Under the pieces are notes generated by a model, which had not been told where the DNA came from, did not search any database, and saw nothing but the letters and a program-made list of their open reading frames with translations. A stretch of 38,429 nt of DNA from the NCBI GenBank assembly GCA_021443405.1, contig JABUUA010000018.1:9564-47992 (forward strand), written 5' to 3'. The translations under genes were made by a program, and so were the position numbers. How positions within the stretch are numbered: position 1 is the stretch's first letter; each line of letters begins with the position of its first letter. Positions 1 through 38,429 of this stretch are shown here, piece by piece. This DNA comes from Bacteroidaceae bacterium. Lineage in GTDB: Bacteria > Bacteroidota > Bacteroidia > Bacteroidales > Bacteroidaceae.

Positions 1-2589
1 CACTTCCTGGAGCACATGTGCTTCAACGGCACGAAGAACTTCCCCGGTAACGGGGTGATTACATACCTCGAGTCCATCGGTGTGAAGTTCGGCGCCCAGC
101 TCAACGCCTACACCAGCGTGGATGAGACGGTGTACAATATCAATAATGTGCCGACGGGCCGCGAGACGACCATCGACAGCGTGCTGCTGATTCTGCACGA
201 CTGGAGCCACGACCTGACGCTGGCCACCGAGGAAATCGACAAGGAGCGCGGCGTCATCCACGAGGAGTGGCGCACGCGTAGCAGTGCCACTATGCGCATC
301 TTTGAACGTCAACTCCCGAAGCTCATGAGCAACAGCCGCCCCGGTAACCGCCTGCCTATCGGCACGATGGAGGTGATAGACAACTTCAAGCCCGAGGTGT
401 TGCGCGCTTATTATGAGCGTTGGTATCGCCCCGACCAGCAGGCCATCATCGTGGTGGGTGACCTGGATATCGACCATGTGGAGAAGGCCATCAAGGAGAT
501 GTTTGGTCCCATTCCTATGCCCGTCAACCCCGCCGAGCGCGTTTATTACGGCGTGGAGGACAATAAGGAACCCATCGTGGTGTGCGACCATGACAAGGAA
601 CAGACCTTGCCCATCGTGCTCGTGATGAGCAAGCATCCCGACCTGACTCCCCGCGAGTACCACAACACTATGCCTTATCTGACCACAAAGTTGCTGATGG
701 GTGCCGCCACAAGTATGCTGAACCAGCGCTTGAACGAGCTGTCGCTCGACCCCTCATGTCCTTATCTCCAGGCCTCGGTTGACGACGGAAACTTCTTGCT
801 TTCAGGCGAGACCCAGTGCGTCGAGATTACTATCATCCCGAAGGAAGATAAGGTGAACGAGGCCGTGACGATCGTAATGCAGGAGGTGTATCGTGCCGTC
901 AACCATGGTTTCACCGCCACGGAATATGGTCGCTGGCGCAATGAGTTCCTGAGTCAGGTACAGGCATTGTACGACAACAAGGACAAGCGCGAGCATCCCT
1001 CGTTCATACAGGAATGTGTCAAGCACTTCATTCAGAATGAGCCCATGCCCGGCTTGGAGATGGAATATCAGCTCTACAACGCAATGCTGCCGCAAGTTCC
1101 CGTGGAGGCCGTTAACCAGGTGTTTGCCCAATTGATGAGCAAAGACGACACCAACTTGGTAGTGCTGAGCATGAACCCGGAGAAGGAAGGCTTCGTGCAG
1201 CCCAACGAGGCGAAAATGCTCGAAGCCATCCATGCCGCCCAGCAGGCCAACTTGCCCGCTTACGAGGACAACGTGAAGAACGAGCCTCTGATTGCCAAGT
1301 TGCCTAAGCTCGGCAAGATAAAGAAGCAGCAGGTAGGTCCTTTCGGCAGCACCATCCTGATGCTGGGCAATGGCGTTCGCGTCATCATGAAGCCCACCGA
1401 TTACAAGGACAACGAAATCGTGATGCAGGCTTATAGCAACGGCGGAACCGCCCGCTATTCGGAAGAGGACAAGTACACCCTTTCCATGCTGTCTCAGTTG
1501 GTGGGTGCCAGTGGTCTGGGCGAGTTCACCGACACGGAGTTACAAAAGGCTCTGGCCGGCGTGCAAGCCAGTGTGAATCCCAGCATCGGCCGTCGCACAG
1601 AAAAGCTGACCGGAACGGCCGTTCCCAAGGATCTGCGCACTTTGTTCGAGTTGATTTATCTCCACTTCCAGCCTCTCAAGCGCGACGACAAGGCAGTCGC
1701 TTCCGTCATGCAGCAGATGGCCGAGAGTCTTCGCAACCGCGAGGCGAACCCCTTGCAGGCATTCAGCGACACCATCAGCACTACGATGTATGGCCACAAC
1801 AGCCAGTTCGTGCTGATGAAGGAGCCCGATTTGGAGAAGGTGTCGTATGACCGTGCCTTGGAAATCTATCAGGACCGCTTTGCAGACGCCAGCGATTTCA
1901 CCTTCGTGTTCGTTGGAAGTTTCGACCCCGACAGCATTCGCTACTTCTCACAGCAGTATCTTGCCAACCTGCCGAAAGTACGTCGTAACGACTCTCCCGT
2001 AGATGACAACTACAACATCCGCACGGGCAAGCACGAGAAAGTCTTTGCCAAGAAGATGACACAACCGCAGTGCCGGATGCTGATGCTCCTGACGTCGCCC
2101 GTGAAGAATACGTTGAAGAACGAGATTGCCACCGATATGGTGGGTCAGATTCTGAGCATGCGTCTCTTGGAGACCATCCGTGAGGAGATGGGCGCGGCCT
2201 ATAGTGTGGGCGCTCTCGGCGTTTTCGTGCCGACGTCTTCCGGCGACTTCTCGGCTGCGCTGCAGATACAAGCTCCCGTGAAGCCCGAGTTGGTGGACAC
2301 CTGCCGTCAGGTCATCGACCAGGAGTTGAAGGCGCTTGCCACCAATGGCGCCGAGGAGAAGTACATCCAGAAAGTGAAGGAATACCTGCTGAAGTCGTTT
2401 AAGGAGAACGACCGCGACAATAGTGCATGGCTCGAATGGCTGATGTCGATGGACTATTACAACGCCGACAAGTACACAGGCTACGAGGCGATTGTCCAGA
2501 ATCTCAAGAGCGAGGACATCCGCAAGGCCGCTGCGCAACTGTTAGAGGCTGGTAACGCCATCACCGTCGTCATCACGCCCGAGCAGTAA
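1..2589 (+). CDS. M16 family zinc metallopeptidase (insulinase/pitrilysin-like), 5' truncated by window edge
   Basis: Frame is open from base 1 (HFLEHMCFNGTKNFPGN), giving the HxxEH M16 zinc motif; C-terminal M16 repeat (LLETIREEMGAAYSVG). Confidence 0.95.
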   Translation, partial: HFLEHMCFNGTKNFPGNGVITYLESIGVKFGAQLNAYTSVDETVYNINNVPTGRETTIDSVLLILHDWSHDLTLATEEIDKERGVIHEEWRTRSSATMRIFERQLPKLMSNSRPGNRLPIGTMEVIDNFKPEVLRAYYERWYRPDQQAIIVVGDLDIDHVEKAIKEMFGPIPMPVNPAERVYYGVEDNKEPIVVCDHDKEQTLPIVLVMSKHPDLTPREYHNTMPYLTTKLLMGAATSMLNQRLNELSLDPSCPYLQASVDDGNFLLSGETQCVEITIIPKEDKVNEAVTIVMQEVYRAVNHGFTATEYGRWRNEFLSQVQALYDNKDKREHPSFIQECVKHFIQNEPMPGLEMEYQLYNAMLPQVPVEAVNQVFAQLMSKDDTNLVVLSMNPEKEGFVQPNEAKMLEAIHAAQQANLPAYEDNVKNEPLIAKLPKLGKIKKQQVGPFGSTILMLGNGVRVIMKPTDYKDNEIVMQAYSNGGTARYSEEDKYTLSMLSQLVGASGLGEFTDTELQKALAGVQASVNPSIGRRTEKLTGTAVPKDLRTLFELIYLHFQPLKRDDKAVASVMQQMAESLRNREANPLQAFSDTISTTMYGHNSQFVLMKEPDLEKVSYDRALEIYQDRFADASDFTFVFVGSFDPDSIRYFSQQYLANLPKVRRNDSPVDDNYNIRTGKHEKVFAKKMTQPQCRMLMLLTSPVKNTLKNEIATDMVGQILSMRLLETIREEMGAAYSVGALGVFVPTSSGDFSAALQIQAPVKPELVDTCRQVIDQELKALATNGAEEKYIQKVKEYLLKSFKENDRDNSAWLEWLMSMDYYNADKYTGYEAIVQNLKSEDIRKAAAQLLEAGNAITVVITPEQ

Positions 2590-2642
2590 CGTCTAAGCAA
2601 GCGGCGGGAGACCTCGGCTGTCTCTGCTGCGTTTCATATAAT

Positions 2643-2679
2643 GAGTACTCGAGTACCTCCAGTGGGTACTTGAGTACTC
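2643..2679. repeat. Pair of near-palindromic 12-mers GTACTCGAGTAC / GTACTTGAGTAC forming a ~14-bp inverted repeat; possible bidirectional terminator
   Basis: GAGTACTCGAGTAC ... GTACTTGAGTACTC between convergent genes. Confidence 0.6.
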
Positions 2680-2751
2680 TGCGTATGATCTGGCCGATTT
2701 TTCTTCCTGTGTGTCGCTCGCTGTTCGTTGGGACAATACGATGGGCTTCGC

Positions 2752-6850
<4,099 letters not shown>

Positions 6851-6866
6851 GGTGTAGATTTCAATG

Positions 6867-6874
6867 CAAAATTA
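6867..6874 (-). promoter_or_regulatory. -7 box (TAATTTTG on minus strand) for the GH66-GH97 operon
   Basis: CAAAATTA on + strand 17 nt upstream of the GH66 ORF. Confidence 0.5.
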
Positions 6875-6967
6875 TGATGTCGACGGCATTTTTCCAAGCA
6901 GATGTAGTGCTTTAGTAGTGCGGAACGAAGGAAAACACGCTGGGAACCAGTCGTCAGCGACCGTACT

Positions 6968-7984
6968 CTATGGCTGGTTTAGTAGTGTTCTCGCTCGCTC
7001 TATCATGGAGTCTCTGCCCTGCAGCGCCACGGCGGAGTCGAGCAGACAGCGTTCGTCGGGCTCGATGCCGAACTCTATTTGTTGCATCTTTGCGTCGAAG
7101 GAAGGCGAAGCACTGAAGCGAACCGCCCAGCCGTTGGGCAGTTCGGCGCTGAAGGGCATGCCGCTGCCACCGCCCGTCTGGTCGCCCAAGATGGTTACGT
7201 CGGGCAGTTCTTTCATGTCGCGCACGAAGATGTTGCAGGCGCTGTAGCACTCTCTGTTGGTAAGCACCACCACGGGTTTCTGCCAGCGGTAGCCGGTGCT
7301 CGGGTCGAGATATTCAGCCATGGGGGTGGCGAAGTCGTTATGCCCAGGCCCTGTCTTGTAGGTGACATAGCCCACATGACGGCGCTCGTTGGTGAAATGC
7401 GAGGCCAGTTGCTCGGCGTTGGTGAGCAGTCCGCCGCTGTTGCCGCGCACATCCACGATGAGTCCGTTGCACGACCGCATAAGGTAGAGCGCGTCGCTGA
7501 TGTTGCCTTCCCCGATGGGACTGGCGAAACTCTCGTACACGAGGTAGCCGACATTGTCGTCCAGAATCCGGTATTTCAGACCGGCCGCTATCTTGTAGTC
7601 GCTTCCCAAATACTGTTGGCGCAGTCCCTCGTCGAGGCAGCGCGGGTAGTCCTCATACCAATGCCAGTAGCGCGCCACGTCGTAACTGGTGTAAAGGTTC
7701 ACATGTCCGTCCTTGAGTTCGCTCAGCATGGCGGCCATCACCTCCATCAGTTGTTGCTGCGTCATTTTTGGATTCAGCTTCTTGAAGTAGCGACTGCGCA
7801 CTTCGTCCCAGTTGACGTGCTTGTAATCAAGGAAACAGTAGTGCTCGTCGATAATCTGCCACAAGGCCTTCAGGTTGCCTTCGGGTGTGTCGGTGGCTTC
7901 GGGCATATCGAAACAACTCCCCAGACAAAGGGAAATCACCAGCCCTACGGCCAGTTGCCAAATGCGATTCAGGAGTCGTTTCAT
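6968..7984 (-). CDS. S41 family peptidase, predicted lipoprotein
   Basis: Lipobox LVISLCLGSCF; S41-type core LIVDVRGNSGG, TNRECYSACNIF, GDQTGGGSG. Confidence 0.85.
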   Translation of the reverse strand: MKRLLNRIWQLAVGLVISLCLGSCFDMPEATDTPEGNLKALWQIIDEHYCFLDYKHVNWDEVRSRYFKKLNPKMTQQQLMEVMAAMLSELKDGHVNLYTSYDVARYWHWYEDYPRCLDEGLRQQYLGSDYKIAAGLKYRILDDNVGYLVYESFASPIGEGNISDALYLMRSCNGLIVDVRGNSGGLLTNAEQLASHFTNERRHVGYVTYKTGPGHNDFATPMAEYLDPSTGYRWQKPVVVLTNRECYSACNIFVRDMKELPDVTILGDQTGGGSGMPFSAELPNGWAVRFSASPSFDAKMQQIEFGIEPDERCLLDSAVALQGRDSMIERARTLLNQP

Positions 7985-8724
7985 AGCGAGAGACCTATTA
8001 AAAAGGAGTGGGAGAACTGGCGCTGCGTGATGCTGTGGAGGCGCTGTTGCTGCAGGTCACACAGATAACCGACCACCAACTGGCGGTTGCCAACGGGGAA
8101 ACCTGCCGTGAGGCGCTGGCGCAGGGAACGGTCGTTGCCCCAGTGCGTGGGCGCGATGTTGTGGTCGTAGCGGCCTTGTTCAAACAGATTGTAGTAACTT
8201 TGTCCGTACTGCGGCGCGAAGCGAGCCCCGACGATGGGGAGTTGCAGGTCGTAGTCGACGGGCAGACGCTGCCGTTTTACGGGGATGACGACCTGCACAC
8301 GGGCGTGCAGTCCGAAGGCGACGCCCGTACGAGCGTTGGCCGGATTGTTGCCGTTGCGGAGGTTGTAAGTGCCTCCCAAGTGGGCTTCGGCCTGCGGACC
8401 GACGGCCATCGTCCAATGGTCCTTCTTCCACTGGCGGTCCCATCCGAAGGCGAAATGCAGGTCGCCGCTGTGTTCCGTGAGGAAGTGGTGGCGGTAGAGC
8501 GGTGCGTATTGCAAGAGGGTCTGTGTTCGGAAAACAAAATTTGTGTTGCGCTCGAGGCTTCGTTGACTGAGTGCCATCACGCTGAGCGCCGCGCCGCGAT
8601 ACTCCAACGGCGAGAGATACGTGTCGGCTTGCCGCGTTCCCCCCACGCCTAAGAACAGAGCGTTCTGTGCGCCGGTCGTAAGACTGGCCCAGCAGAGAGC
8701 GAGGAAAAAGAGTATTCTCGTCAT
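7981..8724 (-). CDS. DUF3316-like outer-membrane-type hypothetical protein
   Basis: Signal peptide MTRILFFLALCWASLTTGAQ; GVGGTRQADTYLSPLEYRG; 4-nt overlap with the downstream S41 gene. Confidence 0.6.
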   Translation of the reverse strand: MTRILFFLALCWASLTTGAQNALFLGVGGTRQADTYLSPLEYRGAALSVMALSQRSLERNTNFVFRTQTLLQYAPLYRHHFLTEHSGDLHFAFGWDRQWKKDHWTMAVGPQAEAHLGGTYNLRNGNNPANARTGVAFGLHARVQVVIPVKRQRLPVDYDLQLPIVGARFAPQYGQSYYNLFEQGRYDHNIAPTHWGNDRSLRQRLTAGFPVGNRQLVVGYLCDLQQQRLHSITQRQFSHSFLIGLSL

Positions 8725-8809
8725 GGCGTTGCGTTGGTGGTTGCTGTATGTCTGTGGTCCGTCACCGCGGTGGCAGGATTGTTTTATCCGATGAAATCAC
8801 ACGTTTTTG

Positions 8810-11485
8810 TTAGTCGAAGAACCGCAACTGTCCCGTCATCTCGTCGATGATTTGATCGCTCGTCTTGCCAGCGTCCGGGTCGAGGTCCTCGGGCTCGCTG
8901 GGCGCAGGCTCGGGGTCTGGCTCCGGTTCGGGTTGGCGCGTGGGCTCCAGTTCGGTGATGCTCGCCACCGTGCAGGTGGTGATGCGCTTGCCCTTGGCCT
9001 TGAAGCCCTTGACGCCGATGAACTCTTCTGCTTCGATGATGAGTGGTTCACGGAACTCGTCGTTGCCGCCCATCTTCACTTCCAAGCGCGGATAGGGCGT
9101 GTCGGTGAGCAGAATGGGCTGCGACGCGGGGTTGTCGCCCAGGTATTGCTGGTGGCGCTGACTGGCCTCAGCGAACGTGAAACGCTTGATGTAGGCGTAG
9201 TTTTGCTGGTCGGCGTCGAACAGACAGGCCGTCCACACCTTGTGCTCGTCGAACTTTTCGATGCGAAGGATATTGTCCTCGTAGTGATTGTTGGCGTCGA
9301 ACGAGCTCACGTAGAACTCACCGTTCGTCAGAATCACCAGTATCTGGTCGTTGCTTTGAAACTCTCCCAAGAACTCGCCGTGCTCGTCGTAGTTGACGCG
9401 TCTCACGTCGTGGTCGAACCAGACTCTGCGTCCGCCCAGCGTGCTCACACCGTGACTCTTGAGACGGATGTGGGCGACTTCGAGTTTTGTCAGGAATCGA
9501 CCCACTGATTGACGGGCTGTGATGCCGACTTCGGAGAAGTCTTTCTCGAAGAACACGAGCTTGAGTTTGGGCTTAGGCTTGAGTGTCACCTTGACGATTT
9601 CTGCCTCACCGTTCGGATTAGGCGTGAAGTAGGTCACACGACTGCCGGGATTTCCCTGTGTTATGTCGTATTCGCGGTCGCGGGTCACGCTGGTCACGTT
9701 GAAGCGTTTGATGTGGCTGACGCCTGTCTTGCCGTCGCAATACACTACATTGTACACGGTGCGAGCGTCGGATTTCTTGAAGATGTCGATATGGATAATC
9801 TCAGCCTTCTTCTTTTCCGCCTTGGAACGCTCGGTCTCGCCCACAAACAACTTGTCGGCTATGCGCACGACCTTGTAGGTACCGTCGCGGTAGAACAGGA
9901 TGACATCGTCGATGTCCGAACAGTTGCACACGTACTCGTCCTTCTTCAGACTCGTGCCGATGAAGCCCTCTGCACGGTTGATGTAGAGCTTTTGATTAGC
10001 TTCCACCACGGTGGCAGCAGAGATGTTATCGAAGTTCTTTATCTCGGTGAGACGGGGGTGTTCGGCGCCGTATTTCTCCTTGATGTAGCGGAACCAGTCG
10101 CACGTCACCTCCACGATGTTGGCCAGTTCGCGGTCCAGTTGCTCTATTTCTTCCTTGATGCGCAGGATGTTTTCCTCGGCCTTGTCCTTGTTGAAGCGCA
10201 AGATGCGTTGCATTTTTATCTCCAGAAGCTTGAGAATATCTTCCTTGGTGACCTCGCGCACCATCTGTGGATAGTAGGGGGTCAGGCGGTCGTCGATGTG
10301 CTCACACGCTTCATCGTTCGACTTGGCTTGCTCGAATTTCTTATCTTTATAAATGCGTTCCTCGATGAAAATCTGTTCCAGCGTAGCGAAGTGAAGGGCC
10401 TCCATGAGCTCGCCTTTGCGGATGAGTCGCTCCTGTCGCAAGAGTTCCAGCGTGTTGTCGGTATTGCTGCGGAGCACATCGCTCACGGTGAGGAAGCAGG
10501 GCTTGCGGTCTTTGATGACGCAACAGTTCGGGGAGATGCTCACCTCGCAATCAGTGCAAGCGTAGAGCGCGTCCAGCGTCTTGTCGCTGCTGGCGCCCGG
10601 TGTCAGGTGGATGAGTATCTCGGCCTTGTCGGCGGTCAGGTCTTCCACCTTGCGCACTTTTATCTTGCCTTTCTCGGCGGCTTTCAGGATGGAGTCGATG
10701 AACGTGGAGGGCTTCGACGCCGTGCCGGTGGTCTTTCCGTAGGGAATCTCCGTGATGGCAAGGGTCTTGGAGTCGCGCTTCTCAATCTTGGCCCGCACGC
10801 GCACCGAGCCGCCTCGCTGGCCGTCGTTGTACTTGCTTACGTCTATGCTGCCGCCCGTAGGGAAGTCGGGATAGAGATGAAACTCCTTGCCGTGGAGATA
10901 ATCGATGGCTGCGTCGCACAATTCATTCAGGTTGTGAGGCAGAATCTTGCTGTTGAGGCCCACCGCGATACCGTCGGCACCTTGGGCGAGCAGCAGAGGG
11001 AACTTCACGGGCAGCGAGACAGGTTCTTCGTTACGTCCGTCGTAAGAGAGCTTCCATTCCGTTGTTTTGGGGTTGAACACCGTGTCGAGGGCGAACTTCG
11101 ACAGGCGTGCCTCGATGTAACGACCGGCGGCCGCGTCGTCGCCCGTAATGATGTTTCCCCAGTTTCCCTGGCAGTCCACGAGCAGATTCTTTTGTCCCAA
11201 CTGGACGAGAGCGTCCTTGATGCTCGCATCGCCGTGGGGATGGAACTGCATGGTGTGGCCCACGATGTTGGCGACTTTATTGTAACGACCGTCGTCCATG
11301 CGCTTCATCGAGTGCATGATACGCCGCTGAACGGGCTTGAATCCGTCGTTGATGTGGGGGACGGCACGTTCCAAGATAACGTACGAAGCGTAGTCGAGGA
11401 ACCATCTTTGGTACATCTGATTGAGATGATGGGTAATGCCGTCTGGTTGTTGTTGCTCGTCTTGTGGTGTGATATTGTCCGTCAT
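8810..11485 (-). CDS. parC: DNA gyrase/topoisomerase IV subunit A family protein (ParC-like)
   Basis: YASYVILERAVPHINDGFKPVQRRIMHSM contains the catalytic-Tyr-domain lead-in of type IIA subunit A. Start placed at MTDNITPQ because the -7 box (CAAATATA, 11504-11511) overlaps the upstream Met at 11506. Confidence 0.9.
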   Translation of the reverse strand: MTDNITPQDEQQQPDGITHHLNQMYQRWFLDYASYVILERAVPHINDGFKPVQRRIMHSMKRMDDGRYNKVANIVGHTMQFHPHGDASIKDALVQLGQKNLLVDCQGNWGNIITGDDAAAGRYIEARLSKFALDTVFNPKTTEWKLSYDGRNEEPVSLPVKFPLLLAQGADGIAVGLNSKILPHNLNELCDAAIDYLHGKEFHLYPDFPTGGSIDVSKYNDGQRGGSVRVRAKIEKRDSKTLAITEIPYGKTTGTASKPSTFIDSILKAAEKGKIKVRKVEDLTADKAEILIHLTPGASSDKTLDALYACTDCEVSISPNCCVIKDRKPCFLTVSDVLRSNTDNTLELLRQERLIRKGELMEALHFATLEQIFIEERIYKDKKFEQAKSNDEACEHIDDRLTPYYPQMVREVTKEDILKLLEIKMQRILRFNKDKAEENILRIKEEIEQLDRELANIVEVTCDWFRYIKEKYGAEHPRLTEIKNFDNISAATVVEANQKLYINRAEGFIGTSLKKDEYVCNCSDIDDVILFYRDGTYKVVRIADKLFVGETERSKAEKKKAEIIHIDIFKKSDARTVYNVVYCDGKTGVSHIKRFNVTSVTRDREYDITQGNPGSRVTYFTPNPNGEAEIVKVTLKPKPKLKLVFFEKDFSEVGITARQSVGRFLTKLEVAHIRLKSHGVSTLGGRRVWFDHDVRRVNYDEHGEFLGEFQSNDQILVILTNGEFYVSSFDANNHYEDNILRIEKFDEHKVWTACLFDADQQNYAYIKRFTFAEASQRHQQYLGDNPASQPILLTDTPYPRLEVKMGGNDEFREPLIIEAEEFIGVKGFKAKGKRITTCTVASITELEPTRQPEPEPDPEPAPSEPEDLDPDAGKTSDQIIDEMTGQLRFFD

Positions 11486-11503
11486 AAGGTGGTTTTTGCA
11501 CCA

Positions 11504-11511
11504 CAAATATA
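11504..11511 (-). promoter_or_regulatory. -7 box (TATATTTG on minus strand) of parC-like gene
   Basis: CAAATATA on + strand just upstream of the proposed start. Confidence 0.5.
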
Positions 11512-11706
11512 CATATTTTATTTTTTATGTGCAACACGTGTGCACACAAACTTGCCGCGGTCGCCTGCATGACGACCTCTTTTCGCTGGGGCGTAGCCTT
11601 CCAATTTTCTCGGTGAATAGGGCTTTTTTGTTGGTTCTCGAAACTTTGAAATCGTGGTGAGGAAGTTCCTATACCGCTTTTTTACCATAGTTTTTTCCAC
11701 ATTTTC

Positions 11707-11737
11707 TTTGTGTGATAACTAAAAAATCGTACCTTTG
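11707..11737 (+). promoter_or_regulatory. Bacteroidetes promoter TTTG-N19-TACCTTTG for hybrid TCS gene
   Basis: TTTG 11707-11710 and TACCTTTG 11730-11737. Confidence 0.75.
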
Positions 11738-11802
11738 TAGTTAGACATAACAGAAATAGGATAAAGGTGCCTCTTATAAAAACTATAAGAATTAATAAGC
11801 TA

Positions 11803-14664
11803 ATGCCGGCTCTCGTAAGCATCAATCACTGTTTGTTTAAGGGAGGACTGCGGCTGACTGCGCTGGTCTTGCTTGCTGTGCTGGCAGGCGCTTGCGGCTT
11901 GTCCGTAGCTCCCGACGACGCTGACGATAGGAAGCGTCATGCGTGGGAGCAGCGGATCGACACTATCCAAGACTCTATGGCCGTGCATGAACTGATAGAC
12001 AGTCTGCGGAAGGCCAACGACCTGCAAGCGCTTACGGTTGCCTATTTGCAGTTAGGAAAGTTGCAACGCCACGCTTCGAAGTTCTACGAAGCACTGGCTA
12101 CTCATCAGAAAGGACGCGCATGTGCCGACTCCATCCACGACACGGTGTCCGTCATTCGCCACTACAACCATGCCGCTACATGCTATCGCCGCCTCGGATT
12201 GCTCGAGGAGGCGAGCGTTCGTCATTACCGTGCCCTGGCCCTGTGCGCCCAGATGCATGACCAGACGAGCGACGAGGCTGTGGAGAACAAAATCGTAGGA
12301 CTCAACGGTGCCGGCAACGTGCATCTGACGCTGGGTAACTATGCCGCGGCCGACAGTGCCTTTCGTCTGGCCCTCTTGGGCGAGGCGCAACTGGGCAGTG
12401 AAATAGGTCGTGCCATCAATTATGCCAACATCGGCAGCATCTTTGAAAAGAAAGGTCAAGTCGATTCCGCGCGTGCCTACTACCAACGCTCGCTGGAGTG
12501 GAACATGGCGGCAGGCAGTAACATGGGTGTGGGATTGGTGCACAATCACTTCGGCGAACTGTACGAGCAAGAGGGGAAAATGGCTGAAGCCATCGCGGAA
12601 TACAACGTGTCGCTCGAACTTTTGGCAAAGGAAAACGACATGTGGCACTGGCTCGACCCGTGCATCTCGCTGGTGGACGCCTACATGAAGATGGACAACT
12701 ACGTGCTGGCCACCGAATATTTGCAGCAAGGCGAGGAGACGGCTGAGTGCATTGGCGCCAATGAGGCGTTGCAGTCGCTCTATCATCAGCACTATCTCAT
12801 CGCGGAGCGTAATGGCGACGCCCAGAGCGCTCTGGAATATTATCGCAAGAGTCGTGACCTGAGCGACCGGTTGACCAACATGGAAGTGGCTAATAATGTG
12901 TCGAACTTGCGCGTACAATATACCCACGACTTGCACGAGAACGAGATAAATCTCATGGAGGCAAAGGTGCAGAACGACCGCCTCAAGCAGATAGCCATCA
13001 TAGCTGTGCTGGGCGCGATTCTCTTTGTCATGTTCGTCGTTGTTTACTTGCTGATGCGTGAGATGCGCCGCAGTACGGAGGAAAGCGCCTTGGTGCGCAA
13101 GCTCGAGAAAATGCGTAGCACCTTCTTTACGAACATAACTCATGAGTTCCGCACGCCCTTGGCTGCTATCATAGGACTGAGTGACGACATCGCCAACGGC
13201 CGCATGCGCAGTGGTCATAACCTGACGCAGGCGGTGCAGATTATCCACAGACAGGGCACCGATATGCTGGACCTCGTGAATCAGATGCTGGACCTCAGTA
13301 AGGTGAACTCCCAGATAACGCCGCCCCGTTGGCAGCGTGGCAACATCGTGCGCTATGTAGCCATGCTGGTGGAGTGCTACCGACCGCTGGCGCAGCACAA
13401 GCATGTGGCCCTGCGGTATTCCGTATCGCAACCAGAGATTGTCACGGACTTCGTGGCCGATTACATGACTAAAATCGTGCGAAATCTTATGAGCAATGCC
13501 ATCAAATATACGCCGGAGGACGGTCGTGTCGTGGTGGAAGTGCAACTGGAGGAGAAGAAGCGCGACGTCATTTTGCGCGTTTCCGATACGGGACAGGGCA
13601 TCAGCGAGCAGGACCTTCCGCACGTGTTCGAACCGTTTTATGTGGCGAACCGAAGCAACGTGACCATAAGTTGCGGCGTGGGTCTGGCGCTGGTGCAGGA
13701 ACTGGTGACGGCCATGAAGGGCGAGGCCCACATTGAAAGTCAGGTGGGGCAGGGCACCGTTGTGACCGTGAGACTGCCGTTGTTGCACATGCCCGACGCC
13801 GAGGAATATGTCATAAGTTCGCCCGACCAGGTGTGCGCCTGCCCGAGGGAGGAAGACGCTCCAAAGGCACCCCAACTGCCCATGGGCCAGCGCGAGGGCC
13901 ATCCCGTAGTGCTCATTGTGGAGGATGTCCACGACATTGCTTATTATATAGGCGCACAGCTCGACGAGCATTACCAATTGTATTATGCTCACGACGGGCG
14001 CGAGGGGCTGGAGCGCGCCCTATCGTTGGTGCCCGACATCATCGTGACCGACCTCATGATGCCAGCGATGGACGGTCTGGAGATGACGAAAAGACTGCGC
14101 GCCAGCGAGGTGACCAACCATATTCCTATTATTGTCATCACGGCGAAGGTCAGCGAAGAAGACCGTGTCCGCGGTTTGGAAACTGGTGTGGACGCCTATC
14201 TTACGAAGCCCTTCAATAGCGTGGAACTGCGCGTTCGCGTGGAGCGTCTGCTCGAGTCGCGTGCTATGTTGCAGAAGAAATATACGTCGTCCCTCCGTGT
14301 TGATGAGTTAAAGACGCAGGATGTGGACAAGGCCGACAGCGAATTCCTTATGCGTGTGGTGGAAAAGATGAACGTGGCCATGGCGCAGCATCAGCCTACC
14401 GACGTGGATGCCATGGCGTCAGCCATGTGCATGAGTGCCCGTCAGTTCTCTCGAAAGATACAGGCTATCACAGGCGACGCCCCCACGATGTATCTCAATC
14501 GTGTGAAGATTGCGCGCGCCAAACAGGCATTGCTGCAGCATCTCGATTGGCCCGTGGCAGAGGTGGCTCTGTACAGTGGCTTCGAGGACGCCGCTTATTT
14601 CGGCAAGATTTTCCGCCAGATTGAGGGCACGACACCTTCTCTCTATCGAAAAAAGCCGAATTAA
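11803..14664 (+). CDS. Hybrid two-component system protein: TPR sensor, TM helix, HisKA-HATPase, receiver, AraC-type HTH
   Basis: Signal-like N-terminus, TPR-like repeats, TM IAIIAVLGAILFVMFVVVYLL, H-box FFTNITHEFRTPLAAIIG, REC VVLIVEDVHDIAYYI...DIIVTDLMMPAMDG, C-terminal AraC HTH (SARQFSRKIQAITGDAPTMYLNRVKIARAKQ). Start could be GTG 11767 or ATG 11803. Confidence 0.9.
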   Translation: MPALVSINHCLFKGGLRLTALVLLAVLAGACGLSVAPDDADDRKRHAWEQRIDTIQDSMAVHELIDSLRKANDLQALTVAYLQLGKLQRHASKFYEALATHQKGRACADSIHDTVSVIRHYNHAATCYRRLGLLEEASVRHYRALALCAQMHDQTSDEAVENKIVGLNGAGNVHLTLGNYAAADSAFRLALLGEAQLGSEIGRAINYANIGSIFEKKGQVDSARAYYQRSLEWNMAAGSNMGVGLVHNHFGELYEQEGKMAEAIAEYNVSLELLAKENDMWHWLDPCISLVDAYMKMDNYVLATEYLQQGEETAECIGANEALQSLYHQHYLIAERNGDAQSALEYYRKSRDLSDRLTNMEVANNVSNLRVQYTHDLHENEINLMEAKVQNDRLKQIAIIAVLGAILFVMFVVVYLLMREMRRSTEESALVRKLEKMRSTFFTNITHEFRTPLAAIIGLSDDIANGRMRSGHNLTQAVQIIHRQGTDMLDLVNQMLDLSKVNSQITPPRWQRGNIVRYVAMLVECYRPLAQHKHVALRYSVSQPEIVTDFVADYMTKIVRNLMSNAIKYTPEDGRVVVEVQLEEKKRDVILRVSDTGQGISEQDLPHVFEPFYVANRSNVTISCGVGLALVQELVTAMKGEAHIESQVGQGTVVTVRLPLLHMPDAEEYVISSPDQVCACPREEDAPKAPQLPMGQREGHPVVLIVEDVHDIAYYIGAQLDEHYQLYYAHDGREGLERALSLVPDIIVTDLMMPAMDGLEMTKRLRASEVTNHIPIIVITAKVSEEDRVRGLETGVDAYLTKPFNSVELRVRVERLLESRAMLQKKYTSSLRVDELKTQDVDKADSEFLMRVVEKMNVAMAQHQPTDVDAMASAMCMSARQFSRKIQAITGDAPTMYLNRVKIARAKQALLQHLDWPVAEVALYSGFEDAAYFGKIFRQIEGTTPSLYRKKPN

Positions 14665-14887
14665 TCGAGGATTTTTCGTTTTTCGTTCGTGGTTGGATAG
14701 GCTTATGAGACGAATGTTCTTTCTGCGGAACACGCCGTGGCTTTCTGCATGTTTTTAGAAGAGTGTTTGGTCGTTCGGCCTGTTTTCTAAGCAAGAATGA
14801 CTTCTCCCTGAACTATTGTTCTACTTTTTTGTGGGCGGTATTCTGTATTGTCTTCTGATTGATTATACGCGATTTATCTTATGAATC

Positions 14888-14985
14888 TGGCGGGATTATT
14901 ATTTAAATCGTAAGGGTCATAGCGAAATATTGATGAAATTTTCTGGGATAATTGTTGCATAGAACAGGAAAAAGCAGTACCTTTG
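14888..14985 (+). promoter_or_regulatory. Copy A regulatory region: three degenerate iteron-like boxes (14888, 14920, 14941) and -7 box TACCTTTG (14978-14985)
   Basis: TGGCGGGATTATTATT, TAGCGAAATATTGATG, TTCTGGGATAATTGTT; spacing 32/21/37 to the -7 box, identical to copy B. Confidence 0.5.
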
Positions 14986-14990
14986 CTAAT

Positions 14991-15050
14991 GAAATGTTAT
15001 GTTATACATGGGTGAGCGGTTTTGTTTTTCAGCGGAAGAACAGACCGCTC
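14991..15050 (+). repeat. Copy A of duplicated RNA-hairpin element
   Basis: GAAATGTTATGTTATAC leader, outer stem GAGCGGT (15014-15020)/ACCGCTC (15044-15050), inner stem GTTTTTC[AGCG]GAAGAAC (15024-15041). Confidence 0.75.
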
Positions 15051-15308
15051 AAGCTTTATCCCACGTTGACTGATAGGAAGTCTTTGTTCTCGCTTCGTTT
15101 GCTTTCACTCTCTCCTTCACTTCGATACATCACAAACTTCCGATTGACAAAATGTCAAAATGCAGGTCACTCAGAAAGGCCGCAAAATAAAATTTCGGAC
15201 GACAGCCCGCGTCTGCGCGATGCCCGTCGGGGATATTGTTTGTTGATAATTAGACGTTTGAGATTTCTCGACTGAAAGAATCAACGAAACAACCCGAAAA
15301 AATGACAA

Positions 15309-15352
15309 AGACATGCTGTCGAATCGCTCCATTCGTCTGGATGAATCACCGT
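15309..15352. repeat. Two-unit 22-nt repeat (AGACATGCTGTCGAAT-6nt-ATTCGTCTGGATGAAT-6nt)
   Basis: Cores at 15309 and 15331; related by eye to cores of the larger arrays. Confidence 0.45.
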
Positions 15353-15810
15353 TTTTTCTTAGAGGAATCGTCAAAGTCGTCCGCACGACCCTTGTGGGGG
15401 CACTGCGGAAGCCTTGTCTTTACCACTTATTGACCTCCGGCAGTCGTCCGCTCGTTCTATTTCACTTAAAATTTCGTCAGAAATCCGTCGGCAAAAAGAA
15501 AGTGATGAGGCACCAGGGTGTGTTTTTCGTAAGTAAAAGATGCAGTTTTGCGTGTTATTGGTTAGTTGAGGTTGGTTTTCCCGTTGTCAAACGGGATTCG
15601 TATGGACAAAAGGGGGCTGTCGTCGCGGTGTGGAACGTCCGTTTTCCTTATTCTCCCCTTTCCATGCCTAAGAAAAAAGTATAGATTTTTGGGTTGTCAC
15701 TCACTTTTTTCGCCTGTAAAAGCACTTTTTTTATAAGATTTCGACCCTTCTTTACAGGTGCTAATTAGAAATGATTTCTGCTTGGTTCTTTGATGGTTGC
15801 CTTATGGAGA

Positions 15811-15908
15811 TGGCAAAATAGTCATATAAAGAGGCTCTATTTTGGCGAAATAATTATGGAGGTTGGCGAAATAGTCATAGTGTACGTCTGCAAGAAGCAG
15901 TAACTTTG
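15811..15908 (+). promoter_or_regulatory. Copy B regulatory region: three iteron-like boxes and -7 box TAACTTTG
   Basis: TGGCAAAATAGTCATA (15811), TGGCGAAATAATTATG (15843), TGGCGAAATAGTCATA (15864), TAACTTTG (15901-15908). Confidence 0.65.
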
Positions 15909-15914
15909 CCATCG

Positions 15915-16109
15915 TAAAAGGATGACGACAGCTGGGTAGCTCCACCGAAGGAGCCGAAGAAAACCATCCTCCTCTCCTTATTATATATAATAAGGATAAG
16001 GAAAGAGGAAGAGGGCCAGCGTCAAGTCCTCATTGGAACGAAAGAAATGTTATGTTATACTTAGTGGGGGCGACCTTGTTTTTCAGCGGAAGAACGGGTC
16101 GCTTTTTTT
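15915..16109 (+). ncRNA. Candidate ~195-nt structured small RNA with intrinsic terminator (contains hairpin element copy B)
   Basis: Starts ~7 nt after -7 box; GGATG/CATCC closing helix, GCTCC[ACCGAA]GGAGC, CCTTATTA[TATA]TAATAAGG, terminal GCGACC...GGTCGC followed by 7 Ts (16103-16109). Start estimated. Confidence 0.5.
16044..16109 (+). terminator. Copy B of duplicated hairpin element, followed by T-run (intrinsic terminator)
   Basis: GAAATGTTATGTTATAC ... GCGACC (16070-16075) TT GTTTTTC[AGCG]GAAGAAC G GGTCGC (16097-16102) TTTTTTT. Confidence 0.7.
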
Positions 16110-16185
16110 GTGCGAAATGTGCGAAACGCTTGGTCGTTTGCAAGAAAACATCTATCTTTGTGCAAACTATCAATCTAAAATCCAG

Positions 16186-16848
16186 ATGAACGAACTTGAG
16201 AAGAAAACCATGAGGAGCCAGCAGGCCATACTGGGTTGGCTGGGCATCCTGCTGCCCGTAATGTGTATTGGCTTCGGACTTATCGGCTACTTTCGCGGCG
16301 TGAACGAGCCCGGTTGGTACGAAAGTATCTCGGCTACCTATTATGCCAACTCGCGCATGTGCATGATAGGTCTGCTCTTTGCCTCCGGTATCTACTATTG
16401 GGCGTACCGTGGCTACGACCTGTGGGACTCCATTGTCACGGACGTGGCGGCCGTGATGGCCTTTTGCGTGGTGGCTTTCCCCTGTAGCGACGGACGGGCG
16501 ACGAGCGAGGAACTCGTGGGCATCTTCTGCCTGCCGATTGGCGTTTCGGGCACCATCCACAACATCGTAGCTATTGTGCTCTACGTCACCTTCTTTGTGC
16601 AGACGCTGCGTTTCACGCGCACGGCGGGCGAGATGACGCCGCAAAAGAAGATGCGCAACCGCGTGTATTACTCGTGCGCCGCGCTGATGATTGTCGGGTC
16701 GCTGTTTATTCTCTGCGTCAACGTAGTGCCGGCCTTGGAGGAGTATCACTACCTTGTGCTGGTGGGCGAGTGCTTCTTGCAACTGGCGTTCGGCACGGCG
16801 TGGCTCGTGAAGGGCGAGTGTGTCAAGGCACTGAACGATAAGGAATAA
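16186..16848 (+). CDS. Polytopic membrane protein of unknown function (DUF998-like)
   Basis: ATG at 16186 preceded by its own TATCTTTG (16152-16159); multiple hydrophobic segments; NEPGWYESISATYYANSRMCMIG. Confidence 0.7.
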   Translation: MNELEKKTMRSQQAILGWLGILLPVMCIGFGLIGYFRGVNEPGWYESISATYYANSRMCMIGLLFASGIYYWAYRGYDLWDSIVTDVAAVMAFCVVAFPCSDGRATSEELVGIFCLPIGVSGTIHNIVAIVLYVTFFVQTLRFTRTAGEMTPQKKMRNRVYYSCAALMIVGSLFILCVNVVPALEEYHYLVLVGECFLQLAFGTAWLVKGECVKALNDKE

Positions 16849-16895
16849 ACAAGCCAATCGTCAGTTTCCCTCGTTTCCTCTGGAAGCCGGCGGTA

Positions 16896-17049
16896 AGACA
16901 TACGGACGTCTGCTTCGAAACATAAGGTTGTCTGCGCTCAAACATAAGGATGTTTGGGCCGAAACATAAGGACGCCTTCAATGATTCGTCGGGATGTCTT
17001 CGATGATTCGTCGGGACTTCTGCATCGATTCGACGAAGCACCGAAACGA
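16896..17049. repeat. Seven-unit array with exact 22-nt period (16-nt core + 6-nt linker)
   Basis: Cores at 16896, 16918, 16940, 16962, 16984, 17006, 17028: AGACATACGGACGTCT, AAACATAAGGTTGTCT, AAACATAAGGATGTTT, AAACATAAGGACGCCT, ATTCGTCGGGATGTCT, ATTCGTCGGGACTTCT, ATTCGACGAAGCACCG. Confidence 0.85.
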
Positions 17050-17154
17050 TTTCACCCAGAAACAAATTCCCCGTTCCGCTGCTCTTTGCCTTCATGCCGA
17101 TGAAGGTAAAAACCGGCGGATGCGTGTCGTGGCGCTCGGAAATGCTCGAAATTA

Positions 17155-17186
17155 TTTGGCATTTCCCTTGCTTATTTGTATCTTTG
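17155..17186 (+). promoter_or_regulatory. Promoter TTTG-N20-TATCTTTG for glyS
   Basis: TTTG 17155-17158, TATCTTTG 17179-17186. Confidence 0.7.
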
Positions 17187-17216
17187 CGCCCATATATATA
17201 AATAAGGTATAGAAAA

Positions 17217-18770
17217 ATGGCACAACAAGAAGACGTTTTCAAGAAAATCATCTCGCACTGTAAGGAGTATGGTTTCGTGTTCCCCTCGAGTGATATCTAC
17301 GACGGCTTGGGCGCCGTGTACGACTACGGTCAGAACGGCGTCGAGCTGAAGAACAATATTAAACAGTACTGGTGGCAGAGCATGGTGCTGCTCCACGAGA
17401 ACATCGTGGGCATCGATGCCGCCATCTTCATGCATCCCACCACGTGGAAGGCCAGTGGTCATGTGGATGCCTTCAATGATCCTCTCATCGATAACCGCGA
17501 CTCCAAGAAGCGTTACCGCGCCGACGTGCTCATCGAGGACCAGTTGGCCAAGTACGATGACAAGGTGGAGAAGGAAGTGGAGAAAGCCCGCAAGCGCTTC
17601 AAGGAAAGCTTCGACGAGGTCCAGTACCGCGCCACGTCGCCCAAGGTGCTCGAACTCATCGAGAAGCGTGACGCCTTGCTTGCCCGCTTCCAACAGGCCC
17701 TGAATACCGAGGGAGGCATCGACCTGGACGAACTCAAGCAGATCATCCTCGACGAGGAGATAGTATGTCCCATCAGCGGCACCCGCAACTGGACCGACGT
17801 TCGTCAGTTCAACCTCATGTTCAAGACCGAGATGGGCGCCGCCGCCGAGGGCGCAAGCACCATCTATCTCCGCCCCGAAACGGCCCAGGGAATCTTTGTG
17901 AATTACCTCAACGTGCAGAAGACCGGTCGCATGAAACTGCCCTTCGGTATCGCACAGATTGGTAAAGCCTTCCGCAACGAGATAGTGGCCCGCCAGTTTA
18001 TCTTCCGCATGCGTGAGTTCGAACAAATGGAAATGCAGTTCTTCATCCAGCCGGGCACCGAGTTGGATTGGTTTGCCAAGTGGAAGGAGACCCGCATGGC
18101 TTGGCACCAGGCACTGGGCTTCGGCGCCGAGAACTACCGTTTCCACGACCACGACAAGCTGGCGCACTATGCCAACGCCGCCACGGACATCGAGTTCCAC
18201 ATGCCCTTCGGTTTCAAGGAAGTCGAGGGCATCCACAGCCGCACGAACTTCGACCTCGGTCAGCACGCCAAGTATTCTGGCAAGAAAATCGAGTATTTCG
18301 ACCCCGATCGCAACGAGTCTTACACCCCGTACGTCATTGAGACCTCCATCGGTGTGGACCGTATGTTCCTCTCGGTGATGTGTCATAGCTACGAAGAAGA
18401 GCAGTTGCCCAACGGCGAGACCCGCACCGTGCTGCACCTGCCGGCCGCACTGGCGCCCGTGAAGCTCGCCGTGTTCCCCCTCACCAAAAAGGACGGCATG
18501 CCCGAGAAAGCACAGGAAATCATTCGCGACCTGCGCTTCCACTTCAATTGCAAATACGAGGAGAAGGACCAGATAGGCAAGCGTTACCGCCGCATGGACG
18601 CTATCGGCTGCCCCTATTGCGTGACCGTCGACCAGCAGACGTTGGAGGACGACACCGTGACGCTGCGCGACCGCGACACCATGGAACAGCGTCGCGTGCA
18701 CATCAGCGAACTGCGCGGCATCATCGAGGACAAGGTGAGCATCACCTCGCTGCTGAAGAAACTTCTCTAA
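17217..18770 (+). CDS. glyS: Glycyl-tRNA synthetase (class II, alpha2 type)
   Basis: GFVFPSSDIYDGLGAVYDYGQNGVELKNNIK, RPETAQGIFVNYLNV, IETSIGVDRMFLSV. Confidence 0.97.
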   Translation: MAQQEDVFKKIISHCKEYGFVFPSSDIYDGLGAVYDYGQNGVELKNNIKQYWWQSMVLLHENIVGIDAAIFMHPTTWKASGHVDAFNDPLIDNRDSKKRYRADVLIEDQLAKYDDKVEKEVEKARKRFKESFDEVQYRATSPKVLELIEKRDALLARFQQALNTEGGIDLDELKQIILDEEIVCPISGTRNWTDVRQFNLMFKTEMGAAAEGASTIYLRPETAQGIFVNYLNVQKTGRMKLPFGIAQIGKAFRNEIVARQFIFRMREFEQMEMQFFIQPGTELDWFAKWKETRMAWHQALGFGAENYRFHDHDKLAHYANAATDIEFHMPFGFKEVEGIHSRTNFDLGQHAKYSGKKIEYFDPDRNESYTPYVIETSIGVDRMFLSVMCHSYEEEQLPNGETRTVLHLPAALAPVKLAVFPLTKKDGMPEKAQEIIRDLRFHFNCKYEEKDQIGKRYRRMDAIGCPYCVTVDQQTLEDDTVTLRDRDTMEQRRVHISELRGIIEDKVSITSLLKKLL

Positions 18771-18778
18771 ACCCCTAA

Positions 18779-18808
18779 TCTCCCCCGGCCCCGCGACAGG
18801 GTGGGGGA
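18779..18808 (+). terminator. Hairpin CTCCCCC...GGGGGAG downstream of glyS
   Basis: CTCCCCCGGCCCCGCGACAGGGTGGGGGAG, between glyS stop and next ORF. Confidence 0.5.
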
Positions 18809-18822
18809 GCTACTTTTCCCTT

Positions 18823-19458
18823 ATGAAGAATTTTGCATACTTAATGGTTTCCCTCGTGCTGTGCCTGGCCGTCGTGTCATGTGCCGAGAAGAGTGACGAG
18901 TGGGACGCCTACGCCAACTGGCCGGCCCGCAACGCCCAGTGGTGGCAACAAATAACCGATTCGGCCCTGACGAACGCCGACGGCAACTGGCTTCGCTACA
19001 AATCGTTGCTCAAGCAGCAGGACACCGAGGGCGCGACCACCGATTACATCTGCGTGCATGTGCTGCAGCGGGGCGAGGGTTCCGCAACTCCCGTGTGGAC
19101 CGACACCGTACGTGTGAACTATCGCGGCTGGCTCATGCCCACCACCTACCGCATGTACAACCAAAACAACGTGCAGGTGGACAGTGTGATGCAACGCATC
19201 TTCGACCAGACCTACTATGGCTCGTATAACCCCGCGACCGCCGCTCCTCAGAAGATGACGATGGGACAACTCATCGAGGGCTACAGCACGGCCTTGCAGT
19301 ATATGCACGTCGGCGATGACTGGTTGGTGTATATTCCCAGCGCCCTCGCCTATAAGGATAAGGTGACGGGCGAGATTCCCGCCAGCAGCACGCTCTGTTT
19401 CCGCATCCAACTCATGGGCATCTATCCCATCGGGCAAACGGTTCCCGACTGGAAGTAA
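18823..19458 (+). CDS. FKBP-type peptidyl-prolyl cis-trans isomerase, lipoprotein
   Basis: Lipobox LAVVSCAEK; VNYRGWL...QLIEGYSTALQYMHVGDDWLVYIPSALAY FKBP-like core. Confidence 0.85.
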   Translation: MKNFAYLMVSLVLCLAVVSCAEKSDEWDAYANWPARNAQWWQQITDSALTNADGNWLRYKSLLKQQDTEGATTDYICVHVLQRGEGSATPVWTDTVRVNYRGWLMPTTYRMYNQNNVQVDSVMQRIFDQTYYGSYNPATAAPQKMTMGQLIEGYSTALQYMHVGDDWLVYIPSALAYKDKVTGEIPASSTLCFRIQLMGIYPIGQTVPDWK

Positions 19459-19619
19459 ACCATAATAATCTCCCCATAAATACCGCCCGATTGCCAACTA
19501 CACTTGGCAATCGGGCTTTTATTTAGCCTTTTAGACTTAAAAAAGACAAAAAGGTACGTCGATGCTTGCCTATATCGGTAGAAATCTTTATCTTTACATA
19601 TAGATTTAATTGACCTACC

Positions 19620-20687
19620 ATGAGTAACACAAACAAAGATTATTGTCTGATACTTGCCGGCGGAGCGGGCACGCGACTATGGCCTGTCAGCCGAAAGAGC
19701 AAACCCAAACAGTTTCTCGACCTCTACGGAACGGGCCGCACACTACTGCAACAAACCTACGACCGCTTTGCCCAATTCATCGACCCCTCCCATATCTATG
19801 TGAGCACGTTGGTGGACTACCTGCCCCTCGTGTACGAACAACTGCCGCAGGTTGACGACGTGCACATCCTCGAAGAACCGCTCGACCGCGGCACGCTGGC
19901 CAGTGTGGCGTGGGGAACCGTGGTAATCACGAAGGTCGATTCCGAGGCGCGCATCATCGTCTCGCCCGCCGACCAGCAGATTGTTGATGAGGCGGCCTTC
20001 CGTGCCGATGTGCTCAAGGGTCTCGAATTTGTTGGTTCCACCCCCGACCTTCTCGTGATGGGCGTGCGCGCCACTCGGCCTGAGACGGGCTACGGATACA
20101 TACAAATGGGTGACGACCCTGTGACGGACGGCATCTCACGCGTGAAGAGTTTCACCGAGAAACCCGAGCGTTCGTTCGCAGAGATGTTTCTCAACGACGG
20201 CGGTTTCCTTTGGAACACGGGTCTTTATATGTTCGCGTCGAGTGTCATGCTCGATTGCATCTACAAGCTCGCGCCCGACTATCAGCAGGAGATTCCGCGC
20301 ATGATGGCCGACGCCGAAACGGCCGACCCCAAGTTCCAGCCCGAGTTCTTCTCGTGGGTTCCGCGCCTGAGCATCGACATGAGCATACTGGAGCGCAGCG
20401 ACAACGTGTGTGTCCAGGAATGTCACTTCGGTTGGGCCGACCTCGGCACGTGGGTGACACTGAAGCATCAGCCTTTGGAGGAGAACCAAACTATCTGCAC
20501 TCGCGCCATTTTGCGGCGGTGCAAGGGCAACGTCATCCGCCTGCCTGAGGGCCGGGTGGCTGTTGTCGAGGGTCTGACGGACTATGTAATTGCCGAGGAA
20601 GGCGACGTCTTGCTCATCTGTCCCAAGGACAGTGCCACGGTGCGACGCATGCGTCAGGAGGCCGTCATGGAGATGAATCTCGATTGA
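19620..20687 (+). CDS. manC: Mannose-1-phosphate guanylyltransferase
   Basis: LAGGAGTRLWPVSRKSKPKQFLDL, FTEKPE, GGFLWNTGLYMF, ERSDNVCVQECHFGWADLGTW. Confidence 0.93.
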   Translation: MSNTNKDYCLILAGGAGTRLWPVSRKSKPKQFLDLYGTGRTLLQQTYDRFAQFIDPSHIYVSTLVDYLPLVYEQLPQVDDVHILEEPLDRGTLASVAWGTVVITKVDSEARIIVSPADQQIVDEAAFRADVLKGLEFVGSTPDLLVMGVRATRPETGYGYIQMGDDPVTDGISRVKSFTEKPERSFAEMFLNDGGFLWNTGLYMFASSVMLDCIYKLAPDYQQEIPRMMADAETADPKFQPEFFSWVPRLSIDMSILERSDNVCVQECHFGWADLGTWVTLKHQPLEENQTICTRAILRRCKGNVIRLPEGRVAVVEGLTDYVIAEEGDVLLICPKDSATVRRMRQEAVMEMNLD

Positions 20688-20707
20688 CAAAAGCCTGTCC
20701 CCAAACG

Positions 20708-20746
20708 AATCAGCCCCAAGCAACGTCCATTTGCTTGGGGCTGATT
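20708..20746. terminator. Perfect 16-bp inverted repeat downstream of manC
   Basis: AATCAGCCCCAAGCAA - cgtccat - TTGCTTGGGGCTGATT. Confidence 0.75.
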
Positions 20747-20864
20747 CCGTCGATGTCGGGATGATTCGGCTCGCGTTTCTGTAGGTCTCAAGATTGTTGC
20801 TGTTCAAAACGGACCTCAGCGTAAGCTTCTGCCAAGCCCTTTTCCGCGACGTCTCTATGCAAAA

Positions 20865-20947
20865 ATGGGGAAAATGTGAAACTTTCTATTGGTTTTAATG
20901 GAGAAAATGTGAAATTGTGTCCTGTTACTAATGCGGATAATGTGAAA
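20865..20947 (+). repeat. Three 17-nt direct repeats at exact 33-nt spacing upstream of ATPase gene
   Basis: ATGGGGAAAATGTGAAA (20865), ATGGAGAAAATGTGAAA (20898), ATGCGGATAATGTGAAA (20931). Confidence 0.9.
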
Positions 20948-20952
20948 ATGAT

Positions 20953-20960
20953 TATCTTTG
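20953..20960 (+). promoter_or_regulatory. -7 box TATCTTTG of ATPase gene
   Basis: TATCTTTG 26 nt upstream of ATG; third repeat occupies the -33 region. Confidence 0.65.
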
Positions 20961-20985
20961 CACCATAAAACTAATTCGTTACAAC

Positions 20986-22356
20986 ATGGAACAGCTCTTA
21001 CGAAGAAAGATTGACGCTTACCTTGTAAACTGGAAGAATACTATAGACAAGAAGCCGCTCATAGTTAAGGGTGCTCGCCAGATTGGCAAGACGCGCTCCA
21101 TTGAATGGTTTGCTGTTCGCAACTATAAGTATGTTGTTCCAATCAATTTTGTAGAGCAAAAGAAATACAAAGATATCTTCAATGATGGATATGAGGTAGA
21201 TGTTATTCTGAAGAATATATCGTTGTTGAACCCTGATTTCCGTTTCATTCCGGGTGAAACGCTTTTCTTCTTCGATGAGTTACAAGCATGTCCTAACTGT
21301 GCTACCGCATTGAAGTTCTTCAAACTTGATGGCAGATTTGATGTTATCTGCTCAGGTTCCCTAATGGGTATCAACTATAAAGAGATAGAATCCAACAGTG
21401 TAGGCTATAAAGAGGACTATGAAATGCACTCAATGGATTTTGAGGAGTTCTTGTGGGCGAAAGGTTATGATGATGATTTCATCGAGGAACTTTATCAGTG
21501 TATGCTGACTGTAAAACCCCTTTCCTCCCTGCGAATGGATGTTCTTTTCGAATTGTTCCGTGATTATGCCACTATTGGAGGAATGCCTGAAGTAGTAAAT
21601 ACGTATGTTAGGAACAAGAATTTTAGTGGAACCTTAGGCATTCAGCGACAACTGCTCAAAGACTATGAAGAGGACATAACCAAATATGTGGAAGGATTGG
21701 ATAAGGCAAAGGTGAAGGCTGTATATAACCATATTTCCACATTCCTGGCGAAAGAGAATAAACGTTTCCAGATAACCAAGATGGGCAGAAATGCAAGAAA
21801 CAGGGATTATGCCGGTTGCGTCGAGTGGCTTGCAGACGCTGGCGTGGTAAATTTGTGCTATTGTTTACATCAGCCTGAGCTTCCGCTTAAAGGGAACTAT
21901 GACCCCAAACTATATAAAATCTACTACAAAGACACAGGACTCCTTATTGCGTCGTTAGATGAAGAAGCTCAGGAAGACTTGAGGGCCAATAAAAACCTGG
22001 GGACTTACAAAGGGGCGATATATGAGAATATAGTGGGAGACATGCTAGTAAAGCAAGGATATAAACTCTACTACTATAATAGTGATAAGCCGGCTCTTGA
22101 GATGGATTTCTTTGTGAGAGACGCACATTCATTGATTCCTGTGGAGGTGAAATCGACGGATGGTGCAACGGCGTCCCTCAATAAATTACTGAAAGAGGAT
22201 AAATATCTCGATATGAAATACGGAATCAAGCTGGGATATAAGAACATAGGCTTCAATGGGAAGTTCTACACATTCCCATACTTCCTGACGTTTTTGCTGA
22301 AAAGATTTATAGCAGAACATTATAATGCGCCTATCGGAAACCATCCAGCGAAGTAA
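20986..22356 (+). CDS. AAA-type ATP-binding protein with DUF4143-like C-terminus
   Basis: P-loop VKGARQIGKTRSIE, Walker B-like ETLFFFDELQACP, CSGSLMGI, nuclease-like C-terminal ALEMDFFVRD...PVEVKS. Visibly AT-richer than flanks. Confidence 0.88.
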   Translation: MEQLLRRKIDAYLVNWKNTIDKKPLIVKGARQIGKTRSIEWFAVRNYKYVVPINFVEQKKYKDIFNDGYEVDVILKNISLLNPDFRFIPGETLFFFDELQACPNCATALKFFKLDGRFDVICSGSLMGINYKEIESNSVGYKEDYEMHSMDFEEFLWAKGYDDDFIEELYQCMLTVKPLSSLRMDVLFELFRDYATIGGMPEVVNTYVRNKNFSGTLGIQRQLLKDYEEDITKYVEGLDKAKVKAVYNHISTFLAKENKRFQITKMGRNARNRDYAGCVEWLADAGVVNLCYCLHQPELPLKGNYDPKLYKIYYKDTGLLIASLDEEAQEDLRANKNLGTYKGAIYENIVGDMLVKQGYKLYYYNSDKPALEMDFFVRDAHSLIPVEVKSTDGATASLNKLLKEDKYLDMKYGIKLGYKNIGFNGKFYTFPYFLTFLLKRFIAEHYNAPIGNHPAK

Positions 22357-22458
22357 ACTGTAAGGGTGGAAACGAAGGGTTGATTGCTTGTCTCAACTCA
22401 TTATTGAGAGAACTATAGCACCGTCGTAAGCGGCAATCATGTGGAAAGTAGGTAAAAA

Positions 22459-22483
22459 TAAGGCGCCCATCATGGGCGCCTTA
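22459..22483 (-). terminator. Intrinsic terminator downstream of the greA-HIT operon
   Basis: TAAGGCGCCCAT-C-ATGGGCGCCTTA; minus strand continues into TTATTTTTACC. Confidence 0.7.
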
Positions 22484-22604
22484 CTATTATTTCCGTTCAT
22501 CGAGCTCTGTTTTCTTAGGCAACAAATCTCGCTCGTCTGCGTGCCGCGCTCCCGTTGTCCCGATGCAGTGCGATTTTTGCCCAATTCATCGGGACTTTTT
22601 GTCC

Positions 22605-23015
22605 TTACTTGGCAGGATAGGCGGCGTTGTAGGCGGCCAGGATGCTGGCGGCTGTGGCGGCCATCTCCTCGGCGGGCAGTTGCAACTTCTTGTTGGCGAA
22701 GTTGAGATCGCCCTCGGTCTGCATGGGCACAAGATGGATGTGAGCGTGGGGAACTTCCAGGCCCAATACGGCCTGACCTACTTTTACGCAAGGCAACACT
22801 TGCTTAATGGCGGTGGCCACGTGCTTGGCAAACACCTGCATGGCTGCTATCTCCTCGTCGGTAAGGTCGAAGAAATAGTCCACTTCCCGCTTGGGAATCA
22901 CCAGCGTATGACCTTTTGCAAGGGGAGCGATGTCGAGGAAAGCATAGAATTGTTCGCTTTCAGCACACTTGTAGCTGGGTATTTCCCCCGCTACGATTTT
23001 ACTGAAGATGGTCAT
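22605..23015 (-). CDS. HIT family (histidine triad) protein
   Basis: MTIFSKIVAGEIPSYKCAES...HAHIHLVPM histidine triad. Confidence 0.93.
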   Translation of the reverse strand: MTIFSKIVAGEIPSYKCAESEQFYAFLDIAPLAKGHTLVIPKREVDYFFDLTDEEIAAMQVFAKHVATAIKQVLPCVKVGQAVLGLEVPHAHIHLVPMQTEGDLNFANKKLQLPAEEMAATAASILAAYNAAYPAK

Positions 23016-23017
23016 GG

Positions 23018-23488
23018 CTACAAGTCGTAATCGATGCTGGTTATCTCGAGCTCCACCATGCCTTGCGGAACTTTGATGCTGGCCACGTCGCCAACTTTCT
23101 TGCCCAGCAAGCCTTTGGCGATGGGTGTTCCGATGGAGATTTTGCCTTCGCGAAGGTTGGCCTCGGTCTCACTCACGATGGTGTATTTCATCGCCATCTT
23201 GTTCTTCACGTTCTTCAGACCTACTGTGGCGAGGATGTTGACCACGGAAGTGTCGATGGACTTCGGGTCGATAATCTTCGCTTCACGGATTGTCTGCTTG
23301 AGCATGGCGATTTCCGTCTCCAGTTTTCCCTGGGCCTCTTTGGCAGCGTCGTACTCTGCGTTCTCGCTGAGGTCGCCTTTGTCGCGCGCCTCTGCAATGG
23401 CGGCACTGGCGGCGAGACGGTCCACGCTCTCCATTTTCTGCAGTTTGGCCACGAGCGTGTCGTAGCCCTTTTGTGACATGTAAGCCAT
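23018..23488 (-). CDS. greA: Transcription elongation factor GreA
   Basis: ARDKGDLSENAEYDAAKEAQG; SIGTPIAKGLLGKKVGD. Confidence 0.96.
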   Translation of the reverse strand: MAYMSQKGYDTLVAKLQKMESVDRLAASAAIAEARDKGDLSENAEYDAAKEAQGKLETEIAMLKQTIREAKIIDPKSIDTSVVNILATVGLKNVKNKMAMKYTIVSETEANLREGKISIGTPIAKGLLGKKVGDVASIKVPQGMVELEITSIDYDL

Positions 23489-23598
23489 ATTTCTATTCTT
23501 TTTATTTGTTCTTACTTTGTGTTTCGAGGGCTAAAAAAGTAAAGAATCCCAGCGGACGTTCCACCAGAACCCTTTTGCTTTTTACCCTTTGTTCGTCG

Positions 23599-23629
23599 CA
23601 AAGTTAGGAACTTTTCGGCGAACTGACAA
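23599..23629 (-). promoter_or_regulatory. Promoter (minus strand TTTG...TAACTTTG) of greA-HIT operon
   Basis: CAAAGTTA 23599-23606 and CAAA about 20 nt further upstream, read on + strand. Confidence 0.65.
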
Positions 23630-23697
23630 ACTTTTACCCGAATATTTTCTTTTTCGCAACGCCTTGGCGCGATTTCTTTGTCCTTTCGTCGGGGTGA

Positions 23698-23785
23698 AGA
23701 CATGCGGACGAATGGACTCAGACGATAGGTCGAATGAGGTCAGACAATAGGTCGTCTTGGCTCAGTCGACCTATTGTCTAATTAC
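23698..23785. repeat. Four-unit 22-nt array
   Basis: Cores AGACATGCGGACGAAT (23698), AGACGATAGGTCGAAT (23720), AGACAATAGGTCGTCT (23742), AGTCGACCTATTGTCT (23764, inverted copy). Confidence 0.85.
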
Positions 23786-23787
23786 GC

Positions 23788-23824
23788 ACGACGGGCCGTC
23801 AATCAGCGATCAACGGCCCGTCGT
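23788..23824. terminator. 12-bp inverted repeat, terminator for TlpA-like gene
   Basis: ACGACGGGCCGT ... ACGGCCCGTCGT just beyond the stop at 23841. Confidence 0.6.
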
Positions 23825-23840
23825 CAGTCTTTCGACTCGA

Positions 23841-24989
23841 TTACAGAAGTTTCTTGATTTCTTGTTCCACGTCGCCCATCAGCTCCATGCGGCCCACGAG
23901 ATTGTTGCCGCGGTCGATGAGGAACCATGTGGGCACCTGCTGGAGATTGTATATCTGCACGATGTCGTTCGCCATTCCCTCGCGATTCCACACGGTGATC
24001 CAGGGCAGATTATGCGCCAGCGTCTTCCACTGATGCTCGTCTGGGTCGAGCGACACCTGGTAGATTTCCAGTCCTTGTGCGTGGTATTTGTTGTAAAGTT
24101 CGCGTAGCGCGATGGTGCGTTCCTGGCTGCCTTTGAGCGAGAGTGCGGTGAAGTCGAGCATCACCACACTGCCTTTCAGTTCGCTCAGGCGGCGCTCCTG
24201 TCCCGAAATATCGGGGAAGCCCATGTCGATGATGCCGGTCTCCTGCACCTTCTCGTCGTCGAGGTTGATGGAGAGTCCGCGTTGCCGCGTGTTTTTATGT
24301 CCCTGCATGGCGATGTTGCACAGGTTCTGCGTGCGCAGACTGCCGGGATATCGCTCGAGCCAAGCGTTGGCGATGGCCGTGAACCACGTTACATCCTTCG
24401 CGTCCGCCACGGGGTCGAAGAGCAGACGTCCAGCCAGCACTTGGAACAGCGCGTAATACGACGACGGAAGGTGGTAGAAGTTCTGCACGAAATTTATCTT
24501 CACGTCGGTCTTGTAGTCGGCGATAAGTGCTTGGATGGCCGCGTCGCGCTCCTCCAGCGTGCGGGTGCGGTCGTCCACGGTACGGCGGATGGCGCGCGTC
24601 AGCGTGTCGAGTTTGAGGGTGAGCATGCGGATGGTGTCGCAACTTCCACTGCCCTCCACGGTGTAGCCGACCGCCATCTTCGGCAGCGACGCCCGCACGG
24701 TGATGGTCTCGGTACTGTCCACGGAGAGGTTGACAATCTGTTCGCCGATGCGAAGCCTGTAGAATTCCGGGTTTCCTATCGTGTCGCCTGCGAAGTCGAA
24801 TCGGCCCTCGGCGTCCAATTTCACGGAGTCGATGGCCACGGGTCCGTGGTCAACGGTCATGTGTTCCAAGTAAAGCGTGGTGTCGTCGGCCTCGGTAATC
24901 TGGCCGACGATATGGAATTTGCCGCCTTCTTGCTTGCAGGCGACCAGAGTGAGCAGCGCCAAAGCTGCCAATGCTATCCGTTTCTTCAT
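23841..24989 (-). CDS. TlpA/thioredoxin-fold lipoprotein with DUF4369-like N-terminus; CXXC motif absent
   Basis: Start at [22 protein letters not shown] (lipobox); the longer upstream ORF (to 25529) is antisense to pnp. Thioredoxin-like C-terminus ([27 protein letters not shown]). Confidence 0.85.
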
Positions 24990-25131
24990 AGTGATTGCAA
25001 AGGTAGCAATTATTCGATGGAAATCAAAGCCAAAGTCCGATTTATTTGTGTCCGCAGTCCCTCGTCGGCATGTCTTGCCCGCCGCAAAACGATGTATCGG
25101 GCAGCGTGTTTGGCGGATAATCGGCATTTTG

Positions 25132-25163
25132 TTTGGCGTCTCCGCCTTTTTTTCGTATCTTTG
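25132..25163 (+). promoter_or_regulatory. Promoter TTTG-N20-TATCTTTG for pnp
   Basis: TTTG 25132-25135 and TATCTTTG 25156-25163. Confidence 0.7.
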
Positions 25164-25205
25164 TGCGCATTTTATGCGATATACATTATTTATTATTTTA
25201 TACAG

Positions 25206-27479
25206 ATGAACGTAATTACAAAGAAAGTCGAGTTGCCTGATGGAAGAACCATCAGCATCGAGACCGGGAAATTGGCCAAGCAGGCCGACGGCTCCGTGAT
25301 GTTGCGTATGAACAACACCATGCTGCTCGCCACTGTTTGTGCCGCCAAAGATGCCGTTCCCGGTACAGATTTCATGCCCTTGCAGGTAGAGTATCGCGAG
25401 AAGTACAGCGCCGCTGGTCGCTTCCCTGGTGGTTTCACCAAGCGCGAGGGTAAGGCGAATGACGACGAAATCCTGACCTGTCGTCTGGTGGACCGCGCCC
25501 TGCGTCCCCTTTTCCCCAGCAACTATCACGCTGAGGTCTATGTCAATGTTATCTTGTTCTCAGCCGACGGCGTGGACATGCCCGATGCCTTGGCAGGTTT
25601 TGCTGCCAGCGCAGCACTGTCGGTGAGCGATATACCTTGGGAAGGTCCCATCAGTGAGGTGCGCGTAGCCCGCATCGATGGTGCCTACGTGATTAACCCC
25701 ACGTTCGAGCAACTCAAGCAGGCCGATATGGACCTGATGGTGGGTGCCACCGAGGAAAACATCATGATGGTGGAAGGTGAGATGGACGAGGTGAGCGAGC
25801 AAGACCTGCTCGGCGCCCTGAAAGCCGCCCACGACGCCATCAAGCCCATGTGCCGTCTGCAGAAGGAACTGGCCAAGGAACTGGGCAAAGACGTGAAGCG
25901 CGAGTATTGTCACGAAATCAATGACGAGGCGCTGCAGGCTCAGGTCAAGGACGAGTGCTATCAGCCCGCCTACGACGTGACCAAGCAGGCGCTGGAGAAG
26001 CACGCCCGTGCCGCTGCCTTCGAGCAGATTCGCGAGGACTTCAAGGTACGCTACGCCGAGGCGCATGCCGACATGACTCCCGAGGAACTCGAGGAGAAGA
26101 ACGGTTTGATTGACCGCTACTACCACGACGTGGAGAAGGACGCCATGCGTCGCTGCATCCTCGACGAGGGCACGCGTCTCGACGGTCGTAAGACGGACGA
26201 GATTCGTCCCATCTGGTGTGAGGTGGATCCTCTGCCCGGTCCTCACGGCTCGGCTATCTTCACCCGCGGTGAGACGCAGTCGCTGAGCACCACCACCCTC
26301 GGTACAAAGATGGACGAGAAACTGGTGGACGACGTGCTCGACAAGAGCTACCAGCGCTTCCTGCTTCACTACAACTTCCCCCCCTTCTCTACGGGTGAGG
26401 CCAAGGCTCAGCGCGGTGTAGGCCGTCGCGAGATTGGTCACGGCCATCTGGCTTGGCGCGGTCTGAAGGGTCAGATTCCCGCCGACTATCCCTACACCGT
26501 GCGTGTGGTGAGCGACATCCTCGAGAGCAACGGCTCAAGTTCTATGGCCACCGTTTGCGCGGGATGCCTGAGCTTGATGGATGCCGGCGTTCCCTTGAAG
26601 AGCCCCGTCAGCGGTATCGCCATGGGTCTTATCAAGAATCCCGGCGAAGACAAGTACGCAGTGCTGAGCGATATTCTCGGCGACGAGGACCACTTGGGCG
26701 ATATGGACTTCAAGACCACCGGTACGCCCAAGGGCTTGACCGCTACTCAGATGGACATCAAGTGCGACGGTCTGTCGTACGAAATACTGGAGAAGGCGCT
26801 GATGCAGGCTAAGGCCGGTCGTGAGCACATCCTTGGAGAGATGCTGAAGACTCTGGGCGCTCCGCGTCCCGAGCTCAAGCCCCATGTTCCTCGCATCGAG
26901 CAGATGATTATCCCGAAAGAGTTCATCGGTGCTGTGATTGGCCCCGGCGGTAAGATTATCCAGGGCATGCAGGAGGAGACGGGTGCAGTCATCACCATCG
27001 ACGAGGAAGACGGCGTAGGCAAGATTCAGGTGAGCGGTAGCAACAAAGACGTCATCGACGCTGCCATCGCGAAGATTAAAGCCATCGTGGCCGTGCCCGA
27101 GATTGGCGAAATCTACGAGGGTCCTGTGAAGAACATCCAGCCTTTCGGTTGCTTCGTTGAGTTTATGCCTGGCAAGGATGGTCTGGTTCACATCAGTGAA
27201 ATCGACTGGAAGCGCCTCGAGACCGTCGAGGAGGCTGGCATCAAGGAAGGCGACATCATGCGCGTGAAACTCCTTGACATCGACCCCAAGACCGGTAAGT
27301 TCAAGCTCTCACGCCGTGTGCTGATTGAGAAGCCCGAAGGTTATGTGGAGCGTGAGCGCCGTCCGCGCCCCGAGCGTGGTGAGCGTCGTCCTCGTCCCGA
27401 GCGCGGTGAACGTCGCGAGCGTGGCGAGTTCCGTCCCCGTCCCGAACAGGACAACAATGAGACGCCCGCTGCCGAGTAA
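25206..27479 (+). CDS. pnp: Polyribonucleotide nucleotidyltransferase
   Basis: [33 protein letters not shown] domain [24 protein letters not shown]1 domain; Arg-rich tail. Longer ORF start at 24282 rejected. Confidence 0.97.
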
Positions 27480-27501
27480 CCCTCGCGCACGCGTATAATA
27501 T

Positions 27502-27536
27502 AAAAGGTGTCACCCGTTGGGGTGGCACCTTTTTTT
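27502..27536 (+). terminator. Intrinsic terminator of pnp
   Basis: AAAAGGTGTCACCC-GTTG-GGGTGGCACCTTTTTTT. Confidence 0.85.
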
Positions 27537-27594
27537 AGTCGTTCGGTGGCCGGTGTCCTCTCGCGGGAGCGTGGACACCGGCTTCGGTTTTGGC

Positions 27595-29172
27595 TTACTT
27601 GATGAGGTTGCCCAGCACGCTGCGCGATATTTCGCGGGCGGCTGTGCGGGTGGCGCTCGACACGGCTCCTTTGGCCACCTTCTTGCCGATGCCGTCTTTC
27701 GACTTCTTTCCCGTGATGGCGTTGGCAGCGGCCGTGCCCAGGATGCTGGTGACGGAGGTGATGATGGCGCTCAGCACAATGGCGAAGAAGCCTTTCTTCT
27801 GTTTGCCCGACTTCTTCTCGCCCTTTTCCTCCTGCTTGGCCTCCTCCTCTTCAGCGGCGGCTTCCTCGGCCTTCTGACTCTCGGCGAGCAGTACTTCGTA
27901 GGCGCTTTCGCGGTCCACAGTCTTGTCGTACTTGCCAAAGATGCGCGAACCCTTGATGATGTCGTCGCGCTGTGCGTCGGTGATGGCGCCTATCTGGCTG
28001 AGCGGGAACAGCACACGAGCGCGCTCCACCATAGTGGGCGTGCCCTTGTCGTCGAGGAACGAAACCAATGCCTCGCCGGTGGCAAGCTCCATGATGGCCT
28101 GCTCCGTCTTGAAGTCGGGGTTGGCACGGAAGGTGTCGGCGGCGGCGCGAACGTTTTTCTGCTCCTTCGGTGTGAAGGCGCGCAGGGCGTGTTGCACGCG
28201 GTTGCCGAGCTGGGCCAGCACGCAGTCGGGTATGTCGGTCGGGTTCTGCGTCACGAAATATACGCCCACGCCCTTGCTTCGGATAAGTCGAACCACCTGT
28301 TCTATCTTGTCGATGAGGGCCTTGGAAGTGTCGTTAAAGAGCGTATGCGCCTCGTCGAAGAAGAACACGAGACGGGGCAATTCGCGGTCGCCGACCTCGG
28401 GCAACTGCACATAGAGGTCGCTGAGCAGCCACAGCAGAAACGACGAGTAGAGCTTGGGGTTGAGCATCAACTTGTCAGCCGCCAGCACGCTCATCATGCC
28501 TTTTCCGTCGGCCGAGCACTGGAGAAGGTCTTGAATGTCGAAAGCCGGCTCGGCGAAGAACAACTCGGCACCTTGACTTTCCAACTGCAGGAGGGCACGT
28601 TGGATGGCACCCACGCTGGCGGCACTCACGTTGCCATAGCTTGTGGTGAGTTCCTTTGCGTGCTCAGCCACATAGTTGAGCATGGCGCGCAGGTCCTTGA
28701 AGTCGAGCAGCAAGTACTTGTCGCCCTGCGCCGCGAGGTCGTCGGCCACCTTGAACACGATGTTCATCACGCCCGCCTGTGTCTCATTGAGACCGAGGAG
28801 GCGCGAGATAAGCTCGGGTCCCATGTTGCTGACCGTGGTGCGCATGGGGTGGCCCTTCTCGCCGTAAACGTCGTAGAAGGTAACGGGACAGCCGTGGAAC
28901 TGTGGGTCTTCGATGCCGAACTCGGTGCAGCGCTTCTCGATGAAACTGCTCATCGTTCCCGTCTGACTAATGCCCGAGAGGTCGCCCTTCATGTCGGCCA
29001 TGAAGCAAGGCACGCCTGCCTGAGAGAAGGTTTCTGCCAACACTTGCAGGGTTACGGTCTTACCCGTACCCGTGGCACCGGCAATGAGGCCGTGGCGATT
29101 GGCCATTTTGCCGCAGATGTTGATGGCTCCCTTGGAGCCGTGAGCCACATAAAGTTGTGAGTCTTTGTACAT
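27595..29172 (-). CDS. HerA-like / DUF853 ATPase
   Basis: [66 protein letters not shown]. Confidence 0.92.
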
Positions 29173-29258
29173 ATTTCGTTCGTTTTATCAGTTTGTTGCG
29201 CAAGGCGGATAAGGGTGTCTGTCGTTGTCCGTAACGACGCTTCCGACCACTATTTCGG

Positions 29259-29266
29259 CAAAGTTA
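29259..29266 (-). promoter_or_regulatory. -7 box (TAACTTTG on minus strand) of HerA-like gene
   Basis: CAAAGTTA on + strand. Confidence 0.55.
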
Positions 29267-29314
29267 CTTCTTTTTTCCAAGAAAACCTAATGCAACACCC
29301 ATAAATAGTGCTCG

Positions 29315-29402
29315 AGACATGCGGACGAGTGACGTCACACGTCCTTATGTGTGAGGCGAGACGTCCTTATGTGTTGGCCCACACGTCCGCATGTCTTTTT
29401 TT
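29315..29402. repeat. Four-unit 22-nt array
   Basis: Cores AGACATGCGGACGAGT (29315), ACACGTCCTTATGTGT (29337), AGACGTCCTTATGTGT (29359), ACACGTCCGCATGTCT (29381). Confidence 0.85.
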
Positions 29403-29528
29403 CATTGTGCCTGTGATGAACAATAGACTCCTGCGTAAAGGAACTTCGAAAAAAGACAATGAAGATTTGTCGCTCTCTTCCTTTTTCGTTAATTTTGTGG
29501 ACAAGAAACCATAAAGAACAGTGATACT

Positions 29529-29717
29529 ATGAATACAAGAAACTTTCTTCTCGACGTTGCGATTGTTGTCTTCGTCGGTGCCGTGTGCTATTTCGGTTTG
29601 GGATTTGACTTGGACATCGTTGTGGTCTGTTCGGTGTGGATGATACTTTATTTGGATGTCATTTTACCATGGTGGCGCAAGCGTCAGGAGAAGAAAAAGA
29701 ACAATACGCAGGAATAA
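29529..29717 (+). CDS. Small (62 aa) membrane protein of unknown function
   Basis: Two hydrophobic segments and a basic C-terminus (WWRKRQEKKKNN); preceded by TAATTTTG-type -7 box. Confidence 0.55.
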   Translation: MNTRNFLLDVAIVVFVGAVCYFGLGFDLDIVVVCSVWMILYLDVILPWWRKRQEKKKNNTQE

Positions 29718-29912
29718 CGTAGGAACCTCCAGCGGTTGGACACGGTTTGGGGTGGTTGTATCGGTGTGTGGGGGTGGCGTTGAGTGAGAAAATCCCTCAT
29801 TCGACCCGTAATGTTTTGTGTTTTCTCCAATAATTGCTAATTTTGTAATGCCTTAATAAGGGCAACAAACAAGGAAGAAAACGTTTTAATAACCTATAAT
29901 TATCAGAATCGT

Positions 29913-30410
29913 ATGAAAAAGATGCTGTTCGCGCTGGGCCTTGTGTGCCTTTCTATGAGCGCAAAGGCGCAGACTGTCCTGCCCAGTGGTACTGTGGTGA
30001 CCGTGCAGATAACCAATGAAGTGACCTCAAAGAATGCCGCTGAACTTGCACAAGCGGCTGTGCTGTCCGACGTATCGGTGGGCGGTCAAGTGCTGGTGAA
30101 GGCCGGTGCACCCGTGATGTTGCAGGTGGAGAAAACGAAGGCAAGAGGTGTTGGCCGTGCCGGGGTCATCAACATTGTTCCCGTGTCAACGGTGGCTGTC
30201 GATGGCTCAGTAGTGCCTTTGAATGCTACTCCCTCCAACTATGAAGGCGATAAGAAGCTAGGTAAAGCCGTTGGTCTGGGTGTAGGTCTGGGCGTCTGCG
30301 TGTTCCCTCCTCTGCTGGCTTGCTTGGCCATCAAGGGCGGTCAGGCCAAAGTTCCCGCCGGAACGCTCATTCCCAACGTGCGCGTCGCCAACGACTGCAC
30401 CGTGAAATAA
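29913..30410 (+). CDS. Secreted protein of unknown function with C-terminal glycine-rich hydrophobic segment
   Basis: Signal peptide MKKMLFALGLVCLSMSAKAQ; promoter-like TTTG-N19-TAATTTTG upstream; LGKAVGLGVGLGVCVFPPLLACLAIKGG. Confidence 0.75.
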   Translation: MKKMLFALGLVCLSMSAKAQTVLPSGTVVTVQITNEVTSKNAAELAQAAVLSDVSVGGQVLVKAGAPVMLQVEKTKARGVGRAGVINIVPVSTVAVDGSVVPLNATPSNYEGDKKLGKAVGLGVGLGVCVFPPLLACLAIKGGQAKVPAGTLIPNVRVANDCTVK

Positions 30411-30619
30411 GTTCTTCGGAAGCGAATACTCCCGACCAAGAGACTGCCCGACGATGTTCGTTTGGCAGCCTCTTTCGTCTTAATCTTCACGTCATCGATG
30501 TAGGAAGAGTGCAGGAATAAGAGTAAGTTTATTCCCTTACGCGCGCGTGAACATATAATAATATATACGGACAGAACGTAAAAACAAAAGAGAGCCAGCC
30601 TTTCGGTTGACTCTCTTTG

Positions 30620-30693
30620 CGCTTCAGGATGGGCTTGAACCAACGACCCCATGATTAACAGTCATGTGCTCTAACCAACTGAGCTACTGAAGC
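30620..30693 (-). tRNA. tRNA-Asn (anticodon GTT)
   Basis: Minus-strand GCTTCAGTAGCTCAGTTGGTTAGAGCACATGACTGTTAATCATGGGGTCGTTGGTTCAAGCCCATCCTGAAGCG; complete cloverleaf with anticodon loop CTGTTAA. Confidence 0.97.
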
Positions 30694-30729
30694 AGTTCCT
30701 CTCGCTTGAGGTTTTTCTCAAATGCAGTG

Positions 30730-30768
30730 CAAAGGTATAGTTTTTTTCGGAAATAATCAATATCTTTG
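30730..30768. promoter_or_regulatory. Divergent overlapping promoters: CAAAGGTA (minus, tRNA-Asn) and TATCTTTG (plus, PfkB kinase)
   Basis: CAAAGGTA 30730-30737; TATCTTTG 30761-30768. Confidence 0.55.
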
Positions 30769-30785
30769 CAGAAAAATTTCTCCAA

Positions 30786-31763
30786 ATGGCAAAAATAACA
30801 GGAATTGGCAATGCGCTGACTGACGTGCTTGTGCGCCTGACCGACGACGCCATCTTGGCCGAACTCGGACTGCCCAAGGGCGGGATGAAGCTCATCGACG
30901 ACGCTCGTATGCACGACATCACCCGCCTGATGCACTCCCTGCAGCCCACCCGTGCCACGGGAGGAAGCGCCAGCAACACCATGCTCGCCCTGGCACACTT
31001 GGGAGCGCAACCCGTCTTCATCGGTTGCGTGGCCGACGACGAGTACGGACGCTTCTTCCGCAACAACTGTGCGGAGACGGGCATCGAGGCACGGCTCCTC
31101 ACAGCCGAAGGGCACAGCGGCGTGGCCAATACTTTCATAAGTCCCGATGGCGAGCGCACTTTCGCCACTTATCTGGGCGCCGCCGCCAGCCTCTCGGCCG
31201 ACCACATCACGGATGACCTTTTCCGCGAGACCTCGTTGCTCCACATCGAAGGCTACTTGTCGTGCAATCACGCACTGACCGACGCCATCTGCCACACCGC
31301 CCAGCGACTGGGCGTGACCATGAGCCTCGACCTCGCGAGCTATAATCTTGTGGAGAGCGAGCGCGCGTATCTGAGCCAACTGGTGGAGCAGTACATCGAC
31401 ATTGTCTTTGCCAACGAGGAGGAGAGTGCCGCCTTCACGGGCTGCACCGACCCCGAGGCTGCTGCCGAAGCCATAGCACAACGATGCAAAGTGGCCGTGG
31501 TGAAGGTGGGCAGTCGTGGCGCTCTGGCCGTTCGCGGCACCGAGCACGTGAGTGTGCCCGCCCACAAGGTAGAGGTGGTGGACACTACGGCGGCCGGCGA
31601 TTTCTTTGCCGGAGGTTTCCTCTACGCCTACACTCGCGGCGCCACGCTCGAGCAATGCCTGCAGGCTGGGACTTTGCTCGGCGGACAAGTCATCCAGACG
31701 GTGGGCACCCGTCTCCCCGACGCTACTTGGGATTTCATCAATCAGCAAATACAGCATCTATGA
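30786..31763 (+). CDS. PfkB-family carbohydrate/nucleoside kinase (adenosine kinase-like)
   Basis: TGGSASNTMLALAHLG, VVDTTAAGDFFAGGFLYA signatures. Confidence 0.92.
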   Translation: MAKITGIGNALTDVLVRLTDDAILAELGLPKGGMKLIDDARMHDITRLMHSLQPTRATGGSASNTMLALAHLGAQPVFIGCVADDEYGRFFRNNCAETGIEARLLTAEGHSGVANTFISPDGERTFATYLGAAASLSADHITDDLFRETSLLHIEGYLSCNHALTDAICHTAQRLGVTMSLDLASYNLVESERAYLSQLVEQYIDIVFANEEESAAFTGCTDPEAAAEAIAQRCKVAVVKVGSRGALAVRGTEHVSVPAHKVEVVDTTAAGDFFAGGFLYAYTRGATLEQCLQAGTLLGGQVIQTVGTRLPDATWDFINQQIQHL

Positions 31764-33403
31764 GAACCATCTATATCTTTATCGGCGCGCTCGCCTTGAG
31801 TCTGCAGGCTGCGGCGCAGAAGCGCGACAACCATCACGCCGATGTCTTCCGCAACATCGAAATCTTTTCACAGGTCTATCAGCAACTCGATTCCTACTAC
31901 GTGGACACCCTTTCCGTGGACTCCACCATCGAGTGGGCCATACGTTCCATGCTCGCCCACGTGGACCCTTACACCGATTATTATCCTGCCAACGACGAGA
32001 CGGTGCAGCAACTGGCATCGGGCAACTACGGCGGCACGGGCAGCGTGATACAGTGGAACGAAAAGGAGAAACGCGCCATGGTGAGTGAGCCGCTGGAAGG
32101 CACTCCCTCGTCGGACGCAGGACTGCGGGCCGGTGACGTCATCCTCACGGTGGACGGCAAGGATGTGTTGGGTATGAACACTACCGAGGTGACCAAGTTG
32201 ATGCGTGGAGAACCCGGTTCCACCTACGAGTTGCGCGTCAAGCGCTACGGCGTGGCCGAACCCATTTCATTCAAGATTAACCGCCGTCTTATCCATCAGG
32301 CCAATGTTCCTTACTACGCTCTCATGTCCGATGGCGTGGGCTACATTCTGCTCACGAGCTTCACAGAGAATGCCGCGCAAGAGACGCGAAAGGCCTTGCT
32401 CGACCTGAAGCAGCAGGGCATGTCACGCCTGGTGCTCGACCTGCGCGACAATCCGGGCGGCAGTCTTGAGGAGGCTGTCAGCATCGTGAATCTCTTTGTC
32501 CCGCGCGGCCACAAGGTGGTTTATACCAAGGGAAAAGTGCGTGCCGTCAACCGGGAATACTATACCGCCACCGCTCCCATCGATACAATTACACCCATGG
32601 TGGTGCTCGTCAACAGCGGGTCGGCCTCGGCTGCGGAGATAGTCAGCGGCAGTCTGCAGGACATGGACCGCGCCGTGATTATGGGCACGCGCACTTATGG
32701 AAAAGGTTTCGTGCAGAACATCCGTCAAATGCCTTACGGCAGTAATATGAAGATTACCGTGAGTCGCTACTACATTCCCAGCGGACGCTGCATACAGGCT
32801 CGCAATTACCGACATCTCAACGCCGACGGCTCGGTGGGCACAGTGCCCGATTCGCTGACCAAGGTGTTCCACACACGCAACGGTCGCGAAGTGCGGGACG
32901 GCGGCGGCATTAAGCCCGACATCGAACTGAAGCCCGACTCCTTCCCCTCGTTTCTCTACGACGTGGTGGGTAGTCCCGAGTTCTTTGACTACTGCACATG
33001 CTACGTTGCGGAGCACGAGACCATAGCGCCTGCGGGCGAATTTGAGGTGAGCGATGCCGACTATGCCGCTTTTGCCGACTACATGGTGGAGCAAGGCTTC
33101 GAGGCCAATCGCCGTAGCGAGCACGTACTCGAACTGCTGGAGCAGGCCGCGAAGATGGAAGGTTACTATGCCGACGCCCAGCAAGAGTTCGAGGCGCTGA
33201 ACGCCAAACTCAAGGGAAATCTGCGGCACGACCTCGAGCACATGAAGACAGAAGTGAAGTCGTATCTGGGTGAAGAAATCGTCACGCGCTACTATTTCCG
33301 CCGCGGCGCCTACCAGCAACAACTGCGTTCCGACAAAGAATACCAGCGCGCCGCCGAATTGTTGAACGACGAGAGCGCCTATCATAAAATCTTACAGCCA
33401 TGA
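31760..33403 (+). CDS. S41 family C-terminal processing peptidase with PDZ domain
   Basis: Signal peptide MRTIYIFIGALALSLQAAAQ; PDZ GLRAGDVILTVDGKDVLGM; catalytic region LVNSGSASAAEIVSGSLQD and GTRTYGKGFVQ. ATGA overlap with PfkB stop. Confidence 0.93.
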   Translation: MRTIYIFIGALALSLQAAAQKRDNHHADVFRNIEIFSQVYQQLDSYYVDTLSVDSTIEWAIRSMLAHVDPYTDYYPANDETVQQLASGNYGGTGSVIQWNEKEKRAMVSEPLEGTPSSDAGLRAGDVILTVDGKDVLGMNTTEVTKLMRGEPGSTYELRVKRYGVAEPISFKINRRLIHQANVPYYALMSDGVGYILLTSFTENAAQETRKALLDLKQQGMSRLVLDLRDNPGGSLEEAVSIVNLFVPRGHKVVYTKGKVRAVNREYYTATAPIDTITPMVVLVNSGSASAAEIVSGSLQDMDRAVIMGTRTYGKGFVQNIRQMPYGSNMKITVSRYYIPSGRCIQARNYRHLNADGSVGTVPDSLTKVFHTRNGREVRDGGGIKPDIELKPDSFPSFLYDVVGSPEFFDYCTCYVAEHETIAPAGEFEVSDADYAAFADYMVEQGFEANRRSEHVLELLEQAAKMEGYYADAQQEFEALNAKLKGNLRHDLEHMKTEVKSYLGEEIVTRYYFRRGAYQQQLRSDKEYQRAAELLNDESAYHKILQP

Positions 33404-33522
33404 AACATCGTAGAGACATCCGCAAGAGTAATCGCAATTTCATGATTGGCACCGCCTGCATGGCCGTGATGGTGATACTGGTCGTGCTGTTGTTTTGGTA
33501 CTGGTGTCTGCCCGTGAAATGA
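33400..33522 (+). CDS. Predicted 40-aa single-pass membrane protein, translationally coupled to S41 peptidase
   Basis: MKHRRDIRKSNRNFMIGTACMAVMVILVVLLFWYWCLPVK; start overlaps the upstream stop (ATGA). Confidence 0.6.
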   Translation: MKHRRDIRKSNRNFMIGTACMAVMVILVVLLFWYWCLPVK

Positions 33523-33617
33523 CAGATAGACTACTATATGCTCCAATTTTCGTACAAATAGGTTAGAAAATTGTTAAAATTTTCGTCTCAGCTACCTAAC
33601 AAATAAACAAAAAGTCG

Positions 33618-33625
33618 TAACTTTG
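33618..33625 (+). promoter_or_regulatory. -7 box TAACTTTG of the efflux operon
   Basis: TAACTTTG upstream of TolC-like CDS. Confidence 0.6.
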
Positions 33626-33650
33626 CATATCGAACGATACAAGTGACGAT

Positions 33651-35135
33651 ATGAGGAAGACTTTTTGTTTATTATTCATTTGGCTGGGGCTTGCGTTCCA
33701 CGCTGCCGCTCAAGAGATGCTGTTGAGCCTCGACTCGTGCATCAGCATGGCGTTGCGTGAGAACAAACAACTGCAGATTGCCAAGTTGCAAGCTGACATA
33801 GCCACCAACACCCGCAAGGCCGCTCGCACTAAATATTATCCTCGCGTGAGTGCCGTGGGCGGTTACATGCGCACTGGCGACGAGATATCGCTCCTCAGTG
33901 CCGACCAGAAAACGTCGCTTTCAACCTTGGGCACCTCGGCCATGGGCGCGGTGCAGGGGGCGATGGCGCAGGAACTTCCCAAAGTGTTAGGCACTATGGC
34001 TCAAATGTTTCCCGAGCTGGCAGGCCAAATCAGCCAGATGGCGCCCGCCATTATGGGGAAACTCAGTGCCTTGACGGGCGGTGCTGGACAGGCGCTCAAC
34101 GGAGTGGGGCAGGGCATTGTGGATGCTTTCCGAACCGACACACGCAATATGTACGGCGGCGCCGTCATGGTGAATCAGCCGCTTTATATGGGCGGCGCCA
34201 TCATCGCTGGCAATAAAATGGCCGACCTCGCCGAGGAAATCGCTCAGATAAAAATAAGGAAAAGCGAGGAAGACATTGTTTACGACGTGCAGAAGGCCTA
34301 TTACCTGGTGGTGGAAGTGGAGCACAAAAAGCAGTTGGCCGACGAGTACGCAGCCCTCATCGGGCGGTTGAATGCCGACGTGACCAAGATGATAGAGGAA
34401 GGCGTGGCAACTCGTGCAGACGGACTGAAGGTGAGCGTGAAACTCAACGAAGCAGAGATGCAACAACTGCAGGCGCAGGACGGGCTGACACTCGCCAAGA
34501 TGTTGTTGTGCAAATACTGCGGTCTCCCCCTCCATACCGCCGTTGCCGTGGACACCGAAGTGGGCAACCCCAACCTCGCGACGACCAGCAACAACAACCG
34601 CGCCGAGCTGCAGATGCTGGGCAAGGCTGTAGATCTCTACGACCAGAAAATCAAGTCAACTCGAGCCGCTCGTCTGCCGCAGTTGCTGCTCACGGGCGGT
34701 TATCTCGCCACCAACCCCAACCTGTTCAACGGCTTTCAGAATAAATTCCGCGGTACATGGAACGTAGGTGTGCTGCTGAAAGTGCCTATCTGGGAATGGA
34801 ACGAGAACACCTACAAGGTTCGGAGCGCCAAGGCCCAGTCCAACATCGCCCGCATGGAGTTGTCCGACGCACAAGAGATGATTGACCTGCAGATACAGCA
34901 AACGCAGTTCAAACTCGATGAGGCGAACCGCAAATACGCTGTCACGGTGAAGAACTTTGAGACGGCCGAGGAGAACCTTCGCTGCGCGACAGCCGGATTT
35001 TCCGAGGGAGTCATGACCACCACCGACGTGATGATGGCGCAGACCGCATGGCTGCAAGCCAAGACACAGAAGGTGGAGGCCGAGATAGGAATACTAACCG
35101 CTACATTAGCATTAAACCACGCATATGGAAACTAA
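33651..35135 (+). CDS. TolC family outer membrane efflux protein
   Basis: Signal peptide, SLDSCISMALRENKQLQIAKLQ, repeated TolC coiled-coil halves (GVATRADGLKVSVKLNEAE; GVMTTTDVMMAQTAWLQAKTQ). Confidence 0.93.
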   Translation: MRKTFCLLFIWLGLAFHAAAQEMLLSLDSCISMALRENKQLQIAKLQADIATNTRKAARTKYYPRVSAVGGYMRTGDEISLLSADQKTSLSTLGTSAMGAVQGAMAQELPKVLGTMAQMFPELAGQISQMAPAIMGKLSALTGGAGQALNGVGQGIVDAFRTDTRNMYGGAVMVNQPLYMGGAIIAGNKMADLAEEIAQIKIRKSEEDIVYDVQKAYYLVVEVEHKKQLADEYAALIGRLNADVTKMIEEGVATRADGLKVSVKLNEAEMQQLQAQDGLTLAKMLLCKYCGLPLHTAVAVDTEVGNPNLATTSNNNRAELQMLGKAVDLYDQKIKSTRAARLPQLLLTGGYLATNPNLFNGFQNKFRGTWNVGVLLKVPIWEWNENTYKVRSAKAQSNIARMELSDAQEMIDLQIQQTQFKLDEANRKYAVTVKNFETAEENLRCATAGFSEGVMTTTDVMMAQTAWLQAKTQKVEAEIGILTATLALNHAYGN

Positions 35136-36111
35136 GCAAAGACAGAATAGAGAGATTATCATGGGACTGGCCGGCTTTGTGGCCGTCGTCGCAGTGGTCG
35201 CACTGGTAGGATGGTTCGTGCTCGACAGCAAGGACAGTTCGCTACAGGGCGAAGTGGAGGTGGAGGAATACCGAGTTTCCTTCAAGGTTCCCGGCCGCAT
35301 TCAGCAGCTTTGTGTGCAGGAGGGTGACTACGTTCGCAAGGGCGACACGCTCGCCATCCTCGACGCCCCCGACATCGAGGCCAAGCAGAGTCAGGCGATG
35401 AGCGTGGAAGAAGCCGCTTCGGCATTGGCCGAGAAGGCGAACAACGGCGCTCGTTCGGAGCAGATTCGTGGCGCTTATGAACTTTGGCAACAGGCCAAGG
35501 CCGCTGTGGAGATTGCCCAAAAATCGTATGACCGCGTGACCCGATTGTTCGACGCCGGCGTTGTGACGGCGCAGAAGAAAGACGAAGCCGAGGCACAGCT
35601 CAAGGCCTACACCGCCCAGTGCGAGGCCGCCAAGAGCCAGTACGAGATGGCGAAGAAGGGCGCTCGCGCCGAGGACAAGAAGGCTGCCGCCGCCCAGCGC
35701 GGTCAGGCCCGGGGCGTGGTGGACGAGGTGAACTCTTATGTCCGCGAGATGGTGCAGTTGGCGCAGTTCGACGGCGAGGTGACGACCATCTATCCCAAGG
35801 TGGGCGAACTCGTTGGGTCGGGAACTCCCGTGATGACCATCTCCATGATGGAGGATGCTTGGGGCGTGTTCAACATCCGTGAGGACCGCCTGCAAGGCAT
35901 GAAGATGAACGACGAGATAAAGGCTTATGTACCCGCTCTCGACAAGGATATAACCTTGAAAATCTTTGCCATCAAGGACCAAGGCTCTTTCGCCGTCTGG
36001 AAGGCGACGAAGGAGAATGGCGCCTACGACCTGAAGACGTTCGAGGTGAAGGCCCGCCCCACGCAGAAGGTGGAGGGTTTGCGCCCGGGCATGTCGCTCA
36101 TATATAAGTGA
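35125..36111 (+). CDS. HlyD/EmrA-type membrane fusion (periplasmic adaptor) protein
   Basis: N-terminal TM, VSFKVPGRIQQLCVQEGDYVRKGDTLAILDAPDIEAK lipoyl-like domain, coiled coil. Confidence 0.92.
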   Translation: METKQRQNREIIMGLAGFVAVVAVVALVGWFVLDSKDSSLQGEVEVEEYRVSFKVPGRIQQLCVQEGDYVRKGDTLAILDAPDIEAKQSQAMSVEEAASALAEKANNGARSEQIRGAYELWQQAKAAVEIAQKSYDRVTRLFDAGVVTAQKKDEAEAQLKAYTAQCEAAKSQYEMAKKGARAEDKKAAAAQRGQARGVVDEVNSYVREMVQLAQFDGEVTTIYPKVGELVGSGTPVMTISMMEDAWGVFNIREDRLQGMKMNDEIKAYVPALDKDITLKIFAIKDQGSFAVWKATKENGAYDLKTFEVKARPTQKVEGLRPGMSLIYK

Positions 36112-36115
36112 TGAG

Positions 36116-37150
36116 ATGAAGTATTTTACTACGATAGTCATCCTGTTTACTATCGTCTTCTTCACTTCGTTGATGAACGACGGAATGCCGCAACAAGTGC
36201 CCATCGCTGTTGTGGACATGGACCAGACATCGACGACGCGGGCTTTGGAGCGGCGGTTGAGCGCGTTCCAATCGACCGAGGTGGTGGCGAACTACGCCAA
36301 CATCCCCGACGCCCGCGCAGCCATGCAAGAGGGCGCAATCAGTGGCTACATAGTATTTCCCCACGGTTTCACCGAGCAACTGTTGTCGGCACGACAGCCC
36401 CACCTTTCGTTTTACTACAATTCCGCCATCTTCACCAGCGGCGCGTTGGTGATGAAGGACTTGAAGACCATCTCCCTTGTGAGCAACGCGGCGGTGGGTC
36501 AGGCAACGCTCCGGACCAAGGGACTCACGGAAGGACAGATTATGGCCGTGCTGCAACCCATCAAGGTGGACCCTCACATGACCGGCAATCCTTGGGTGAA
36601 CTACAACATCTACATCACCACGATGATTGTTCCGGGCATTATCTTCATGATTGTCTGCCTGCTGTTGTGCTATTATCTGCCCAAGACTGGGCGAGCGCTG
36701 CAGCACGCTTTGTACGCCGGCGCCGGATTGTTTGTGTTTCAGCTCTACGTCTATGGCGTGCTGAAACTTCCGCACGAGGGCAGTTGGACCACCATCATGC
36801 TGCTGTCGCTGCTCTTTGTGGCGGCCGCCATAGGCTTTGCCTTCATGGCCTTTGCCGTGGCTCCCTCGCGCCGTATGTCCATGAGTGTTTGCTCGCTGTG
36901 GTCGGTGCTCAACTTCTCGATGAGCGGAGCCGCCTATCCCATCGACAGCATGCACCCGCTGTTGCAGGGCGCTTCCTACTTGTTCCCGCTGCGCCACTAC
37001 TTCATGGCTTATCAGCTGAATGTTCTGCACGGCTATCCGCTGGCCGACAGTTGGTTGTGGGTGAGCGGACTGATTGTCTGCGCCGCCCTTCCCTTGCTGT
37101 TGCTGGGCCGTCTGCGTCGGCTGTTGCGCAACTTCGTTTATACTGAATGA
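36116..37150 (+). CDS. ABC-2 type permease
   Basis: N-terminal TM, periplasmic domain (VPIAVVDMDQTSTTRALERRL), C-terminal TM cluster. Confidence 0.88.
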   Translation: MKYFTTIVILFTIVFFTSLMNDGMPQQVPIAVVDMDQTSTTRALERRLSAFQSTEVVANYANIPDARAAMQEGAISGYIVFPHGFTEQLLSARQPHLSFYYNSAIFTSGALVMKDLKTISLVSNAAVGQATLRTKGLTEGQIMAVLQPIKVDPHMTGNPWVNYNIYITTMIVPGIIFMIVCLLLCYYLPKTGRALQHALYAGAGLFVFQLYVYGVLKLPHEGSWTTIMLLSLLFVAAAIGFAFMAFAVAPSRRMSMSVCSLWSVLNFSMSGAAYPIDSMHPLLQGASYLFPLRHYFMAYQLNVLHGYPLADSWLWVSGLIVCAALPLLLLGRLRRLLRNFVYTE

Positions 37151-37153
37151 GTT

Positions 37154-38224
37154 ATGCTGAACGACATTAAAAATATCTTCAAGGACCCCGCGGCGGTGCT
37201 CATCATGTTGCTCCTGCCGCTGGTATATCCCTTGCTCTACTCGTTTATCTACACCAACGAAGTGGTGCGCGACATGCCGGTCTGTGTCGTCGATATGTCG
37301 GACACGCAGGAGTCGCGGGCTTTCACGCGCCAGCTCGACGCCACGCCCGATGTGGCGGTGGCCTACCGAGTGCGTGACTTCCAGGAGGCGCAACGGCTGA
37401 TGCGTCGGCAGAAAGTGCACGGCGTGTTGTATTTTCCCGCCGACTACACGCAGAAGATGCAGCGTCTCGAGCAATCGCCCGTCGAGGTGTATCTCGACAT
37501 GGGCTTCATGCTCTATTATAAGGCTTTCTACCTGGCTGTCTATAATGTGATGTTGTCGCAGAAGCACCCGTTGCTGGCCAATTCGTCCGACGCCATCAAG
37601 GTTCACGACGTTTCGATGTTCAACACCACCGGCGGTTATGGCAACTTCCTGCTACCGGCCGTGCTGGTGCTCATCCTGCAGCAGACCTTGCTGCTGGGCA
37701 TGGCCACGCAGATAGGAACCCGCCGACAGCGCGGAGAGCGCGAACTGACCATCCCCGAGCGTGTTCGTCAGGCCGCCAGTTATTTCGTGGTTTACTTCCT
37801 GCTCGCGGGCTATGTGCTCGTGTTGGTTCCGCGTATCTTCGGCTTCTCGCAGATGATGAGCGTGGGCGGTCTGCTGTTCTTCCTGTTCCCGATGCTGCTC
37901 TCCATGGTGACCTTCGCCGTGTTCGTCAGCCAGTTCTTCCGCCACCGCGAGACCCCGTTGCTCTACATTGCTTTCACGTCCGTCATCCTCTTGTTCCTCA
38001 CGGGCATAACGTGGCCCGAGTCGAGCATGCCCCGCTTCTGGGAAATCTTTGCGTGGTTATTCCCCGGCACGCCGGCGGTTCGTGGTTTCGTTCGCATGAA
38101 CTGCATGGGCGCCACCCTCCCCATGGTGGGCAGTTACGTGTGGGTTATGCTTCTGCAAAGCGTTTGCTACGTCGTTCTCGCACTGATGGCTCAGCGGTGG
38201 TATGCGGGGAATCGGATTGGATGA
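37154..38224 (+). CDS. ABC-2 type permease (paralogue of upstream gene)
   Basis: MPVCVVDMSDTQESRAFTRQLDATPDV matches the upstream permease layout; several C-terminal TM segments. Confidence 0.88.
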   Translation: MLNDIKNIFKDPAAVLIMLLLPLVYPLLYSFIYTNEVVRDMPVCVVDMSDTQESRAFTRQLDATPDVAVAYRVRDFQEAQRLMRRQKVHGVLYFPADYTQKMQRLEQSPVEVYLDMGFMLYYKAFYLAVYNVMLSQKHPLLANSSDAIKVHDVSMFNTTGGYGNFLLPAVLVLILQQTLLLGMATQIGTRRQRGERELTIPERVRQAASYFVVYFLLAGYVLVLVPRIFGFSQMMSVGGLLFFLFPMLLSMVTFAVFVSQFFRHRETPLLYIAFTSVILLFLTGITWPESSMPRFWEIFAWLFPGTPAVRGFVRMNCMGATLPMVGSYVWVMLLQSVCYVVLALMAQRWYAGNRIG

Positions 38225-38429
38225 TTAGCTGGTCGTTTGGTAACTGTGCTAACTTTCCGTCTATTCAAGTCTTAAAATCATTGTGTATCAATTACTTCCC
38301 GATGCAATATCTAAATATAAACTTAATATGTTGATATATAGGTATTTGCGAGCCTCAAAATGACTGCTTCGAGCCAAATCTCCGAGATTACCGAGAGACA
38401 TTTCGAATATATTTTTGTCACTCGTTTGT

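Follow-up and report, generated by a model that had tools for sequence, protein, structure and literature searches.

A 22-nt phased array of dyad sites upstream of glyS and its relatives across a Bacteroidaceae genus

A glycyl-tRNA synthetase gene (glyS) in a draft Bacteroidaceae genome is preceded by a run of short palindrome-like words repeated every 22 nt, which raises the question of what such a strictly spaced array is and whether it concerns glyS at all. The array lies in a window of 38,429 nucleotides (contig JABUUA010000018.1, positions 9,564 to 47,992), and all positions given without a locus name are counted from the first nucleotide of this window. A previous sequence-only reading described seven cores at an exact 22-nt period with no phase slip, and proposed that selection maintains dyads or small hairpins rather than one sequence.

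The array upstream of glyS

Array 1 (16896-17049, no strand assigned) consists of seven 22-nt units, each made of a 16-nt dyad core and a 6-nt linker. The cores start at 16896, 16918, 16940, 16962, 16984, 17006, and 17028 and keep their register throughout (AGACATACGGACGTCT, AAACATAAGGTTGTCT, AAACATAAGGATGTTT, AAACATAAGGACGCCT, ATTCGTCGGGATGTCT, ATTCGTCGGGACTTCT, and ATTCGACGAAGCACCG). In the 368-nt intergenic region that contains them, 62 of 88 positions are identical at lag 22 in the best 88-nt window, and the second-best lag between 10 and 40 is 20, with 39 matches. The best score at any of these lags in 1,000 dinucleotide shuffles averaged 35.6 and never exceeded 47. The exact period is therefore confirmed, and shuffled sequence never reaches comparable phasing. 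Tandem Repeats Finder (TRF) gives the same period, 22, for two rows that overlap (16898-16972 and 16970-17032).

Units 1 to 4 (16896-16977, forward strand) are full members of a word family found genome-wide (ACATAC.GGACGT, ACATAA.GGTTGT, ACATAA.GGATGT, and ACATAA.GGACGC). Units 5 to 7 (16984-17049, forward strand) have a degenerate left half (ATTCGTCGGG..) at an unchanged period: units 5 and 6 retain the right half alone (GGGATGTCT and GGGACTTCT), and unit 7 is a weak family match. The complementary core ends that had been thought to change together do so in units 1 and 3, and in none of the other units.

Related arrays in the same genome

The window contains two further arrays, neither with an assigned strand. 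Array 2 (23698-23779), between greA and the next gene, has four units at 22-nt spacing (ACATGC.GGACGA, ACGATA.GGTCGA, ACAATA.GGTCGT, and TCGACC.TATTGT). Array 3 (29315-29396), upstream of a herA-like gene, also has four (ACATGC.GGACGA, two of ACGTCC.TTATGT, and ACGTCC.GCATGT), and its ACATGC half-sites face outward at both ends. The genome, a draft of 2.63 Mb in 226 contigs that is about 83% complete and probably metagenome-derived, has 166 matches to the phased core pair ACRWNNNNWYGT-N10-ACRWNNNNWYGT and none to the reversed pattern. Extrapolating from 17 chains in a 390-kb sample, the whole genome may hold about 110 arrays, i.e., roughly a hundred. Isolated units are nearly absent: at a position weight matrix score of 14, 71 units lie in phased chains and 2 stand alone (0 in the reversed-sequence control). 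The chains have 2 to 6 exact units, most commonly 4. Their outermost half-sites are enriched in the ..GC form (18/64 vs 15/188, p = 0.0001), a hint that arrays have defined ends.

The arrays are mostly intergenic. With gene contexts that are approximate, being based on a simple longest-ORF method, they are over-represented in convergent gaps (9 of 14 array gaps vs 15 of 82 array-free gaps; Fisher p = 0.0009) and under-represented in divergent ones (p = 0.013). Spurious ORFs are called over some arrays. Other repeats are present as well. A second dyad word of this genome, TTTCTWAGAAA, is found as pairs with a spacing of 44 or 21 nt, at or near multiples of the array period (L062:14003/14047, L068:16380/16424, and L076:3109/3130). 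The window also has a 33-nt tandem repeat of 2.5 copies between nucleotidyltransferase and DUF4143 ATPase genes (20864-20947), and a 27/45-nt tandem repeat rich in Arg, Pro, and Glu codons in the 3' part of an ORF at 24282-27479 (27352-27445).

Conservation of the spacing in relatives

Irrespective of sequence, we scored tandem identity in intergenic DNA for every lag between 12 and 60. This blind scan found 11 arrays at lag 22 in the genome itself, 9 at lag 44, 1 at lag 21, and none elsewhere. Stretches from 20 genomes of the same genus gave 26 arrays at lag 22, 15 at lag 44, and no more than 4 at each remaining lag; in other families of the order there was a single array at lag 22. The words differ from species to species (e.g., AAGACGCGCGTCTT, ACTCCCCTAGGCGAGT, and CGAACCATGGTTCA). 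As a control for the 26 same-genus arrays we permuted their columns, which removes symmetry but leaves tandem identity intact. Against this control the dyad is significant in 16 of the arrays (p ≤ 0.05) and undetectable in 6 (p > 0.2), with a Fisher combined p of about 1e-15. Between adjacent units of the same-genus arrays, the 16-nt core is better conserved than the 6-nt linker by 0.137, a difference that none of 200 permutations reached (mean 0.027, sd 0.029); in one array (L217) the identities are 0.86 and 0.20, respectively. Because the dyad and the stronger conservation of the core hold across same-genus arrays, including those with other words, the division of 22 nt into a 16-nt dyad and a 6-nt linker characterises the genus rather than a single sequence. 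The arrays are thus present across this genome and its relatives, and what recurs is, as had been proposed, a fixed period with a dyad core.

A taxonomic scan with a four-core pattern, using one genome per species, listed mainly metagenome-assembled genomes of Bacteroidales; the isolates among the matches listed are Phocaeicola barnesiae DSM 18169, three species of Carboxylicivirga, and Hallella mizrahii. Pairs following the core grammar ACRWNNNNWYGT number 92 in P. barnesiae (control 0) and 187 in another array-rich genome, G342 (control 1). In Carboxylicivirga the signal is weak and near control level (3-10 pairs, controls 1-7). Of 60 genomes in the genus of P. barnesiae, 19 contain matches to a stricter pattern, all controls being zero; one of the 19, G352, uses the commonest word of our genome, AAACATAAGGACGTTT. 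Phage carriage was considered and provisionally set aside; only 8 stretches of a viral collection match a four-core pattern. Five Lactobacillaceae contigs (L104, L142, L162, L164, and L170) have near-identical 22-nt direct repeats that fit the same degenerate pattern, and which we take to be probably plasmid iterons. A genome from another family of the order (G296) has 128 matches to the reversed control pattern, reflecting a different abundant repeat with 22-nt spacing.

Dispersal and probable copying

Arrays at separate loci of the genome are about 87-90% alike over more than 80 nt, and their flanks are unrelated, the only shared item being a different short repeat. A gene for a UPF1-type helicase (PF13086/PF13087) contains one array in frame; the loop that it occupies is shorter in several homologues from the same genus. 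The insertions in this loop differ by species among the homologues (L354-L373), that of our genome being the 22-nt array; three others have GC-rich inverted repeats there (G003, G018, and G019), with an in-frame TAG in G018. In G342, the arrays are embedded in a dispersed non-coding repeat of about 500-750 bp, most copies of which are 75-87% identical. One copy of this carrier repeat (L326:7400-7530) has a second 22-nt array, with dyad word AACAAGCCGGGCTTGTACGGCG, adjoining an ACRW-type array. The present-day similarity of arrays suggests that they have been copied between loci. No recent insertion, target-site duplication, or precise empty site was seen among the loci compared.

Proposed phased binding sites versus slippage

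The reading that we favour, with a confidence that is evenly balanced, is that of a dispersed mobile non-coding repeat, similar to BrickBuilt and REP elements, composed of phased dyad sites that are probably bound by a putative dimeric protein. Its most serious competitor, which we regard as rather unlikely, is a purely mutational minisatellite: slippage or template switching at short palindromes would both create and homogenise the 22-nt units, with neither binding factor nor function. This would suit the species-specific words, the mostly intergenic locations, the homogenisation of some loci (L302, for instance, has five nearly identical units), and the fact that the position at glyS is not conserved. 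Yet slippage would copy the linkers too, and these diverge while cores and spacing stay, L217 being the clearest example. The period also stays at 22 when the palindrome is longer or shorter, identical words are scattered across many loci, and the core grammar recurs in other genera.

Covariation and folding

If the dyads were maintained as hairpins, as had been suggested from the ends of several cores, paired positions should change together. In 126 units of the genome, no positive covariation is seen at the symmetric flanking positions (z between -0.3 and -1.5). Among core pairs, 9/14 covaries positively (z = 4.0), and complementarity at 8/15, 10/13, and 11/12 is below that of shuffled pairs (z = -3.6, -7.2, and -7.6). 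The size of this negative covariation is uncertain, since one favoured word was used to collect part of the units. For the 83 units of P. barnesiae, positive covariation of core pairs stays within z = 1.4, with values of 2.0 and 2.7 at two pairs centred on the linker. Folding is far stronger in the arrays than in their dinucleotide shuffles (mean z about -3.5 in our genome and -5 in the genus), but pseudo-arrays assembled from the units of other arrays fold slightly better than the real ones (mean z = +0.68). Covariation and hairpin selection were therefore rejected, on the lack of covariation at the ends, the anti-correlated centre pairs, and the folding of unit-swapped arrays, which real arrays do not surpass. 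This pattern of covariation and folding suggests that the half-sites are recognised independently, as a dimeric DNA-binding protein would impose.

The same data bear on the possibility that the arrays are transcribed RNA elements acting as 3' hairpins, i.e., terminators or mRNA stabilisers. The strong folding relative to dinucleotide shuffles, the bias towards convergent and against divergent gaps in our genome, and the A-runs and T-runs that flank some P. barnesiae arrays speak for it. We nevertheless judge it improbable, given the covariation results and the folding of unit-shuffled arrays. Furthermore, of 11 arrays in tandem gene contexts only 5 fold better on the sense strand, the orientation of P. 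barnesiae arrays is unbiased (13 tandem, 7 convergent, 7 divergent), and distinct terminator-like hairpins stand beside some arrays of our genome. Intrinsic termination by array 1 itself was rejected because the search for a G+C-rich stem-loop followed by a T-run gave 0 sites in 16800-17250, and a known RNA family was rejected because Rfam, at gathering score, matched only tRNAs in the window and the array loci.

Comparison with known repeats

The closest published element is BrickBuilt, a minisatellite/MITE reported from one species, Porphyromonas gingivalis, with 19 intergenic copies (PMC4596501). Like the arrays, it is found in Bacteroidales as tandem imperfect units of about 23 nt scattered in the genome (PMC4596501). 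Leader and tail repeats with inverted ends enclose its array (PMC4596501); the carrier repeat of G342 may be comparable, and the arrays of our own genome share no flanks. The BrickBuilt unit is 23 nt long with consensus AGAYCATARTATCCTCTCRTRTG (PMC4596501), whereas our arrays have 22-nt units without that consensus. We rejected identity by sequence: the unit has 0 matches in the window with 3 mismatches allowed, a shortened 20-nt consensus has 0 in 395 loci, and the consensus shows no significant dyad, while in our arrays dyad and period are constant and the word changes by species.

REP, BIME, and REPIN elements (GTAG) form stem-loops that bear a fixed tag and occur singly or as dimers, and CGTC-tagged REPs, with no dedicated transposase, form clusters in Neisseria and Wolbachia (PMC3733652). 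REPs resemble the arrays in being short dispersed palindromic repeats, mainly intergenic and sometimes within genes (PMC3733652), but our units occur in 22-nt phased chains with no tag shared across species. A REP/REPIN family mobilised by a RAYT (Y1 HUH) transposase would fit palindromic intergenic repeats with paired units and species-specific sequences, and is nonetheless very improbable. Matches to Y1_Tnp (PF01797) were found in control genomes and in none of G333, G342, G352, G016, G018, and our genome (for which, at 83% completeness, the absence is not absolute); most of the array-rich genomes covered have no RAYT gene. This, together with the 71 chained against 2 isolated units and the absence of the GTAG tag, led us to reject it. 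As to the CGTC tag, ACGTC is present in many units of our genome and absent from the words of relatives (CGAACCATGGTTCA and ACTCCCCTAGGCGAGT).

Other known systems are more distant. PINSR, a lineage-specific, dispersed intergenic repeat of 188 bp in Prevotella intermedia, is likewise a non-coding Bacteroidales element without terminal inverted repeats, but it is a single repeat for which the accessible part of the source reports no 22-nt phased dyads (PMC4755523). Plasmid iterons and cooperative operator arrays share with our arrays sites at about 22 bp on one helical face; iterons, however, are directly repeated at a single origin next to a rep gene, as opposed to about a hundred dispersed arrays. 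A CRISPR array (repeats of 23-50 nt, unique spacers of about 30 nt) is inconsistent with 16-nt cores and 6-nt linkers at some hundred loci. Outside the BrickBuilt and REP queries, we found no description of these arrays in the literature, most subscription journals being beyond the scope of the search. The repeat is best read as belonging to the BrickBuilt/REP class and as distinct in its constant 22-bp phase and dyad with a replaceable word.

The neighbourhood of glyS

The gene glyS (17217-18770, forward strand), encoding a class II glycyl-tRNA synthetase, is merely a neighbour of array 1. An exact match to a Bacteroidetes-type promoter, TTTG-N20-TATCTTTG (17155-17186, forward strand), begins 106 bp downstream of the array, which is therefore outside the glyS leader. 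On the other side, the array starts 47 nt past the stop codon of a DUF998-like gene (16192-16848, forward strand; match under the curated cut-off). Same-genus relatives whose glyS start could be read have no array there, about half of the loci being in an unreadable orientation. In spite of the array's place just upstream of the promoter, a glyS-specific operator array is scarcely credible and was rejected, since these relatives lack it and the same repeat family adjoins unrelated genes. The association is accidental, and the array has no specific regulatory role at glyS.

A model for the arrays and its implications

In the favoured reading of phased, protein-bound dyads, the unit is a dyad site of 16 bp followed by a free linker of 6 bp. 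Consecutive dyads thus lie exactly two helical turns apart, on the same face of DNA. Each dyad may be bound by a DNA-binding factor, dimeric or polymerising, which we infer rather than have found. This putative factor would read the two half-sites (here TCAvACRWnM) independently, and half-sites that vary independently while the motif is kept fit recognition by a protein. It would bind neighbouring dyads cooperatively; the near-confinement of units to phased chains fits cooperative or array-level action. The arrays would spread by copying, as MITEs and REPs do, and the same factor may mobilise or tolerate them. Against binding, words that differ radically within one genus require a fast-evolving specificity, and 6 of the 26 relatives' arrays have no detectable dyad; against mobility, the length of the helicase loop varies in several species. 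A broader proposal, that a machinery of Bacteroidales recognises or generates 22-bp-spaced dyads largely irrespective of sequence, with about a hundred arrays of its own word in each species, is in our view doubtful.

Such arrays are likely to trouble assembly and annotation. Since an array-rich isolate exists (P. barnesiae DSM 18169), the question they raise is open to bench experiments. Sequence is what defines most bacterial repeat families, whereas here spacing and symmetry are kept across species and the sequence is replaced wholesale. This retention points to one of two things: a fast-evolving DNA-binding or mobilising factor whose sites co-evolve with it, or a process by which length and symmetry are measured.

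Follow-up and report, generated by a model that had tools for sequence, protein, structure and literature searches.

Phased arrays of quasi-palindromic 16-bp cores on a 22-bp grid in a Prevotella-like bacterium and their possible recognition as duplex DNA

Background

RAYT transposases and hairpins are the usual explanation for the dispersed palindromic repeats of bacterial genomes. REP/BIME elements with RAYT comprise many short imperfect palindromes, which are clustered, intergenic and species-specific, occur in both orientations, and have been proposed to serve as protein-binding sites and to be non-autonomous mobile DNA (PMC2817692). CGTC-tagged REPs, including the Neisseria dRS3 element, have no dedicated transposase, lie at 3' ends and between convergent or unidirectional genes, can form in-frame gene inserts coding for 20-30 residues and are known from the Bacteroidetes among other phyla (PMC3733652). 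Their structure consists of an unpaired CGTC tag, an 8-9-bp stem and a 4-5-nt loop, and they occur mostly as head-head dimers, with clusters being rare (PMC3733652). The BrickBuilt element of Porphyromonas gingivalis is a minisatellite-MITE composed of 23-nt direct repeats without spacers, with a leader and tail and IS5-like TIRs, and is present in 19 copies (PMC4596501).

Here an array located between greA and tlpA in a 38,429-nucleotide stretch of DNA (the window) is described, together with the family to which it belongs. Searches of the open-access literature turned up no account of such 22-bp phased palindrome arrays from the Bacteroidales, and this large array family, present in many Prevotella-like gut bacteria, has apparently not been described previously. 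It represents a common class of repeat in a dominant gut lineage, seemingly without RAYT and hairpins, and is subject to an exact helical-phase constraint.

The array between greA and tlpA

The features of the window that bear on the array are as follows.

23698..23779, no strand assigned: four-unit array (the subject of this study), with cores at 23698-23713, 23720-23735, 23742-23757 and 23764-23779 and 6-nt linkers
23018..23488, minus strand: greA (GreA_GreB_N and GreA_GreB), downstream neighbour of the array
23841..25529, minus strand: tlpA (TlpA-like thioredoxin/DUF4369), upstream neighbour of the array
23786..23823: two more positions of the 22-nt phase, beyond the array itself, with a 12-bp inverted repeat, ACGACGGGCCGT..ACGGCCCGTCGT, at 23788-23799 and 23813-23824
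16896..17021, no strand assigned: related array of four plus-type cores from 16896, then, in the same 22-nt phase, weak units of the ATTCGTCGGGA type (16984 and 17006)
29315..29396, no strand assigned: related array of four units, the first of plus type and the other three of minus type

Direct reading of the letters gives a core AGACATGCGGACGAAT with linker ggactc for unit 1 (23698), AGACGATAGGTCGAAT with gaggtc for unit 2 (23720), AGACAATAGGTCGTCT with tggctc for unit 3 (23742) and AGTCGACCTATTGTCT, followed by aattac, for unit 4 (23764). The final core stops at 23779, with 23780-23785 occupying the slot of a next linker. The cores are 16-nt quasi-palindromes, of plus type in units 1-3 and minus type in unit 4. 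The first-pass annotation had placed units at these same four positions, and its further statements, that units 3 and 4 are reverse complements of each other and that unit 1 nearly matches unit 1 of the array at 29315, hold with one mismatch and with one base of difference, respectively.

As tlpA and greA are both encoded on the minus strand, the array lies downstream of the former and upstream of the latter. The tlpA stop is at 23841, and the listed open reading frame is probably overlong at its 5' end. The site had been described as lying between a greA promoter and a TlpA terminator; the position in the tlpA-greA gap is borne out, while the terminator is unproven, since no T-run follows the 12-bp inverted repeat on the minus strand in the gap between tlpA and the array. 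This inverted repeat resembles the weaker outer-unit type, nnnCGTCSGGACGnnn, found around arrays genome-wide.

When scanned with a family-trained weight matrix, the window shows three runs of four cores in phase; 200 windows simulated by a first-order Markov model yielded 277 single matches and no runs of two or more, confirming that the phased cores are real rather than due to chance. The array at 16896 starts 47 nt past the 3' end of the upstream plus-strand gene, and that at 29315 terminates in CATGTCT followed by a T-run. A CRISPR array, which would be recognised by long identical repeats, unique spacers of ~30 nt and adjacent cas genes, was rejected given the 16 + 6 nt structure, the divergent repeats and the recurrence of linkers such as GAGCTC. 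The window also carries an imperfect 33-nt tandem repeat (AATGGGGAAAATGTGAAACTG...; 20864-20947), shortly upstream of a DUF4143/AAA_14 ATPase gene at 20986, and a GC-rich 45/27-nt tandem repeat (GAGCGCCGTC...; 27352-27445).

The array family in the host genome

The host genome (G000) is a Prevotella-like MAG of 2.63 Mb, 83% complete. The core AGACATNNGGACGTNT is matched 35 times, with no matches to the reversed pattern used as a control, and AGACATAAGGACGTCT, with up to three mismatches, is matched 224 times, compared to 19 for its control. Parsing yielded 70 arrays with 310 units, mostly four to six per array, the number of arrays being approximate (about 70) as it derives from pattern searches and retrieved stretches. 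The consensus is A-N-A-C-R-T-N-N-G-G-A-Y-G-T-N-T plus a 6-nt linker, most commonly GAGCTC. Successive strong cores within 120 nt of each other (n = 204) are spaced at 22 nt in 194 cases, 44 nt in seven, 66 nt in two and 111 nt in one, so that 203 of the 204 spacings are exact multiples of 22, while the cores occur almost equally in plus (163) and minus (145) orientation. The first-pass annotation had suggested that the element tolerates inversion of its cores but not a change of phase. Strict phase and the use of both orientations are evident, but inversion as an event is not: the aligned units of sister-species arrays (see below) required none, and quasi-palindromic cores need not have been inverted to appear in either orientation.

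Conservation extends outward past both array ends, in phase, as weaker nnnCGTCSGGACGnnn dyads, and the ends are symmetric. Common leader or tail flanks are absent for most of the host-genome arrays; flanks are shared by a few array pairs only, which led to a single subfamily with TIR-like ends, AATCGGTCATTAGGACG ... CTTCCTAATGAACGATT. The middle of the arrays is more conserved than the edges, and neighbouring units within an array are often alike. A second small element type, containing ATTCGTCYRGACGAAT and TTTTTCTTAGAAGAAT, occurs beside 22-nt cores in both orientations (L064:2435-2516, L082:2390-2427 and L109:2501-2560).

Placement relative to genes

The arrays of the host genome are mostly intergenic and sit at the 3' ends of genes. 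Using our own ORF calls, which are approximate (tlpA in the window was miscalled), and comparison gaps of at least 100 nt, convergent genes flank 25/55 array gaps as opposed to 7/51 other gaps (OR 5.2, p = 6e-4), while arrays are depleted between divergent genes (5/55 versus 21/51; p = 2e-4). In tandem gene pairs, the median distance from the array to the upstream 3' end is 59 nt, compared to 183 nt to the next start. A convergent bias was not clear in other genomes. The proteins encoded beside the arrays have diverse housekeeping functions and include no recurrent transposase or integrase: among 108 neighbouring proteins, none of the 211 Pfam families occurs in more than three.

Duplex DNA or RNA hairpin

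The 3'-end placement would suit arrays acting at the RNA level, in the form of transcribed hairpins that terminate transcription or stabilise the 3' ends of mRNAs, a role proposed for many REPs. Single arrays also fold better than base-shuffled sequences (mean z -3.7), as would any dyad. They are, however, less stably folded than random assemblies of their own 22-nt units (-0.334 versus -0.408 kcal/mol per nt, p = 2e-5), and complementarity of the facing arms on either side of a linker is rarer than expected (0.18 versus 0.32). Arm positions 2 and 15 likewise pair no more than expected (0.30 versus 0.35), and complementary arm pairing within or between units was rejected, since it did not exceed expectation for almost any offset. 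The relation of core orientation to transcription is weak (49 versus 72), and no Rfam match was found at the array, a tRNA being the sole Rfam match. Hairpins or terminators are thus unlikely for these arrays, and an RNA-level role as a whole appears highly improbable; the weaker folding than in random assemblies and the reduced complementarity of facing arms argue instead for recognition as duplex DNA.

The same geometry in other genomes

Among 139 genomes of the same genus, the exact host-genome core is restricted to the host genome itself. Three ANAC-N8-GTNT units at 22-nt spacing (up to one mismatch) are, by comparison, present in 44 of the 139, with centres that are species-specific (for example ACACAGCGTGCCGTGT, ATACGTATAGACGTGT, ATACGACCGGTCGTAT, AGACAATGTATTGTCT and AAACATTACTTTGTTT). 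The ANAC-N8-GTNT geometry is also strong in other Bacteroidales families (G216, G343, G413, G441 and G149), and the 22-nt spacing is found in G038, G040 and G011, while G444 and G195 have 5-nt linkers and thus a period of 21. Arrays elsewhere reach 17 units. A strict three-unit AAAC search gave no matches in 396 genomes, most of which belong to other orders of the phylum. As the searches fixed ANAC arms, other arm types are undercounted and the apparent universality of the arms is partly one of ascertainment; a reversed-arm control, TNTG-N8-CANA (itself palindromic), gave 7-12 matches at a 22-nt period in G022, G066 and G126, suggesting arrays with other arms. An architecture common to the genus and order, with differing cores, is what the first-pass annotation missed.

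Orthologous greA-upstream regions, which had been singled out for comparison, were also inspected. Unit-wise change with retention of phase was observed, in the sister species' own arrays, and the greA-tlpA array was absent from the four relatives recognised with the same gene order, with the gap measuring 203 and 192 nt in two of these relatives compared to 352 nt here. A scan of genome contigs with tlpA recovered two distant Prevotella loci only.

Ten matches were found in viral contigs, of which one is Bacteroidales-like (L150) and the rest are unrelated single arrays. The related contigs L157 (at 8182) and L159 (at 215) carry near-identical 22-nt units, AAACCGTCCATGGTTT-aatttt and AAACGATGGAAGGTTT-aattct, probably representing an unrelated operator-like array.

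Comparison of two sister species

The sister species G038 and G040 share long collinear stretches, with ~89% identity over two 5-7-kb stretches and a weighted mean of ~78% over all compared pairs. Five arrays are kept at orthologous places with their phase retained, and at least three further arrays occur in one sister species only, two of which start on a stop codon or directly beside one. The statistics that follow rest on the five retained loci, and G000, G038 and G040 are incomplete MAGs. Cores have diverged at 55 of 256 positions compared to 31 of 66 for linkers (p = 7e-5), and core positions 3-4 (A-C) are nearly invariant (3/64 changed). At arm positions 2 and 15, 17 changes are GC>AT and none AT>GC, as opposed to 169:131 in the flanks (p = 1.4e-4); this one-directional change could be mutational, for example through deamination at GTCT, or could reflect homogenisation by conversion.

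These data bear on three further explanations. A site-specific recombinase array, in which the 6-nt linkers are crossovers between inverted half-sites and cores are inverted without a change of phase, would account for both orientations being common and for the 8-6-8 tiling, which places inverted half-sites around every linker. Crossover regions must match, however, whereas the linkers evolve fastest, the facing arms avoid complementarity, the retained orthologous arrays show no inversion and no recombinase is associated among the neighbours, making this explanation scarcely credible. Neutral satellites arising from replication slippage and gene conversion, with no recognising protein, would be compatible with the better-conserved array centres and the similarity of adjacent units, but are largely excluded by the conservation of cores over linkers. 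The exact phase despite free linker sequence, the near-invariant A-C, the geometry shared by unrelated cores and the 3'-end bias likewise speak against such an origin, which is considered improbable.

The third is a selfish, non-autonomous element (MITE- or REPIN-like), in which the dyads would be transposase or recombinase sites spread by transposition with no host function, and the differing cores would derive from a separate founder per lineage followed by homogenisation through turnover. The presence of whole arrays in one sister species only is in keeping with this, as are the symmetric ends, the TIR-like ends of one subfamily and one retained array which forms a ~20-residue in-frame insert in RibD in both sister species (L273:9793-10872 and L265:9748-10878) and which is absent from solved RibD structures. 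Repeated elements of ~130 bp in G343 (L171, L172, L175, L170 and L173), in which a conserved left flank, ATTGAAAATGARNNNTTAATATTCTCTTCA, is followed by four AAACTACCGGTAGTTT-type units, also fit. Against it, the RAYT/Y1 transposase (PF01797) is absent from the incomplete MAGs G000, G216, G225, G275 and G149, no transposase or integrase family recurs beside the arrays, target-site duplications were not seen, and seeding alone does not explain retained arrays that changed in place and in one direction. A purely selfish origin is therefore possible but doubtful. Other repeats are abundant in the intergenic regions around the G343 elements. Another of the retained arrays, a phased one of four units, occurs inside a GSCFA-like coding sequence, a gene recognised by eye, in both sister species (L283:12380-12461; L263).

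Recognition by a putative fast-evolving factor

The explanation preferred here, with moderate confidence, is that the arrays form a REP/BIME-like class, each being a discrete set of sites recognised in double-stranded DNA, at two-turn spacing, by a putative fast-evolving factor. It builds on the observed geometry, copy number, 3'-end placement, species-specific centres and constant arms and spacing, and on the conservation of cores over linkers, the one-directional arm change, gain and loss, gene insertion and the avoidance of hairpins; from these we infer a protein acting as a dimer, its alignment on one face of the helix, and co-evolution. Quasi-palindromic sites of 16 bp, three to six per array, alternate with 6-bp linkers and form a 22-bp grid corresponding to two helical turns. 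Each core, as a dyad, would be bound as duplex by a dimer of one putative sequence-specific protein, and the two-turn repeat would place all dimers on one face of the helix. If dyad and phase are both needed for binding, either core orientation would be tolerated and a change in spacing would not, and linker sequence would be free while linker length is fixed. Mixed orientation would thus arise without inversion events, since a dyad can be read either way.

The exact 22-base grid and the different 'word' of each species suggest a fast-changing DNA-binding protein as the reader. The specificity of this putative protein would shift between species, with its sites following. In a test of fit to own-species models, G040 units gained 6.6 bits on average and G038 units -0.2; co-evolution is accordingly supported but not settled, as G038 units lack a clearly better fit to the G038 model. 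The arrays may spread in the form of discrete elements and survive where harm is least, at gene 3' ends, and the protein may belong to the host, with an architectural or regulatory role, or be a mobilising enzyme of the element itself. That the Bacteroidales encode a new fast-evolving DNA-binding factor, architectural or mobilising, which is rewired between sister species with hundreds of sites following, is proposed tentatively. The recognised sequence turns over at the species level while the geometry stays, and the sister species, single-copy loci and defined spacing offer handles for asking which protein would read the arrays. They also make it possible to ask what lets hundreds of sites change in concert, and if arrays at 3' ends shape supercoiling or transcription between convergent genes.

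Comparison with described repeat families

Compared with MITEs, which have terminal inverted repeats with target-site duplication, the arrays show TIR-like ends in one subfamily, generally symmetric ends and no clear target-site duplication. As with BrickBuilt (PMC4596501), the arrays are found in the Bacteroidales and are intergenic and species-restricted, and their short tandem units each span about two helical turns. They differ, however, in their period of 22, their palindromic cores with linkers and their occurrence in both orientations, and identity with BrickBuilt was rejected on the basis of the unit, flanks and TIRs.

The arrays share with CGTC-tagged REPs (PMC3733652) the 3'-end and convergent placement, an in-frame gene insert and the lack of a transposase, but are multi-unit and phase-locked, with ANAC/GTNT arms and species-varying centres. 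CGTC is found within some array units, though not as a constant tag, and the cores of many other species do not contain it.

Like REP/BIME elements (PMC2817692), they are abundant short imperfect palindromes, dispersed between genes in both orientations (70 arrays, 310 units). Unlike these, their consensus has no GTAG tag, stable stem-loops are lacking and hairpins are avoided, and their 16-bp cores follow a strict 22-bp grid with 6-nt linkers in a host MAG in which no Y1/RAYT gene was found. A RAYT/Y1 partner was dropped from consideration, the gene being absent from several array-bearing genomes. As they have neither the tags, the stems nor the RAYT of these families, the arrays stand outside them while being REP-like in behaviour.
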